Shown here: one piece after another, positions 1 to 64,000 of the stretch
Position numbering within the stretch: position 1 is the stretch's first letter
Layout of the letters: each line of letters starts with the position of its first letter
Source of the DNA: Mycoplana rhizolycopersici
GTDB taxonomy: Bacteria > Pseudomonadota > Alphaproteobacteria > Rhizobiales > Rhizobiaceae
Direction: 5' to 3'
Length of the DNA: 64,000 bases
Assembly: GCF_013378445.1 (NCBI RefSeq)
Contig: NZ_JABXYK010000003.1
Location: 310,001-374,000 of the forward strand
Made by a program: the position numbers and the translations under genes
The notes under the pieces: model-generated
Told to the model about the DNA's origin: nothing
Seen by the model: the letters and a program-made list of their open reading frames with translations, nothing else
Database searches by the model: none

Positions 1-581
<581 letters not shown>

Positions 582-585
<4 letters not shown>

Positions 586-1559
586 ACATGCTCCTGAAGA
601 ACCGCGAGGCCCTGCTGGTGGTGGCGATCCTGGCGCTGCTCACGCTGATCACGCTGCGCTTCCCGGGCTTCATCCAGCCGGCCAATCTCGGCCGCGTCTA
701 TAACGATACCTCGATCCTGATCATCCTGGCGCTCGGCCAGATGGCGGTGATCCTGACCCGCTGCATCGACCTGTCCATGGCGGCGAACCTGGCGCTTTGC
801 GGCATGGTCGCCGGCCTGATCAACGTCGCCTTGCCCGGCTTGCCGATCCCTCTCGTCATCGCTGCGGTCGTGGCGCTCGGCGCTGTGCTCGGCTCCATCA
901 ACGGCCTGCTCGTATGGAAGCTGAACATCCCGCCGATCGTCGTGACGCTTGGTACGCTGACGATCTTCCGGGGTTCGATCTTCCTGCTCACCGGCGGCCA
1001 GTGGATCAACGCCCACCAGATGAGCGATGTGTTCAAAGGGCTGCCGCGTGCCGATTTCCTCGGCATCCCGGCACTCTCCTGGTTCTCGATCGCCATCATG
1101 GCGATCGTCTTCGTCGTCATGACGCGCACTACGGTCGGACGGGCCTTCTATGCGGTCGGCGGCAATCCGCATGCGGCGATCTATACCGGCATCGATGTCG
1201 GCCGCACGCGCTTCCTCGCCTATTGCCTCTCGGGCGCGCTGGCGGGCCTTGCCGGCTATCTCTGGGTCTCGCGCTATGCGGTCGCCTATGTCGACATCGC
1301 GCTCGGCTTCGAGCTCGACATCATCGCCGCCTGCGTGATCGGCGGCATTTCGATCGCCGGCGGCATCGGCTCGGTGCCCGGCGCGGTGCTCGGTGCCCTG
1401 TTCCTGGGCGTGATCAAGAACGCCCTGCCGGTCATCAACATCTCGCCCTTCGCCCAGATGGCGATATCCGGCACGGTCATCATCATTGCCGTCGCCGTCA
1501 ACGCCCGTGCCGAGCGGCGCAAGGGCAGGGTTATCCTGAAGAAGGCGGAGGCGCACTGA
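582..1559 (+). CDS. rhaP: L-rhamnose ABC transporter permease RhaP
   Basis: A 325-residue inner-membrane permease of the BPD_transp_2 (RbsC-like) family. The family hallmark GSINGLLVWKLNIPPIVVTL is seen around residues 105-125, and long hydrophobic segments cover most of the chain. It would pair with the next gene product to form a heteromeric sugar channel driven by the upstream ATPase. The start overlaps the ATPase stop by 4 bases and the stop overlaps the next start (TGATG), so the genes are tightly coupled. The substrate, L-rhamnose, is inferred from gene neighbours. Confidence 0.88.
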
Positions 1560-2563
1560 TGGCCGAGGCACCGATGACGACGCGTCACATTCCCGACCGC
1601 CTGCAGGGGCGCAGCGCGCGCGTGCTGAAGAGCTGGGAAAGCCTCCTGGTCGTGGTGGCGATCCTGATCTTTACGGTCAATTCCTTCGCCTCTCCCTATT
1701 TCCTCGATCCATGGAACCTGTCGGACGCCACCTTCAACTTCACCGAGAAGGCACTGATCGCCTTTGCCATGGCGATGGTGGTGATCTCCGGCGAGATCGA
1801 CCTCTCGGTCGCCTCGATCGTCGCGCTGACCTCGACTGCGATGGGCTATGCTGCGACCCAGGGCTTCGATACGCCCGCTTTGGTCGCCGTCGGCCTGGCG
1901 ACCGGGCTTGCCTGTGGGGCCATCAACGGTCTTCTGGTCACGCGGCTGGGCCTGCCCTCGATCGTCGTGACGATCGGCACGATGAGCCTGTTCCGCGGCA
2001 TCGCCTTCATCGTGCTCGGCGACCAGGCCTTCACCAGCTATCCCGCAAGCTTCGCCTATTTCGGTCAGGGATATGTCTGGTGGGTGTTCTCGTTCGAATT
2101 CTGCCTGTTTTTGGGGTTTGCGCTCTTCTATGCGGCACTGCTGCACCTGACGAATTTCGGACGCGCCGTCTATGCGATCGGCAACAACCAGACGGCGGCA
2201 CTTTTTTCCGGCGTGCGGGTGGCGCGGGTGAAGTTCACGCTGTTCCTGCTGACCGGACTGATGTCGGGGATCGCCGCGATCTGCCTGACGTCACGGCTCG
2301 GTTCGACCCGCCCCTCGATCGCGCTGGGCTGGGAGCTGGAGGTGGTGACGATGGTGGTGCTCGGCGGCGTCAGCATCCTCGGCGGCTCGGGCACGATCGG
2401 CGGGGTGGTGCTGGCGGCCCTGATCATGGGCATGGTCACCTTCGGCTTCGGCCTGCTCAACGTGCCGGGCATCGTCATGTCGATCTTCATCGGGCTTTTG
2501 CTGATTTCCGTCATCGCGCTGCCGATCCTCTATACCCGGCTGAAGCGCCGCATGGCGCATTGA
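1559..2563 (+). CDS. rhaQ: L-rhamnose ABC transporter permease RhaQ
   Basis: A 334-residue second permease of the same RbsC-like family. The ATG at 1559 overlaps the previous stop, and the protein begins [13 protein letters not shown]. The frame stays open upstream of this ATG, but that part overlaps rhaP and reads as low-quality Arg/Pro-rich sequence, so I chose the overlapping ATG. The hallmark [20 protein letters not shown] is present, as are the paired hydrophobic segments of the family. Two permease genes in tandem are typical of the rhizobial rhamnose system. Confidence 0.88.
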
Positions 2564-2570
2564 GGTCCCG

Positions 2571-2885
2571 ATGGAAAAATTTGCCTTCCGCATGCGCCTG
2601 AACCCCGGCATGGCCGAGGAATACAAGGCGCGGCACGACGCCATCTGGCCGGAGCTTGAGACTTTGCTCAGGGAAGCAGGCGTCTCGGACTATTCGATCC
2701 ATCTCGACGAGGAGACGAACCTGCTGTTCGGCGTCCTCTGGCGTCGCGACGATCACACCATGGAGCGGCTGCCGGACCATCCGGTGATGAAGCGCTGGTG
2801 GGCGCACATGGCCGACGTCATGGAGACGAAACCGGACAACGAGCCGGTCGCCGTCCCGCTTCGAACCGTCTTCCACATGGAATGA
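2571..2885 (+). CDS. rhaU: L-rhamnose mutarotase
   Basis: A 104-residue protein that interconverts the anomers of L-rhamnose, feeding the beta or alpha form to the catabolic enzymes. It matches E. coli RhaM (YiiL) closely in length and motifs: [14 protein letters not shown] near the N-terminus with the catalytic-type His at residue 22, [10 protein letters not shown] in the middle, and a C-terminus in VFHME. It starts 8 bases after rhaQ, and its stop overlaps the start of rhaK (ATGA). Homologues are called rhaU in rhizobia and rhaM in enterics. It is the gene that best identifies the operon's sugar. Confidence 0.92.
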
Positions 2886-4261
2886 GCGTGCCGACCATGG
2901 CTGCATCAACCATCGCCGTCGTCGATATCGGCAAGACCAACGCAAAGGTCGCGCTTGTCGACGGAACGAACTTCCGCGAAATCGCGGTGCGTACCACGCC
3001 GAACGGCGTGGTAGATGCGTTCCCCTATCCGCATTTCGACACCGATCGGCTGTGGGCCTTCATCCTCGACAGCCTGAAGGCTCTGAATGCGGAGCGAAGG
3101 ATCGATCGCATCTCGGTCACAACGCATGGCGCGACGGCAGCCCTGGTCGACGCCGATGGCGACCTCGCCCTGCCGGTGCTGGACTATGAGCACGGTGGCC
3201 CGCAGGAACTGCTGGCCGAGTACGAAGCGCTGCGCCCGCGATTTTTCGAGACGGGGACCCCGAAGCTGCCGATGGGCCTGAACGCCGGCATGCAGCTTTA
3301 CTGGCAATCGCGTCTGTTTCCGGAAGCCTTCGGGCGGACCGCCGCGATCCTGATGTATGCCCAGTACTGGAGCTTCCGGCTCACGGGCGTGCTGTCGGGC
3401 GAAGTCACCTCGCTCGGCTGTCATGCCGACCTGTGGGAGCCGCGCGAGCGCCGATACTCGTCGCTGGTTGCGGGACAGGGCTGGAACTCCCTGATGCCGC
3501 CCCTGCGCAAGGCATCCGACGTGCTCGGGCCGATCCGCCCGGAAGTGGCGTCGGCCACGGGGCTTGGCCCCGATACGCCGGTCCATTGCGGTATCCACGA
3601 TTCGAATGCGTCGCTTCTTCCTTACGTGCTGACGACGCCGTCGCCCTATGCGGTGGTCTCGACCGGCACCTGGGTCGTCTGCATGGCGATGGGCGCGAGA
3701 GCGGCCGAACTGGACGAGCGGCGCGATACCCTGGTCAACGTCAATGCGCTGGGCGATCCCGTGCCGTCAGCGCGCTTCATGGGCGGACGGGCCTTTTCCT
3801 CGCTTGGCGGCACCAACGCGCCGGTGTCCGGGGAGGCGCTTGCTGCCGTCCTTTCGCGAGACGCGATGCTTCTGCCCTCGATACCATCCGATTCAGGCCC
3901 CTATCCCGGCAGGCAGGCGCATTGGACCGTCGATCGCGCCGAGCTTCGGCCCGAGGAAGTGCAAGCGGTCATTGCCTTTCATCTGGCGCTGATGACCGCG
4001 ACCTGCCTGTCGTTGATCGGCGCGGACGGGCCGACGATCGTCGAAGGGCCCTTCGCAGGCAACGAACCCTATCTTTCCATGCTGAAGGTCGCGACGGGAC
4101 GCGATGTGCTGGTCGGGGAAAGTGCGACAGGGACCAGCGTCGGCGCCGCGTGTCTTGCTGCAGATGAGGTACCGAAGCCCCGGTTGCGGCCGGTGGAAAT
4201 AGAACTTCCCGCGAAGGCCGCTACCTATGCCGGAAAATGGCGCAGCCTCGCCGACGGCTGA
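2882..4261 (+). CDS. rhaK: Sugar kinase of the FGGY family, RhaK-like
   Basis: A 459-residue carbohydrate kinase. The N-terminal phosphate-binding motif [16 protein letters not shown] and the central [13 protein letters not shown] and VVSTGTWVV segments fit the FGGY/ASKHA fold. The ATG at 2882 overlaps the mutarotase stop; an in-frame ATG at 2897 ([10 protein letters not shown]) is an alternative start 15 bases further on. In Rhizobium leguminosarum the equivalent kinase is needed both for rhamnose catabolism and for transport by the adjacent ABC system. It is the last gene of the operon, and no clear terminator follows. Confidence 0.85.
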
Positions 4262-4303
4262 AGGCCGGCGTCTCCCTGTTTCTGGGGTGCGAACAGGTTC
4301 GGA

Positions 4304-4417
4304 TCAGAAAATAACGGGGATTTTTGCGGCCTGCCGGCCATCTATGCCGATGAGCGTTGCGACGGCTGCAAGCGTGGCGACAGTCAAGATCAATGCACTC
4401 AACCAAAGAACAATCAT
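4304..4417 (-). CDS. Possible 37-residue single-pass membrane peptide
   Basis: A short open frame on the minus strand starting MIVLWLSALILTVATLAAVA, then TLIGIDGRQAAKIPVIF and a TGA stop. It has one continuous hydrophobic stretch (about residues 2-25) followed by a short polar tail with two basic residues, the pattern of small bacterial membrane peptides. A GGAA lies about 7 bases before the ATG. It sits in the gap between rhaK and the che operon and points towards rhaK. I recognise no family. A chance reading of GC-rich DNA is possible, but the hydrophobic profile in just this frame is suggestive. Confidence 0.38.
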   Translation of the reverse strand: MIVLWLSALILTVATLAAVATLIGIDGRQAAKIPVIF

Positions 4418-4905
4418 TGCTCGATTCCAGGGACATCATTGTCTGCAAAGCACTTCTAGCAGAAGAAGCTTGCCTTTGCCTTGCGAAATATTGGCCATAG
4501 CGATTTCCGGCCTAGCGAATCTTAGGGATGCCGGAGAACGGCCAAGGCCCGATCGCCGCGCGGGGCCTCCGGTTCCGGGCCTGGGCGCCCCATCAAAGTA
4601 CAGATCCGGTAGGCGCCATTAACTTTCACGCAAGGAATTAACCATAAACATGGATCAACGCGTCGGAATGGGAACTTGCACCATTTCCCACTCAGGCATG
4701 ATGCCGTACCGCCCGTACCGGTTTCGACCCGGTATCAAGCTTCACCGAATCTGCCCGTGGATGGGCGCCTGGCTGCCTTGTCGCTGCCGGCCTACGCGAC
4801 TTTGCCTGCTGGCTGCAGGTAACGGGCGCGCAATCCTCCCATCGGCTGTTCACCGGCTTGGCCAGCAATTGGCCGGGAAAATGCATCGTGCGTGGAGACT
4901 GGAAA
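4418..4905 (+). other. Gap and probable 5' leader of the chemotaxis operon
   Basis: No convincing gene is seen here. The segment contains a GC-rich block (about 4540-4600), the candidate promoter element at 4631-4647, and a short perfect hairpin in the presumed leader (TACCGG 4716-4721, loop of 7, CCGGTA 4729-4734) that has no U-tract, so it is not a terminator. Open frames crossing this stretch are Arg/Pro/Cys-rich and have no ribosome-binding site. If the element at 4631 is the promoter, the icpA leader is about 250 bases long. Confidence 0.45.
4631..4647 (+). promoter_or_regulatory. Candidate class II flagellar/chemotaxis promoter element, che operon (weak match)
   Basis: CAAGGAA-TTAACC-ATAA preceded by TTTCACG. 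It fits the recurring element CTCRCRCAAGTTT-N6-CTAG in its CACGCAAG half and its 6-base gap, but the second half is ATAA instead of CTAG. It lies about 260 bases before the icpA start. Confidence 0.4.
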
Positions 4906-6495
4906 GTGCAGGAAGTGCCAGCAGAACAAACTCAGACGGGGCAGGCGGCCAGCCTTCGCGACCGTTTGAGATTCGCTGGCCTCGAACCGTCCCACGGCGA
5001 GGTGCTGCGCCATCACCGCCAGACGCTGGAGCGGCACGTCGAAACTGCGCTCCGCGACCTCTTTCACCGCTTCCAGTCCTATCCGGACGCTGCGCGCCTC
5101 TTCCAGAGCGAGCGCGCGATCGACCGTCTTCATGACCTTCACGCCTCGCACTGGAGCGTGCTGACCGATGCGCGCTTCGACGGCCTCTATGCCGAGCGCG
5201 TCAAGGTCCTGGCGGACGCAGAGAGCCAGATGGGCCTCGATCCGCGCTGGCGCCTGTCCGGCCAGACGGTCGTCCTCGAACACGTCATCGACGGCCTCAT
5301 CGAGGAATACTGGCCGAAGTCACTGCTTTCCGGCGCGCGCAATCCGCGGCGCAAGGAGCTTTCCGATATCCTCACCGCCTTCGTGCGCGTCGCCATGGTC
5401 GATGCCGAGATCGGCGTGTCGCTGCGTTTCAACGAGCTGCGCCACAGCCATCATCGCGCCATGGGCGAACAGCGCCAGGCCGATCACGGCGCGCTCGATA
5501 CCGCCTTCGGCGAGGTCATCCGCAGCCTGGCCAATCTCGATTTCACCCACAAGACCGGCGAGCAGATGCCTGATAGCTGGCGCGAGCTGGCCGGTTCGCT
5601 CGACGGCGCGCTTGAAGACATCGGGCAACATCTTGCCGCCGCCGCCGAACGCGGCGACGCATCCGACGCGATGTCGCAGGCCCTCTCCGCGCAGGCAAAC
5701 CAGCTTGCCGAGCGGTCAGCCGCACAATCCGCGAGCCTTGCAGGCACGGCCTCGACGCTGGGCGACATTACCGGCAGGCTCAAGGCCAATCTTGGCGAGA
5801 CGCGCAAGGCGGAGGACGCGGCGCAATCGACCCGCAGCTCGGCCGAGCAGAGCGGCCGCATCGTCGGCGAAGCGATGTCGGCCATGGCCGATATCGAGGC
5901 CTCGGCCGAAAAGATCGGCCAGATCATTGGCGTGATCGACGAGATCGCCTTCCAGACCAATCTCCTGGCGCTGAACGCGGGCATCGAAGCCGCACGTGCC
6001 GGCGACAGCGGCCGCGGCTTTGCCGTCGTAGCCCAGGAAGTCCGTGCACTGGCGCAGCGATCGGCAGATGCCGCCCGCGAGATCAAGCAACTCGTCACCG
6101 GCACCAAGGCGCAGGTCGAGGCCGGCGTGGACCGCGTCAACCGCACGCAGGATGCGATCGGCGGCATCGTTCAGCAGGTCACCGGAATAAACGACGCGAT
6201 CGCCGGCATTGCGCGGCGTAGCGGCGAGGAAATGGCCGGGCTCGAAGCGGTCGCCGGCGAACTCGGCAGGCTCGGCACCCAGGCCGGCGCCGACAGCGAG
6301 CTTGCGAGCAGCATTGGCCGCTCGGGTGAGGATTTACAGATGGTGATCCTCGAACTGGGCCGGACGATCCGGAAGTTTCACGTCCGCCAGCCGGCTCCGG
6401 CAGGCGACGCTTCCGCGCGCCCGGCGCGGGGCGTCCAGGAGCTTTCGCGGATGGCCGTTCCGGCGCCCGCCCGCGCCATCGGCTATGGGGGATGA
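4906..6495 (+). CDS. icpA: Soluble chemoreceptor IcpA/McpE, globin-coupled-sensor type
   Basis: A 529-residue cytoplasmic methyl-accepting chemotaxis protein with no membrane segment or HAMP domain. GTG at 4906 is chosen because GGAG ends 8 bases before it; the frame stays open further upstream. Residues about 15-180 fit the globin-coupled sensor pattern (LHDLHASHW, then [10 protein letters not shown]). The C-terminal half is the signalling hairpin, with the tip [20 protein letters not shown] near nt 5938-6000. In the globin part the residue aligned with the haem-binding proximal His is Glu106, so haem binding is doubtful. No NWETF-like CheR tether is present at the C-terminus. It is the first gene of the che operon, as in S. 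meliloti. Confidence 0.88.
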
Positions 6496-6626
6496 GGCAT
6501 GCGCCACGATCGCCCGCGACACCATTTTTCCAGCCGCCGCAGCAGACGCGAGATCGTCGGCTGGTCGGCACATGTTTCGATGAACCATTCCCTCAACGCT
6601 GACAGAAACAAACAAGGAGCGCAGTG

Positions 6627-6926
6627 ATGGCGAGCAGGAAGGCCGCGCAGAAAAGCCTGAGCCTGGCACCCGTGCTGGATCTCAACGAGGCGACCGCTCT
6701 TCGCGACAAGCTGATGGCGCTCAAGGGCAGCGACCTGACCATCGACGCCTCGGCCGTCGAGCGCGTCGGCACGCTCTGTGCCCAGGTCCTCATGGCCGGG
6801 GCCAAGACCTGGGAGGCCGACAAGCGCAACTATACGTTTGCCAAGGCGTCCGAGCCCTTTTTGAAGACGATGCAGCTCATCGGCGTCGATATTGAACACC
6901 TGCTGGCCAAGGAGACTCAGCAATGA
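6627..6926 (+). CDS. cheS: CheS, small STAS-like partner of CheA
   Basis: A 99-residue protein with a STAS-type layout: LNEATALRDKLMALKGSDLTI, then a conserved Ser/Thr-region loop DASAVERVGTLCAQVL. ATG 6627 follows AAGGAG with 7 bases spacing; a GTG at 6624 is a less likely start. By position it is orf2/CheS of S. meliloti, which binds CheA and increases CheA's affinity for CheY1, speeding CheY1 dephosphorylation (known for that family member). Its stop overlaps cheY1. It belongs to the phosphate-sink system that replaces CheZ in these bacteria. Confidence 0.85.
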   Translation: MASRKAAQKSLSLAPVLDLNEATALRDKLMALKGSDLTIDASAVERVGTLCAQVLMAGAKTWEADKRNYTFAKASEPFLKTMQLIGVDIEHLLAKETQQ

Positions 6927-7288
6927 AGAAGAAGGTGCTTACCGTGGATGATTCACGGACGATCCGGAACATGCTTCTGGTGACGTTGAACAATGCCGGG
7001 TTCGAGACGATCCAGGCTGAGGACGGCATCGAGGGTCTCGAGGTCCTGGAGCATTCCAATCCGGACGTCATCGTCACCGACATCAACATGCCGCGCCTCG
7101 ACGGCTTCGGCTTCATCGAAGGGGTACGTCGCAACGAGAAGTACCGTGCGATCCCGATCCTCGTGCTGACGACCGAAAGCGATGCGGAGAAGAAGAACCG
7201 CGCGCGCCAGGCCGGCGCCACCGGCTGGATCGTCAAGCCGTTCGACCCCACCAAACTGATCGATGCAATCGAGCGCGTGACCGCTTAA
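6923..7288 (+). CDS. cheY1: Response regulator CheY1 (phosphate sink)
   Basis: A 121-residue single receiver domain. It has the acidic pair D9/D10 in LTVDDS, phosphoacceptor D53 in VTDINMP, T83 in LVLTTES and K105 in IVKPF, all in place. In S. meliloti CheY1 takes phosphate back from CheY2-P through CheA and acts as a sink rather than a motor ligand; that role is assigned here by position (after cheS, before cheA). It overlaps cheS by 4 bases, and cheA follows after 16 bases. Confidence 0.92.
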   Translation: MKKKVLTVDDSRTIRNMLLVTLNNAGFETIQAEDGIEGLEVLEHSNPDVIVTDINMPRLDGFGFIEGVRRNEKYRAIPILVLTTESDAEKKNRARQAGATGWIVKPFDPTKLIDAIERVTA

Positions 7289-7304
7289 ATCGAGGTTCTT
7301 CCCG

Positions 7305-9605
7305 ATGGACATGAACGAAATCAAGGAGATTTTCTTCCAGGAATGCGAGGAGCAACTCGCAGAACTGGAATCCGGTCTCTTGAAGATGAATGATGGCGAT
7401 CGCGACCCGGAAACCGTCAATGCGGTTTTCCGTGCGGTGCACTCGATCAAGGGCGGGGCCGGTGCCTTCGGCCTCGACGATCTGGTATCGTTCGCCCACG
7501 TTTTCGAGACCACGCTTGATTGCGTTCGTTCCAACAAGCTCGAGCCGAACCAGGACGTCCTGAAGGTGATGCTCAAGTCGGCCGACGTGCTGGCCGACCT
7601 GACCAATGCCGCGCGCGACGGCGGCGGCGTCGACGAGGCGCGCAGCAGGCAGCTGATCCGCGAACTGGAAGCGCTCGCCAACGGCGAGATGCCGGCAGCC
7701 AGCGAGCCACCCGCGGCCAAGGCTGCCCCGGCTCCGAAGGCGTCGGCCCCCGCCCCGGCGGCACCCACCCCGGCAACTGCAGCCACGAGCGAGGATGGTT
7801 TCCAGCCGATCCCCTTCTCCTTCGATGATTTCGACGGCGAGGAACAGCCTGTCGCGCCTTACGTGCCGACCTGCGAGGTGCTGTTCGTACCCAAGCGCGA
7901 CCTCTATGCGAAAGGCAATGAGGCGACGCTTCTGCTGCGTGATCTCTCCCGCCTTGGCGAGATGAGCATCCGCTGCGACATGGACAAGTTGCCCCTTCTC
8001 CAGGACATGAACCCGGAAGAGGCCTATTTCTCCTGGAAGATCTCTATCGCGACCGACAAGGGCGAGGACGGCGTGCGGACCGTCTTCGAATTTGCCGAGT
8101 GGGACTGCGATCTCGAAGTGCGCACGATCGAGGACGAGCCGGAAGCCGTTGCCGGAGACGACGAGCAGCCGATGCAGCCGGTGCCGTTCGACCTTTCCAT
8201 CCTCGACGATGCCTCCGACGTTCCCGCCGAAGACGAGCCGCCCGTGTTTGAGCAGCCGGTTGCGCCCGCTGCGGCCGTCGAGGTCGCGAGCAATGTCGTC
8301 AAATTGGCCGAGGCGCCGAAGGCGGAAGCGCGCGCGGCCCTCGCCGCCTCGCCGGCAGCAAGCCAGGCTGCGGCCAATGCAGCCGCTTCCACGGCCGCCG
8401 CGCCGACCATCCGCGTCGATCTCGACCGTGTAGACCGCCTGATCAACCTCGTCGGCGAGCTCGTCATCAACCAGGCGATGCTCTCCCAGAGCGTGATCGA
8501 AAACGACAACAACGGCGTCTCCTCCATCAACATGGGGCTGGAGGAGCTGCAGCAGCTGACCCGCGAGATCCAGGACTCGGTCATGGCGATCCGCGCGCAG
8601 CCGGTGAAGCCGGTGTTCCAGCGCATGTCGCGGATCGTGCGCGAAATCGCCGATGCGACCGGAAAGTCGGTTCGCCTCCTCACCGAGGGCGAAAACACCG
8701 AGGTCGACAAGACGGTCATCGACAAGCTGGCCGAACCGCTGACCCACATGATCCGCAACGCCGTCGACCATGGCCTGGAATCGCCGGAGAAGCGCGAGGC
8801 GGCCGGCAAGAATCCGGAAGGCACGGTCCGACTGACGGCAAAGCATCGCTCCGGCCGCATCGTGATCGAGCTTGCCGACGACGGCGGCGGCATCAACCGC
8901 GAGAAGGTCCGTCAGAAGGCGATCGACAACGACCTGATCGCCGCGGACGCCAACCTCTCCGACGAGGAAATCGATAACCTGATCTTCCACGCCGGTTTCT
9001 CCACCGCCGACAAGATCTCCGACATTTCCGGCCGCGGCGTCGGCATGGATGTGGTCAAGCGCTCGATCCAGGCGCTCGGCGGCCGCATCACCATCTCGTC
9101 GAAGCCGGGCCAGGGCTCCGTTTTCACCATGAGCCTGCCACTGACGCTGGCCGTCCTCGACGGCATGGTCGTCACGGTTGCCGGTCAGACGCTCGTCGTG
9201 CCGCTGACGGCGATCGTCGAGACGCTGCAGCCGGAGGCTTCCGCCATCCATTCCTTCGGCGCCAGCCAGCGGCTGATCTCCATCCGCAACTCGTTCTGCC
9301 CGCTGGTGGACGTGGGCCGGATCCTGAATTTCCGCGGCACGCAGGCAAATCCGGTCGAAGGTGTCGCCCTGCTGGTGGAATCGGAAGGCGGCGGGCAGCG
9401 TGCGCTCATGGTCGATGCGATCCAGGGCCAGCGCCAGGTCGTCATCAAGAGCCTCGAGGCGAACTATACCCATGTGCCCGGCATCGCCGCCGCCACCATC
9501 CTTGGCGATGGCCGCGTTGCGCTCATCCTCGACGTGGACGCGGTCGTCGCAGCTTCTCGCGGCCAGCCCCTGAAACAAGAAATGTCCCTCGCAGCGACCG
9601 GTTGA
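7305..9605 (+). CDS. cheA: Chemotaxis histidine kinase CheA
   Basis: A 766-residue cytoplasmic kinase with the full CheA layout: the Hpt domain with phosphorylated His46 in [14 protein letters not shown], an Ala/Pro-rich linker (about residues 130-155), a central P2-type region, the dimerisation helices, the HATPase domain (N box [15 protein letters not shown], then LADDGGGIN and [12 protein letters not shown]), and a C-terminal CheW-like domain. It phosphorylates CheY1, CheY2 and CheB. A second Ala-rich linker around residues 310-365 separates P2 from the dimerisation helices. It sits between cheY1 and cheW in the operon. Confidence 0.96.
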
Positions 9606-9609
9606 TCAG

Positions 9610-10074
9610 ATGACGTACGCAGCCAAGACACTGTCGGAAGGTCGGGAGCTCATCGCTTTCCGCATCGGCGATCAGGAGTTCTGTGTGAACATCATGTCGG
9701 TGCGGGAGATCCGTGGATGGACCCCCGCAACGCCGATGCCGCACGCGCCGCAATATGTGCTGGGCGTGATAAACCTGCGCGGCGCTGTGCTGCCGATCAT
9801 CGACCTGTCTCTTCGTCTCGGCTTGAAGGCGGCAGAGCCAACCGTTCGCCACGTCATCATCGTGGCGCAGGTCGGCCAGAAGGTCGTGGGCCTGCTGGTG
9901 GATGCGGTCTCCGATATCCTCACCATTACCGACGAAAACGTTCAGCCGACGCCCGACATCGCCAACGAGGCGGCCAGGAACTATGCCCGCGGCATCCTTG
10001 CCATCGAGGGACGCATGATCTGCATGATAGAGCTCGAGGCATTGTTCCCGCAGATCGAAAGTGAAGCAGCATGA
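9610..10074 (+). CDS. cheW: Coupling protein CheW
   Basis: A 154-residue single CheW domain that links receptors to CheA. It has the typical segments [20 protein letters not shown], then [17 protein letters not shown] and [13 protein letters not shown]. It starts 4 bases after cheA, and its stop overlaps the cheR start by 4 bases (ATGA). No unusual feature was seen. Confidence 0.95.
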
Positions 10075-10973
10075 AGACGATGCCCGCTTTCGAGGCCAGG
10101 CTGAACCCGGACGAATGCCTGGCGACCGGAGAATATCCGCTGACGCGCCGCGACCTCTCCGAGATCGCCGCGATGATCTATGCCGATGCCGGCATCCACC
10201 TGAACGAGACGAAGGCCTCGCTGGTCTATTCGCGGCTGTCCAAGCACATCCGCAGTCTCGGCCTGAAGGGTTTCCGCGAATACTGTACGCTGGTTTCCTC
10301 GCCGGCGGGATCCGCGGCGCGCCGGGAAATGCTGTCGCACCTGACGACGAACTTCACCCGCTTCTTCCGCGAGAACCATCACTTCGATCATTTGAGAAAC
10401 GAGGTGCTGCCGGATCTCATTGCGCGGGCCAAGGCCGGCGGTCGCGTCCGCATCTGGTCGGCGGCATGCTCCGACGGCCAGGAACCCTATTCGATCGCGC
10501 TGACGGTGCTCTCGCAGTTTCCGAACGCGACGGACTACGACTTCCGCATCCTCGCGACCGATATCGATCCGAAGATCCTCGCACTTGCCCGCGCGGGCGC
10601 CTATGACGCCGCTGCGCTCGAGACGGTCAATCCGGCGATGCGCAAACAGTACTTCCGCGAGGTGACGGTCGACGGTCGACAGAAGTGGCAGGTCGACGAC
10701 CGCGTCAAGAAGCTGATCACCTACAACGAGCTGAACCTGATGGCGCAGTGGCCGTTCAAGGGGCCTTTTGACATCATCTTCTGCCGCAACGTCGTGATCT
10801 ATTTCGACGAGCCGACGCAGATGAAGATCTGGACGCGCTTTGCCGGCATGCTCGCCGAGGGCGGGCATCTCTATATCGGCCATTCCGAGCGCGTTTCCGG
10901 CGAATCCAAGGGGCTGTTCGACAACATCGGCATCACCACCTATCGCTACACCGGCAAGGGAAGGCGCGCATGA
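10071..10973 (+). CDS. cheR: Chemoreceptor methyltransferase CheR
   Basis: A 300-residue S-adenosylmethionine-dependent methyltransferase that methylates receptor glutamates during adaptation. The helical N-terminal domain (residues about 20-90) precedes the catalytic domain, with [19 protein letters not shown] as the SAM-binding loop, [11 protein letters not shown], and [13 protein letters not shown]. The C-terminus ends in [19 protein letters not shown]. It overlaps both neighbours by 4 bases. Confidence 0.96.
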
Positions 10974-12028
10974 CCACTCCCGCACGCGTTCTCGTCGTCG
11001 ACGATTCGCCCACCATGCGCGGCCTGATTACGGCCGTCCTCAATGCCGATCCCGATGTCGATGTCATCGGCCAGGCGGGCGACGCGATGGAAGCGCGCAA
11101 CGCCATCAAGCAATTGAACCCCGATGTCGTCACGCTCGACATCGAGATGCCGAACATGAACGGTCTGGAGTTTCTGGACAAGATCATGCGGCTTCGCCCG
11201 ATGCCGGTCATCATGGTTTCGAGCCTGACGCATCGCGGCGCGGACGCGACGCTGGCAGCGCTCGAAATTGGCGCCTTCGATTGCGTCGGCAAGCCGCAAC
11301 CCGGTGACGCGCGACCGTTCGGCGACCTCGCCGAGAAGGTCAAGGCGGCTGCGCGTTCCCAGCGGCGCTCGGTGCCGTCGGAACCGGCCGCGGCTTCGCA
11401 GGCCGCTGCAAACGGCAATGCTGCAAGTGCCTACCGTTCCGGCCGCAAGATCGTGGCGATTGGCGCTTCGACGGGCGGCGTCGAGGCCTTGATCGCGGTC
11501 CTGCAGAAATTTCCGGTCAACTGCCCGCCGACCGTCATTACCCAGCACATGCCGCCCACCTTCACCAAGAGCTTCGCCGAGCGCCTGAACCGCCTCTGCG
11601 CGCCGCGGGTGGAGGAGGCGACGGACGGCGCGCGTTTGGAAATCGGCAAGATCTATCTCGCCCCCGGCGGCGAGCGGCATCTGCAGGTCGCCAACGTCGC
11701 GGCGCCCTGCTGCCGGCTTCTGGATCGAGACCCGGTCAACGGCCATCGCCCTTCGGTCGATGTCCTGTTTGATTCGGTTGCCGAACTTGCCGGCCGCAAT
11801 GCCGTCGGTGTCATCCTCACGGGGATGGGACGCGACGGCGCGGCCGGGCTATTGAAGATGCGCCATGCCGGTGCCCGCACCATAGGACAAAACGAAAAGA
11901 CTTGCGTGGTCTATGGGATGCCGCGGGTGGCGCATGAATTGGGCGCGGTGGAGCACCAGCTCCCGCTGGCGTCCATTGGGGAGGAAATCTTGAAGCTCAC
12001 TGCCGCCCGTAGAGAAGGGAGCGAATAA
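10970..12028 (+). CDS. cheB: Chemotaxis methylesterase/glutaminase CheB
   Basis: A 352-residue protein with an N-terminal receiver (D11/D12, phosphoacceptor D57 in VTLDIEMP) and a C-terminal methylesterase domain. The catalytic triad motifs are visible: the Ser in [11 protein letters not shown], the His in TQHMPPTFT, and the Asp in [11 protein letters not shown]. An Ala-rich linker of about 30 residues joins the domains. Phosphorylation by CheA activates demethylation of receptors. It overlaps cheR by 4 bases and abuts cheY2. Confidence 0.96.
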
Positions 12029-12417
12029 TGTCTATCGCTGAGAAAATTAAGGTTCTAATCGTCGACGATCAGGTCACCAGTCGTCTGCTGCTCGGGGACG
12101 CGCTGCAACAGCTCGGCTTCAAGCAGATTACTGCGGCAGGTGACGGCGAACAGGGCATGAAGATCATGACCCAGCAGCCCCATCACCTGGTCATTTCGGA
12201 CTTCAACATGCCGAAGATGGACGGGCTGGTCTTCCTCCAGCACGTGCGCGCCAATCCGGCGACCAAGAAGGCGGCCTTCATCATTCTGACGGCGCAGGGC
12301 GACCGCGCGCTCGTGCAGAAGGCGGCAGCCCTCGGTGCCAACAACGTGCTCGCCAAGCCGTTCACCATCGACAAGATGAAGGCTGCTATCGAAGCCGTAT
12401 TCGGGTCCCTGAAATGA
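12028..12417 (+). CDS. cheY2: Response regulator CheY2 (motor-binding)
   Basis: A 129-residue single receiver with D13/D14, phosphoacceptor D58 in VISDFNMP, T88 in IILTAQG and the Lys of LAKPF. In S. meliloti CheY2-P is the form that slows the flagellar motor, and CheY1 serves as its sink; the same gene order here supports that reading. It starts on the last base of the cheB stop codon and overlaps cheD by 4 bases. Confidence 0.93.
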
Positions 12418-12968
12418 CAACAGATGTTGCTGCCCGCCGGGTTCATGTGATCCAGGGCGAGTACAAGGTGGTGTCCGATCCCGACGTCGTGCTGACGACG
12501 ATCCTGGGGTCCTGCGTGGCAGCCTGCATGCGCGACCCTGTCGTGGGTGTTGGCGGCATGAACCATTTCCTGCTTCCGGGCTCGGTTGAGGCGATGGCTG
12601 CGGGCGGGGATGCCACGCGCTATGGCGTGCATCTGATGGAACTGCTGATCAACGGCCTGCTGAAGCAGGGGGCGCGGCGCGACCGGCTAGAGGCGAAGAT
12701 CTTTGGCGGAGCGAAGACGATCGCCCGCTTTTCGAACGTCGGGGAACAGAACGCCCTCTTTGCGCGCCGGTTCCTGATGGACGAAGGCATCAGGATCGTC
12801 GGCGAAAGCACAGGCGGCGAGCATGGACGCAAGCTCGAGTACTGGCCGTCCAGCGGCCGCGCCCGCCAGCATGCTCTGACCGGTGCAGAGGCGCAGCGTA
12901 CCGTGGCTCAGGAACAGCGACCGGTCATCGCGCCGAAGCCGGTTGAAAGCTCGATCGAATTCTTTTGA
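12414..12968 (+). CDS. cheD: Chemoreceptor glutamine deamidase CheD
   Basis: A 184-residue CheD. It carries the catalytic Cys in [15 protein letters not shown], the His in GMNHFLLPG, and the downstream [17 protein letters not shown]. It deamidates receptor glutamines and helps adaptation. The tail beyond residue 150 ([10 protein letters not shown] onwards) is longer and low in motifs. It overlaps cheY2 by 4 bases; an ATG overlapping its own stop could start the next frame, but a better start exists downstream. Confidence 0.93.
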
Positions 12969-13057
12969 TGCCGCAAGCGGCGTCGAATACTGGCAATGGG
13001 TGTGCCCGCAGGCACGGGTCCGAAGATGGGCCGTGCTGCGGTGGAAGTGGGGAAGCC

Positions 13058-13450
13058 ATGAAGTCCGATCATCTCTATAATACGCCCGTCATGGAAGAAG
13101 CCCTTCCCGCCGTCCTCATGCGCGTCGTATCCGAACTGCACGACGTCGCCTATCTGATCGAGCGCATTGAACCGCAGCTTGCCGACCTGCATCCCGAGGC
13201 GGGTCAGAACACCGCCGAGCGGATGATGGTCCTGCAGGGGATCGATCTGGCGGTCCAGAAGGCCAGGGGACTTGCAGAGTTCCTGGGACACGTCACGGCG
13301 GACATGCCGGAGGGCTGGGCGGTCGACGTGACCACCGCACTCAACCTGGTCAAGCTCACCGATATGCAGAAGGCGCTTGCGAGCCCGTTCCTGCGCGCGG
13401 AACATTCGCAGCCGATCAACAAGGCTGCCGGGGACTTCGAAGCTTTCTGA
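13058..13450 (+). CDS. cheT: CheT, chemotaxis accessory protein with DXXXQ motif
   Basis: A 130-residue helical protein. I chose ATG 13058 because GGGGAAG lies directly upstream and the sequence from MKSDHLYNTP is well structured; the in-frame ATG at 12968, on the cheD stop, would add 30 Cys/Gly-rich residues. Residues 63-67 (DLAVQ) form a DXXXQ motif of the kind used by CheZ-type phosphatases. As I recall, S. meliloti CheT, at this same position in the operon, has been linked to CheY-P dephosphorylation and to CheR. It is the last gene of the che operon. Confidence 0.8.
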   Translation: MKSDHLYNTPVMEEALPAVLMRVVSELHDVAYLIERIEPQLADLHPEAGQNTAERMMVLQGIDLAVQKARGLAEFLGHVTADMPEGWAVDVTTALNLVKLTDMQKALASPFLRAEHSQPINKAAGDFEAF

Positions 13451-13470
13451 TTCGAGCTGTCGCTTGTCGA

Positions 13471-13503
13471 GCCGACCCGCTGCGGCAGGGTCGGCGGGCT
13501 TTG
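13471..13503 (+). terminator. Probable terminator after cheT
   Basis: Perfect 8-base stem GCCGACCC (13471-13478) and GGGTCGGC (13488-13495) with a 9-base loop, followed by GGGCTTT. The U-tract is short, so termination may be partial. Confidence 0.5.
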
Positions 13504-13632
13504 CCCGAAAGTGCCGGGCGATCCGCCACATTTTGGTAAACACTTGAATCGTCGAGAAAATAGCAGATTGTGAGCCTGGACGGGCCGGATACTGGCCGTC
13601 CCGTCGCGCCTTGTTCCCGCGAAACGCTCGCG

Positions 13633-13649
13633 CAAGTTTCACCGACTAG
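13633..13649 (+). promoter_or_regulatory. Candidate class II flagellar promoter element, fliF
   Basis: GCTCGCG-CAAGTTT-CACCGA-CTAG. It matches the recurring element in every conserved position. It lies 150 bases before the fliF ATG. An imperfect inverted repeat (GGACGGGCC 13578-13586 and GGCCGTCC 13594-13601) lies just upstream. Confidence 0.6.
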
Positions 13650-13798
13650 TTTCCCGAACGGATCATCTAGATCTGCGTAATTCTTGGGGCTGATGGGCCG
13701 TTGGCTGCGGCGCCTTACCAGGGTTGGGCAATGTAAACTGAGCGGGTCTGCCATTTCTTGGCCAAATGGTGATCCGGGAAAGTTCGTGCGGGAACAGA

Positions 13799-15487
13799 AT
13801 GAATCTGTTGGATCAACTAAAGAGTATAGGCAAGAATCTGGCTTCGCTCGGGCAGGCGAAGCTGGCGCTCATGGCAGGGGCGGGGGTCGTCACGCTCGGC
13901 CTGGTGCTTGCCGCCGCCATTTTCGTCAACAAGCCCGCCTATGAAACCCTGTACGTCGGGCTCGAAAGCTCTGACATGCACCAGATCAGCATCGCACTGG
14001 CCGAGGCCAGTGTCGATTTCCAGACCGGAACCGATGGTGCCAGCCTGCAGGTGCCTGTCGGGCAGACCGGCAAGGCCCGTCTGCTTTTGGCAGAGCGCGG
14101 CCTGCCCAGCAGCTCCAACTCCGGCTACGAACTCTTCGACAATGTCGGCTCGCTGGGCCTGACGTCGTTCATGCAGGAGGTGACGCGGGTACGCGCCCTC
14201 GAAGGCGAGATCGCACGGACCATCCAGCAGATCAGCGGCATCGCCGCCGCTCGCGTCCATATCGTCATGCCGGATCGCGGGAATTTCCGCCGCGCCGAAC
14301 AGCCGCCGACGGCTTCGGTCATGATCCGCGCCAGCGGCACCGCCGGCCGCAAGGCCGCAGCCTCCATTCGCCATCTCGTCGCCGCCTCGGTTCCCGGGCT
14401 GGAAGCGGAGCATGTGACGATCCTCGATTCCGCTGGCCAACTGCTGGCCTCCGGCGACGATTCCGAAAACAACTCCCTTAACCGCTCGCTGAACATCGTG
14501 CAGTCGGTCCAGGAAGACGTGGAGCGCAACATCGAAAAGGCGCTGGCGCCATTCCTCGGCATGGACAACTTCCGCGCCAGCGTCATGGCGGCCCTGAACA
14601 CTGATTCTCAGCAGACACAGGAGACCGTCTACGATCCGGAATCCCGCGTCGAGCGCTCCGTCCGCGTCACGCGGGAATCGCAGCAGTCCAACCAGAGCCA
14701 GTTGCAGCGTCCCGCTACGGTCGAACAGAACATTCCGCAGGGCGGCCCGGATCCGGGCGTCGGTCCGCAGTCGAGCGATCAGGCTGATAAGAAGGAAGAG
14801 CAGACCAACTACGAAATCAACAGCAAGACGGTAGCTACCATCCGCAACAGCTACCAGGTCGAACGTCTGTCGGTGGCCGTCGTGGTCAATCAGGGCCGGG
14901 TTGCCGCACTCGTCGGCGAAGGTGCCGATCAGGCCAAGATCGATGCCTATCTCGCGGAGATGCAGAAGATCGTCACTTCCGCTGCGGGCCTCAATTCCGA
15001 TCGGGGCGACGTTGTCACGCTGACGGCAATGAACTTCCTCGACAACCAGTTGCTCGACGAAGCCGTGCCGGGGCCGGGCGTGATGGAGACGTTGGCACGC
15101 AACCTCTCCACGATCATCAATGCGCTGGCCTTCGTCGCCGTCGCCTTCCTGGTGGTCTGGTTCGGCTTCCGTCCGGTCGTCCGCTCCGTCACCGGCGCTG
15201 CCAACGACAATGCCCTGGAAGCTGGCGCAGGTGGTCTCGAACTGCCCGACTTCTCGCCTGCGGTCGGCGTTGGTGCCGGCGGTGGCGCATTGATGGACGG
15301 CTTCGGCTCCGACTTCGGCTTCGACAGTACCGACGACCTGCTCAGCGCCGGCGATGACAGCGACAGCGTCTTCAACCGCCGCGTCAAGGAAGGGCCGGAG
15401 CGGCGTCTGGCCCGCATGGTCGAGATCAGCGAAGAACGCGCTGCGAAGATCCTGCGCAAATGGGCGGAAAACCAGGCCGCAGCCTGA
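13799..15487 (+). CDS. fliF: Flagellar MS-ring protein FliF
   Basis: A 562-residue inner-membrane ring protein on which the flagellar motor and export gate are built. ATG 13799 (MNLLDQLKSI) is preceded by CGGGAACAGA. Upstream in-frame starts exist but lack a site, and the family begins close to this Met. Transmembrane segments are at about residues 24-44 and 445-465, flanking the periplasmic YscJ/FliF domain. The C-terminal cytoplasmic tail ends in EISEERAAKILRKWAENQ, the FliG-binding type. The stretch before it is rich in Gly/Asp/Phe. It is a single gene with its own promoter element and terminator. Confidence 0.94.
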   Translation: MNLLDQLKSIGKNLASLGQAKLALMAGAGVVTLGLVLAAAIFVNKPAYETLYVGLESSDMHQISIALAEASVDFQTGTDGASLQVPVGQTGKARLLLAERGLPSSSNSGYELFDNVGSLGLTSFMQEVTRVRALEGEIARTIQQISGIAAARVHIVMPDRGNFRRAEQPPTASVMIRASGTAGRKAAASIRHLVAASVPGLEAEHVTILDSAGQLLASGDDSENNSLNRSLNIVQSVQEDVERNIEKALAPFLGMDNFRASVMAALNTDSQQTQETVYDPESRVERSVRVTRESQQSNQSQLQRPATVEQNIPQGGPDPGVGPQSSDQADKKEEQTNYEINSKTVATIRNSYQVERLSVAVVVNQGRVAALVGEGADQAKIDAYLAEMQKIVTSAAGLNSDRGDVVTLTAMNFLDNQLLDEAVPGPGVMETLARNLSTIINALAFVAVAFLVVWFGFRPVVRSVTGAANDNALEAGAGGLELPDFSPAVGVGAGGGALMDGFGSDFGFDSTDDLLSAGDDSDSVFNRRVKEGPERRLARMVEISEERAAKILRKWAENQAAA

Positions 15488-15511
15488 TCCCCGTCACTAC
15501 GCAATCAGTGA

Positions 15512-15540
15512 AATCCCGCCGAAAGGCGGGATTTTTGTTT
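15512..15540 (+). terminator. Rho-independent terminator of fliF
   Basis: Perfect 9-base stem AATCCCGCC / GGCGGGATT with a GAAA tetraloop, followed by TTTGTTT. It begins 25 bases after the fliF stop. Confidence 0.85.
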
Positions 15541-16125
15541 GGCAGGATCCGTCCACGACCCATGCCGATTGCTTCCCCGAAGTCTCACCGACCGATGGTT
15601 GTTCGCTCCGCACTGCCGTCAGCTGCTCCCGGCGTAGAAGATCGCGTCGCGTTTTGAAGAATGGGTGTGACTCAAAAGCGACGGTTTTCTTCAATCGCCC
15701 GTCGTACTCTCGTAACGTCAGGCATAAATCTTGCCCTAAAATTGCAACTGACAAAAAAATGTGATGGCGAGTGATCCGCACGACATCGACGGAATTTCGC
15801 GGCGCTGTGTACACATCTGTCTGCAAGAAATTGCCGCGCATGCGGACAAACACTGAAAATGTTATTATTAACAAAAGTTTAACATCACGTCCGTTGTCGC
15901 ATAGGTTGCTGTTCGGCAAGTCGCGCGAATCGATTCATGAAATCGAGTGGAAGTAAATCCCCAGGTGAGGCCTGTGGCTTTTGATTCGGTGCCCTGTACA
16001 CTTTAGTGACTGATTCGTTTGGTGAATCTCGCCCATGCGGCTTGATCGCACACGCTACCGATTATCCGGTGCCTGTTGCGAGGGGAAGCGAGAGGCGCCA
16101 GTCGAATTCGGCAACGGGGGCTATT
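15541..16125 (+). other. Upstream region of visN, no gene seen
   Basis: This 585-base stretch has no convincing gene. It becomes AT-rich around 15840-15960, as expected for a regulated promoter. A perfect 10-base palindrome TGTGTACACA lies at 15806-15815, and a related TGTACACTTT at about 15995-16005, either of which could be a regulator site. Open frames here lack ribosome-binding sites, and one on the minus strand runs through the fliF terminator. Confidence 0.5.
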
Positions 16126-16866
16126 ATGGAAACGATCAGGGCGGATGTTACGCTCCGGGAATCCTATGGATTCTCTGCGGTGGCCGGTGAACGAAAGAGT
16201 GCGCGCGACCTTCTGCTTCAGCAGCTCGGCCGCTGCGCGGACCGAGCGAGCCTCCCGGCGGGCTTGCGGGCACTGACCCGTTACGTCAGCGCCAGCCACT
16301 ATCTCCTCGTCAGGCACGACAGGACTTTCGATACCGATATCGATTTTGTGGTCGCCTCTGACTGGCCCTTCGACATGGTCCGCAATATGGCGGCGGCGAT
16401 CGGTAACGTCAGTTCAAGGATGAGCGAGATCGATCGCTGCAGCAGCCTGATGCAACCGGCCTTCGTGCAGCTTGCCGACGACATCGCGGTCCCCGCCGGC
16501 ATCAGCCGAGAATACTGCGCGATCACCGTGAACGTAGGCCGCGTTCGAATGACGCTGCTGCTGCTGTTTCCGGAACACTTCATCCTTTCGCAGACGAGCC
16601 TGCGCGACGTGGGGCTCCTGACCGGCTATCTGGCGAGCCTGTGCTGCAAGCCGTCCGCGCGCCAGGACCGCGATTCCGAGTTGACCGATCGGGAGATCGA
16701 GTGCCTTTATTGGATCGCCGAGGGCAAGACGAGCGACGAGATCGCCGTCATTCTCGGCATCTCCCGCAACACCATCAACAACTACATCACCAGCGTGATG
16801 CGCAAGACCGCGACGAAAACGCGTTCCGAAGCCATCGCCTGGGCGGTGCGAAACAACCTGGTCTGA
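16126..16866 (+). CDS. visN: LuxR-type transcriptional regulator VisN
   Basis: A 246-residue regulator with an N-terminal ligand-type domain and a C-terminal LuxR helix-turn-helix (LTDREIECLYWIAEGKTSDE, then VILGISRNTINNYI). ATG 16126 is preceded by CGGGGG and gives the length expected for VisN; the frame also has an earlier ATG at 16006 without a site. In S. meliloti VisN forms a heterodimer with VisR and is the top activator of motility and chemotaxis genes, acting through rem. visR follows after 14 bases. Confidence 0.9.
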   Translation: METIRADVTLRESYGFSAVAGERKSARDLLLQQLGRCADRASLPAGLRALTRYVSASHYLLVRHDRTFDTDIDFVVASDWPFDMVRNMAAAIGNVSSRMSEIDRCSSLMQPAFVQLADDIAVPAGISREYCAITVNVGRVRMTLLLLFPEHFILSQTSLRDVGLLTGYLASLCCKPSARQDRDSELTDREIECLYWIAEGKTSDEIAVILGISRNTINNYITSVMRKTATKTRSEAIAWAVRNNLV

Positions 16867-16880
16867 GGGAGAAAACGCAA

Positions 16881-17621
16881 TTGGAGTTCTCCCAGCAAAC
16901 GCCGCAGTCGCCGGAAATACGGATATCCAAGATCTCGCGGACGAAGCGCTGCACCGATGTCGTGGGCACCCTGCAGCATATGCAGAAGGTGATCGGCGCC
17001 AAGCATTTCGCGGTGCTGCGTCTGATCGGCCAGGGAGTGCCATCCGCCCGTCGGTTGAGCTGCACCTATAGCAGCTGGGCCGCCAATGCCGGCACCGAAG
17101 CGCGGCTGATCGTGGAGGCCTATGGCGAGGCCCTGATCGCCCATCTCGATACCTCGATGTTGCCGGTCTTCTGGGAGGGGCGGGACGCGGGCTGCGCCGT
17201 GCAATCGCCAAACCTGCTCTCCTTCATGAAGTGCCTGCCCGTTCGTTGCCTGGCCACCTCCGGACTGGCTTTCCCGGTTCGCCTCGGCTCGAACGGCAAC
17301 GGCTACGTCGTCTTCATGGCCGAGCACCTCGAGGTCGCAAGTGATACCGTCCTGGACATGCATATGCGCGCCGGCCAGCTCATGCTTGATCTGCTGGCGG
17401 CGGACGAGAAGCGGATACAGCCGGCCGAAGCGCTGAACGAGCGCGAAATCGCCTGCCTGCAAATGGCCGGCGACGGCTGCATCAGCGAGGCGATCGCCGA
17501 CAAGCTCGGCCTGTCGGTACACACCGTGAATGCCTATCTCGGCACCGCAACGACCAAGCTGGACGCCGTCAACCGGATCCAGGCGATCGCCAAGGCGATC
17601 CGCCTGGGTTACATCCGCTGA
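16881..17621 (+). CDS. visR: LuxR-type transcriptional regulator VisR
   Basis: A 246-residue partner of VisN with a C-terminal LuxR helix-turn-helix (LNEREIACLQMAGDGCISEA, then KLGLSVHTVNAYLG). I chose TTG 16881 because GAGGGAG lies 8 bases before it and the protein then starts (L/M)EFSQQTPQSPEIRI, matching VisN in length; no ATG occurs until well inside the domain. The frame remains open upstream inside visN. The rare TTG start could keep VisR output tuned to VisN. Confidence 0.86.
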   Translation: MEFSQQTPQSPEIRISKISRTKRCTDVVGTLQHMQKVIGAKHFAVLRLIGQGVPSARRLSCTYSSWAANAGTEARLIVEAYGEALIAHLDTSMLPVFWEGRDAGCAVQSPNLLSFMKCLPVRCLATSGLAFPVRLGSNGNGYVVFMAEHLEVASDTVLDMHMRAGQLMLDLLAADEKRIQPAEALNEREIACLQMAGDGCISEAIADKLGLSVHTVNAYLGTATTKLDAVNRIQAIAKAIRLGYIR

Positions 17622-17647
17622 AGCGCCATCAGGCGCCCGATCTGCGG

Positions 17648-18091
17648 CTAGTGGCTAAGCGCTGAAGGCGAGCTCGAACGCCGGAACTGTGCGTCCTTGA
17701 GGCTCTCGGCCAGAAGGTGCGTGTTGTCTTCCGGATCGTGCGACGGATTCTCGAAAGCGACGTGCGTGATCTCGACGCCTGCCTGCTCGCTGCCGAGTTG
17801 CAGGCGGGCATAGACCGTGCATCCGCGCGGGCGCAGTTCCAGGTCGAGGATCACTTCCGGTTCGCCGCCCCAGTCGAGCTTGTAGTCGCCGCCGGCGCCG
17901 AACACGACAGTGCCGGGCAGGAAGTAGAGTTCAGCGGCCGAAGAGACAAGGTCGGCAAGGTTTCCGTAGCACTCGAACCGTAGCAGCGACACAAGATCGG
18001 CCGCGTCCAGCAGCCGCAATTCCGATGCAACAGGGCCGATCGCCTCGGCTACAATCCTCTCGCGCTGGGCAGAATAGGTGCACTTTCTCAT
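17648..18091 (-). CDS. Conserved hypothetical protein of the flagellar cluster
   Basis: A 147-residue soluble protein with no signal peptide or membrane segment that I can name. It starts [20 protein letters not shown], and the middle is a run of beta-prone segments ([20 protein letters not shown]). Its ATG overlaps the flhB stop by 4 bases, so it is the last gene of the motA-fliM-fliN-fliG-flhB unit. A gene of this kind is, as I recall, found at the same place in S. meliloti. I can assign no function. Confidence 0.7.
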
Positions 18092-19176
18092 CGGATCTCG
18101 TTTACCCGTCTCGTTTGGGGCGAAGCTGCGTAGACCCGGTGAATCAGTTCCGCCACTGCCTTGTAGAACACCGGTGGAATGACACTATCTACCGAGACTT
18201 GCGCAAACATGGAGCGTGCAAGGGGTGGATCCTCGAAAACGGGAATGCCATTCTCCTCTGCAAGCTCGCGAATCTTCAGCGCCACGAGGTCCTGGCCCTT
18301 GGCAACGACAATCGGCGCATCCTGCTCCTCGCGCACGTAGCGTAGCGCGACGGCGAAGTGCGTGGGGTTGGCGATGACGAGCGTCGCGCGCGGCACGGCG
18401 GCGATCATGCGCTTTCGTGCACGATCGCGCTGGATCGAGCGCAGCCTGCTCTTCACGATCGGGTCGCCCTGCGCCTGTTTATGCTCTTCCTTGACCTCCT
18501 GCTTGGTCATGCGCAGTTCCGAATACCAGTGGTGCCGGGTCCAGGCGAAATCGATCACCGCGATGATTGCGGTTGCGAACAGAACGATGACCAGGATCTT
18601 GTTGGCTTCCTTGGCAAGAATCGCAAAGATCGCTGCCGGATCGCTGAACATGGCGTTCAGCGTCGCGAAGTAGTCGTCCCAAAGCACGAGGACGACGACG
18701 ACGGAGACGACGCCGACCTTGATCAGGGATTTGCCGAATTCCACCAAACCCTGCTTGCCGAAGATCCGGGTGAATCCGCTGATGGGCGAAAGCCGCGACA
18801 TCTGCGGCCGCACACGCTCCAGTACGGGGCTCGGCATGTTCTGGAACACCGAGGCAGCGATGCCGAACAGCATCATCATGGCGAGCACGGGCAGCAGCAT
18901 CGCGCCGGCCTCCCAGCCGAGATGGCGGAAGAGCGCCACGACGTCGGTGCTGGTCTCCAGGTCCCAGGCTTCCGGCTGTTCGAAGAGATCGCGCAGGCTT
19001 TCGGCCACGCGCATGATGCCGCCGGGCAGGAAGAAGACCAGGAAGATGTAGATTGCGACGGTCGACGCGAACACGGGCACTTCGCGCGCGAACGGTGTAT
19101 TGCCCTTTTCAGCCGCATCGCGCAGCTTCTTCTCTGACGGGTCTTCTGTTTTACTGTCCTTGTCCTCGTCGGACAT
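18088..19176 (-). CDS. flhB: Flagellar export switch protein FlhB
   Basis: A 362-residue membrane protein of the type III export gate that switches substrate from hook to filament. It has four hydrophobic segments in the N-terminal half and a cytoplasmic C-terminal domain with the self-cleavage motif NPTH at residues 270-273. The N-terminus is charged ([20 protein letters not shown]), as usual. It is separated from fliG by 152 bases that contain a strong hairpin terminator, and I see no promoter motif in between. Confidence 0.94.
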
Positions 19177-19253
19177 GGATCCTACTCCCGCAATGCACCC
19201 GGACAGCGGTCGTGGGAGCTGCTTGCATCCGCTCCCGTACCCGTTGGCCCATC

Positions 19254-19290
19254 AAAAAAGGGACCCGAATCTTTTCAGAATCGGATCCCT
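19254..19290 (-). terminator. Terminator between fliG and flhB
   Basis: On the minus strand a 14-base arm (19290-19277) pairs with 19272-19259 with one mismatch and one G-U pair around a 4-base GAAA loop, followed by TTTTT. It lies inside what is otherwise a single operon and would reduce transcription of flhB. Confidence 0.75.
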
Positions 19291-19328
19291 GGGACGCTTG
19301 TTGCTGAAGGCGAGCAAGTCAAGCCGCA

Positions 19329-20363
19329 TCAGGCGGCGGCGGCCCTTTCGTCCTTCTCTTTCAACTGAATCTGGCCGGCAGCGGCCAGGCGGATCGCCTC
19401 CTGCGTGATCGAGCGGCGGGCGATGGCCACTTCGCGCGGATTGCCCTGGTCGCCGACGGCGAGATCCGATTCGATCATGCGGCGCTGGCGCGCGCCGATC
19501 GACGACAGGACTGCCTCGCGCAGTTCCATAGGGGTGCCGCGGAGCGCCGCGGTGATGATATCGCCGGCAACGTCGTTGAAAAGCGCGACCCGGCTCTTCT
19601 GCGGCATGGCCAGGATGTCCTCGAAGAGGAAGATCTTCGGGCGGACCTTCTTGACCGAGGCCGTGCTGATGGACTCCAGCGAGGCGAGCAACTCGTCCAC
19701 CTGGTTCTTCTCCATCTCGTTCATCATCTCCGCGACCTTGTTCGAGCCGGGCGAGTTGCGCTCCGATTCGAAGGCATTCATCATTTCGATGACGCGGTTT
19801 TCGATGATCGCTGCAGCCTTGGGGCTGACATCCTTCAGGTTGACGGTGCGGTTGATGATATCCGCGCGGTTTTCCTCCGGCACTTCCAGAAGGACCTTGG
19901 CGCCGAAGCTCGAAGGCATCATCGACAGGATGTAGGCGATCGTCTGGGCGTGTTCCTTGAGCAGGAAGCGGCTGATGAAAGCGGCATCGGCATCCTGGAG
20001 GCGGTCCCAGATCGTGGTCTCGTAGGCCTGGAAGGCGGTGCGGCGGCCCAGAAGCCCGTCGACCTCGTCCGGCGTCAGACCCTCTTCGAGGATGCTCTCC
20101 ATCATCTTGGCATTGTCCATCAGGCCAGCGCCCTCAGTGAAGAGGTCTTCGAACTCGTTGACCAGTTCGAGCAGTTCGTGGGGCGGGATCGGGCGCAGGT
20201 TCTGCGCCGCCGCGATAATCCCCTGCAGCTCGCTCTGCGTGAAAAATTTCAGGAGCTTGCCCGCCACGGGCTTGCCCATGGCCAGAAGAACCGCTGCCGC
20301 CTTGTCGACCGGGTTGAGCGGTGCGCCGACAGCGGTGCTGCCGAAGTTTTCGAAATCCATCAT
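19329..20363 (-). CDS. fliG: Flagellar motor switch protein FliG
   Basis: A 344-residue switch protein that sits on FliF and interacts with MotA to make torque. The middle and C-terminal ARM-type domains are recognisable, including the charged torque helix region LSSIGARQRRMIESDLAVGD (about residues 286-305). AGGAGG precedes two adjacent ATGs, at 20363 (5 bases) and 20360 (8 bases), and either may be used. It is third from last in the minus-strand operon and is followed by a terminator. Confidence 0.94.
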   Translation of the reverse strand: MMDFENFGSTAVGAPLNPVDKAAAVLLAMGKPVAGKLLKFFTQSELQGIIAAAQNLRPIPPHELLELVNEFEDLFTEGAGLMDNAKMMESILEEGLTPDEVDGLLGRRTAFQAYETTIWDRLQDADAAFISRFLLKEHAQTIAYILSMMPSSFGAKVLLEVPEENRADIINRTVNLKDVSPKAAAIIENRVIEMMNAFESERNSPGSNKVAEMMNEMEKNQVDELLASLESISTASVKKVRPKIFLFEDILAMPQKSRVALFNDVAGDIITAALRGTPMELREAVLSSIGARQRRMIESDLAVGDQGNPREVAIARRSITQEAIRLAAAGQIQLKEKDERAAAA

Positions 20364-20401
20364 GGATGCCTCCTGAAACCTTTCATCGGTGTCAGATATT
20401 G

Positions 20402-20998
20402 TCAGCTTTTGGTTGTGTTCTTGATCTCGAGAAGCTTCACGCCGAAGCGCGTGTCATCGTTCTCAAGCACGGTGATCTCGCCCCGGCCGATAACGCGACC
20501 GTTGACCATCACCTCGACAGGTTCGCCGATGCGGCGGTCGAGCGCGATCGTCGCCCCTTCGGTGAGGTTCATGAGGCCCGAAACCGGCATCTGCGAAGAA
20601 CCGAGCACGATCTGCAGGTCGATTGGAATGTCCATGATCAGGCCGAGATTGGCTTCCATGGCGCTGCCCGGGCGTGGGGTGATTTCTTCGAAGCTGGAGC
20701 CGCCGAAGTCGTTGCCGGCGGAAAAGTCGCTGCCGCCGAAGTCGCTGGTCCCGGTTGCGCCAAAGTCCATGCCAAACCCGGTCTCGCTCTCGTTCGTGCC
20801 GAAGTCGTCGCCGAATGCCGGAACCGCATCGCTGGCGGCGGGCGCGGCGAAGTCCATGTCGAAGTCTGTCGTGGTGCTGCTGGTGGCGTCTTGCTTCAAG
20901 ACGCCGCGCAGGTCATCGATCGCCTGTTCGAGTTCGGCGTCATTTGCAGTGATGGAGGACGCAAGGTCGTCCGCGAGGGGAGCTTTTTTCGGTGCCAT
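20402..20998 (-). CDS. fliN: Flagellar motor switch protein FliN
   Basis: A 198-residue C-ring protein. The C-terminal 80 residues are the SpoA-type domain ([20 protein letters not shown] to [16 protein letters not shown]). The N-terminal extension, about 110 residues, is low-complexity and acidic with repeated DF/FG units ([20 protein letters not shown]). This is longer than the compact FliN of enterics; long FliN forms occur in alphaproteobacteria. It lies between fliM and fliG. Confidence 0.9.
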
Positions 20999-21050
20999 GT
21001 GATCACTATTCCATTTGAAACTTGCCCGAGGCCTTCTGCCCGGTCTGGTC

Positions 21051-21986
21051 CTACCCGATGATGTGTTGCAGCAGCTCGTCCTCCGAGCCGTAGGTGTCCT
21101 TCACCCGGACGGTGTAGCGCGCGCCGGAGCGACCGAACTCGCAGACATAGAGCTTGCTGCCGTTGGCACTGACGTCGACGCGCACATCGTTTGCGTCGTG
21201 GAAGGGAATGATGTCGCCTGCCTGCAGGCGACTGACGGTGTCGAGCGTCTGGCTCTCCAGCCGGATGCGGGCCTGGAGCGTCACTTTCGAACGGCGGACC
21301 TGCTCGCTCAGCTGATCGCTCCATTCCTTGCGGGACTTGGCGATGCTGGCGGGCCGTGGCGGCTCGATCTTCGATTTCAGGAGCGCCTGTTGCGGAGCCA
21401 CGAGATAGAAGGTGGACAGGACGGGGCCGATGCCGACGGACATTTTTACGGTAGCGGCGAACGTATCCTCCGAACCGTCGGCGGTAGCCTTCCGGCCTTC
21501 GACGTTGTAGGCGGGGCCGATCACCGGCTCGTAGCCGTTGCCGTCGCCGACTGCCGTCGCCAGCACACCTGAGACCCGGTCGAAGATCATGGCGGCGACG
21601 TCGAGTTCGATCTTCGACAGCGGACGCGGTTCCGGTTCCTCGATCGAATCGCTGACAGCTCCCAGCATGTTCTCAACGAGCGTGATGACGAAGGGGCTGT
21701 CGCAGACGACTGCGTACTGATCGCTCCAGTTGCGCAGTGCGCAATCGGAAACGGCCATCGCACCGCCGAGGCCGGAGATGAGCTGGCCGTAGCGACCGAC
21801 CTCGTAGCCGGCATAGGTGACGGCGACGTCGAAACCCAGTTCGCTGGAGAACACGTCGGGGAGGAACTCGGCCAGGACCTCGCCGAGGCTCGCGCATTGC
21901 TTGGAGATGGTCTCCCGGTCCCCAAGCTGTCCGAGGAGGCGGGCGAGGACGATCGGATCGTGCTTCTGTTTGGCGGAGGCTGTCAT
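21051..21986 (-). CDS. fliM: Flagellar motor switch protein FliM
   Basis: A 311-residue C-ring protein. The C-terminal SpoA-like domain ([20 protein letters not shown], then [20 protein letters not shown]) and the CheC-like middle domain support FliM. The N-terminus, [20 protein letters not shown], lacks the usual EIDALL-type CheY-binding motif, so the contact with CheY2-P may be through a diverged segment. It is second in the motA operon, 15 bases after motA. Confidence 0.86.
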
Positions 21987-22001
21987 GTCGTTCCTGCTCC
22001 T

Positions 22002-22877
22002 TTAGGCGGCCTTCGCATCGCCGCCGCCAGGGTTCATCATTTCCTGCTCGACCGCATCGATCGACGGACGTTCGTAGGAGGAGATCGTCTTGCGGCCATA
22101 TTCCAGCGCGACCTGCGGGACGGAGCCGTTCATGTATGCAAGCAGGGTCTGCTTGACGATGATGTACAGGCGGTTCTGCTTGGTACGGACCGACTTGATG
22201 TTGGCGGTGATCGGCGAGACGATGGAGTAGGACAGGAAGACGCCGAGAAGCGTGCCGACCAGTGCGGCTGCGATCTTGCCGCCGAGGATTTCCGGCGATT
22301 CGTTGATCGAGCCCATGGCCTTGATGACGCCGAGAACCGCCGCGACGATACCGATCGCCGGGAAAGCGTCACCCATCGTGTTCAGTGCATTGTAGGGCTT
22401 CATCTTGTCATAGGTGATGGTCTGGATTTCTTCGTCCATCAGCGCCTCGATCTCGTGCGAACGGGCGTTGCCGATGATGATGAGCCGGACATAGTCACAG
22501 ATGAAAGACGTCAGTTCCTTGTTCTGCAGGACCGTAGGCGCCGCCTGGAAGATCGAGGACTCCTCCGGGTTGTCGATATGGGCTTCGATCTCGTTGCGCG
22601 ACTTGGTGCGCAGGTCGCGCATCAGGCTGTAGAGAACGCCGAGCGTATCGAGATAGTGCCGCTCCTTCGGGACCTTGTGCTTGAAGGCCTCGCCGAGCGC
22701 CTTGCCGGTCTCCTTCACCACCTTCATCGTGTTGGCCATGATGAAGCCGCCGATGCCGGCCCCGCCGATGATGACGAGTTCGAACGGCTGGTTGAGGACC
22801 TCAAGGTGCCCTCCCATGGCCATGTAGCCGCCGAGCACGCAGCCGAAGGTGACAATCAAACCGATGATGATATTCAT
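22002..22877 (-). CDS. motA: Flagellar stator protein MotA
   Basis: A 291-residue inner-membrane proton-channel subunit with four hydrophobic segments (residues about 1-20, 30-50, 165-190, 200-225) and a large cytoplasmic loop carrying the charged torque region ([16 protein letters not shown]). ATG 22877 ([11 protein letters not shown]) is the standard family start; the frame is open further upstream in sequence that reads as noise. It is first in its operon, with the class II element 42 bases before the ATG. Its partner MotB is encoded at 40964. Confidence 0.94.
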
Positions 22878-22918
22878 TGTAAGCCCACAAGCCTCGACAA
22901 ATTTCCGACCCTGCCTGA

Positions 22919-22935
22919 ATAGGGTTCGAGCCTTG
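22919..22935 (-). promoter_or_regulatory. Candidate class II flagellar promoter element, motA operon
   Basis: Read on the minus strand: CCTCACA-CAAGGCT-CGAACC-CTAT. It has the same spacing as the fliF and flgB copies and ends 41 bases before the motA ATG. Confidence 0.55.
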
Positions 22936-22988
22936 TGTGAGGCTGTACCTCCAGCGATTTCGCAAACGTCTGTGCTTACAGGTTCGCG

Positions 22989-23005
22989 CAAGCCAGCGCA
23001 GGCAG
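22989..23005 (+). promoter_or_regulatory. Weak class II element, DUF1217-flgF-fliI operon
   Basis: TTCGCG-CAAGCCA-GCGCAG-GCAG. The left half fits the recurring element, but the right half is GCAG rather than CTAG. It lies 60 bases before the first gene and is divergent from the motA element 54 bases away. Confidence 0.3.
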
Positions 23006-23065
23006 TTTGGCGCCGAATATGAGGGGCGGTATGCCCGTGCGAAAGCGGAAGGCGCGGTATCCATC

Positions 23066-23845
23066 GTGACGACGACCTACACCAGCTACAAACTGATCGC
23101 GGCCGATCTCGCAACCTCGCTCGACCGGGTTGCCAAGCAGCCGGACGTCAAGCGCGAAACAGAATATTACCTGTCGAAGATCGGCTCGATCAAAACCATC
23201 GACGAGTTCTTCGCCGACAGCCGTCTCTACAACTATGCGATGAAGGCACATGGCCTTGAAGACATGGCCTATGCCAAGGCCTTCATACGCAAGGTGCTGA
23301 CGGAGGGCGTCGACAGCGACGACGCCTTTGCCAACAAGCTCTCCGACAGCCGCTACAAGGAACTGGCGGAATCCTTGAATTTCGCCCGGAACGGCGAAGC
23401 GGCGACGAGTTTCGACCGCGCCCAGAAGGGCGTCGTCGACAAGTACAACCGCCAGACGCTCGAAGTGAATGCCGGCAGCGAGAACACCGGCGTCCGGCTT
23501 GCGCTCTATTTCGAGCGCATGGCTTCGTCTGTCACCAGCGGCTACTCCATCATCGCCGACGATGCGATCTCGCAGGTGGTCCGCACCGCGCTCCAGTTGC
23601 CCGACGAGTTCGTCGGGACCGACGTCGACCGGCAGGCAGCCTATTACGAGGACGTGCTGGCCATCGAGGACTTCCAGGATCCAGTGAAGGTGGGCAAGCT
23701 TCTCGAGCGTTTCACCGCGATGTGGGAACTCGACAATCCGTCCGGATCCTACGACCCGCTGACGGCCTTCCAGTCGTCGAGCCTGACGGGCATTTCGACC
23801 GACCTTCTTCTTTCCATCAACAATCTCAAACTCGGAGGCCGCTGA
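23066..23845 (+). CDS. DUF1217-type conserved flagellar-cluster protein
   Basis: A 259-residue soluble protein starting (V/M)[21 protein letters not shown] 23066 is chosen because family members begin near [14 protein letters not shown] lies 13 bases upstream, which is rather far, so an earlier start cannot be excluded. The sequence is mostly helical with repeated tyrosine-containing segments ([20 protein letters not shown]). I believe it belongs to DUF1217, a family of unknown function found next to rod genes in rhizobia. The flgF ATG follows 1 base after its stop, suggesting a link to rod assembly. Confidence 0.75.
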
Positions 23846-23846
23846 T

Positions 23847-24572
23847 ATGGAAACCGGGCTTTACGTCTCGCTTTCGTCCCAGATCGCTCTCGATCGCCGC
23901 CTCACCACGCTGGCCGACAACGTCGCAAACGCCAACACGGTGGGTTTCCGTGCAACGGAGATCAAGTTCAACGACGTCGTCGCCGACAACGGCAAGGCCA
24001 AGGTCGCCTTCGTGGACCAAGGCAAGGAATTCCTTTCGACCAAGAGCGGCGGCCTGACCGAGACCAACGGCATGCTCGACTTCGCCATCCGCGGCGACGC
24101 CTGGTTCGCCGTGGAGACGCCTTCCGGCCAGACGCTCACCCGCGACGGCCGTTTCACGCTCACCGACAATGGCGATCTCGTCACGCTGAACGGCCATCCG
24201 GTGCTGGATGCCGGCGGCGCGCCGATCCAGATCGACGGCAATGCCGGACCGATCAAGATCAGTGCCGATGGTCAGCTGAACCAGAACGGACAGCCTGTGG
24301 CCGCGCTCGGTCTCTTCGAAGCCGATCTTTCCGCCGGCTACGTCCGTGCGGGCAACAGCGGCATCATCCCGAACACAGCACCGGAACCGGTCGTCGACCG
24401 TATCGATGCCGGCGTTGCGCAGGGCTATGTCGAGGAATCCAACGTCAACGCGATCGCCGAGATGACACAGCTGATCACCGTCACCCGCGCATTCGAGAGC
24501 ATCAATGCGCTGCTGCAGAAGAGCGAGTCCTCGATCGACAGCGCGATCAGGACTTTCGGCGGCAGCCAGTAA
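23847..24572 (+). CDS. flgF: Flagellar proximal rod protein FlgF
   Basis: A 241-residue rod protein. The N-terminal segment LTTLADNVANANTVGFRATE and the C-terminal motif YVEESNVNAIAEMTQLITVT plus FESINALLQKSE are the flg_bb_rod pattern. It is exported by the flagellar type III apparatus and has no Sec signal. It is one base after the DUF1217-type gene and 6 bases before fliI. Confidence 0.93.
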   Translation: METGLYVSLSSQIALDRRLTTLADNVANANTVGFRATEIKFNDVVADNGKAKVAFVDQGKEFLSTKSGGLTETNGMLDFAIRGDAWFAVETPSGQTLTRDGRFTLTDNGDLVTLNGHPVLDAGGAPIQIDGNAGPIKISADGQLNQNGQPVAALGLFEADLSAGYVRAGNSGIIPNTAPEPVVDRIDAGVAQGYVEESNVNAIAEMTQLITVTRAFESINALLQKSESSIDSAIRTFGGSQ

Positions 24573-24578
24573 GCCGGC

Positions 24579-26000
24579 ATGACGATGGCGACGGACACGG
24601 CACAATCTCGACCGGCGACAGGCGATGGAGCGCGCAAGCTCAACGCTTTGGCCGGGCTGGTGAAACGATACTCCAATCCGGACAGTTCGGTCGCCCACGG
24701 CGGCCATGTCCAGACGATCGCTGCCGGCAACTATACCGTCAGCGGATTGTCGCGGCATGTCAGGCTTGGCGAATTCGTCGCCCACCGCAGCCCCACCGGC
24801 ATCCATCTCGGCGAAGTCGTGCGGGTGGAACAGGAGACGGTGGTGGTCTGCCCCATCGAACCGGGCGAGCCGATCGGCATCCATGACACGGTCATTCGCA
24901 AGGGCGCGTTCCGAGTGGCGCCGGCCGCGTCCTGGTGCGGCCGAACCATCAATGCGCTGGGCGAGCCCATCGACAACCGCGGACCCCTGACGCAGGGCGA
25001 CGTGCGCCGTTCTATTTCCAACACGGCGCCCCCGTCGATGACGCGAAAGCGCGTCGAGACGGGGTTCACCACCGGCGTTCGCGCGATCGACCTCTTTGCG
25101 CCCCTGTGCCTCGGCCAGCGCCTCGGCATCTTCGCCGGCTCGGGCGTCGGCAAATCGACGCTGCTTTCGATGCTCGCGCGGGCCGATGCCTTCGACAAGG
25201 TGGTGATCGCCCTTGTGGGCGAACGCGGCCGTGAAGTGCGTGAGTTCATCGAGGATACGCTCGGCGACAACCTGGCGAAGTCCGTCGCCGTGGTCGCGAC
25301 CAGCGACGAAAGCCCGATGCTGCGCAAGATGGCGCCGCTGACGGCGGTGACGATCGCGGAGCATTTCCGCGACCAGGGCGACAACGTGCTCCTGATCATC
25401 GACAGCGTCACGCGTTTCGCCCATGCGATCCGCGAGGTGGCAACCGCTTCCGGCGAGCCGCCGATCGCGCGCGGCTACCCGGCATCGGTCTTCACCGAAC
25501 TGCCGCGCCTGCTGGAGCGGGCCGGCCCCGGCGCCGAGGGCACCGGCACGATTACCGCGATCATCTCCATCCTCGTCGACGGCGACAACCACAACGACCC
25601 GATCGCGGACTCGACCCGCGGCATCCTTGATGGCCACATCGTGCTCGAACGCAGCCTTGCCGACGAGGGACGCTACCCGCCGATCAATCCGCTGTCTTCG
25701 ATCTCGCGTCTGGCGCGCAAGGCCTGGACGCCCGATCAGGAGAAGCTGGTGGCCCGGCTGAAGGCGCTGATCCATCGCTACGAGGAAACGCGTGACCTTC
25801 GCCTGATCGGCGGTTATCGCCCGGGCAGCGATCCGGACCTCGACATGGCGATCAAGCAGGTTCCGATCATTTACGACGTGTTGCGGCAGACACCGAACGA
25901 CAAGCCGGCGGCGGATTCGTTCGCAGACCTTGCGATCGCGCTGCGCAACGCTCCCGCTAACCAGCCGAACGGCGCAGGCAACGCTAGGGCAAGAGGTTAG
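24579..26000 (+). CDS. fliI: Flagellar export ATPase FliI
   Basis: A 473-residue ATPase of the F1-beta-like family that powers substrate unfolding and chaperone release in flagellar export. The Walker A motif GIFAGSGVGKSTLLSML lies near nt 25126-25176, Walker B is VLLIIDSVTRFAHAIREV, and ARGYPASVFTELPRLLERAG is conserved. An in-frame ATG at 24585 is an alternative start. It lies between flgF and a small membrane-protein gene; its regulator FliH is probably the product of 40317-40967. Confidence 0.95.
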   Translation: MTMATDTAQSRPATGDGARKLNALAGLVKRYSNPDSSVAHGGHVQTIAAGNYTVSGLSRHVRLGEFVAHRSPTGIHLGEVVRVEQETVVVCPIEPGEPIGIHDTVIRKGAFRVAPAASWCGRTINALGEPIDNRGPLTQGDVRRSISNTAPPSMTRKRVETGFTTGVRAIDLFAPLCLGQRLGIFAGSGVGKSTLLSMLARADAFDKVVIALVGERGREVREFIEDTLGDNLAKSVAVVATSDESPMLRKMAPLTAVTIAEHFRDQGDNVLLIIDSVTRFAHAIREVATASGEPPIARGYPASVFTELPRLLERAGPGAEGTGTITAIISILVDGDNHNDPIADSTRGILDGHIVLERSLADEGRYPPINPLSSISRLARKAWTPDQEKLVARLKALIHRYEETRDLRLIGGYRPGSDPDLDMAIKQVPIIYDVLRQTPNDKPAADSFADLAIALRNAPANQPNGAGNARARG

Positions 26001-26002
26001 AG

Positions 26003-26560
26003 ATGACTGATTTTGATGCCGACAAGGCCGTGCCGCCGCTGCGACGGAGCGAAGTCCGTGGCAGAAGCTTCACAGATCGTCTGCTCATCGCATCAGGCGT
26101 GACGCTCGCCGCTCTTGCGGCCTTCTTCCCTTGGTACGTCTTCCTCAATCCGCAGGAATTTTCCATTCCGCCGCTCTGGCAGGATGCGCGGCGCGATCTG
26201 CCGGACACGCCTGCAAAGGACGTCGTGAGCGTTTCGCCCGCAGCCATGGTCGATAACGACGATGTCGCCCCCACGCCGGAACTCGATCCTGTTCGCACCG
26301 CGACCGTTCCCAATCTCGGCCGGGAAGGCGCGCGCGGCGCAGCGCCCAGCGCCCCGATCGAACAGCCGCTTCCGCCGCCGACCGGCTTTCGCCTGATGCA
26401 CGTCGCCAATGGTCGCGCAATGATCGAGGACGCTTCGGGTATGTACATCGTCCGCGTGGGGTCGGTCCTGCCCGACAACAGCAAGCTCGCCACGCTTGAA
26501 CAGCGCGAGGGCGAATGGGTGATCGTCACGTCGAAGGGCGACATCTACAAGCGCCGCTGA
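26003..26560 (+). CDS. Conserved hypothetical membrane-anchored protein of the flagellar cluster
   Basis: A 185-residue protein with one transmembrane segment at about residues 28-48 (LIASGVTLAALAAFFPWYVF), a Pro/Ala-rich middle, and a compact C-terminal domain (GFRLMHVANGRAMIEDASGM, then YIVRVGSVLPDNSKLATLEQ) that looks like a small beta barrel exposed to the periplasm. It starts 2 bases after fliI and ends its operon before a clear terminator. As I recall, rhizobial flagellar clusters carry an orthologue here. No function can be named. Confidence 0.75.
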   Translation: MTDFDADKAVPPLRRSEVRGRSFTDRLLIASGVTLAALAAFFPWYVFLNPQEFSIPPLWQDARRDLPDTPAKDVVSVSPAAMVDNDDVAPTPELDPVRTATVPNLGREGARGAAPSAPIEQPLPPPTGFRLMHVANGRAMIEDASGMYIVRVGSVLPDNSKLATLEQREGEWVIVTSKGDIYKRR

Positions 26561-26583
26561 TTCGCGCAGCCTTCCATTGTCGC

Positions 26584-26612
26584 AAGCCGCCGGCCCGTCC
26601 GGCGGCTTTTTG
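26584..26612 (+). terminator. Rho-independent terminator after the fliI operon
   Basis: Perfect 10-base stem AAGCCGCCGG (26584-26593) / CCGGCGGCTT (26599-26608) with loop CCCGT and a T-run of five. Confidence 0.88.
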
Positions 26613-26682
26613 CGTTTCTGTCGCCTGAAATGCCTGGAAATTCGGGAGCCAGCGAAAAGGTGAGATCCCGGCAAGTCCCACG

Positions 26683-26699
26683 CAAGTTTAGCCCCCTAG
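26683..26699 (+). promoter_or_regulatory. Candidate class II flagellar promoter element, flgB operon
   Basis: TCCCACG-CAAGTTT-AGCCCC-CTAG. A full match to the recurring element, ending 30 bases before the preferred flgB ATG. Confidence 0.6.
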
Positions 26700-26729
26700 G
26701 TTCAGGTCAACAAAATGGAGTTTGCCGCC

Positions 26730-27110
26730 ATGCAACCAATTCAATTCTTCGAGCTGGCTTCCAAGCAGGCCGATTGGCTCGCTGTGCGCCAGTCCGTGGT
26801 TGCCGGAAACATCGCCAATGCCAATACTCCCGGCTACCACGCGAAGGACGTGACGCCCTTCCAGTCGGTCCTTGAAAAGACTGGCATCCAGATGGCGGCC
26901 ACCAATCCGATGCATTTCACGGAAGGTTCGCTCAGTAACGAGGTGACTGATGTCTCCGCCAACGAAGACGTCGGCGTCCAGATCTCAGGCAATTCCGTGG
27001 GGCTTGCGGAAGAACTGATGAAGCAGGGCCAGGTCAAGCGCGAGTACGAACTCAATGCCGGCCTGGTCAAGGCGTTTCATCGCATGATGCTGATGACTGT
27101 CAGGACGTAA
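26730..27110 (+). CDS. flgB: Flagellar proximal rod protein FlgB
   Basis: A 126-residue rod protein. ATG 26730 ([13 protein letters not shown]) is chosen because GGAG lies 9 bases before it; an ATG at 26715 would add five residues. The N-terminal rod motif [19 protein letters not shown] and the C-terminal [17 protein letters not shown] are typical. It is the first gene of the long operon flgB-flgC-fliE-flgG-flgA-flgI-motE-flgH-fliL-fliP. Confidence 0.93.
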
Positions 27111-27111
27111 A

Positions 27112-27531
27112 ATGGATCCCCTAGTCGCCTCAATGAAAGTCGCTGCCTCGGGTCTCGAGGCACAATCCACCCGCATTCGCATCGTTTCGGAAAACCTGGC
27201 GAACGCCCGCTCGACCGGCGATGCGCCCGGTGCCGATCCCTACCGTCGCAAGACCGTGACCTTCGTCTCGGAACTCGATCGTGCCGTCGGCGCATCGCTG
27301 GTGGAGGTCGATCGCCTGGCGGAAGACGAGGGCGATTTCTCCACCGAGTTCGATCCGGGCAATCCGGCGGCCGACGAGAAGGGCATGGTGAAGCTGCCGA
27401 ACGTCAACGTGCTGGTTGAAATGGCCGACATGCGTGAGGCCAACCGTTCCTACGAGGCCAACCTGCAAAGCATCAAGCAGTCGCGCGACCTGATCAGTGC
27501 GACCATCGACCTCCTGAGGGCATCGCAATGA
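27112..27531 (+). CDS. flgC: Flagellar proximal rod protein FlgC
   Basis: A 139-residue rod protein with N-terminal [20 protein letters not shown] followed by NLANARSTG and C-terminal [20 protein letters not shown], both family signatures. It starts 1 base after flgB and overlaps fliE by 4 bases. It is exported without cleavage by the flagellar apparatus. Confidence 0.95.
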
Positions 27532-27878
27532 TTGAATCGCTGAAGAGCGTCAGCTCGCTCACTCTGTCGTCGCCGCTGGGCGGCGCGATGACGGAGAATT
27601 CCGTTTCCAGCACCGCCTTCCAGCCAGGGCTTGCGCAGAACGTCCAGAACGCGCCGCAGTCGATGAGCTTCGCCCAGGTCCTCGGCGATATGGCGAGCGA
27701 TGCGGTGGGCAGCCTGAAGGCAGGCGAGACCAAGTCTTTCGAGAGCATCCAGGGCAAGGCCAACACCCGTGAGGTCGTCGATGCCGTGATGACGGCGGAG
27801 CAGACACTCCAGACGGCGATCGCGATCCGCGACAAGGTCGTCACCGCCTATCTCGAAGTCGCACGCATGCAGATCTGA
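27528..27878 (+). CDS. fliE: Hook-basal body protein FliE
   Basis: A 116-residue protein that joins the MS ring to the rod. The C-terminal pattern [20 protein letters not shown], then [19 protein letters not shown], is the FliE signature. The N-terminal 40 residues are variable. It overlaps flgC by 4 bases and is 11 bases before flgG. Confidence 0.94.
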
Positions 27879-27889
27879 AGGAACGTGCC

Positions 27890-28672
27890 ATGAAAGCTCT
27901 CGCTATCGCCGCAACCGGCATGAACGCGCAGCAGACCAATCTCGAGGTCATCGCGAACAACATCGCCAACATCAACACGACCGGCTTCAAGCGCGCCCGG
28001 GCGGAATTCTCCGACCTGCTCTACCAGACCGAGCGTGCGCAGGGCGTTCCGAACCGCGCCAACCAGGCAATCGTTCCCGAAGGCGCGATCATCGGCCTCG
28101 GCGTCAAGACGGCCGCTGTGCGCAACCTGCACATCCAGGGCTCGTTGACCCAGACGGGCAACTCTTTTGACGTCGCCCTCGTCGGCCGTGGCTGGTTCCA
28201 GATCGAAGCGCCCGACGGCACGATGCTCTATACGCGCTCCGGCGCCTTCAACACCAACGCCGACGGCCAGCTTGTGACGCTGGACGGCTACACCGTTTCT
28301 CCGGGGATCACCGTTCCCCAGGATGCGACGGAAATCATCATCAACCGTTCGGGCCAGATCTTCGCCACCGTGAACGGCGAGGATCAGGAACTCGGCCAGC
28401 TGACGCTTGCGAACTTCGTCAACGAGGCCGGCCTCGAGCCGATGGGCGAGAACCTGTTCCGCGAGACCGAAGCATCGGGTGCGGCCACGGTCGGCGCGCC
28501 GGACGAAAACGGTCTTGCCTACCTGCAGCAGAACTACCTCGAAGCCTCCAACGTCGATCCGGTCAAGGAAATCACAGACCTGATCTCGGCGCAGCGTGCC
28601 TACGAGATGAACTCCAAGATCATCCAGGCGGCCGACGAAATGGCGGCCGTGGTCAGCAAGAACCTCCGTTAA
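27890..28672 (+). CDS. flgG: Flagellar distal rod protein FlgG
   Basis: A 260-residue distal rod protein, close to the usual length of 260-262. It begins [20 protein letters not shown] and carries [20 protein letters not shown] and the C-terminal [20 protein letters not shown] with [16 protein letters not shown]. It is followed by flgA after 20 bases. Confidence 0.95.
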
Positions 28673-28692
28673 TCGAAACAAGCGAGGGAAAC

Positions 28693-29211
28693 ATGATGTT
28701 TCGCCTGAAGCACCTCCGTCCAGTCAGGAATGCGGCGCGTCGCGCGGCAGGCCTGGTTGCAGCCGTCATCCTTGCGATCGCCGGATGCGCGGCCGTCCTG
28801 GAAGCGACGCCGGCTCTGGCAGAGCCGCGCTTCGCGGTCGTGCCCAAGCGAACCATCTATCCCGGCGAGCAGATCGATTCGAGCCAGCTCGAAGAGGTCG
28901 AGGTCACCAATCCGAACATCGCGCCCGGCTATGTCGAGGAAATCGCGGCGGTGGACGGCCTGGTCACCAAGAAGACCCTTCTTGTCGGACGGATCATCCT
29001 CGCCTCGGCGCTGCGCGAGCCCTATGCGGTGTCGCGTGGCAAGTCCGTTCAGCTCGTCTTCCAGAGCGGACCGCTGACGATCCGGGCATCCGGCATGCCG
29101 CTCGAGGACGCCTCGGTCGGCGATCTCATCAAGATCCGCAACATGGATTCCGGCGTGATCGTATCCGGTACCGTGATGGGTGACCATTCAGTGCATGTGG
29201 TGGCAAAATGA
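28693..29211 (+). CDS. flgA: P-ring chaperone FlgA
   Basis: A 172-residue periplasmic chaperone for P-ring assembly. It has a long N-terminal signal region and a SAF-type domain (VPKRTIYPGEQIDSSQLEEV, then GLVTKKTLLVGRIILASAL). GAGGG lies just before two consecutive ATGs at 28693 and 28696. Two cleavage sites are possible: a signal peptidase I site after PALA, or a lipobox-like IAGC earlier in the signal region; the first suits a soluble chaperone better. Its stop overlaps flgI by 4 bases. Confidence 0.9.
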   Translation: MMFRLKHLRPVRNAARRAAGLVAAVILAIAGCAAVLEATPALAEPRFAVVPKRTIYPGEQIDSSQLEEVEVTNPNIAPGYVEEIAAVDGLVTKKTLLVGRIILASALREPYAVSRGKSVQLVFQSGPLTIRASGMPLEDASVGDLIKIRNMDSGVIVSGTVMGDHSVHVVAK

Positions 29212-30323
29212 TTAGACCGTTCCTGTCCCGATTGCTGGCTGCCTTCGCGGCACTGTCGCTGACGGTGGCACCGGCGCATTCGGCAGCGCGCATCAAGGAT
29301 GTCGCGTCGCTGCAGGCGGGACGAGACAACCAGCTGATCGGCTACGGTCTCGTCGTCGGCCTGCAGGGCACCGGCGACAGCCTGCGTTCCTCGCCGTTCA
29401 CCGACCAGTCGCTGCAGTCCATGCTGCAGAACCTCGGCATCAATACCCAGGGCGAGCGCTCGCGTGCGAAGAACATCGCAGCAGTATTGGTCACCGCGAC
29501 GCTGCCCCCCTTCGCCAGCCCCGGCAGCCGCATCGACGTCACCGTCGGTTCGCTCGGCGATGCCACGTCGCTGCGCGGCGGCTCGCTCGTGATGACATCA
29601 TTGACCGGCGCCGACGGCCAGATCTATGCCGTTGCGCAGGGTTCCGTCGTGGTCACCGGCTTCAACGCGCAGGGCGAGGCGGCGTCAATCCAGCAGGGCG
29701 TCACCACCGCCGGCCGCGTTCCGAACGGCGCGATCATCGAACGCGAGCTTCCGGCCCGCTTCAAGGACAGCTCGGACCTAACGCTGCAGCTGCGCAATCC
29801 CGACTTCTCCACCGCAGTCGGCATGGCGGACGCCATCAACCGCTACGCCGCCACGCGCTTCGGTGGCCGGATCGCGGACGCGCGCGATTCCCAGGCCGTC
29901 TACGTGCAGAAGCCGAAGAACGCGGACCTCGCGCGGCTGATGGCGGAGTTGGAAAATCTCGTCATCGAGACCGACGTGCCGGCGCGCGTCGTCATCAACG
30001 AGCGCACCGGCACCATCGTGATCGGTCAGGACGTGCGCATCTCCGAGGTGGCCGTCAGCTATGGCACGCTCACCGTACAGGTCACCGAGATGCCGAAGGT
30101 CGTGCAGCCGCTGCCGTTCTCCGACGGCGTGACGGCGGTGGAACCGAATACCGACATCATCGCCCAGCAGGACGGCGGCACCGTCGCCATTCTCAACGGC
30201 TCCAACCTTCGCACGCTCGTCTCCGGGCTCAACAGCATCGGCGTGAAGCCTGACGGGATCATCTCGATCCTGCAGGGCATCAAGTCCGCCGGCGCACTTC
30301 AGGCAGAACTGGTGCTGCAATGA
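29208..30323 (+). CDS. flgI: Flagellar P-ring protein FlgI
   Basis: A 371-residue periplasmic ring protein with a Sec signal peptide (LLAAFAALSLTVAPAHS, cleavage near residue 25). The mature start ARIKDVASLQAGRDNQLIGY and GLVVGLQGTGDSLRSSPFTD are the family hallmarks, as is the C-terminal LNSIGVKPDGIISILQGIKS. It overlaps flgA and motE by 4 bases each. Confidence 0.96.
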   Translation: MIRPFLSRLLAAFAALSLTVAPAHSAARIKDVASLQAGRDNQLIGYGLVVGLQGTGDSLRSSPFTDQSLQSMLQNLGINTQGERSRAKNIAAVLVTATLPPFASPGSRIDVTVGSLGDATSLRGGSLVMTSLTGADGQIYAVAQGSVVVTGFNAQGEAASIQQGVTTAGRVPNGAIIERELPARFKDSSDLTLQLRNPDFSTAVGMADAINRYAATRFGGRIADARDSQAVYVQKPKNADLARLMAELENLVIETDVPARVVINERTGTIVIGQDVRISEVAVSYGTLTVQVTEMPKVVQPLPFSDGVTAVEPNTDIIAQQDGGTVAILNGSNLRTLVSGLNSIGVKPDGIISILQGIKSAGALQAELVLQ

Positions 30324-30862
30324 CGATAGCCATCGACAAGCTTCCGATCATTCGCGATCTGCGGGCTCTTCTCCTTCCCGCAGCCGGCGTGCTGATGCTC
30401 GCCATGCCGGGTGCACAGGCCGAGGAGCGCCCGGTCATCGTCACCAGCCAGGCGAGCGCGGACGAGATCCGCGAATTCTGCACCAATATCTCCGACAAGG
30501 CGCGCGACCAGCGCTATCTGCTTCAGCGGCAGGAGCTGGAAAAGCTGCAGCAGGACGTCGACAGCCGCATCGAGACGCTGGAGAAGCGCCGTGCGGAATA
30601 CGAGGATTGGCTGCAGCGGCGTAACGATTTCCTGAAGACCGCCGAGGCCGGTCTGGTCGAGATCTACAAGAAGATGAAGCCTGATGCTGCGGCGGTCCAG
30701 CTGGAGAAGGTCCGGCCCGAGGTCGCCTCGGCGATCGTGATGAAACTCAATCCGCGCTTGTCGAGCCTGATCCTGAGCGAAATGAAACCGGAGACGGCTG
30801 CATTGCTCGCCAGCATCATCGCCAGCGCCTCTGATCCGAATACCTCGAAGGACCCGTCATGA
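30320..30862 (+). CDS. motE: MotE, periplasmic chaperone of MotC
   Basis: A 180-residue periplasmic protein with a signal peptide ending near AQA (about residue 34), a coiled coil (residues about 60-105, LLQRQELEKLQQDVDSRIET), and a C-terminal MgtE-N-like helical domain (KMKPDAAAVQLEKVRPEVAS). Cys54 lies where S. meliloti MotE has the cysteine used for disulfide dimerisation. In that species MotE stabilises MotC in the periplasm. It lies between flgI and flgH with 4-base overlaps. Confidence 0.87.
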   Translation: MTIAIDKLPIIRDLRALLLPAAGVLMLAMPGAQAEERPVIVTSQASADEIREFCTNISDKARDQRYLLQRQELEKLQQDVDSRIETLEKRRAEYEDWLQRRNDFLKTAEAGLVEIYKKMKPDAAAVQLEKVRPEVASAIVMKLNPRLSSLILSEMKPETAALLASIIASASDPNTSKDPS

Positions 30863-31569
30863 AGAAGCTCGTTGTCGCGATGATGGCCACGTCGCTCTTG
30901 TCCGGATGCGCCAACCAGGCGCTGAGAGAAGTCGGCCGCGCTCCGTCGATGAGCCCGATCGGCAGCGGTCTGCAATATGCACAGACGCCGCAGATGGCGC
31001 TCTATCCCAAGCAGCCGCAGACGCGGATGGCAGGCTATTCCACCTGGAGCGACAATCAGTCGAACCTGTTCAAGGATTCGCGCGCGATCAATGTCGGCGA
31101 CCTCCTGACGGTGACGATCCGCCTCAACGATGAGGCGACCTTCGACAACAAGACCGACCGCAGCCGCACGAACAAGAGCGGCATGAACTTCTCGGTGGCT
31201 GGCGAGGGCGACAATTTCAGCCTGAGTACGGACGGCGATCTGACCTATGGCTCTTCGACGAGCACCAAGGGCGACGGCAAGACCGAGCGTTCCGAGCGGC
31301 TCAACCTTCTTGTCGCAGCGGTCGTGACCGGCGTGCTGGAGAACGGCAATCTCCTGATCAGCGGATCCCAGGAGGTCCGCGTGAACCACGAGTTGCGCAT
31401 CCTCAACGTCGGGGGCATCGTGCGTCCGCAGGACGTCGATTCCAACAACCGAATCTCCTACGAAAAGATTGCCGAGGCACGCATCTCCTACGGTGGCCGT
31501 GGTCGCCTGACGGAAGTCCAGCAGCCGCCATGGGGACAGCAGCTCGTCGATCTCTTCTCGCCGATCTGA
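30859..31569 (+). CDS. flgH: Flagellar L-ring lipoprotein FlgH
   Basis: A 236-residue outer-membrane ring lipoprotein. The signal ends in the lipobox LSGC (Cys17). The family motifs SLFKDSRAINVGDLLTV (here NLFKDSRAINVGDLLTVTIR) and VNHELRILNVGGIVRPQDVD are clear. It overlaps motE by 4 bases; fliL starts 35 bases after its stop. Confidence 0.95.
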   Translation: MKKLVVAMMATSLLSGCANQALREVGRAPSMSPIGSGLQYAQTPQMALYPKQPQTRMAGYSTWSDNQSNLFKDSRAINVGDLLTVTIRLNDEATFDNKTDRSRTNKSGMNFSVAGEGDNFSLSTDGDLTYGSSTSTKGDGKTERSERLNLLVAAVVTGVLENGNLLISGSQEVRVNHELRILNVGGIVRPQDVDSNNRISYEKIAEARISYGGRGRLTEVQQPPWGQQLVDLFSPI

Positions 31570-31604
31570 TCGGCATACCCGGAACACGAAGACGGAATGC
31601 GCAT

Positions 31605-32111
31605 ATGGCGGACCTGGAACAGGGCGGCGAAAGCAAGAAGAAGCCATCGCTGGTCATAACGATCGCAATCATCGCCGGTCTGAGCGTCGTTGCCGGTGGT
31701 GGCGGCTGGCTGGTCGGGAACATGCTGGCGCCGCCACCATCCGAGACGGCGCCGGTAGAGAAGGCGGCCGCCGAAGGCGAACAGAAGACGGGCGACGAGG
31801 GCGAGATCGTCCGCGTCGCAACGGAAGCAAACGGCATCGTCGCGCTGGAGCCCTTCACCAGCAACCTCGCCTATCCCGCCGACAACCTTGTTCGCATGGA
31901 AGTTGCCCTTGTCTTCAAGGGGCAGCCTGACCCGGTTCTGGCCGAAGCGATCCACCAGGACATCATGGCCTATATGCGCACAGTGTCGCTGCAGCAGATC
32001 CAGGGGCCGCGCGGCTTTCAATATCTACGGGACGACCTGAAGGAGCGGGTTGACCTTCGATCGGAAGGGCGCGTAACGAACATCATGTTCCGAACCTTTG
32101 TGATCGAATGA
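31605..32111 (+). CDS. fliL: Flagellar basal-body protein FliL
   Basis: A 168-residue stator-associated inner-membrane protein. ATG 31605 gives MADLEQGGESKKKPSLVITI, with a single transmembrane segment at residues about 15-36. The C-terminal periplasmic domain contains NLVRMEVALVFKG and LKERVDLRSEGRVTNIMFRT. The frame continues upstream into flgH, but without family character. It overlaps fliP by 4 bases. Confidence 0.93.
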   Translation: MADLEQGGESKKKPSLVITIAIIAGLSVVAGGGGWLVGNMLAPPPSETAPVEKAAAEGEQKTGDEGEIVRVATEANGIVALEPFTSNLAYPADNLVRMEVALVFKGQPDPVLAEAIHQDIMAYMRTVSLQQIQGPRGFQYLRDDLKERVDLRSEGRVTNIMFRTFVIE

Positions 32112-32848
32112 TTCGATTTTTTTCGACGACCTTCGTCGCCCTTGTGGCGATGACCAGCCTTGCGTACGCCCAGCAGACGCCGGCCCAACTGCTCAATACG
32201 CCCATCGACGGTTCGGTGGCGTCCTGGATCATCCGCACATTCGGTCTTCTGACCGTGCTTTCGGTCGCTCCCGGTATCCTGATCATGGTGACGAGCTTTC
32301 CGCGTTTCGTCATCGCCTTTGCGATCCTTCGCTCCGGCATGGGGCTTGCGACGACGCCGTCGAACATGATCCTAGTCAGCCTGGCGCTGTTCATGACCTT
32401 CTACGTCATGGCGCCCACCTTCGATCGAGCCTGGCAGAGCGGCATAGAGCCGCTGATTGCAAACCAGATCGACGAGACGGAAGCGGCAAAGCGCGTCGCC
32501 GAGCCGTTCCGCGAGTTCATGACGGCGAACACCCGTGAGAAGGATCTGCAGCTCTTCGTCTCGCTTGCCGAGGAGCGGGGCCAGACGGTGGTCGTCGACG
32601 GCAAGGTCGATCTCCGCGCCGTCATCCCGGCCTTCATGATCTCCGAAATCCGGCGCGGCTTCGAGATCGGCTTCCTCGTTGTTCTGCCTTTCCTGGTGAT
32701 CGACCTGATCGTTGCCACGATCACCATGGCGATGGGCATGATGATGCTGCCGCCAACCTCGATCTCCTTGCCCTTCAAGATCCTCTTCTTCGTCCTCATC
32801 GACGGCTGGAACCTCCTGGTCGGCAGCCTCGTCCGCTCGTTCCAATAA
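32108..32848 (+). CDS. fliP: Flagellar export gate protein FliP
   Basis: A 246-residue core membrane component of the type III export gate. It has an N-terminal signal sequence (FVALVAMTSLAYA), then four hydrophobic segments. The hallmarks MVTSFPRFVIAFAILRSGMG, VIPAFMISEIRRGFEIGFLV and MGMMMLPPTSISLPFKILFF are all present. It is the last gene of its operon; no fliO was seen next to it. Confidence 0.96.
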   Translation: MIRFFSTTFVALVAMTSLAYAQQTPAQLLNTPIDGSVASWIIRTFGLLTVLSVAPGILIMVTSFPRFVIAFAILRSGMGLATTPSNMILVSLALFMTFYVMAPTFDRAWQSGIEPLIANQIDETEAAKRVAEPFREFMTANTREKDLQLFVSLAEERGQTVVVDGKVDLRAVIPAFMISEIRRGFEIGFLVVLPFLVIDLIVATITMAMGMMMLPPTSISLPFKILFFVLIDGWNLLVGSLVRSFQ

Positions 32849-33015
32849 GCCTTGCCGGGGCGTTGCGAGTGTGATGGTTCTTGCGCGCCGCTAAAAAGAG
32901 CGCGGCGGTTGCGCGACAAACGACCTGCGTCAGATTTTTTGGCCAGAAGCGTCGGGGCTGACCTAAATGTTCGCGACGCCGAGGTGTCGGTAACGTTTCC
33001 TAGTTCGACATGAGA

Positions 33016-33045
33016 AAAGCCCCGTATTGACCGATACGGGGCTTT
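33016..33045. terminator. Bidirectional terminator between fliP and the GT41 gene
   Basis: Perfect 12-base inverted repeat AAAGCCCCGTAT / ATACGGGGCTTT around TGACCG. It has A and T runs on both sides and serves the converging units. Confidence 0.85.
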
Positions 33046-33069
33046 CTCTGGTTCTTGTCTATATGCCGC

Positions 33070-34995
33070 TTACTGGAAGCGCGTCGTCCGGGGCGGCAGC
33101 GCGGGTACGTCGAAGTGATCCGGTTCCAGCCCGTTGCGGGCGCGATCGGCCATCGTCTCGTAGGCCGTCTCCAGATGGCGGCAGAACCGCTCGGAATCGA
33201 ACAGCGGTGCGATCAACAGGTTTTCCGCCAGCTTCGATTTGTAGCCGGCGACCCGATCAGGATTTTCGTAGCAGGCGATCGCCTCCTTGACATAGGCCGA
33301 CGGGTCGGCCGTCACCAGCTCCGGCAGTCCGATGGCATTCAAGAGGCTTTCGCTGACGCGCGAAGCGAAGTTCGTGCCCTTCATGGCAATGACGGGGAGA
33401 CCGCCCCAAAGCTGCTCCGACGTCGTGGTGTGGCCGTTGTAGGGGAAGGTATCGAGGCCGACGTCGGCGGCCTGCAGCCGGTTGAGGTGCTGCTCGTAGC
33501 TCACCTTCGGGGTGAAGATGATTCGCCTTGGCGAGATGCCTTCGGATTCGAACTTGTTCTCGATGTTGATCCGCGAGCGTTCGGACGTCGTCAAGAGAAG
33601 CAGGCTGCTGTTCTTCGCTCGCTTGAGGATCTTGACCCAGAGATTGATGACCTCGAGGGAGATCTTGCGATTGTTGTTGAACGAGGCGAAGAGGAAGGTG
33701 TCTTCCGGCAGGCCGAGTTCCGCGCGGCTGTGCGGCGTCAGCGGTGACCGGTTGACCGGATCGTTCGGCTGGTAGGTGTCCGGCAGGCGGCAGAACTTCT
33801 CGTGATAGTACGGCTTGGAGGTGTCCTGCAGCACGTAATGGTCGCCGATGACGTAATCGAGATCGACGTTGAGCGTCGATCCGGGAAAGCCGAGCCAGGC
33901 GACCTGGACCGGTGCGGTCGGATAGCTGAGGATGCCGGGCCGCGCGTCTTTCGTATGGCCCTTCATCTCGACGAGGATGTCGATCCCGTGCGCCCGGATG
34001 GTCGCCGCAGCCTCTTCGTCGGACATGTCGAGGATGGAGACGACGTTGCCCCATGTGCTGCGATCCGCCGTGTTCCGTTCCAGCAGCCTTGCAGGGGTGT
34101 AGCAGAACAGCGTGATCTCGAAGCGCTCGCGATCATGGCGCTCCAGCACGTTGCGCAGCAGCTTCATCGTCGCGTGCAGGTCCCAGAAGTCCGAGGACAG
34201 GTAGCCGATCCTGATCTTGTCGGACCATGTATGCGGCATCTGCCGGCGGAGCGCGGTCGTTTCCGGCGCCGCGGCCCGGATCGTGTACTGCGACAGACTG
34301 TTGATCTTCTCGTCGCCGCACCAGTTCAGGTTGAACCAGGGGTGTTCACGGGAGAGATCTGCGAGATCGCCCTTGGCATAGGCCTTGTCGAGCAGCGGCT
34401 GGTGCTTTTCGATTGCAACGTAGTCGTTCAGCTCCCGCGCCTGCGTGAGATAGACGCTGCGGATGCCTGTGTTGCCGGGCGCGCCTTGCAGAACCTTCTG
34501 GGTCGTCAGGTAATTGTTCTCGTCGGCGAGGTGCTCGGTCAGCAGCTGACCGGCCAGGGCTATGTGCTCCGGCTTGCCACTGGTGATCAGCGGCTTTCTC
34601 AGTCCTTCGAGGATGTCGCGTTCGCCGCGCTTCAGGAAGATTGTCGCCAGGACAAAAGCTACGTCCGGATCGTTCGGATCCTTCTCGAAGAGCCGCTTGC
34701 CGGAGACGAGTGCTTCGTCCTCGTTGCCGCATTCGAGATGAAGGGTCATCGCCTGCTTGCGGTACTCCGTGGAGTGGGCGTCGTCATAGCTCGCGGCGAC
34801 TTCGAAGATGGAGGCTGCATCGGACCGCAGGCCGATCTTGGCGAAAGTCTTCGCCAGCAGCGCATAGGTCTTTCCGTCCTTCTGGATGTCGAGCAGCTTG
34901 TTCAGCGTATGCAGGGCCTGTCGGTATTCGCCCTTCTGGTATTCCAGCGAAGCGATCGAAAACGAGACTTTCGGGTTCAACTGCGGGTGCTCCAT
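33070..34995 (-). CDS. TPR-containing GT41 (OGT-type) glycosyltransferase, probable flagellin-modifying enzyme
   Basis: A 641-residue soluble protein. The N-terminal ~190 residues are TPR-like repeats (SLEYQKGEYRQALHTLNKLL and following). The C-terminal part matches family GT41, the SPINDLY/OGT type: RIGYLSSDFWDLHATMKLL, GHTKDARPGILSYPTAPVQV, WLGFPGSTLNVDLDYVIGDH, SFNNNRKISLEVINLWVKIL, and LDTFPYNGHTTTSEQLWGGL followed by ASRVSESLLNAIGL. These parallel the nucleotide-sugar-binding segments of OGT, including the Lys after FN and the HTT triplet. ATG 34995 is preferred over 35049 because the promoter element ends at 35063. The gene lies beside the flagellins and carries the flagellar element, so flagellin is the likely acceptor (inference). 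S. meliloti, as I recall, has no gene here. Confidence 0.85.
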   Translation of the reverse strand: MEHPQLNPKVSFSIASLEYQKGEYRQALHTLNKLLDIQKDGKTYALLAKTFAKIGLRSDAASIFEVAASYDDAHSTEYRKQAMTLHLECGNEDEALVSGKRLFEKDPNDPDVAFVLATIFLKRGERDILEGLRKPLITSGKPEHIALAGQLLTEHLADENNYLTTQKVLQGAPGNTGIRSVYLTQARELNDYVAIEKHQPLLDKAYAKGDLADLSREHPWFNLNWCGDEKINSLSQYTIRAAAPETTALRRQMPHTWSDKIRIGYLSSDFWDLHATMKLLRNVLERHDRERFEITLFCYTPARLLERNTADRSTWGNVVSILDMSDEEAAATIRAHGIDILVEMKGHTKDARPGILSYPTAPVQVAWLGFPGSTLNVDLDYVIGDHYVLQDTSKPYYHEKFCRLPDTYQPNDPVNRSPLTPHSRAELGLPEDTFLFASFNNNRKISLEVINLWVKILKRAKNSSLLLLTTSERSRINIENKFESEGISPRRIIFTPKVSYEQHLNRLQAADVGLDTFPYNGHTTTSEQLWGGLPVIAMKGTNFASRVSESLLNAIGLPELVTADPSAYVKEAIACYENPDRVAGYKSKLAENLLIAPLFDSERFCRHLETAYETMADRARNGLEPDHFDVPALPPRTTRFQ

Positions 34996-35062
34996 TCGAA
35001 CTGGTGGCTGTTTGCAGCGATTCGCGATCGATCGCGCCTCGCCGCACATGGGTCGGGGAACC

Positions 35063-35079
35063 GTACCCGGTGAACCTTG
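35063..35079 (-). promoter_or_regulatory. Candidate class II flagellar promoter element, GT41 gene
   Basis: Read on the minus strand: CCGCG-CAAGGTT-CACCGG-GTAC. It is close to the fliF copy (CGCG-CAAGTTT-CACCGA-CTAG), with the same 6-base gap. It ends 68 bases before ATG 34995. Confidence 0.5.
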
Positions 35080-35173
35080 CGCGGGTCAGTCGCCCGGCGA
35101 TTCCGGGGGGCAAAAATATGGTTAAAATTATATTCAAGATAAGCTTTCGCTCTTAACCATATAAACTTCACAT

Positions 35174-35181
35174 CTATTAAC
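35174..35181 (+). promoter_or_regulatory. Flagellin (class III) promoter box, flaA
   Basis: CTATTAAC, 27 nt (35181 to 35208) before the first paired base of the leader. The same distance is found at the other three flagellin genes. The stretch 35080-35173 upstream shows nothing else that I can name. Confidence 0.45.
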
Positions 35182-35207
35182 TATGCGGGAAAGACCGCAA
35201 AATCCTA

Positions 35208-35384
35208 CTGTCGAAATTAAGGAGCGGGAAAGGATTGGGCCCGATATTCGTCCTCACACGACAGGTTTGGTTTCTCGGGATGAATATAGAGACCAAGTGG
35301 CATGAAGCCGATCTGTAGTAGCCGGTAGTAAATTTAAGTCCGGTATGTCCCCAGCAATAGTATTTCGTAAAAGGGACAAATCTA
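35208..35384 (+). promoter_or_regulatory. flaA mRNA leader with paired elements and a Shine-Dalgarno-complementary box
   Basis: CTGTCG (35208-35213) can pair with CGACAG (35259-35264). A CCGG...CCGG pair (35322-35325, 35340-35343) is followed directly by the box TGTCCC (35346-35351), which is perfectly complementary to GGGACA (35373-35378). The latter includes the ribosome-binding site AGGGA of flaA. Confidence 0.5.
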
Positions 35385-36251
35385 ATGTCTAGCATCATGA
35401 CGAACTCTTCGGCTCTCTCGGCTCTCGCCACGCTGCGTTCGATCAACAACGACATGGAGACCACCCAGGATCGTATTTCGACCGGCTACCGCGTTGGCGC
35501 TGCCAAGGACAACGCCGCTTACTGGTCGATCGCCACCACCATGCGTTCGGACAACCAGGCGATCTCGTCGGTTGAAGACGCACTCGGCATGGGCGCCGCC
35601 AAGGTCGACGTAGCTTACGCCGGTATCGAAGCTGCAATCGACATCGTCTCGGAAATCAAGTCGAAGGTCACCGCGGCCAACGAAGAAGGCATCGACAAGT
35701 CCAAGGTCCAGGAAGAAATCAACCAGCTGAAGAAGCAGCTGCTGTCGGTTGCGACGGGCGCTTCCTTCAACGGCGAAAACTGGCTGGTTCCGGATGGCAC
35801 CGCTGCCAAGACCGTCGTCACCGGCTTCGTCCGTGACGCCGACGGTGGCGTCAAGGTCACCACCGAAAGCTACGACGCCTCTACCAATGCGCTGTTCACC
35901 GACACCACCGGCACCGGCGGTATCCTGGGCGACATCTATGCTGACAGCTGGACCGTTGACTCCACCGGCGCCGACCTCGAACAGATGCTGACCGACGTCC
36001 AGACGGCTCTCGACTCACTCCAGACGGCCGGCTCGGCCCTGGGTTCGCTGTCCAAGCGCGTCGAACTGCAAGGCGATTTCGCATCCAAGCTGAGCGACGC
36101 GCTCGAGAAGGGTGTTGGCCGCCTCGTTGATGCGGATATGAACGAGGAATCGACGAGGCTTAAGGCTCTGCAGACGCAGCAGCAGCTCGGCATTCAGGCC
36201 CTGTCGATCGCCAACTCCAACTCGCAGAACATCCTGTCGCTCTTCCGTTAA
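35385..36251 (+). CDS. flaA: Flagellin FlaA
   Basis: A 288-residue flagellin, the shortest of the four. The conserved N-terminal half (TLRSINNDMETTQDRISTGY, DNAAYWSIATTMRSDNQAIS) and C-terminus (LVDADMNEESTRLKALQTQQ, then LGIQALSIANSNSQNIL) frame a short variable centre (residues about 130-200). AAGGGA precedes the ATG by 8 bases. By position it is flaA, the essential subunit of S. meliloti flagella. It has Arg-Ile-Ser-Thr-Gly-Tyr where the other three have Arg-Val-Ser-Ser-Gly. It has its own leader and terminator. Confidence 0.95.
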   Translation: MSSIMTNSSALSALATLRSINNDMETTQDRISTGYRVGAAKDNAAYWSIATTMRSDNQAISSVEDALGMGAAKVDVAYAGIEAAIDIVSEIKSKVTAANEEGIDKSKVQEEINQLKKQLLSVATGASFNGENWLVPDGTAAKTVVTGFVRDADGGVKVTTESYDASTNALFTDTTGTGGILGDIYADSWTVDSTGADLEQMLTDVQTALDSLQTAGSALGSLSKRVELQGDFASKLSDALEKGVGRLVDADMNEESTRLKALQTQQQLGIQALSIANSNSQNILSLFR

Positions 36252-36295
36252 TCGGATTGAGCGCGGGTTCTCCCGCATCGCAGGAAACATCGAAG

Positions 36296-36326
36296 GCCGC
36301 GTTCCGATCAGGGGCGCGGCTTTTTT
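36296..36326 (+). terminator. Rho-independent terminator of flaA
   Basis: Stem GCCGCG (36296-36301) / CGCGGC (36315-36320) with a loop of 13 and TTTTTT directly after. Confidence 0.82.
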
Positions 36327-36350
36327 CATTTTTATTTTTCCCGTTCAATC

Positions 36351-36359
36351 TTGGTTAAC
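36351..36359 (+). promoter_or_regulatory. Flagellin (class III) promoter box, flaB
   Basis: TTGGTTAAC, 27 nt before the first paired base of the flaB leader (36359 to 36386). Confidence 0.45.
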
Positions 36360-36385
36360 TTTATTGGTGTTTCCTTAGCCCATCG

Positions 36386-36501
36386 AAACGGCGGGTTAAC
36401 TAAGAAAATTAACCAGTTAGCAGGCATGAACGCTGACCGCCGTTTCCCGGTGAAACCCGGAATGTCCCTTTCTTTTCGTTTCGCTTTTAGGGGCACCAAT
36501 T
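36386..36501 (+). promoter_or_regulatory. flaB mRNA leader with conserved helices and a Shine-Dalgarno-complementary box
   Basis: Outer helix AAACGGCGG (36386-36394) / CCGCCGTTT (36437-36445) is perfect. Inside it GTTAA (36395-36399) can pair with TTAAC (36409-36413). A CCGG...CCGG pair follows, then TGTCCCT (36463-36469), which pairs with AGGGGCA (36489-36495) over the flaB ribosome-binding site (one G-U). The outer helix shows two compensatory changes against the third flagellin leader. Confidence 0.6.
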
Positions 36502-37476
36502 ATGACGAGCATTCTGACCAACATCGCAGCCATGTCGGCACTCCAGACGCTGCGTTCGATCAACTCCAGCATGGAAGAAACCCAGGGTCGCGTATCCTCG
36601 GGCCAGCGCGTAGGTGAAGCTGCCGACAACGCCGCCTACTGGTCGATCGCCACCACCATGCGTTCGGACAACAAGGCAATTTCCGCCGTTCAGGACGCCC
36701 TCGGCCTCGGCGCCGCCAAGATCGATACCGCCTATGCCGGTATGGAAAGCGCCATCGACGTCGTTTCCGAGATCAAGGCCAAGGTCGTCGCCGCCACCGA
36801 GCAGGGCGTTGACAAGGCCAAGGTTCAGGAAGAAATCAAGCAGCTGCAGGACCAGCTCGTTTCGATCGCCAACGGCGCTTCCTTCAACGGCCAGAACTGG
36901 CTGGTATACGACAGCAACAACACTGCAGCCGACAACCCTGCCACCAAGACGGTCGTTTCCGGCTTCATCCGCAACGCCGACGGCACGGTTCTCACCAGCT
37001 CGACCGAATACGCGCTGACGGACGTCGTCGCCACCGGCGGCCCGTCGATGAACGTCCTTTTCCAGACCACGGACGGCACCGTCGGCGGCGGTATCCTGGG
37101 TACGGGTGCAGAAGACCTCGGCGTGACCGGCACGGCTGCGAACTTCTCCGCAAGCACCTCGATCCAGAGCATGGACATCACCGACTACACCGACGGTGAC
37201 ATGAGCCTTGCCCTCTCGCTGGTCGAAGCCGGTCTGAAGCTGATGCAGAGCGCTGCTTCGCAGCTCGGCTCGATCTCCATGCGCATCGATCTGCAGGAAG
37301 AGTTTGCAAACAAGCTGAGCGATGCAATCGACTCCGGTGTCGGCCGACTGGTCGACGCAGACATGAACGAGGAATCGACAAGGCTGAAGGCGCTGCAGAC
37401 CCAGCAACAGCTCGGCATCCAGTCGCTGTCGATCGCCAACTCCAACCCGGAAAACATCCTCTCGCTCTTCCGTTAA
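36502..37476 (+). CDS. flaB: Flagellin FlaB
   Basis: A 324-residue flagellin. The N-terminus MTSILTNIAAMSALQTLRSI and the C-terminus LVDADMNEESTRLKALQTQQ with LGIQSLSIANSNPENIL are as in the other copies. The central variable region (about residues 135-230) is longer than in FlaA and rich in Thr/Ser/Gly. AGGGG lies 8 bases before the ATG. The letter follows the S. meliloti order and may differ in other species. Confidence 0.93.
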   Translation: MTSILTNIAAMSALQTLRSINSSMEETQGRVSSGQRVGEAADNAAYWSIATTMRSDNKAISAVQDALGLGAAKIDTAYAGMESAIDVVSEIKAKVVAATEQGVDKAKVQEEIKQLQDQLVSIANGASFNGQNWLVYDSNNTAADNPATKTVVSGFIRNADGTVLTSSTEYALTDVVATGGPSMNVLFQTTDGTVGGGILGTGAEDLGVTGTAANFSASTSIQSMDITDYTDGDMSLALSLVEAGLKLMQSAASQLGSISMRIDLQEEFANKLSDAIDSGVGRLVDADMNEESTRLKALQTQQQLGIQSLSIANSNPENILSLFR

Positions 37477-37507
37477 TCGGAAACAGCATCAGGTATTTCG
37501 AACTGGC

Positions 37508-37545
37508 AGGCCGCGCCCCGCAAGGAGCGCGGCCTTCGCTATTTT
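37508..37545 (+). terminator. Rho-independent terminator of flaB
   Basis: Perfect 9-base stem AGGCCGCGC (37508-37516) / GCGCGGCCT (37527-37535), then TCGCTATTTTT. Confidence 0.78.
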
Positions 37546-37570
37546 TCCTGCTGAAGAATTCCGTTTAAGG

Positions 37571-37579
37571 TTTGTTAAC
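37571..37579 (+). promoter_or_regulatory. Flagellin (class III) promoter box, third flagellin gene
   Basis: TTTGTTAAC, 28 nt before the first paired base of the leader (37579 to 37607). Confidence 0.45.
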
Positions 37580-37606
37580 CATGATTGCATTATCTGGAGC
37601 CATCGA

Positions 37607-37722
37607 AACGATGGGTTAACCAAGGCGAAGATTCGGTTAACAGGCATCAGGCCGCTCCATCGTTCCCGGCGATACCGGGATGTCCCTTTTTAAAGACCTA
37701 GCCGTTGAAGGGGCCCTTTCCA
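37607..37722 (+). promoter_or_regulatory. Third flagellin mRNA leader with conserved helices and a Shine-Dalgarno-complementary box
   Basis: Outer helix AACGATGG (37607-37614) / CCATCGTT (37657-37664) is perfect. GTTAAC (37615-37620) can pair with GTTAAC (37636-37641). CCCGG-CGATA-CCGGG follows, then GTCCCTT (37682-37688), which pairs with AAGGGGC (37708-37714) at the ribosome-binding site. Spacing matches the flaB leader. Confidence 0.6.
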
Positions 37723-38658
37723 ATGACCAGTATTCTGACCAACAATGCCGCAATGGCTGCTCTGCAGACGCTGCGCACCATCAACGACAGCATGGAAGAA
37801 ACGCAGGCGCGTGTCTCTTCCGGTCTGCGCGTCGGCTCCGCAGCCGACAACGCCGCCTACTGGTCGATCGCGACGACGATGCGCTCGGACAACAAGGCGC
37901 TCTCGGCAGTCGAGGATGCTCTCGGTCTCGGCGCCGCCAAGGTGGACACTGCCTATGCGGCGATGGAAAGCGCCAAGGACGTGGTCGAGGAAATCAAGGC
38001 CAAGGTCGTCGCGGCCACTGAGCAGGGCGTCGACAAGGCCAAGGTTCAGGAAGAAATTGGCCAGTTGCAGAAGCAGTTGATGTCGATTGCTGAATCGGCA
38101 TCCTTCAGCGGCGAGAACTGGATCGCCGGCGACGCCGCCGACAAGAGCGTGGTTTCGGGCTTCGTTCGTTCGTCGGGGGGCACCGTCTCCGTCACGACGA
38201 CCGGCTACACACTCAACGATGCGGCGACCGGCAATCTGCTATTTGGTGGCGATGGCAGCGGTGGCATCGATGCGACGAGTGGCATCGTCGGGACGACCAC
38301 GGCCTTCTCCGGCGGTTCGACCTTTTCCGTCTACACGCTGGACATCACCGCATTCACCGGCACCTACGTTGCCGTCAACATGGCCGAAGCGCTAAAACTG
38401 GTCGAGGACTCCTTCCAGGCGATCACCAGTGCTGCAGCCGAACTCGGCTCCATTTCCATGCGCATCGGTCTACAGGCCGACTTCGCCTCGAAGCTTAGCG
38501 ACTCGATCGATTCCGGTATCGGCAGACTTGTCGATGCGGACATGAACGAGGAATCGACCAGGTTGAAGGCGCTGCAGACGCAGCAACAGCTCGGCATCCA
38601 GTCGCTGTCGATCGCCAACACCAATTCCGAGAACATTCTCCAGCTCTTCCGTCAGTAA
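37723..38658 (+). CDS. flaD: Flagellin, third copy (FlaD by S. meliloti order)
   Basis: A 311-residue flagellin. ATG 37723 (MTSILTNNAAMAALQTLRTI) follows AAGGGG by 9 bases; a TTG at 37705 lies inside the ribosome-binding region and is rejected. The variable centre (about residues 140-225) is Ser/Thr/Gly-rich (GYTLNDAATG, GIDATSGIVGTTTAFSGGST). The ends are nearly identical to the neighbours. It ends in LQLFRQ, one residue longer than FlaA/FlaB. Confidence 0.92.
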   Translation: MTSILTNNAAMAALQTLRTINDSMEETQARVSSGLRVGSAADNAAYWSIATTMRSDNKALSAVEDALGLGAAKVDTAYAAMESAKDVVEEIKAKVVAATEQGVDKAKVQEEIGQLQKQLMSIAESASFSGENWIAGDAADKSVVSGFVRSSGGTVSVTTTGYTLNDAATGNLLFGGDGSGGIDATSGIVGTTTAFSGGSTFSVYTLDITAFTGTYVAVNMAEALKLVEDSFQAITSAAAELGSISMRIGLQADFASKLSDSIDSGIGRLVDADMNEESTRLKALQTQQQLGIQSLSIANTNSENILQLFRQ

Positions 38659-38700
38659 GCGGCGCCCTGGCTAGGGGCGACTTCGTCCCGCTCTGACTGG

Positions 38701-38736
38701 AAAAATCCGCGGTTCCGCAAGGAGCCGCGGATTTTT
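38701..38736 (+). terminator. Rho-independent terminator of the third flagellin gene
   Basis: Perfect 12-base inverted repeat AAAAATCCGCGG (38701-38712) / CCGCGGATTTTT (38725-38736) with a loop of 12. Confidence 0.85.
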
Positions 38737-38879
38737 CGTTTCCCGTCGCCGGGCAGTGGAGCGCCCTGCTGACGGCTTGCGTGAAGCTTGCGCATTTTGC
38801 GATTTGGATCCGCGGCTCGCAGGATCTTAAGAAATCCCTAACGGCGTTAACCATTTGTTAACTATTTGCCGATTAACCC

Positions 38880-38888
38880 TTTGTTAAG
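38880..38888 (+). promoter_or_regulatory. Flagellin (class III) promoter box, fourth flagellin gene
   Basis: TTTGTTAAG, 26 nt before the leader helix (38888 to 38914). Two further GTTAAC/TTAACC repeats lie just upstream (38845-38878). Confidence 0.4.
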
Positions 38889-38913
38889 AATGATGGACTG
38901 TCGCCCAGGGCAA

Positions 38914-39003
38914 AACGGTTGGTGACAGCGCGCATGACGCGGTTCCTCCGTTGCCGGTTTTTCACTCCGGCCTGCAAAACATCCCCCATACAAGGTATTG
39001 ACG
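38914..39003 (+). promoter_or_regulatory. Fourth flagellin mRNA leader, reduced form
   Basis: AACGG (38914-38918) can pair with CCGTT (38948-38952), and CCGG (38954-38957) with CCGG (38967-38970), in the same order as in flaB. The TGTCCC box is not conserved (ATCCCCC instead), so the ribosome-binding site AAGG is not obviously covered. Confidence 0.4.
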
Positions 39004-39975
39004 ATGGCCAGCATTTTGACCAACGCCGCCGCCATGGCAGCGCTGCAGACCCTGCGTACGATTGACAGAAGCCTCGAGACAACCCAGGCGCGCGTTTCTT
39101 CCGGCCAGCGCGTCGAAACGGCGGCGGATAACGCGGCCTACTGGTCGATTGCCACCACCATGCGGTCCGACAACCGCGCACTATCCACCGTTCAGGACGC
39201 ATTGGGACTGGGTGCTGCGAAAGTCGATACCGCCTATGCGGCGATGGAAAGCGCCATCGAGACGGTGCAGGAGATCAAGGCGAAGCTGGTCGCCGCCTAT
39301 GGCGTCGGTAACGACCGCGAAAAGATCCAGGAAGAGATCGAACAGTTGCAGGCGCAGCTCAAGAGCGTTGCCGAATCGGCCTCCTTCTCCGGCGAGAACT
39401 GGCTGCAGGAAAAGATCAGCACCAGCGCCTCGGCCACCGTCGCGACGACCGTTACCAAGCAGGTGGTCGCATCCTTCATCCGCAACTCCTCGGGCACCGT
39501 CGCCGTGACGACGGTCGACTACCCGCTGAACGATTCGACGGTGCTCTTCGACCTCGGCGGCGGCAATCTCGGCATTCTCGACAAGGAAGCGATGGACGGA
39601 ACCACCGCTCTCGGTTTCTCTGTCTCAACGCTCGACATCACCGATCTTGCCAGCGTGCAGACAGCGCTCGGCGCCGGCGCCACCGAGGAAGATGCCCTGG
39701 ACGCGATGATCAAGTTCATCGACGGCCAGTTGGAGGCAATGACGAGTGCCGCTTCCAGCCTTGGTTCTATCCAGAAGCGAATCGAGATGCAGGAGAACTT
39801 CGTCGCCACCTTGATCGATACGATCAAACAGGGTGTCGGGCGTCTGGTCGATGCAGACATGAACGAGGAATCGACCCGTCTGAAGGCGTTGCAGACCCAG
39901 CAACAACTCGGCATCCAGTCGCTTTCGATTGCCAACACCAATTCCGAAAACATCCTGCAGCTCTTCAGGCAGTAA
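39004..39975 (+). CDS. flaC: Flagellin, fourth copy (FlaC by S. meliloti order)
   Basis: A 323-residue flagellin. ATG 39004 (MASILTNAAAMAALQTLRTI) has AAGG 9 bases upstream. It differs from the others by EEIEQLQAQL and an insertion around residues 235-250 (LASVQTALGAGATEEDALDA). The C-terminus LVDADMNEESTRLKALQTQQ and NILQLFRQ is shared. Only hairpins without a U-tract follow it (39999-40017 and 40067-40101). Confidence 0.92.
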   Translation: MASILTNAAAMAALQTLRTIDRSLETTQARVSSGQRVETAADNAAYWSIATTMRSDNRALSTVQDALGLGAAKVDTAYAAMESAIETVQEIKAKLVAAYGVGNDREKIQEEIEQLQAQLKSVAESASFSGENWLQEKISTSASATVATTVTKQVVASFIRNSSGTVAVTTVDYPLNDSTVLFDLGGGNLGILDKEAMDGTTALGFSVSTLDITDLASVQTALGAGATEEDALDAMIKFIDGQLEAMTSAASSLGSIQKRIEMQENFVATLIDTIKQGVGRLVDADMNEESTRLKALQTQQQLGIQSLSIANTNSENILQLFRQ

Positions 39976-40066
39976 GGCTGCAATCCGCGCGGTCGCAGCG
40001 AAGGCGCATTGCCTTCGATCGGCCGCATCAGCTCCCGGTGTGCCATGGTCATCGGCACTCCGGACG

Positions 40067-40101
40067 CTTGGGCCGCGCGATTTGCCCTGGCGCGGCCCAA
40101 G
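40067..40101 (+). repeat. Perfect stem-loop between flaC and the fliH-like gene
   Basis: CTTGGGCCGCG (40067-40077) / CGCGGCCCAAG (40091-40101), an 11-base stem with a loop of 13 and no T-run. It may protect the 3' end of the flagellin mRNA or act as a weak terminator. It ends 15 bases before the next promoter element. Confidence 0.55.
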
Positions 40102-40116
40102 ACATTCATCCTCGCA

Positions 40117-40133
40117 CAAGTTTGACCTTCTAG
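40117..40133 (+). promoter_or_regulatory. Candidate class II flagellar promoter element, fliH-like/motB operon
   Basis: TCCTCGCA-CAAGTTT-GACCTT-CTAG. A full match, 183 bases before the first ATG of the operon. The 341 bases between flaC and this operon hold no gene that I can support. Confidence 0.6.
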
Positions 40134-40316
40134 CTTCGCAACCTGCAGTCAGGAAGATTGTGCGCCGACGGGACGCCATCGGCGCGAAGTCCCAGGAGAC
40201 ATGACAGCGGTGTGGAAGAGTATGAAAGTGTCGAGGCAGCAAACAGGGCAGGGACGCGGGCGGTTTGTTCGCGTTCAGTACACATCGGTCGCAGACGCGC
40301 ATCGCGGAGGCGTTCG

Positions 40317-40967
40317 ATGAGCCTGCAGCTTGCAAGATATCTGAAGGATTTCAGCCCGCCGCGTCAGACGCAATCACCTTTCTTGCGAGATGGAGCCTTG
40401 GGAAGACCTGCCGCAGCACCGGAAGCGCTGTTCGATCTGTCCGATCCGGAACCGCAGGTGGATGTCGAGGCGGAGCGCGCCAAAGCGTTCGCCGAGGGCA
40501 GGGCGGAGGCGGAAGCTGATCTCTCTCGCACGCACCGCGAGGAGATGGAGGCGATGCAGGCCGCGCATGCAGCGAGCCTCGCCCAACTCCGCGACAGCTA
40601 CGAAAAGCAGGCCGCAGCGATGATCGCCGAGCGATTTTCGGCGATGTCGGACACGATGGCCGACCTTCTGGCAAGCCAGGCGGCCAACGTGCTGGCGCCG
40701 GTTCTGGACGAGGTCCTGACCCGCAAAGCGGTTGCCGATCTGGCCACCATGATCCGCAGCGGCTGCCAGGAAGGTGAAGGTCTGGTGGTGACGGTGAAGG
40801 GACCGTCGTACCTCTATGAAATGTTGCTGTCGCACTTCGAGGGGCATGCCCCGCTGTTTCGCCACCTGGAAGCGGCAGATCTCGATCTTTCGGCAGAATT
40901 CGGGGATACGGTCCTGGTCACGCGCATGGCGGCCTGGGCTGACACGGTCCGCAGGGTACTGGCATGA
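40317..40967 (+). CDS. FliH-like flagellar export protein (candidate)
   Basis: A 216-residue soluble protein. GGAGG lies 6 bases before ATG 40317 (MSLQLARYLKDFSPPRQTQS). It has a disordered N-terminus, an acidic coiled coil (residues about 45-110, AERAKAFAEGRAEAEADLSR), and a C-terminal helical/beta domain (VLAPVLDEVLTRKAVADLAT, EGLVVTVKGPSYLYEMLLSH). This is the layout of FliH/YscL, the regulator of the FliI ATPase. No other fliH is seen in the cluster. The stop overlaps motB by 4 bases. The name rests on architecture, not on clear sequence motifs. Confidence 0.65.
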   Translation: MSLQLARYLKDFSPPRQTQSPFLRDGALGRPAAAPEALFDLSDPEPQVDVEAERAKAFAEGRAEAEADLSRTHREEMEAMQAAHAASLAQLRDSYEKQAAAMIAERFSAMSDTMADLLASQAANVLAPVLDEVLTRKAVADLATMIRSGCQEGEGLVVTVKGPSYLYEMLLSHFEGHAPLFRHLEAADLDLSAEFGDTVLVTRMAAWADTVRRVLA

Positions 40968-42118
40968 GCGAAGAAAATCACCACAACGGCAAGAACGAGA
41001 TCATCATCGTCAAGCGCCATGGCGACCACGAGGGCGAACACCACGCCTCCGCCTGGAAGATCGCCTATGCCGACTTCATGACGGCGATGATGGCCTTCTT
41101 CCTCGTCATGTGGCTCGTCAATGCCGCGAACGAGGAAACGAAGGCCTCGGTCGCCTCCTACTTCAATCCCATCAAGCTCACCGACGACAAGCCGGCCGAC
41201 AAGTCGCTCAAGAAGCCCGGCAAGCAGGCGCAGGGCGAGGACACCCAGGAGAAATCCAACAGCGACGGCCAGAAGGAGGCGCAGTCGGAGGGTGCGGAGA
41301 AGGGCAAGGACCAGAGCACCACCGCAGGCGAAGAAGTGCAGTATTCGCAGGCCGATTTCTTCGAGAACCCGTATTCCGTTCTCTCGGAGATCGCGCAGGA
41401 AGTCGGGCAGCAGGCCAATGTCAGCGCCAAGGGCGATGGCGGCGCAGCCGATTCAGGTCCGGCCACGGGTGCTGCCGGCGGCGAGGCCTATCGCGACCCC
41501 TTCGATCCGGATTTCTGGACCCAGCAGGTGGAGATCAGCCAGGCAACCAGCGCCGGCAGCGAAGGCATCTCCAAGCCTGATCAGGACAAGGCTGCCGAGA
41601 CCGCGGAAGCAAATCCGGAGGACGCTGCGAAGGAACAGAGCGAGGCCGAGCGCAAGGCATCGGACGACGCCGAGAAACTGCAGCAGGAAATCGTCCAGAA
41701 CATCGGAACGCTCGGCAAGCTCGCCGAGGGCCTGACGGTGACGCCGGCCGAAGGCGGTCTACTGGTCAGCCTGACCGATCAGATGAACTCGGCCATGTTC
41801 AACGTTGGTTCGGCGTTGCCGAAGAAGGAAATGGTCGTCGCGATGGAGAAGATCGGCAAGATCCTTGCTGAACGCGGCGGTGCGATCGCCATTCGCGGCC
41901 ATACCGACGCGCGGCCCTTCCGCGGCAATGGCGACAACTGGCAGCTTTCCGCCGCGCGAGCGCAAAGCGCCTACTACATGCTGGTGCGTGGCGGTCTTGA
42001 CGAGAAGCGGGTCAGCCAGGTCAGCGGTTTTGCCGATCGCCGGCTGAAGGTTCCAGAAGATCCCATGGCCGATGCCAATCGCCGCATTGAGATCCTTGTC
42101 CAGGCGAATGAGAGTTAG
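40964..42118 (+). CDS. motB: Flagellar stator protein MotB
   Basis: A 384-residue stator subunit. It has an N-terminal cytoplasmic tail, then one membrane helix with the proton-carrying Asp (AYADFMTAMMAFFLVMWLVN), a long acidic periplasmic linker (residues about 80-265), and a C-terminal OmpA-like peptidoglycan-binding domain (IAIRGHTDARPFRGNGDNWQ, SAARAQSAYYML). The linker is much longer than in enteric MotB; in S. meliloti the equivalent binds MotC. It overlaps the fliH-like gene by 4 bases. Confidence 0.95.
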   Translation: MSEENHHNGKNEIIIVKRHGDHEGEHHASAWKIAYADFMTAMMAFFLVMWLVNAANEETKASVASYFNPIKLTDDKPADKSLKKPGKQAQGEDTQEKSNSDGQKEAQSEGAEKGKDQSTTAGEEVQYSQADFFENPYSVLSEIAQEVGQQANVSAKGDGGAADSGPATGAAGGEAYRDPFDPDFWTQQVEISQATSAGSEGISKPDQDKAAETAEANPEDAAKEQSEAERKASDDAEKLQQEIVQNIGTLGKLAEGLTVTPAEGGLLVSLTDQMNSAMFNVGSALPKKEMVVAMEKIGKILAERGGAIAIRGHTDARPFRGNGDNWQLSAARAQSAYYMLVRGGLDEKRVSQVSGFADRRLKVPEDPMADANRRIEILVQANES

Positions 42119-42122
42119 CGCG

Positions 42123-43439
42123 ATGCGGTGGAGGCGAAGGCTCCAGATATATGGAATGACAGTTGCTGCGGGGCTTGGCCTCGCAGCTTCGGCACATGCG
42201 CAGACCCCGGATGACCTTGCCCCCTACAAGATGATCCGTTCGCTGCAATATGTGCAGGACACCGTTGTTCTCGGCGATCACTCGGCGATGGAAATGCAGC
42301 GCTTCCTGCTTTCGACGATCGACGAGCGGCTGCGCACGGCCGACACCAAGATCTTTGCCGATCCGCGCAACGTCGACGCGGCGCTTGTCTATGCGATGAG
42401 CGGGGGCAATCCGCAAACGCTCGAACTTCTCGTGAAGAAGGACGTTTCCGGCCACTTCGATCCGCGCATCACCGCCGCGGTGCGCAACTACGTGACCGGC
42501 CGCGGCGCCACCAATACGAAGTCGCTGGCGGAGATCTTTCCCGAGTACAAGAACCTCGAGATCGCCCCCTATCTGGCGCTGGTTTCGGCCAATTCCGTCC
42601 TGCGCAAGGATCCGACGCTGGCGCTCAGCTATTTCGACTGGGCGCGCCTGATTGCACCGGGTACACTTGTCGAGGAAGCCGCACTGCGCCGTTCGATTTA
42701 CGTGGCTGAGCAGAACGGCATGGTGGAGAAGGGCGTTCTCTATTCCAGCCGCTACGCGCGACGCTTCCTGCGTTCGCCCTATGCGAGCCAGTTTGCGGAT
42801 CTGTTCGTGAAGCTCGCCACCGAGCACTTCGAAGAGATCGGCGAGGATAAGATCCAGGAAATCCTGTCCTTCATGGACGCGCCGCGACAGCGCGAGGTTT
42901 ACCTGCGCATGGCGCGCCTGTCGGCCATATCCGGCAAGGATCGGCTCGCCGCGATGGCGTCGGAGCGCGCCCAGGATCTGACTGCGGAAGGCGAAGAGGT
43001 GCCGCGAACGCTGGCAGACCTTTATTCCGGGCTTGTCTCCGTCTCCTCCTCCGATGTGGGCGCGGTAATGGAGAAGCTTGTCGCCATCCCTGACGATGAC
43101 CTGTCGGCCAAGGACCGTGCCCTGAAGGAAGCCGCCCGCAGGGTGGCCGAGGAAGTCTTGCGCCCGCCCGTGCTGATCGATGAGGTGCCGGTGGTGGCAC
43201 CTGCCGAAAGCGGCGTGGCGAGCGTCGGCACTGACAGCGTAAGCGAAGACGAACGAATGAGCCCGACGGCGGTCGCGGCGGAGCCCGCAGCGCCCGCGGC
43301 AGGGCTGCAGTCGGCTGCAGTCGGCGGTGAAACACAGGGTCAGGAACAGAAGGGCGATTCCGCAATCGACAGCTTCGTATCGACGAGCCGGTCGAAACTG
43401 GACGAGATCGACAAACTCCTGAAGGGAGAGGGCAGTTGA
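42123..43439 (+). CDS. motC: Periplasmic motility protein MotC
   Basis: A 438-residue periplasmic protein with a signal peptide (MRWRRRLQIYGMTVAAGLGL, ending in SAHA). ATG 42123 gives the neatest signal; ATG 42108, overlapping motB, is an alternative. The mature part is helical with no catalytic motif. MotC is specific to rhizobial motors, where it binds MotB and is thought to gate the stator. MotE, its chaperone, is encoded at 30320. The last 40 residues (STSRSKLDEIDKLLKGEG) are charged. Confidence 0.88.
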   Translation: MRWRRRLQIYGMTVAAGLGLAASAHAQTPDDLAPYKMIRSLQYVQDTVVLGDHSAMEMQRFLLSTIDERLRTADTKIFADPRNVDAALVYAMSGGNPQTLELLVKKDVSGHFDPRITAAVRNYVTGRGATNTKSLAEIFPEYKNLEIAPYLALVSANSVLRKDPTLALSYFDWARLIAPGTLVEEAALRRSIYVAEQNGMVEKGVLYSSRYARRFLRSPYASQFADLFVKLATEHFEEIGEDKIQEILSFMDAPRQREVYLRMARLSAISGKDRLAAMASERAQDLTAEGEEVPRTLADLYSGLVSVSSSDVGAVMEKLVAIPDDDLSAKDRALKEAARRVAEEVLRPPVLIDEVPVVAPAESGVASVGTDSVSEDERMSPTAVAAEPAAPAAGLQSAAVGGETQGQEQKGDSAIDSFVSTSRSKLDEIDKLLKGEGS

Positions 43440-44935
43440 GCAGCATCGACACCAATTTAGTGAGCCAGCTCGATGGCAAGCGCTCCTATGGAGCAGCCAA
43501 ATCCAGGTCGGACGGCGGTGACGGCAAATTTTCCGAAGCCTTCGACAATCTCGCCGGCAAAGGCGGAGCCAAGAACTCCATCACGCGCGAGGCTATTCTG
43601 GAAGGCGTCGCGAAGGCAGGCGGGGACGTGCTGCCTTCGCTCGCGTCGACCCCGATCCAGGGCCGCTTTGCGGCAGATGCCGGCAAGGAGGAGGTGCAGG
43701 CGCAGTTGCCCGGCACCGTCTCCGACGCCTCCGACATCGTCGATACGGTTCCAGCCCAGGCAGCGGCAAGCAATCTTCCTGATGCCGATATCCTTGCATT
43801 GGCGGCGGAGACCAAAGGAACGGTCTCCCGCCCCGCAGACGACCGCAAGACGCCCTCGGATGAGCCCGTCAGGTCCGATATCGATGGCGGTTATGACGGT
43901 CTTCTGGATATTCTGGCCGGCACCCCGGCGATAGCCGAACAGGCACAGAGTGCGGAACTCGCGCAGGCTGCCGCTTCAGTCGTTGTCCAGGGCGCACAGC
44001 AGCAGGTTGGCGACAATAGCGCAGCAACAGTGAATTCCGTTGAGGCCGGCGTCACAGAGCTGATGCTTGCCAATCTACCGGCCAGAGCGATCAAGGGCGG
44101 CGAAACTGGCGATGCAGCTTCCAGCCGCGCCCGCGCGCAATCGACCCATCTCGCCGGCGCGCCGCAGGCTGCGACAGCGTCAGCCATGGCGGCCGATGAT
44201 GTCGCAAGCGCCGACGCTGCCATGGCGGTCGACGATGCTGCAGGCTCCGATGCAGATCAAGTCTTTCGGCTGGTTCGTTCCGATGGAAGGGCTCGGCCGG
44301 TCGAGATCGCCATCGGCGGAAACGGGGACGTGGCGGTGAAGGAGCAGGGTACGCCGGCTGCTAAGATCGAGGCCGTCACGGTCCTCGAGTCGCGCCGTTA
44401 TCTCGGACTCGCGCCGAGCGGCAATGCGTCTGCGGTAACGTCGGCCATCGCGCACGATCCGACGCTGGCCTCCGCTCTGACGGCGGCGCAGGACGACAAG
44501 ACCGGCAAGGTCGTCAATACGCTGAAGATCCAGTTGAGCCCGATCGACCTCGGTACGGTCACCGCGACGCTGCGGCTTCAGGGCGAGGCGCTGACGGTCG
44601 ACCTGAAGGTCGAGACCGGCAAGGCCTACCGCAATCTCAGCGACGATCAGGATGCCATCATCAAGGCGCTGCGCGGCCATGGCTTTGCGGTGGACCAAAT
44701 CAGCGTCCAGATGACCTCTTCCTCCGATCGCAGCGGCAGCACGGGGCAGGGCGATCCGCAGGCACAGTTCTCCGGCCAACAGCAGGCGCGCGAGGGCGGC
44801 AGCCAGCAGCAGGGCGGCAATGCCCGTCAGGCGGATACCAAGGCATTCAACGAGGGAACGTCGCATGATTACGGCCAGACGGACGGCTCTTCTGGCGCTA
44901 ACCAGTCTCGCGGCTCTGGCGGCGTCTATCTGTAG
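43436..44935 (+). CDS. fliK: Hook-length control protein FliK
   Basis: A 499-residue hook ruler. TTG 43436 overlaps the motC stop, and GGGAG lies about 8 bases upstream, so TTG is the likely start. Most of the chain is low-complexity Ala/Gln/Ser sequence; the C-terminal hook domain is clear (LKIQLSPIDLGTVTATLRLQ, ALRGHGFAVDQISVQMTS). The tail after it is Gln/Gly-rich. The last 71 bases overlap the start of the next gene in another frame. Confidence 0.88.
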   Translation: MSSIDTNLVSQLDGKRSYGAAKSRSDGGDGKFSEAFDNLAGKGGAKNSITREAILEGVAKAGGDVLPSLASTPIQGRFAADAGKEEVQAQLPGTVSDASDIVDTVPAQAAASNLPDADILALAAETKGTVSRPADDRKTPSDEPVRSDIDGGYDGLLDILAGTPAIAEQAQSAELAQAAASVVVQGAQQQVGDNSAATVNSVEAGVTELMLANLPARAIKGGETGDAASSRARAQSTHLAGAPQAATASAMAADDVASADAAMAVDDAAGSDADQVFRLVRSDGRARPVEIAIGGNGDVAVKEQGTPAAKIEAVTVLESRRYLGLAPSGNASAVTSAIAHDPTLASALTAAQDDKTGKVVNTLKIQLSPIDLGTVTATLRLQGEALTVDLKVETGKAYRNLSDDQDAIIKALRGHGFAVDQISVQMTSSSDRSGSTGQGDPQAQFSGQQQAREGGSQQQGGNARQADTKAFNEGTSHDYGQTDGSSGANQSRGSGGVYL

Positions 44936-45437
44936 CGCTCAGGCGGCGGTCGGTAGCTGTGAAAAAGAGATCCTCGCGGCAGCTTCGAAATACGACATTC
45001 CCGCCGGCATCCTCTATTCGGTCGGTCTCACGGAGACCGGCCGTAAAGGGTCGCTGCAGCCTTACGCACTGAACATCGAGGGCAAGGCCTATTTCGCAAG
45101 CAGCGAGCGCGAGGCCTTGCAGCGCTTCCAGCAGGCGCGCGCGAGCGGTGCCAAGCTGATCGACCTCGGCTGCATGCAGATCAATTATCATTTCCATGGG
45201 GCCGAGTTTTCCTCGCCCACGGAGATGCTCAATCCCCGCCGCAACGTCGAGTATGCTGCACGCTTTCTGTCGGAGCTGAGGGACCGTCACGAGACTTGGA
45301 CGATGGCGGTGGCACGCTATCACGCTGGTCCGAACAATGATCCGGCACAGAAGCGTTACGTCTGCCGGGTGATCGCGAACCTCGTCGCGACCGGCTACGG
45401 AAGCTGGACGAATAACGCTCGCGCCTTCTGCCGATAA
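44865..45437 (+). CDS. Flagellar lytic transglycosylase (SltF-like)
   Basis: A 190-residue periplasmic enzyme with a signal peptide (MITARRTALLALTSLAALAA, ending SAQA). The catalytic Glu is in GILYSVGLTETGRKGSL, and IDLGCMQINYHFHG and RYHAGPNN are the other SLT-domain motifs. It cuts peptidoglycan, probably to let the rod through, because the FlgJ-like protein of this cluster lacks an enzymatic domain. GAGGGAAC precedes the ATG. The start lies inside fliK. Confidence 0.85.
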   Translation: MITARRTALLALTSLAALAASICSAQAAVGSCEKEILAAASKYDIPAGILYSVGLTETGRKGSLQPYALNIEGKAYFASSEREALQRFQQARASGAKLIDLGCMQINYHFHGAEFSSPTEMLNPRRNVEYAARFLSELRDRHETWTMAVARYHAGPNNDPAQKRYVCRVIANLVATGYGSWTNNARAFCR

Positions 45438-45707
45438 TACAATCGTTGATTGATAATGGTGTCGTTTAACAAATGTGGCGGCAATGCGCGCGCTTTGTGG
45501 CTGGCAAGTCCGGATCGCGGTCGCGCGTTAACTTTTCCACCAGAAAATAGTCGAATCCTCGCGAGTGCCTACTACATCTAGTGCAAATCGCCCCCCTATG
45601 GTTAATCAATTATTAAATAATCCGGATGATTTTATGTAATTGCCGCTGAATCCCACGATTCGTACCACTTTATTAACGAAGCACCACACTGATTCGGAGG
45701 CGGACGA
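45438..45707 (+). promoter_or_regulatory. Promoter region of rem
   Basis: A 270-base AT-rich stretch. It holds a 13-base palindrome ATTATTAAATAAT at 45609-45621 and no copy of the class II element, in keeping with rem being switched on by VisN/VisR. GGAGG (about 45696-45700) sets the rem start. Confidence 0.5.
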
Positions 45708-46379
45708 ATGATCGTAGTGGTTGATGAGCGCGAGCTCGTTAAGGACGGTTACACATCACTTTTTGGACGCGAGGGCGTACCCTCGACGGGCTTTGATCCG
45801 AAGGAATTCGGAGAATGGGTCAACTCGGCGGCCGACAGCGATCTGGAGGCCGTCGAGGCGTTCCTGATCGGGCAGGGACAGCAGTCGCTGGAACTGCCAC
45901 GGGCGATCCGCGACCGGTCCCAGGCACCGGTTATCGCCGTGAGCGACAGCCCTTCACTGGAAACCACGCTGGCCTTTTTCGATTGCGGCGTCGATGATGT
46001 CGTCCGCAAGCCGGTCCACCCGCGGGAAATCCTGGCACGGGCTGCCGCCATCCGGCGACGCCTGAAGGCTCTTGCCAATCACACCGACATCGGTCCGATA
46101 CGTGTCTTCTCCGACGGTCGCGATCCCGAGATCGAGGGGAGTGTGTTTCCCCTGCCGCGTCGCGAGCGCCGCATCCTGGAATATTTGGTCGCTAATCGCG
46201 GCCGGCGTCTGTCCAAGACCCAGATCTTCAACGCCATCTACGGCATTTTCGACGAGGACGTCGAAGAGAACGTCGTCGAGAGCCACATCAGCAAATTGCG
46301 CAAGAAGCTGCGCAAGAAGCTCGGTTTCGATCCGATCGATTCGAAGCGTTTCCTCGGCTACTGCATCGATTGGAACTGA
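45708..46379 (+). CDS. rem: OmpR-type flagellar activator Rem
   Basis: A 223-residue two-domain regulator. The C-terminal winged helix is of the OmpR type ([40 protein letters not shown]). The N-terminal receiver-like domain begins [10 protein letters not shown], but where the phosphoacceptor Asp is expected (after beta strand 3, [11 protein letters not shown]) there is none, so phosphorylation is unlikely. In S. meliloti Rem is the VisNR-dependent activator of class II genes in exponential phase. GGAGG stands 7 bases before the ATG. Confidence 0.92.
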
Positions 46380-46453
46380 ATTCAGCGCGGGCCGCTCGCG
46401 GCCCGCAGCAACCGGCGGGATCGGCGGTGAAACAAGCCGCAGACAGCCTCACG

Positions 46454-46470
46454 CAAGGCCCGCCTCCTAC
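46454..46470 (+). promoter_or_regulatory. Candidate class II flagellar promoter element, flgE operon
   Basis: GCCTCACG-CAAGGCC-CGCCTC-CTAC. It ends 34 bases before the flgE ATG. Confidence 0.55.
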
Positions 46471-46504
46471 TCTCAGCCCGAAATTCGAATAGCGAGGAAT
46501 CAGC

Positions 46505-47731
46505 ATGAGCCTCTACGGTACTATGAGAACCGGCGTCTCCGGCATGAACGCCCAGGCAAATCGCCTGAGCACGGTTGCCGACAACATCGCCAACGCCAAC
46601 ACGACCGGCTACAAGAAAGCCTCAACCCAGTTTTCCTCGCTCATCCTGCCGACCACGGGCGGTGCGTACAATTCCGGTGGCGTCACCACCGACGTGCGCT
46701 ACTCGATCTCCGCGCAGGGCACCTTCACCTACACGACCTCGGCCACCGATCTCGCGATCAACGGCAGCGGCTTCTTCATCGTGAAGGGCTCCGACGGTGC
46801 CGAATACCTGACGCGCGCCGGCGCATTCACTCCCATGGATGACGGTACTCTGCGAAACACCGCAGGCTACACACTGATGGGCTACGAATACTCGTCCACG
46901 GCCGATCCGACGATCGTCATCAACGGCTATGACGGTCTTTCCGAGATCAACCTGAAATCGGGTTCGCTGACCGCGACGCCCTCCACCTCCGGCTCGCTGG
47001 ACGTCAACCTGCCCTCCAACGAGGAGCATCCCTACACCAAGGCCACCTCGCTGGTCGCCTATGACAGCCTTGGAAACTCTCGTAAGCTGGACTTCACATA
47101 TTCGACCACCGCTACTGCCGGCGAGTGGAACCTCACGGTCACCTATACCGACCCGGACACCGGAACGCCTCAGACGCTTGCGGCACAGACGCTGAACTTC
47201 AACTCGGCGGGCGAACTTGTGACGCCGGCAAGTGGCGTTATCTCGACGAGCAGCCTCACCTTCGGCACCGGCACCGGCGCTTCCGTGCTGAGCGGGCTGG
47301 ACATCTCGATCGGCGCCACCACGCAGCTCGCGGCGGACTTCTCCGCCGACGGCGACATCGACGGCAGTGGTCCGAGCGAGATTTCCGGATACGAGATCAG
47401 CTCCGACGGCATCGTCTCCCTGAAGTACGACAACGGCGACCTGATTCCGAAGTTCCGTATTGCGATGGCCAACGTCCAGAGCCCGGACAACCTGACGCCG
47501 CTCGCAGGCAACGTCTATTCGCAGAGCAACGACTCGGGCGTCATCGTCATGGGGTACGCCGGCAACAGCGGTTACGGCTCGATCCTTTCGGGCGCACTGG
47601 AAGACTCCAACGTCGATATCGCCGAGGAGCTCACCAGCATGATCGAATCGCAGCGCAACTACACGGCCAACTCGAAGGTCTTCCAGACCGGTTCCGAACT
47701 GATGGAAGTTCTCGTCAACCTGGTACGCTGA
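46505..47731 (+). CDS. flgE: Flagellar hook protein FlgE
   Basis: A 408-residue hook subunit. The N-terminal MRTGVSGMNAQANRLSTVAD and NIANANTTGYKKASTQFSSL and the C-terminal LEDSNVDIAEELTSMIESQR and NSKVFQTGSELMEVLVNLVR are classic rod/hook signatures. The centre is Ser/Thr/Asp-rich. GAGGA precedes the ATG. It is first in the operon flgE-flgK-flgL-flaF-flbT-flgD-fliQ. Confidence 0.95.
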   Translation: MSLYGTMRTGVSGMNAQANRLSTVADNIANANTTGYKKASTQFSSLILPTTGGAYNSGGVTTDVRYSISAQGTFTYTTSATDLAINGSGFFIVKGSDGAEYLTRAGAFTPMDDGTLRNTAGYTLMGYEYSSTADPTIVINGYDGLSEINLKSGSLTATPSTSGSLDVNLPSNEEHPYTKATSLVAYDSLGNSRKLDFTYSTTATAGEWNLTVTYTDPDTGTPQTLAAQTLNFNSAGELVTPASGVISTSSLTFGTGTGASVLSGLDISIGATTQLAADFSADGDIDGSGPSEISGYEISSDGIVSLKYDNGDLIPKFRIAMANVQSPDNLTPLAGNVYSQSNDSGVIVMGYAGNSGYGSILSGALEDSNVDIAEELTSMIESQRNYTANSKVFQTGSELMEVLVNLVR

Positions 47732-47770
47732 CGGGAACCGCAATTTCAATAGAACGGTAGGTTGAATACG

Positions 47771-49204
47771 ATGTCGCTTTCTACGGCAATCAAGATTGCC
47801 CAGTCCAGCTTTTCGAACACGGCGCTTCAAACCGCCGTGGCCTCGAACAACATTGCCAACGCAAGCAACACCGCATACAGCCGCCGTTCCGCGGTTCTGG
47901 CCTCCTCGGGCAATGGCGCCACTGTCGTCCACACCATCCGCGCCCAGAACGACGCCCTGCAGAAGCAGAACCTGCTCAGCATTTCCAAATCCTACGCCCA
48001 GGATACGACCCTGGCGGGGCTGGAGCGCCTGAAGGGAATCCTGGGCGGCGACGACTATGAGCTGTCGACGGCCAGCTACCTCGCGACCTTGCGCGACAAT
48101 CTCCAGACCTTTGCCGACAAGCCGAGCGAGCAGTCACTCGCCGAGACGGTCGTCGCCAACGCCGTCGACGTGGCGAATTCGCTGAATTCGGCCACCACAG
48201 CCGTGCAGCAGCTGCGCGCGGAAGCCGATGCCGACATCGCCACTGCGGTCACCGAGCTCAACCGTCTGCTCTCCGAGTTCAAGACCGCCAACGACAAGAT
48301 CAAGGCGGGAACGGCGGCAGGGCAGGATGTCAACGATGCGCTCGACCAGCGCGACAAGCTGCTGAGCCAGATATCGGAAATCGTTGGTGTTACCGCCAAC
48401 GTTCGCAGCAACAACGACATGGTGCTCTATACGAGCGACGGCACCACCTTGTTCGAAACCGTCCCGCGAACCGTCACCTTCACGCCGACGGCCACCTACT
48501 CGGCCACGACGACGGGCAACAAGATCTACGTCGATGGTGTTGCACTCAATCCGGGCACTGGCGGCAATACCAGCGGCCAGGGCACGCTTTCGGCGCTGCT
48601 GCAGGTGCGCGACGACATCGCGCCCACCTTCCAGACGCAGCTCGACGAAATGGCGCGCGCCGTCATCTCGATGTTCCAGGACAACGGTCAGCCCGGTCTC
48701 TTCACCTGGATCGACGGCTCTACCCAGTCGACGGTTGTTCCCGGAACGCTGACGTCGGGGCTCGCTGGTTCGCTTGTCGTCAATCCGGCGCTCATTACTG
48801 CCAGCGGCGGCGATCCGATGAAGCTGCGCGATGGCGTCAATCTCGATCAGAATACGGGCAACGACGCCAGCTACTCGACGCTCCTCGACAAGTATGCGGC
48901 CGCCTTCACGACAACGATGTCCTTCGACGTCGCCGCCGGGGTCGATACCTCGGCGAACCTGCTCAATTTTGCCACGTCCTCGATCGGCTGGGTGGAGCAG
49001 TTGCGCAGCGCCGCCGTGACCGCCGGTGACGACAAGAGCGCTCTCCTGTCGCGGACGCAATCGGCTTTGCAGAACGTGACGGCGGTCAGTCTCGACGAGG
49101 AACTGGCGCTGCTTCTCGACCTCGAACAATCCTACAAGGCTTCGGCGAAACTCGTGGCTGCGGTTGACGAGATGATGACCGCTCTCCTCCAGGCAGCAGG
49201 CTGA
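47771..49204 (+). CDS. flgK: Hook-filament junction protein FlgK (HAP1)
   Basis: A 477-residue junction protein. ATG 47771 (MSLSTAIKIAQSSFSN) is chosen; a TTG at 47762 is upstream in frame. Motifs are SNNIANASNTAYSRRSAVL near the N-terminus and a C-terminal EELALLLDLEQSYKASAKLV. It lies 39 bases after flgE and 4 bases before flgL. Confidence 0.93.
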   Translation: MSLSTAIKIAQSSFSNTALQTAVASNNIANASNTAYSRRSAVLASSGNGATVVHTIRAQNDALQKQNLLSISKSYAQDTTLAGLERLKGILGGDDYELSTASYLATLRDNLQTFADKPSEQSLAETVVANAVDVANSLNSATTAVQQLRAEADADIATAVTELNRLLSEFKTANDKIKAGTAAGQDVNDALDQRDKLLSQISEIVGVTANVRSNNDMVLYTSDGTTLFETVPRTVTFTPTATYSATTTGNKIYVDGVALNPGTGGNTSGQGTLSALLQVRDDIAPTFQTQLDEMARAVISMFQDNGQPGLFTWIDGSTQSTVVPGTLTSGLAGSLVVNPALITASGGDPMKLRDGVNLDQNTGNDASYSTLLDKYAAAFTTTMSFDVAAGVDTSANLLNFATSSIGWVEQLRSAAVTAGDDKSALLSRTQSALQNVTAVSLDEELALLLDLEQSYKASAKLVAAVDEMMTALLQAAG

Positions 49205-49208
49205 TTTC

Positions 49209-50270
49209 ATGAAGACGTCTTTCGTATCCAATATGACCATGCAGAGCACCATGCTTCGGACAATCGCCGAAGCGCAGAAGGAGCTCATGGCGAAGCAGAA
49301 GGAGACCGTCACCGGCCGCCACGCCGATATCGGTGCGGTGCTCGGCGCGAAGACGGCGCGTACGCTCAATATGCATCGCGATCTGCAGCGCCTCGAATCG
49401 CTGCTCAGCACCAACTCGCTGACCACGCAGCGCCTCGCAGCCTCGCAGGAAGCGTTGGGGCAGATTTCGGAAGCCGCAAACTCGGTGATGGAGAATCTGG
49501 TCGGCTTCTCCGGCACCGAAGCCCAGGATCAGCTGGATCGCACCAAGGAGACGTTTGCCAGCGCGATTTCGCTGTTCACCAATGCGGCGAATACCTCCTT
49601 CAGCGGCGAGTATCTCCTGTCGGGCATCAACACCGACGTCATGCCGGTGAACAACTACCTGGATTCGGGCTCGACGGCGAAGGCGACCTTCGATCAGGCC
49701 TTCTTCGATTTCTTCGGCTTCGACCAGTCCGACGCCCAGGTGGCATCGATTTCCGCCGACGACATGAACGACTTCATGTCGGAACTCGAAACGATGTTCA
49801 TGGATACCAGCCCGACCGGAACCTGGGCCACCGACTGGTCCAACGCATCCGACCAGAACATGACGAGCCGGATCAGCAACTCTGAAGTCATCCAGAGCTC
49901 GACCAATGCCAATACCGACGGCATGCGCATGTTCGCACTCGGCACGGTCATCGGCTACGAACTTCTGAACCTTGGCCTCAGCGCCGATACCCGCAAGGCT
50001 GTGAGCGACACGTCGCTCGCCTACATCGGTTCGGCCATCACGGGAATTGACGGCGAGCGCTCCACGCTCGGCGTGTCGCAGGCCCGGGTAAAGCAGGCGA
50101 CGACCTCGCTCGAGGCGCAGTCCTCTATCCTGAGCAACAGCATCAACAATCTCGAAAAGGTCGATACCAACGAGACCGCGACGCGGATCACGACCCTCGA
50201 GACGCAGCTCGAACTCGCCTACACGCTGACGGGCCGCCTGCAGAACATGAGCCTGGTCAACTATCTCTGA
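49209..50270 (+). CDS. flgL: Hook-filament junction protein FlgL (HAP3)
   Basis: A 353-residue flagellin-like junction protein. The N-terminus ([20 protein letters not shown]) and C-terminus ([20 protein letters not shown]) are FlgL type; [20 protein letters not shown] is the conserved middle block. It is 4 bases after flgK and 38 bases before flaF. Confidence 0.93.
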
Positions 50271-50308
50271 TGATCAGAGATGCGATGACAAACATGAAGG
50301 GTGTCTAA

Positions 50309-50656
50309 ATGTACCAGTTCTCGTATGTCGAGATCATGGAGGACGGTGTCGAAACCGCCCGAAGCCGGGAGCGTCAGGTTCTCGACCGTTCCCTCGACCT
50401 TCTCCGGAAGGCCGCGCAGGCGGACGGTTACGGCAGGGACACGATCGAAGCCGTCTACTTCACGCGGCGCGTCTGGATCCGCTTCGTCGAGGATCTCGGC
50501 AATCCGGAGAACATGCTCGACCAGGAGTTGCGCGCCAATCTCATTTCAATTGCTATCTGGATCTTGGGGGAACTCGACCGCATCCGCAAGCGCGAGTCGA
50601 CGAATATCCAGGGCATCATCGATATAACCACCATCATCAGGGATGGAATAAAATGA
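50309..50656 (+). CDS. flaF: Flagellin synthesis regulator FlaF
   Basis: A 115-residue helical protein of the alphaproteobacterial FlaF family ([20 protein letters not shown], then [20 protein letters not shown]). In Caulobacter FlaF is required for flagellin translation and acts opposite to FlbT. It overlaps flbT by 4 bases. The paired leaders of the flagellin genes in this window are plausible targets of the FlaF/FlbT system. Confidence 0.92.
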
Positions 50657-51099
50657 AGAGCACTCTGCGTATCTCACTGAAGTCGGGTGAGCGCATTTTC
50701 GTCAACGGGGCGGTCCTGCGGGTCGATCGGAAGGTCGCGCTGGAATTCCTGAACGATGTCACCTTCCTGCTGGAGAACCACGTCCTTCAGCCCGAACAGG
50801 CGACGACGCCGCTGCGCCAGCTCTATTTCATCGCACAGATGATCCTGATCAATCCGGACGGCGCGGAGCAATCGACGGCGATCTTCCGCAAGTCGGTCAT
50901 CATGCTCCTCAACTGCTTCCGCGACGATCAGGTGCTGGCCGAGCTGAAGCGCATCGACGGCCTCGTCACGCAGGGACGCGCCTTCGAAGCGCTCAAGGCG
51001 ATCCGCGGGCTGTATCCGATCGAGGACCGGATCCTCAACAATCATGAGATCACACCGGCGACGGTGGAGCACATCCGCAAGGAGATCGCGATATGGTAG
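50653..51099 (+). CDS. flbT: Flagellin mRNA regulator FlbT
   Basis: A 148-residue FlbT ([40 protein letters not shown]). In Caulobacter FlbT binds the 5' untranslated region of flagellin mRNA and lowers its stability and translation until the hook is built; in Brucella it acts positively. It sits between flaF and flgD and overlaps both. Confidence 0.93.
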
Positions 51100-51509
51100 A
51101 CGCAGTCGGCGCGACCACATACTCCGGATATACCCCGGGCGCTTCGGCGACGGAATCTGGCAGCGACGCCAAGACCGCGACCTTGAACTACGAGAGCTTT
51201 CTCAAGCTGCTCGTGGCGCAGTTGAAGAACCAGGATCCCACGGAGCCAATGGACCCAACCCAGCAGATGGCGCAGCTTGCGACCTTCTCGCAGGTGGAGC
51301 AGACCATCAAGACCAACACGAACCTGGAAAGCCTCCTGCAGCGCACGTCGCTCCAGGAAGCCAATTCCGTGATCGGCCGGACGATAACGAGCGAGGATGG
51401 CAAGATTTCAGGTGTCGTCAAGGAAGTCACGTTGTATACGGATGGCATCGTGGCAACGCTTGATTCGGGCGAAAAGCTGGTCGTCGGTCCGGGCGTAAAG
51501 GTGAAGTAA
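51093..51509 (+). CDS. flgD: Hook-capping scaffold protein FlgD
   Basis: A 138-residue FlgD, a short form with the hallmark [20 protein letters not shown] and [20 protein letters not shown]; the C-terminal FlgD-Ig region of enterics is largely absent. It guides hook polymerisation. It overlaps flbT by 7 bases and is 7 bases before fliQ. Confidence 0.92.
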
Positions 51510-51516
51510 ATCCACT

Positions 51517-51783
51517 ATGAATGAGGCTGACGCCCTCGATATCGCGCAGGCGGCGATCTGGACCGTGATCGTTGCGGCAGGACCGGCCGTCCTTGCGGCG
51601 ATGATCGTCGGCGTCGTCATAGCCTTCATCCAGGCGTTGACCCAGGTCCAGGAAGTCACGCTCACTTTCGTTCCGAAGATCCTGGCGGTTCTGGTTACCG
51701 TCGCCATTTCTGCGCCTTTCATCGGGGCGCAGATTTCTATTTTCAGCGGCATTATCTTCTCGCGCATCGAGACCGGCTTCTAG
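51517..51783 (+). CDS. fliQ: Flagellar export gate protein FliQ
   Basis: An 88-residue protein with two membrane helices (IAQAAIWTVIVAAGPAVLAA, ILAVLVTVAISAPFIGAQIS) and the FliQ motif VIAFIQALTQVQEVTLTFVP. It is last in the flgE operon. fliR lies in the next operon, after flhA. Confidence 0.94.
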   Translation: MNEADALDIAQAAIWTVIVAAGPAVLAAMIVGVVIAFIQALTQVQEVTLTFVPKILAVLVTVAISAPFIGAQISIFSGIIFSRIETGF

Positions 51784-51820
51784 AGTCCGTCAGTCTTTCG
51801 TCGACGCTGCCACCCTCGCG

Positions 51821-51837
51821 CAAGTTTCGCGGGATAG
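51821..51837 (+). promoter_or_regulatory. Candidate class II flagellar promoter element, flhA operon
   Basis: ACCCTCGCG-CAAGTTT-CGCGGG-ATAG. It differs from the consensus only in A for C at CTAG and ends 60 bases before the flhA ATG. Confidence 0.55.
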
Positions 51838-51897
51838 AGGTCGGGGCAGCATCGCGGTCCTTGCGGACCGCTCCTCTCATGACGAGACGGGACGATA

Positions 51898-53985
51898 ATG
51901 GCACAGGTACCTTCACTCTCCATCCCCAAGGTCAATCCGAGCGGACGTGACATCGCCTTTGCGATGGGCATCATCGCCATTCTCTCGATCCTGTTCCTGC
52001 CGATCCCGCCGTTCCTGATCGACATGGGGCTGGCGTTTTCCATCGCCTTCTCCGTGCTGATCCTGATGGTGTCGCTGTGGATCCAGCGGCCGCTCGATTT
52101 CTCGTCCTTTCCGACGATCCTCCTGATCGCGACGATGATCCGGCTGGCGCTGAACATTGCCACCACGCGCGTGATCCTGTCGCACGGCCACCAGGGGCAT
52201 GATGCGGCCGGCAGCGTCATCGCAGGCTTTGCCAACCTCGTCATGTCCGGCGATTTCGTCATCGGTCTGATCGTCTTCCTCATCCTGATCACGGTGAACT
52301 TCATCGTCATCACCAAGGGTGCGACGCGTATCGCCGAAGTCGGCGCCCGCTTCACCCTCGACGCCATCCCCGGCAAGCAGATGTCGATCGACGCGGACCT
52401 GTCCGCCGGCTTGATCGACGAGAAGGAAGCCCAGCGCCGCCGGCGCGAACTGGAGGACGAAAGCTCTTTCTTCGGTTCGATGGACGGTGCATCGAAATTC
52501 GTCCGCGGTGACGCCATCGCAGGCCTGATCATTACCGCGATCAATGTCTTCGGCGGCATCATCATCGGTTATTTCCGCCATGGCATGGAGATCGGCGAGG
52601 CGGCCGACGTCTTCGTCAAGCTGTCGGTCGGCGACGGCGTCGTCTCTCAGATCCCGGCACTCATCGTCTCTTTGGCGGCAGGTCTCCTCGTATCGCGCGG
52701 CAGCGCCCCCGGCTCCACCGACCAGGCGGTCGTCAACCAGCTGAGCGGCTATCCGCGCGCCCTTATGGTCGCCGCGGGCCTGATGGTACTTTTGGCGGTC
52801 ATGCCCGGCCTGCCGTTCCTGCCCTTCATCGTCCTGGGCGGCATCATGGGCTTTGGCGCCTGGGCCATCCCGCGCCGCCTGGAGGAAGAAAACAAACTGC
52901 GCCGCGAGCAGGAAGCCAAGAACGCGATGCAGACGAAGGAGGCCGACAAGGATTCGGTCAAATCGGCGCTCAGGACGGCCGAGATCGAACTTCTGCTCGG
53001 CAAGCAGGTCTCGACACGTCTTCTCGGCGCCCATCAGGAACTCGCCTTCCGGGTCGGCAAGATGCGCAAGAAGTTCGCCACCCAGTACGGCTTCGTCGTT
53101 CCGGAGATCAAGGTCTCCGACGATATCTCGGTCGCCGACAAGGCCTACCACATTCGCATTCACGGCACGACGGTGGCTTCGAATGTCGTGCGCGTCGGCG
53201 AGGTTCTCGTGGTCACAGGCGGCGGCCGCAAGCCGAGCGCTCCCGGCGACGAAATCCGGGAGCCCGCATTCGGCATGCCGGCCGTGTCGATCCTCGAAAC
53301 CTTCGCCGAAGACGTCCGTCGTGAAGGTTTCCATCCGATCGACAACGTTTCCGTCGTGCTGACGCACCTGTCGGAGGTCATCCGCAACAACCTGCCGCAG
53401 CTTCTGTCCTACAAGGACGTGAAGATCCTCATCGAGCGGCTGGATCCCGAGTACCGCAAGCTTGCCGACGAGATCTGCTCCTCGCACATGTCCTATTCCG
53501 GGCTGCAGGCGGTGCTGAAGCTGCTTCTGGCCGAGCGCGTCTCGATCCGCAACCTGCACCTCATCCTCGAAGCGGTCGCCGAACTCGCCCCGCATGTTCG
53601 CAAGACCGAGCAGATCGTCGAGCACGTCCGCATCCGCATGGCGCAGCAGATCTGCGGCGACCTTGCAGAGAACGGCGTGCTGCCCGTGCTGCGCCTCGGC
53701 AACCGCTGGGACATGGTCTTCCACCAGGCGCTCAAGCGCGATGCCAAGGGCGAAGTCGTCGAATTCGACATCGATCCGCGGCAGCTTGAGGAGTTCAGCG
53801 AGCAGGCAACGAAAGTTATCCGTGAATTCCTCGACCGGGGAACGCCTTTCGTGCTGGTCACGTCGCCCGAATCCCGTACTTATGTGCGCATGATCATCGA
53901 ACGCCTCTTCGCCACCCTGCCGGTCCTCTCTCACGTCGAACTCGCCAAGGGCATCGAGATAAAGATCCTCGGCTCGATCTCATGA
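51898..53985 (+). CDS. flhA: Flagellar export gate protein FlhA
   Basis: A 695-residue export-gate protein. The N-terminal half has about seven to eight membrane segments with the FHIPEP-type loop ([40 protein letters not shown]), and the C-terminal cytoplasmic domain has [11 protein letters not shown]-like and [20 protein letters not shown] segments. It overlaps fliR by 4 bases. Confidence 0.96.
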
Positions 53986-54731
53986 TCACCGATCCGCAGG
54001 GCACGGTACTGGCCTTGTTCGCCGCCTTCTGCCGTGTCGGCGGATGCTTCATGCTGCTGCCGGGCTTCGCCTCCGCGCGCCTGCCCATGCAGATCCGTCT
54101 GTTCGTTGCCGTCGCGGTGTCGATGGGCATCCTGCCGATCCTCTGGGACACGATCTATCCCAAGACGCAGGGCACCACGATGGGCTACATCCAGCTGATC
54201 GGCTTCGAGACGCTGACCGGTGCCGTCATCGGCCTGATCACCCGCTACTACGTGCTGGGTCTGCAGTTCGCCGGCACGGTGCTGACGATGATGATCGGCT
54301 TCAACGCGCCGCCCTCGCAAGACGTGCTCGAGGACGCCCAGGAAAACCAGCTGACGAACCTGATCAGCTTTGCCGGTCTGATGGCGCTGTTCATGCTGAA
54401 TTTCCATCACATCGTCTTCCGGGCGTTGGTCGATTCCTATACGGCGATCCCGATGGGCGGCTTCAATCCGCAGAGCGCGCTGATAACGCTGACCGATACC
54501 CTGGTCGAGACCTTCATCATCATGCTGCGCTTGGCGAGCCCCTTCATCATCTACGGCTTGCTGTTCAATGTTTCCGTGGGCTTGATCAACAAGCTGGCGC
54601 CGCAGATGCCGATCTATTTCATCTCGCTGCCCTACATCATCTTCGGCGGCCTGTTCCTCGTCTATTTCGGTATTTCCTCGCTGCTGGAGATTTTCGTCAA
54701 CGGCTTCGTGCCGGTCTTCGAAGGACGCTGA
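53982..54731 (+). CDS. fliR: Flagellar export gate protein FliR
   Basis: A 249-residue membrane protein of the export gate with about six hydrophobic segments. [40 protein letters not shown] and the final short tail fit FliR. It overlaps flhA by 4 bases and is followed by a small coiled-coil gene after 9 bases. Confidence 0.94.
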
Positions 54732-54740
54732 GAAACGACC

Positions 54741-55139
54741 ATGACCAAGCGATCCGACAAGCTCAAGCGTCTGGTGTCTGTCCAGCGCCACCTCGAGCAG
54801 ATGGCGGAGATGGACCTGGCGGCGACCACCCAGCAGCGCCAGGAGGTAACGGAGACCATGGACGCCGTCGCTGGCGCCATCAGCTCGCTCAACCCCGTTC
54901 ACCGCAATTTTTCCGGCATCTACGCCGCCCAGATCGGCAAGCTGCGCCACAAGGACGTGATGCTGGCCGGTGTCCAGCAGATGCACGAAATGCGAATCAT
55001 GCGCGAACGCACGAAGGGCGATCGCCTTGAAGAGCAGATGCGCGACGCGCGTAGCGCCGAGGATCGCGAAGCGGCCGACAATGCCGTCTACGACCTCATC
55101 GACCAGTTCATCGCCCATGGCGACGGCCCCGATCGCTGA
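54741..55139 (+). CDS. FliJ-like coiled-coil export protein (candidate)
   Basis: A 132-residue helical protein starting MTKRSDKLKRLVSVQRHLEQ, with two long charged helices (residues about 5-45 and 65-125) and no membrane segment. Length, N-terminal Lys-rich start and antiparallel coiled-coil profile fit FliJ, the central stalk-like partner of FliI and FlhA. It follows fliR directly. Sequence motifs are too weak to be certain. Confidence 0.65.
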   Translation: MTKRSDKLKRLVSVQRHLEQMAEMDLAATTQQRQEVTETMDAVAGAISSLNPVHRNFSGIYAAQIGKLRHKDVMLAGVQQMHEMRIMRERTKGDRLEEQMRDARSAEDREAADNAVYDLIDQFIAHGDGPDR

Positions 55140-55459
55140 TTCCGTTTCGAAAAAATTCCCGATCGCTTCAAGCAGTACAGGCCACCCGGAGGTGCTGACG
55201 CGTGCCTTCGGGCGGATTTGTGTCGGCCAGCGTCCCGCCTGGCGCCGATCCTGGGGATGCATTTCACGAGATCAGCCTCCCGTAAGGTTGAGAAGCGATA
55301 GTCGCAGCCGAGACGAAGGATGAAAGCCCACCATCTGGGCCGTGCTCCGGTCGGCGTGCCAACGCCTATCGAGCCGGCGGTTCGGGATCTTCGCGATGAA
55401 CTGTAGGCGGTCTGCCATGATGGCGGGCAGTCTCCGAGATACCCGAGAGGCAAAGAACC
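55140..55459 (+). other. Gap of 320 bases without a gene
   Basis: No convincing gene, no class II element and no clear terminator were seen. A short frame at 55201 behind GGAGG codes for only 27 Gly/Pro-rich residues and is not supported. Confidence 0.5.
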
Positions 55460-56029
55460 GTGGCAATTTCACCCCCCAGTGATCTGGTGCTTGATGTCGT
55501 GCGGGCGGCCGATCCTGCATCCGTGCAGGAGGCGCAGGCCAAGCTCAAATCCAACCGCGCGAGCTTCGAGGCGAACAGCCTTGCCGACGCAGGCGCCGGA
55601 TTCGGCGCGGCCGTCAGCATCCTGAACCGCGATTCGACGGCGTCGGCAGCGACGGGCGCGAGCGGCGTTTCCGCCAACAAGGCGATCCCGGAGACCTATC
55701 GCAAGTTCGAGGCGATGGTTCTGCAGAACTTCGTGAAGTCGATGCTGCCCGCCGACAGCGAAGATGTCTACGGCAAGGGAACAGCAGGTGAGATCTGGCG
55801 GGGCATGATGGCCGAGCAGATCGGCGACGTCATCTCGAAAAGCGGCGGCATCGGCATTGCCGCCAGCCTGACCAAGGACAACCAGAAGAAAAGCGCTTCC
55901 GGCGCCGACATTGCAGTGATCGACCCGAACGCGCAGCGCGTCTCGACCGCAATGGTGCAGGAGCTTCAGCGCAACACATTCGCCGGCGTTGAGCGCGGCG
56001 ACAACAACAACGACAACAAGACAGCTTGA
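55460..56029 (+). CDS. Rod-binding protein, FlgJ N-terminal type
   Basis: A 189-residue protein. The segment TYRKFEAMVLQNFVKSMLPA, then GEIWRGMMAEQIGDVISKSG and IGIAASL, is the rod-binding domain of FlgJ. The muramidase half of enteric FlgJ is missing; a separate lytic transglycosylase is encoded at 44865. GTG 55460 is the start that gives AISPPSDLVLDVV; no strong ribosome-binding site is visible. It is followed by a possible FlgN-type gene. Confidence 0.85.
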   Translation: MAISPPSDLVLDVVRAADPASVQEAQAKLKSNRASFEANSLADAGAGFGAAVSILNRDSTASAATGASGVSANKAIPETYRKFEAMVLQNFVKSMLPADSEDVYGKGTAGEIWRGMMAEQIGDVISKSGGIGIAASLTKDNQKKSASGADIAVIDPNAQRVSTAMVQELQRNTFAGVERGDNNNDNKTA

Positions 56030-56043
56030 TCGGAGGATATAAA

Positions 56044-56412
56044 ATGGACATGGCAACGAACGATCTCCGCATCCGCACGGTACTGAACCGGCTTGAGAAC
56101 ATCGTTGACGCGGAGAACGCCGGCATTGGCGTCGATCCCAAGTTCGATCTGCAGACTTCCAACGCGCACAAGAGCCGCTGCCTCTATGAGCTGTCGATGC
56201 TTTCGCGCGACGTCGCGGCGGAAATGATGCCGCGCTCGTTCGGGCCGCAGATGCAGAACCTGCGTGAGAAGCTCACTGTGAACGCGCAGCGGATCGCCGC
56301 ACATCTCGAAGCCGCCCGCGCGGTCGTCCAGCTCCTCAAGGACGCGGTGCGTGAGCAGGAAGCCGACGGCACCTATTCGCAGGAACAGTTCCGCCTGGGG
56401 TACCAGCCGTGA
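56044..56412 (+). CDS. FlgN-like flagellar chaperone (candidate)
   Basis: A 122-residue helical protein. GGAGG lies 7 bases before ATG 56044 (MDMATNDLRIRTVLNRLENI). The C-terminal part (KLTVNAQRIAAHLEAARAVV, DAVREQEADGTYSQEQ) resembles FlgN, the chaperone of FlgK and FlgL, in its Asn-then-helix and final Tyr pattern. It overlaps the next gene by 4 bases. The match is by pattern only. Confidence 0.6.
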   Translation: MDMATNDLRIRTVLNRLENIVDAENAGIGVDPKFDLQTSNAHKSRCLYELSMLSRDVAAEMMPRSFGPQMQNLREKLTVNAQRIAAHLEAARAVVQLLKDAVREQEADGTYSQEQFRLGYQP

Positions 56413-56939
56413 TCAAATTGATCCTCACCGGCGTCTGGATCTGCGTTCTTACGCTGGGTTCGGTGTACTTCTCCATGCAGATGGCGGCCGCGCCGAGGGT
56501 CGATGATGAGGCCGCCGCCCGCGCGGCGGCGATGGAGCTCCTCAAGGGCGGGCAGGCGACGATTCCGGTCATATCGGACGGTGCGGTGAAGGGGTATTTC
56601 CTGACGCGGCTGTCCTATACCGCGAACAAGGAACTGGCCGCCAAGCAGGTGCTGCCGATCAACGAAGCGCTCACCGACGAGCTCTATTCGCTGCTGGTCG
56701 GCGAGCGCCTGATCGACGTCAGCAAGCTCGACCGTTTCGACGTCGATGCCTTCCGGACCCGTGTCAGGGAAGGGCTGAACAAACGCTTCGGCGACGAGGT
56801 GATCGACGAGGTACTGGTGGAGCAGATCGACTACATCGCCAAGGTCGAGGTCGGCGTGAAACCGACGCGCCAAGGAACGGCCATCGTTCGAAACGAAGCT
56901 GCCGGCGAGGCGGCGTCCTCCGAAACACCCGGGCATTGA
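56409..56939 (+). CDS. Conserved hypothetical membrane-anchored protein at the end of the flagellar cluster
   Basis: A 176-residue protein with one N-terminal membrane segment (residues about 4-26, LILTGVWICVLTLGSVYFSM) and a periplasmic part (IPVISDGAVKGYFLTRLSYT, FRTRVREGLNKRFGDEVIDE). The overall shape, a single anchor and a domain with a long amphipathic helix near the end, recalls FliL, but no FliL motif is certain. It is the last gene of the flhA operon and is followed by a strong terminator. Confidence 0.7.
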   Translation: MIKLILTGVWICVLTLGSVYFSMQMAAAPRVDDEAAARAAAMELLKGGQATIPVISDGAVKGYFLTRLSYTANKELAAKQVLPINEALTDELYSLLVGERLIDVSKLDRFDVDAFRTRVREGLNKRFGDEVIDEVLVEQIDYIAKVEVGVKPTRQGTAIVRNEAAGEAASSETPGH

Positions 56940-56964
56940 CGCCTAAGGCCCTCTGCCGGACAAA

Positions 56965-57008
56965 AAGACGCCGCGTGAACAGGGGCCACGCGGCGTCTTC
57001 TTCTTTTC
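56965..57008. terminator. Bidirectional terminator at the end of the flagellar cluster
   Basis: Perfect 13-base stem AAGACGCCGCGTG (56965-56977) / CACGCGGCGTCTT (56987-56999) with a loop of 9, A-run before and CTTCTTTT after. It serves the converging units. Confidence 0.88.
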
Positions 57009-57023
57009 TATCAGGAAAAGCCG

Positions 57024-57818
57024 TCAGGCGCGGTTGTCGTTGCGGCCCAGTAGCGTGCCGAATTTGTAGCGCGCGACGTGATAGAGGAAGACGGGATTGC
57101 CCACGACATAGCGGTACCACAGCCGCTTCGGCTCCTGTGCCAGTCGGAAAAGCCATTCCAGGCGCAGCTGGCGCATTCGGTTGGGTGCCCGCGGCACGCG
57201 GCCGGCGACGAAATCGAACAGGGCGCCCACGCTGATCACCAGCCGCGCATGGCCGGGAGAGACATGGCGGTCGATCCATTTTTCCTGGACGGGCGTGCCC
57301 ATCGCCACGAGCAGGATATCGGGCGCAAGCCGCCGGACTCTCTCGACCACGGCATCGGAATCCTTCTTGTCGAAGAATCCGTCGGAAATGGCGTGGAATT
57401 CGTGCCAGGGCGTGTGTTCGCGGAATTTCTGTGCAGCGAGCTGCAGCACTTCCTGTTCGGCACCGATCAGCGCGACGCGCTTCGGTTTGGCTATGTAGGT
57501 GAGCAGCGCCGGTACGAAATCGGTGCCGTTGAGATTGGCCGGAAAGGAGCTACCGTGAAAGACCTGCGAGGCGATGTCGACCCCATGCCCGTCGGGCAGA
57601 ACGATCTGACGCTCGAGTGCGCTTCGATATTCGTCGTCGCGCAGCATCAGGTTGGCATTGTTGGCGTTCAGGAACGCGATCGTCGTCTGTCCGATCGGCA
57701 TCTCGGCGAGGCCGGAAACGAAATCGAACGCGCCGGCCCAGTCGAGATCGCAGACCGGAAGACCCAGGATGTCGCGCTGCGAAGCCTTGATGACGGTGGA
57801 ACGGGACTGGACGTTCAT
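57024..57818 (-). CDS. WecG/TagA/CpsF family glycosyltransferase (GT26)
   Basis: A 264-residue glycosyltransferase. The family pattern is clear: AFLNANNANLMLRDDEYRSA, LPDGHGVDIASQVF, GTDFVPALL, RVALIGAEQEVLQLAA, and LVAMGTPVQEKWIDRH. Enzymes of this group add an N-acetylmannosamine or similar residue to a lipid carrier during surface-polysaccharide synthesis. GGAGG lies 8 bases before ATG 57818. It is a single gene facing the flagellar cluster and has no class II element. Its polysaccharide is unknown. Confidence 0.85.
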   Translation of the reverse strand: MNVQSRSTVIKASQRDILGLPVCDLDWAGAFDFVSGLAEMPIGQTTIAFLNANNANLMLRDDEYRSALERQIVLPDGHGVDIASQVFHGSSFPANLNGTDFVPALLTYIAKPKRVALIGAEQEVLQLAAQKFREHTPWHEFHAISDGFFDKKDSDAVVERVRRLAPDILLVAMGTPVQEKWIDRHVSPGHARLVISVGALFDFVAGRVPRAPNRMRQLRLEWLFRLAQEPKRLWYRYVVGNPVFLYHVARYKFGTLLGRNDNRA

Positions 57819-58216
57819 CGCACGTCCCTCCGCCAGGCTTGTCCTGCGAAAGCTATTGCGAGGCGTGTTTTCCGACCGGAGACGAGGAATTCAGGCATTG
57901 CGGCGATGATCCTTCATGCATCGCAATGCGTGTATCAACTCCGGCTGAAGGGTGCTTTAAGTTGATCGCTAAAGATCGAACGCACACTTTCACGCTTCGT
58001 TAATCTGCAACCTCTGCGACACGGACCTGAACGCCTTCGCAAAGGGTCACTATCATCGAGACTTGGTATAAGAGGGAGCGGCTTTGTGCCGCGGTCAGCG
58101 CCGACCGGCTGCACTCGTGCTTGCAAAGTTCGATTCGGGACAGCATAGGACGCTTTGAGGCCAATGCTGGCGCCGTCTGGACATTAGTTTTTCGCGAAGC
58201 CCGCGAGGAGAAGAAC
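57819..58216. other. Divergent promoter region of the GT26 gene and folD
   Basis: 398 bases without a supported gene. A TATAAG at 58067-58072 could be a -10 element for folD. Open frames here are short and lack ribosome-binding sites. Confidence 0.4.
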
Positions 58217-59116
58217 GTGACCACCATTATCGATGGGAAGCAGGTTGCCGCTTCCGTGATTGACGCGGTGAAGGCCGCCGCCGGGAAGCTCGAGCAGGAG
58301 GCCGGCGTCAAAACGGGTCTGGCGGTCGTAATCGTCGGCGACGATCCGGCAAGTCATGCCTACGTCTCATCCAAGAGCCGCATGGCCAAGGAATGCGGTT
58401 TCACCTCCATCCAGCACACGCTGCCGGAGGAGACGACGCAGGAGGAGTTGGCGGCGCTCGTCGAAAAACTGAACGCCGACGAAACGATCCACGGTATCCT
58501 CGTGCAGTTGCCGCTACCGAAGCATCTGAATTCCGAACCGATCATCCAGTCGATCCTGCCCGAGAAGGACGTCGACGGGCTGCACGTGGTCAACGCCGGC
58601 AAGGTCGCGACCGGCGATCTCGAAGGCGGTCTCATTTCCTGCACGCCGGCCGGTGCCATGGTGCTGGTTCGCGGCATCCGCGGCGATGACCTGTCCGGCC
58701 TGAACGCGGTGGTCATCGGCCGCTCGAACCTGTTCGGCAAACCGATGGCTGCCCTTCTCCTGAATGCCAACGCCACCGTGACCTCGGCCCATTCGCGGAC
58801 GAAGGACCTTGCTGCCACCTGCCGCAATGCCGACATTCTGGTCGCCGCCGTCGGACGGCCGCAGATGGTGAAGGCGGATTGGGTGAAGCCCGGTGCGACT
58901 GTGATCGACGTCGGCATCAACCGCATTCCGGCACCGGAAAAGGGCGAGGGCAAGTCCCGGCTCGTCGGCGACGTCGCCTTCGACGAATGCGCGAAGGTCG
59001 CCGGCGCGATCACGCCGGTGCCCGGCGGCGTTGGCCCGATGACGATCGCGATGCTGATGGCCAATACGGTGATCGCCGCCTACCGCAAGGCCGGGCTGAA
59101 GGCACCGCGGTTCTAA
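58217..59116 (+). CDS. folD: Bifunctional methylenetetrahydrofolate dehydrogenase/cyclohydrolase FolD
   Basis: A 299-residue cytosolic enzyme of one-carbon metabolism that makes 10-formyltetrahydrofolate. GAGGAG stands 6 bases before GTG 58217, giving (V/M)[17 protein letters not shown]. The substrate-site motif [15 protein letters not shown], the Lys-containing [10 protein letters not shown] and the NADP-site [20 protein letters not shown] are present, as is the C-terminal [18 protein letters not shown]. It sits between the flagellar and agl regions. Confidence 0.95.
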
Positions 59117-59238
59117 GCCAAGCAGGGGCGTGCGGGGAGGGGGCCGCCCCGCGTCGGATGCAGGACCGGAAGGCGCCGCACCCATTTTTTCCGGCTTTGG
59201 CGGTCGGCGTGCAACGCTGGCGCTCCTGCGGTCGCCCG

Positions 59239-60276
59239 CTACCGCGGGGCAGGTCCCGTCGAAGCGCGAACGATCAGTTCCGCCTTCCACAATTCCTGTT
59301 CGGGCAGGGTTTCCAGATTGAGGATGCGTGATATCAGTCGCTTGGCGATCCGCGAACCCGCGGTCCGCAGCGACGAGCGCGTCGTCGTCAGCGGTACGCT
59401 GAAATTCTCCGGTTTCAGCATCGGCAGGACGTCGTCATGGGCGATGAGGGAGACGTCCGAGCCGATCTTCAGCCCGGCCTGATTGAGCGCCCGCACGGCG
59501 CCGAGCGCGAGCACGGTACTCGAGCACAGGACCGCGGTAGGCCGATCGGCAAGGGCGAGGAAGCGCTGCATGCCGCGATAGCCGTGCTCGTCCGCCATCG
59601 CCGAGTGCTGCACGCAGGTCTCGCTCAATGCCAGGTCGGCCTCTGCCAGCGCGCGTTCCACGCCCTTCTTCCGGCGGATCGCGAAGGCCAGGTGTTCCGG
59701 GCCGTTCAGAAGCGCAATGCGCCGGTGCCCCAGTTGCACCAGCAGCTTCGTCGCGTCGTGGAAGGCGCCGGTATTGTCGATGTCGAGGAACGGATAGTCC
59801 AGCGGCGTGCCGATCGAGCGCCCGTGCACGAGAAATGGAATCGACAACGATTTGAGAAGGGCGATGCGCGGATCGTTCACGCGCATGTAGGCGATGAAGA
59901 GCGCATCGACGTTGCCGCTCGCCACAAGCCGCTTGCAGGTGGCTTCCTCGTCGTCGGGATGGCTCGGATTGATGACGAAATGGAAGTCGTGCCGGACGGC
60001 CTCGTCTCCAAGGCCGGCGAGAAACTCGCCGAAGTGGACGTCGGAATCATGGCCGTCCGCGGTCGGCATCACCAGCCCGATCGAACCGGCACGGCCCGTC
60101 GCCAGCCGCTGTGCTGCGCGGTTCGGTCTGTATCCGGTCTTGCGCACCGCATCGAGGACACGCTGGCGTGTCTCGGCGTTCACCTCCGGATAACCGTTGA
60201 GAGCCCTGCTCACCGTCGTCTGCGACAGGCCGAGCAACTCCGACAATTGCTTGAGGTTCACATCCCTAGCCTTCAT
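59239..60276 (-). CDS. aglR: LacI-family repressor AglR
   Basis: A 345-residue regulator. ATG 60276 (MKARDVNLKQLSELLGLSQT) starts just before the LacI helix-turn-helix (TVSRALNGYPEVNAETRQRV); the frame is open further upstream in sequence without protein character. The sugar-binding domain follows (RAAQRLATGRAGSIGLVMPT, VHGRSIGTPLDYPFLDIDNT). It is divergent from aglEFG, and operator-like palindromes are found at both promoters. The name comes from synteny with the S. meliloti agl operon. Confidence 0.88.
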   Translation of the reverse strand: MKARDVNLKQLSELLGLSQTTVSRALNGYPEVNAETRQRVLDAVRKTGYRPNRAAQRLATGRAGSIGLVMPTADGHDSDVHFGEFLAGLGDEAVRHDFHFVINPSHPDDEEATCKRLVASGNVDALFIAYMRVNDPRIALLKSLSIPFLVHGRSIGTPLDYPFLDIDNTGAFHDATKLLVQLGHRRIALLNGPEHLAFAIRRKKGVERALAEADLALSETCVQHSAMADEHGYRGMQRFLALADRPTAVLCSSTVLALGAVRALNQAGLKIGSDVSLIAHDDVLPMLKPENFSVPLTTTRSSLRTAGSRIAKRLISRILNLETLPEQELWKAELIVRASTGPAPR

Positions 60277-60278
60277 GA

Positions 60279-60295
60279 TTCCAAGCGCTTTGGAA
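60279..60295. promoter_or_regulatory. Operator-like palindrome at the aglR start
   Basis: TTCCAAGCGCTTTGGAA, a near-perfect palindrome with one extra T, 3 bases from the aglR ATG. A half-site TTCCAAGCGCGGAA follows at 60304-60317. The GCGCTT core is typical of LacI-family sites. It overlaps the ribosome-binding region, which suggests autorepression. Confidence 0.55.
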
Positions 60296-60430
60296 GCCTC
60301 CCGTTCCAAGCGCGGAAACCATCTAGCATCAGCCGTTCTTTCTGTGAAAGGGAAATTGAGTGTTTGCGTCGCAAAAGCCTTGCTGCAACGCGTAAAGCGG
60401 CGACGCGCGCCCAACTCTGACGGAAGTGGC

Positions 60431-60459
60431 TTGACGAAAAGCCGCCGATAGGGAATTCT
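60431..60459 (+). promoter_or_regulatory. Possible aglE promoter
   Basis: TTGACG (60431-60436), a 17-base gap, then AATTCT (60454-60459). The operator palindrome lies at the expected transcription start. Confidence 0.4.
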
Positions 60460-60466
60460 TGCCGTC

Positions 60467-60478
60467 CAAAGCGCTTTG
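60467..60478. promoter_or_regulatory. Operator-like palindrome at the aglE promoter
   Basis: CAAAGCGCTTTG, a perfect 12-base palindrome with the same core as the site at aglR. Its place just after a -10-like box is right for repression by AglR. Confidence 0.6.
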
Positions 60479-60545
60479 AGAGCGCGGAAGTTTGCGAACC
60501 GGAGGAGCTCGCAGACGCGGGCGGGCCAACAAGGGAGGAAATCAC

Positions 60546-61904
60546 GTGAGAAAGACACTGCTGACAACGGCAGCGCTGATGGCGCTATTTGCAGGGAGTG
60601 CCGGTTCGGCCGATCTGAAGTTCAAGCCGGGCGAGGATTCCAGGTTCAACTGGTCGAGCTTCGAGGAGTTCAAGGCCGGCCACGACCTGAAGGGCCAGAC
60701 GCTCACCATATTCGGTCCCTGGCGCGGCGAGGACGAGGCGCTGTTTCGCAGCGTCTTTGCCTACTTCACCGAAGCCACAGGCGTCGAGGTGAAGTATTCC
60801 TCCTCCGAGAACTACGAGCAGCAGATCGTCATCGACACCCAGGCCGGCAGCCCGCCGGATGTCGCCATCCTTCCGCAGCCCGGCCTGATCGCCGACCTCG
60901 CCTCCAAGGGCTATCTGACCCCGCTGGGCGACGATACCAAGGCGTGGCTGATGGAAAACTATGCCGCCGGCCAGTCCTGGGTCGACCTGTCGACCTACCA
61001 GGACAAGGACGGCAACGCCCATCTCTTCGCCTTCCCCTACAAGATCGATGTGAAGTCGCTCGTCTGGTATGTCCCCGAGAATTTTGAGGACGCCGGCTAC
61101 GAGGTTCCCAAGACCATGGAGGAGCTGAAGGCGCTGACGGAACAGATCGTCGCCGATGGCGGCACGCCGTGGTGCATCGGTCTCGGCTCGGGCGGGGCGA
61201 CCGGCTGGCCGGCGACCGACTGGGTGGAGGACCTTATGCTGCGCACCCAGACGCCGGAGACCTACGACAAGTGGGTGACCAATGCGATTCCCTTCTCGGA
61301 TCCGGCTGTCACCGGCGCGATCGACGAATTCGGCTGGTTTGCCAAGAACGACAAGTTCGTGGCCGGCGGTGCCGCCGCCGTCGCCTCGACCGACTTCCGC
61401 GACAGCCCCAAGGGCCTCTTCTCCTCTCCGCCCAAGTGCTACCTGCACCACCAGGCTTCGTTCGTTCCCTCTTTCTTCCCGGAAGGAACGGTCGTCGGGC
61501 AGGATGCGGACTTCTTCTACATGCCCCCCTATGCCTCCAAGTCGGATCTCGGCAATCCGGTGCTGGGCGCCGGAACGCTGGCGATGATCACCAAGGACAC
61601 GCCTGCCGCGCGCGCCTTCCTCGACTTCCTCAAGACTCCGATCGCCCATGAGGTCTGGATGGCGCAGTCCAGCTTCCTGACGCCCTTCAAGAGCGCCAAC
61701 CAGGAAGCCTACGCCAACGCGCCGATGAAGAAGCAGGGCGAGATCCTCCTGAACTCGACGACCTTCCGCTTCGACGGTTCCGACCTGATGCCCGGAAAGA
61801 TCGGTGCCGGCGCATTCTGGACCGGCATGGTCGATTTCGTCGGTGGCAAGTCGTCCGCGGATGTCGCCGACGGCATCCAGAAGGCGTGGGACGCCATCAA
61901 GTAG
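60546..61904 (+). CDS. aglE: Alpha-glucoside ABC transporter substrate-binding protein AglE
   Basis: A 452-residue periplasmic binding protein of family 1. GGGAGGAA lies before GTG 60546; the signal peptide ends near GSAGSA (about residue 20). GQTLTIFGPWRGEDEALFRS and NYEQQIVIDTQAGSPPDVAI are typical of sugar-binding proteins of the MalE group. In S. meliloti AglE serves sucrose, maltose and trehalose. It is first in the agl operon. Confidence 0.9.
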   Translation: MRKTLLTTAALMALFAGSAGSADLKFKPGEDSRFNWSSFEEFKAGHDLKGQTLTIFGPWRGEDEALFRSVFAYFTEATGVEVKYSSSENYEQQIVIDTQAGSPPDVAILPQPGLIADLASKGYLTPLGDDTKAWLMENYAAGQSWVDLSTYQDKDGNAHLFAFPYKIDVKSLVWYVPENFEDAGYEVPKTMEELKALTEQIVADGGTPWCIGLGSGGATGWPATDWVEDLMLRTQTPETYDKWVTNAIPFSDPAVTGAIDEFGWFAKNDKFVAGGAAAVASTDFRDSPKGLFSSPPKCYLHHQASFVPSFFPEGTVVGQDADFFYMPPYASKSDLGNPVLGAGTLAMITKDTPAARAFLDFLKTPIAHEVWMAQSSFLTPFKSANQEAYANAPMKKQGEILLNSTTFRFDGSDLMPGKIGAGAFWTGMVDFVGGKSSADVADGIQKAWDAIK

Positions 61905-61912
61905 TCGAGGCC

Positions 61913-61934
61913 GCCGGCGCCGCAAGGCGCCGGC
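61913..61934 (+). repeat. GNRA-capped hairpin between aglE and aglF
   Basis: GCCGGCGCC (61913-61921) / GGCGCCGGC (61926-61934), a perfect 9-base stem with a GCAA tetraloop and no T-run. It probably protects the aglE message and lowers expression downstream. Confidence 0.65.
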
Positions 61935-62006
61935 CGCAGTCGTGGCCCGGCGTTGCGGTCGGGCCCGATCACCCGAGACAGGCCTTGCGCTCCGGAGGAG
62001 GGGAAC

Positions 62007-63017
62007 TTGAATCAGCTGGTATTTGCCATCGTCACGATGCTTGCGGGCGTGCTTGCCTGCGCCTTCTACTTCTTCGCGACCAACTGGATCCTGGACGCCA
62101 TCTTCCCGTCCAAGGGCCTGTCCGGTGCGAAGGCCTCGCAGAACCTGAGAACCACCAACGCGATCCGCCCGTGGCTGTTCATGCTGCCGGCGCTGCTGGC
62201 GCTGGCGATCTACCTGGTCTATCCGGTCTTCGAGTCCGTCCGTCTCAGCTTCCATGACCGTTCGGGGGAGAACGTCGTCGGCCTTTCGAATTTCTTCTGG
62301 ATGCTCGGTGACGGCGAGTTCCGCCAGTCGATCTTCAACAATTTCCTCTGGCTGCTGGTGGTGCCGGCGCTTTCGACCTTCTTCGGCCTGGTCATCGCCG
62401 CGCTGACGGACCGGATCTGGTGGGGCAATATCGCCAAGACGTTGATTTTCATGCCCATGGCAATCTCGTTTGTCGGCGCCGCCGTCATCTGGAAGTTCGT
62501 CTACGACTATCGTGCCGAAGGCAGCGAGCAGATCGGCATCCTAAACGCGATCGTCACCTATTTCGGCGGCTCCCCGGAGGCCTGGATCACGCTGCCCTTC
62601 TGGAACAACTTCTTTCTCATGGTCATCCTGATCTGGATCCAGACCGGCTTTGCGATGGTGATCCTCTCGGCGGCCCTGCGCGGGATTCCGGAGGAAACGC
62701 TGGAGGCGGCCGTCATCGATGGTGCCAACGGGCTGCAGATCTTCTTCAAGATCATGATCCCGCAGATCTGGGGCACGATCGCCGTCGTCTGGACGACGAT
62801 CACCATTCTCGTGCTCAAGGTCTTCGACATCGTACTCGCCATGACCAACGGTCAGTGGCAGACGCAGGTGCTCGCCAACCTCATGTTCGACTGGATGTTC
62901 CGCGGCGGCGGCGATTTCGGCCGGGGGGCGGCAATCGCGGTCGTCATCATGGTCCTCGTCGTGCCGATCATGATCTGGAACATCCGCAACGCCATGCGCG
63001 AGACGGGAGGTCACTGA
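62007..63017 (+). CDS. aglF: Alpha-glucoside ABC transporter permease AglF
   Basis: A 336-residue MalF-type permease. GGAGGAGGGG lies just before TTG 62007, giving (L/M)NQLVFAIVTMLAGVLACA, and no ATG is available near the start, so TTG is likely. The EAA motif region (EETLEAAVIDGANGLQIFFK) is conserved, with about seven to eight membrane segments. It ends 1 base before aglG. Confidence 0.88.
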   Translation: MNQLVFAIVTMLAGVLACAFYFFATNWILDAIFPSKGLSGAKASQNLRTTNAIRPWLFMLPALLALAIYLVYPVFESVRLSFHDRSGENVVGLSNFFWMLGDGEFRQSIFNNFLWLLVVPALSTFFGLVIAALTDRIWWGNIAKTLIFMPMAISFVGAAVIWKFVYDYRAEGSEQIGILNAIVTYFGGSPEAWITLPFWNNFFLMVILIWIQTGFAMVILSAALRGIPEETLEAAVIDGANGLQIFFKIMIPQIWGTIAVVWTTITILVLKVFDIVLAMTNGQWQTQVLANLMFDWMFRGGGDFGRGAAIAVVIMVLVVPIMIWNIRNAMRETGGH

Positions 63018-63018
63018 G

Positions 63019-64000
63019 ATGTCCGGAACCACCAGATCACCGCTCACCATCGTCGTTCACCTGTCTGTCCTGCTGCTTGTCGCGCTCTGGACGCTGCCGA
63101 CCGCGGGCCTGTTGATCTCCTCCCTTCGCGACAAGGACCAACTCGCCGTCTCCGGGTGGTGGACCGCCCTTTCCACGTCGACCCAGAACCTCGTCTACCG
63201 CGCCCCGTCGCCGGAGACCCAGGTCGAACGCGACGGCAAGTTCGTCGTGGCCGGCAATCTGATGGAGGGGCAGCAGGCCGAGGTGTCCGCCTTCGGCTTC
63301 AACAGCCGCGAGCCTGCCGCCTTCCAGCCTGGAGAGACCGCGGAATTGAACGACGGCGAGCGGCTGACCGTGCAGGCGGACGGTGCTTTCGAGATCGTCT
63401 CGGACACCCGCATGGAAGGCACGCGCGGCCAACGCATCTTCTTCACGGCCGCCGTACCGCCACGGTTCACGCTCGACAACTATCGCGAGGTGCTAAGCGC
63501 GGAGGGGATCGGCCAGTCCTTCATCAATTCGCTGACGGTCGCGATCCCGGCGACGATCATTCCTATCCTGGTTGCGGCCTTCTGCGCCTACGCGCTGGCC
63601 TGGATGCGGTTTCCCGGGCGCGCGATCCTGATCGCGGTCGTCGTGGGGCTGCTCGTCGTGCCGCTGCAGATGTCGCTGATCCCGCTTCTGAAACTCTACA
63701 ACGGCGTCGGCGCCTTCCTCGGCGTCCCGGCAAAGACCTACGTCGGCATCTGGCTGGCGCATATGGGCTTCGGCCTGCCGCTCGCCATCTATCTGCTGAG
63801 AAACTACATGGCCGGCCTGCCCAAGGAGATCATGGAATCCGCAAGGGTCGACGGGGCCAGCGATTTCGATATCTTCGTCAAGATCATCCTACCGCTCTCC
63901 TTCCCGGCCTTGGCGTCCTTCGCCATCTTCCAGTTCCTCTGGACCTGGAACGACCTTCTGGTCGCGATCGTCTTCCTCGGTACCGGCAACGAGGAACTGG
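63019..64000 (+). CDS. aglG: Alpha-glucoside ABC transporter permease AglG, N-terminal part
   Basis: The frame starts at ATG 63019 and is still open at the window end after 327 codons. It begins MSGTTRSPLTIVVHLSVLLL and has a first membrane segment, then a periplasmic insertion of about 120 residues (residues 45-155), then the MalG-like membrane core with PKEIMESARVDGASDFDIFV as the EAA loop. GGAGG lies 6 bases upstream. The remainder is outside the window. Confidence 0.88.
   Translation, partial: MSGTTRSPLTIVVHLSVLLLVALWTLPTAGLLISSLRDKDQLAVSGWWTALSTSTQNLVYRAPSPETQVERDGKFVVAGNLMEGQQAEVSAFGFNSREPAAFQPGETAELNDGERLTVQADGAFEIVSDTRMEGTRGQRIFFTAAVPPRFTLDNYREVLSAEGIGQSFINSLTVAIPATIIPILVAAFCAYALAWMRFPGRAILIAVVVGLLVVPLQMSLIPLLKLYNGVGAFLGVPAKTYVGIWLAHMGFGLPLAIYLLRNYMAGLPKEIMESARVDGASDFDIFVKIILPLSFPALASFAIFQFLWTWNDLLVAIVFLGTGNEEL

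Follow-up and report, generated by a model that had tools for sequence, protein, structure and literature searches.

In plant-associated bacteria the surface of the flagellar filament is exposed to the immune receptors of the plant and to phages that bind flagella. Flagellin is glycosylated in the cytoplasm by GmaR, which, like the Maf flagellin glycosyltransferases, belongs to a protein family other than GT41. Cytoplasmic glycosylation of flagellin is also described for the Maf enzymes and for FlmG of Caulobacter crescentus (CCNA_01524), a cytoplasmic protein in which a TPR end is joined to a GT-B end, which is regulated together with the flagellar genes, has flagellin as its proved acceptor and needs pseudaminic acid (PMC7591256).

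Flagellins of Rhizobium leguminosarum bv. viciae 3841 stain positive for glycoprotein, and those of 31 kDa run at ≈35 kDa; the 2010 study found no modified peptide, and the enzyme behind the glycosylation is not named in the passages of that paper drawn on here (PMC2936354). As far as excerpts of the open-licence literature go, none was found that attributes flagellin glycosylation in Rhizobium to a particular glycosyltransferase.

The GT41 gene and its flagellar surroundings

In the window, i.e. the whole stretch of 64,000 nt from Mycoplana rhizolycopersici analysed here, a gene coding for TPR repeats and a full GT41 region had been predicted between fliP and the flagellins, and Pfam confirmed this gene, fliP and four flagellins. 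The ORF from the first ATG lies on the minus strand (33070–35049, 659 aa) and holds all the GT41 segments originally read from it (SSDFWDLHATM, HTKDARPGILS and FNNNRKISLEV among others). Glyco_transf_41 (PF13844; 4.9e-64, 217 bits against a curated cut-off of 25) was the sole glycosyltransferase family matched by the protein, and a TPR_19 match above its own cut-off (1.5e-06, 28.8 bits against 25) joins TPR to the catalytic region; TPR_14 scored slightly below cut-off in the N-terminal region. The TPR-like part covers approximately residues 1–120 (34620..34980, minus strand) and the catalytic region, delimited by alignment to OGT structures and by 71 aligned sequences, approximately residues 254–603 (33172..34221, minus strand). 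The gene is the only GT41 in the whole genome (5.6 Mb, 78 contigs, 100% complete), and its closest named kin, at 97% protein identity, is that of Rhizobium subbaraonis (L003). In a maximum-likelihood tree built from the catalytic domains of 70 sequences (one of the 71 being too short to be included) it falls in a Rhizobiaceae clade of 19 members with support 100/99.

Translation probably starts at TTG 34980 rather than at the first ATG, giving, from Pfam and the comparison of starts, a gene at 33070..34980 (minus strand) and a protein of 636 aa, to which all residue numbers refer. This codon is preferred because of three observations among relatives. TTG or GTG occupies it in 13 of the 19 clade members, with ATG or GTG one codon earlier in four and CTG in two, and most of these start codons follow a GGAG-like stretch; R. 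subbaraonis has a Thr codon in place of the second ATG (34995); and locus L011 has GTG at the place of TTG 34980, with a stop codon two codons before it. The first ATG (35049), which R. subbaraonis retains, begins 13 nt after the upstream element described below, so that a nearly leaderless start there would be a less probable alternative.

fliP (32108..32848, plus strand; PF00813, 2.6e-74) is convergent with the GT gene, and a terminator-like inverted repeat, AAAGCCCCGTAT...ATACGGGGCTTT (33016..33045), was read by eye between the two. On the other side, divergent from the GT gene, stands the first flagellin (35385..36251), the likely substrate, followed on the same plus strand by the second (36502..37476), the third (37723..38658; start chosen at 37723, 37705 in the ORF list) and the fourth (39004..39975; start chosen at 39004, 38998 in the ORF list), all with Flagellin_N and Flagellin_C domains. 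The direct fliP-flagellin adjacency expected for Sinorhizobium meliloti was found in the one record inspected, where 270 bp free of annotated features separate the two genes. Record CP090106.1, titled S. meliloti Ak57 plasmid pSymB (3.72 Mb), carries the flagellar cluster and is probably a mislabelled chromosome. Near the chemotaxis-flagellar cluster of the window, positions 4858–6495 code for a protein with Protoglobin and MCP signalling domains, a predicted aerotaxis-type chemoreceptor.

Upstream of the GT gene lies the element GCAAGGTTCACCGGGTAC (35063–35080, minus strand), which pattern counts in the window and in the clade mark as a probable promoter element of the flagellar regulon. The pattern GCAAGKTTN7TAS is matched at four sites of the window, where shuffled sequence would give 0.02: at 13632 before fliF, at 26682 before an ORF (26715–27110) named flgB-like by eye, at 51820 before flhA and at 35080 (minus strand) before the GT gene; all four sites thus precede the GT gene or a flagellar gene, the flgB-like ORF included. 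The core GCAAG[CGT]T[TC] was scored in the loci of the relatives as well: 19/19 clade members have it no more than 160 nt from the start, at -73 to -137, as against 1/14 of the Rhizobiaceae relatives that fall outside the clade (by chance, 160 nt would hold 0.03); the Fisher p of 2.4e-8 overstates this difference, the patterns having been defined after the sites were seen and the clade members being related. In strain 3841 and in genome G664 the core also precedes the ORF that follows the flagellins. Membership of the flagellar regulon, proposed from the resemblance to the fliF copy, is strengthened by the element shared with fliF and flhA and by the conserved flagellin neighbour (see below); we infer that VisNR or Rem acts on the element.

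Active site and place within GT41

Animal OGT and Xanthomonas XcOGT are the solved structures that score highest, and they share with this protein the catalytic residues and the TPR plus GT-B build. Scored with a profile built from 19 relatives, animal OGT reached 330 bits, XcOGT 295, SPINDLY 245 and the N-glucosyltransferases 48, and the structures ranked in the order animal OGT, XcOGT, SPINDLY and TPR-GT41 5djs, with HMW1C-like enzymes far lower. SPINDLY, the plant GT41, belongs to the same family but is a weaker match than OGT (144 bits with the protein alone). The insert that separates the two catalytic lobes of animal OGT is absent here, the alignment falling into two separate stretches.

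The catalytic His, Lys and His and the GHTT donor loop are all present (H269, K439, H498, H517, T518, T519). Invariant in 19/19 clade members are H269, K439, N515, G516, H517, T518 and T519, and H498 is kept in 17/19, being Tyr in L032 and L034, so that the activity of these two enzymes may be altered. The flagellins at the L032 and L034 loci are unusually long (≈424 aa).

The OGT-type Asp of the animal motif GHTTGMD, originally read as Glu in this protein, is indeed replaced: in the alignment to structures the human OGT position, which we take to be D925, falls on E522 (codon 33415..33417, minus strand). In human OGT the residue at this position touches the nucleotide. The Glu as an oddity of a single protein was rejected, since it is found in 19/19 clade members; outside the clade the position is Asp in 48/50 sequences (16/17 other Rhizobiaceae and 32/33 others with a letter there; 71 aligned sequences, two gapped). 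Glu522 is a signature of the clade, one inherited change and not 19 events, and it may reflect the choice of donor. Together with the flagellin linkage, it sets this protein apart from animal OGT and XcOGT.

Flagellin adjacency, distribution and residency

Gene order was compared at 33 loci, the window and 32 relatives, with ≈1.5 kb around each GT gene. A flagellin adjoins the GT gene in 18 of them, always divergently, and the other 15 have no flagellin within ≈1.5 kb. The head-to-head arrangement characterizes 18/19 clade members against 0/14 full-length, single-copy Rhizobiaceae relatives outside the clade; L011, the one exception, has no flagellin within 1.5 kb nor within 16 kb (stretch L107), and none was found in 13–16 kb stretches around five of the other loci lacking one (L117 and L119–L122). 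On the tree, the label 'adjacent' (<800 bp) needs four changes against 18.3 in shuffles.

Adjacent GT41s also occur outside the clade, in L151 and L154, where they stand beside flbT-flaF (family f128), and in L108; in L155, of the same group as L151 and L154, the flagellin is slightly over 800 bp away, and a fourth, distant group, L109–L112, lies 1.4–2.8 kb from flagellins. Such scattered positions on the tree indicate that GT41s reached flagellin loci more than once. L151, L154 and L155 have NALTT for NGHTT, with Leu replacing the donor-loop His517, and no NeuB match was found in their genomes. Their setting, flbT-flaF with a flagellin, is FlmG-like, but their GT41s lie beyond a 100/100 branch from the clade, in a tree that does not include FlmG itself. 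At L108 (5742–6881, genome G001), a GT41 of a further branch is located between flagellin genes, on the opposite strand. Between GT41 and flagellins, L109 and L112 code for long ALTTAQ-repeat proteins (PF20080; 32 and 57 stretches), whose Thr-rich repeats could be a glycosylation acceptor. At L118 (5186–10202, genome G009) three GT41 genes stand in tandem, and the 15 kb examined there contain no flagellin. The idea that GT41 genes occur only beside flagellins was rejected, 26 of the 29 outside loci retrieved having no flagellin within ≈1.5 kb; related GT41s were found at 1e-60 in 115/385 Alphaproteobacteria genomes.

Any GT41 match was obtained in 62 of 247 sampled Rhizobiaceae genomes and FliP in 201, at least 139 of the latter having no GT41 match. 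In the genus of the window the gene is present in 4/7 genomes and absent from three, in one of which (G145) a flagellin follows fliP after ≈340 bp (L106). On both counts, flagella do not generally depend on the gene. The genus of G071 has it in 16/16 genomes, and the Rhizobium genus that includes G194 and R. leguminosarum/johnstonii 3841, searched with the L008 protein, shows a match in 148/148 and a strong one in 146/148 (E ≤7e-233). The other two, G733 and G736, have distant GT41s only, and theirs are also the two weakest flagellin matches of the 148 (1.3e-55 and 6.7e-75, the next being 3.0e-90), hinting at a joint loss or replacement of GT gene and flagellin; the two may simply be outlying species. 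Among the matches listed, 69 genomes have a flagellin entry, at ≤1,676 bp from the GT gene in 67 and at ≤493 bp in 52, the larger distances being upper bounds; for G774 and G778 the flagellin is, among the matches listed, on another contig only.

The gene had been described as looking like an acquired or retained extra, and the first of these readings did not hold: the GT gene is resident. Its composition equals that of its neighbours (GC3 0.835 vs 0.838 for fliP), its divergence tracks that of FliP (Mantel r 0.77, p 2e-4, over 16 loci that include some close kin), and it is near-universal in the two genera just mentioned. Compared with R. subbaraonis, dN/dS is 0.065 for the GT gene, 0.038 for fliP and 0.133 for the first flagellin, which denotes purifying selection. 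No relative was found in viral contigs, nor any plasmid relative covering 80% of the query.

Proposed function, sugar donor and alternative explanations

It is likely, and we hold this with good confidence, that the product, a member of the OGT branch of GT41, acts as a soluble flagellin O-glycosyltransferase in the cytoplasm. Expressed together with the flagellum from its GCAAG-type flagellar promoter, the enzyme would bind newly made flagellins through its TPR end, and its catalytic end would glycosylate Ser/Thr in the variable, surface-exposed centre of the flagellin before export, with an ordinary nucleotide sugar rather than a nonulosonic acid as donor. We infer the flagellin acceptor, the O-linkage, the donor, the timing and the location of the enzyme, whereas the flagellin acceptor is proved for FlmG.

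The original prediction of flagellin O-glycosylation gained from the 18/19 adjacency, the upstream element and the match with strain 3841, whose flagellins stain (PMC2936354), and was less well served by the Ser/Thr content of the flagellin centres, whose enrichment is not clean. The median Ser+Thr fraction was 0.286 at 17 loci with the gene vs 0.207 at 25 loci from genomes without GT41 (0.313 at seven with unlinked GT41s, 0.265 at five with other GT41s near). With-gene against without, p was 7e-4 when 25/25 gene-less loci were kept and 0.065 in a stricter extraction that kept 7/25, both values being uncorrected for kinship and L066, L085 and L092 being left out for lying at contig ends. The value is 0.274 for the window and 0.271 for R. 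subbaraonis, and in the genus of the window G054, with the gene, has 0.203, like the 0.194 of G145 without it. As a sign of the acceptor the enrichment is no more than suggestive.

The link with strain 3841 is made through genome G647, taken to be that strain because a flagellin gene of R. johnstonii 3841, the R. leguminosarum bv. viciae 3841 of the staining study (plasmid pRL11 NC_008384.1, 559993–560901), is identical to it over 909/909 bases (100%) at the same coordinates. Its GT gene (C1:764307–766220, minus strand) is 92% identical to L008, with the first flagellin of the array starting 486 bp away on the opposite strand and fliP on the other side; from flaA = RL0718, its locus tag would be RL0717. 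In R. leguminosarum bv. trifolii, Rt634_8 is FlgH and Rt634_12 is flaA (PMC4696191), a numbering that would leave room for one gene beyond fliL and fliP.

As for the donor, NeuB gave 0 matches in the 100% complete genome of the window, 9/14 control genomes being positive, and it was absent from 13/16 clade genomes tested (present in G194, G216 and G011). A nonulosonic acid donor is therefore unlikely for the clade, and UDP-GlcNAc or another nucleotide-activated hexose would be expected for the window. FlmG, invoked in the original prediction as a precedent, remains one for the modification of flagellin but not as a model of the donor.

What adjacency and a common promoter element show is flagellar co-regulation and not which protein is the acceptor, and outside the clade the same architecture is found away from flagellins, so the TPR end can serve other acceptors. 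The acceptor might then be some other flagellar protein (regulator, chaperone or hook protein), with flagellin adjacency due to common regulation only. This is unlikely, since it is the flagellin gene that adjoins in 18/19, fliP not adjoining the GT gene in L013, L014, L017 and L018, and since the 3841 flagellins themselves stain (PMC2936354). A main role as regulator, with transferase activity secondary, has its precedent in Listeria GmaR, an antirepressor and glycosyltransferase (PMC9638930) elsewhere titled a bifunctional O-GlcNAc transferase. We judge such a role very unlikely here: the main catalytic residues are kept under purifying selection, and in Rhizobium VisNR and Rem already belong to the flagellar cascade (PMC4696191).

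An HMW1C-kind N-glycosyltransferase acting on Asn rates lower still. The NCBIfam profile NGTferase (NF049992) does match, at 4.5e-09, but its 35.4 bits stay below a cut-off of 1000, and in the structure comparison the N-glucosyltransferases trail OGT by the wide gap given above. Least probable of all is that the gene is a sporadic insertion of recent origin that has no settled role. The gene is indeed missing from the S. meliloti record and from three genomes of its own genus, and GT41s are confined to about a quarter of the Rhizobiaceae sampled; this reading is largely refuted by the GC3, the Mantel correlation, the near-universal presence in two genera and the low dN/dS.

Returning to the flagellin O-glycosyltransferase, we lean, with some reserve, to a wider reading, in which the clade would be a separate, NeuB-independent kind of this enzyme (OGT-branch TPR-GT41 in which Glu replaces the Asp of the donor loop), established at the flagellar locus of almost all Rhizobium and responsible for the glycosylated flagellins of R. 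leguminosarum, GT41s having been drawn into flagellin loci repeatedly (in this clade, in the flbT-flaF group, at L108 and in L109–L112). If true, the role of FlmG would be performed by an OGT-branch clade without the nonulosonic acid pathway and core to Rhizobium, and cytoplasmic flagellin O-glycosylation would no longer be limited to nonulosonic acids but would include, in plant-associated bacteria, a reaction of the OGT type. It would also provide a simple bacterial relative of OGT with a known, abundant acceptor. For the glycosylation reported in 3841 in 2010 the candidate is a single gene whose position is fixed, in a strain that is standard in the laboratory.

In genome G171 (L115:1753–9769), a sugar-nucleotide stretch of eight ORFs is located between fliP and the GT gene, with NTP_transferase, GDP_Man_Dehyd, DegT aminotransferase, Epimerase and dTDP_sugar_isom matches, a glycosyltransferase matched weakly, a DUF4422 protein and an eighth protein that matched nothing. 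This is a likely flagellin glycosylation island, and its gene content suggests that in that species the first sugar may be built upon.
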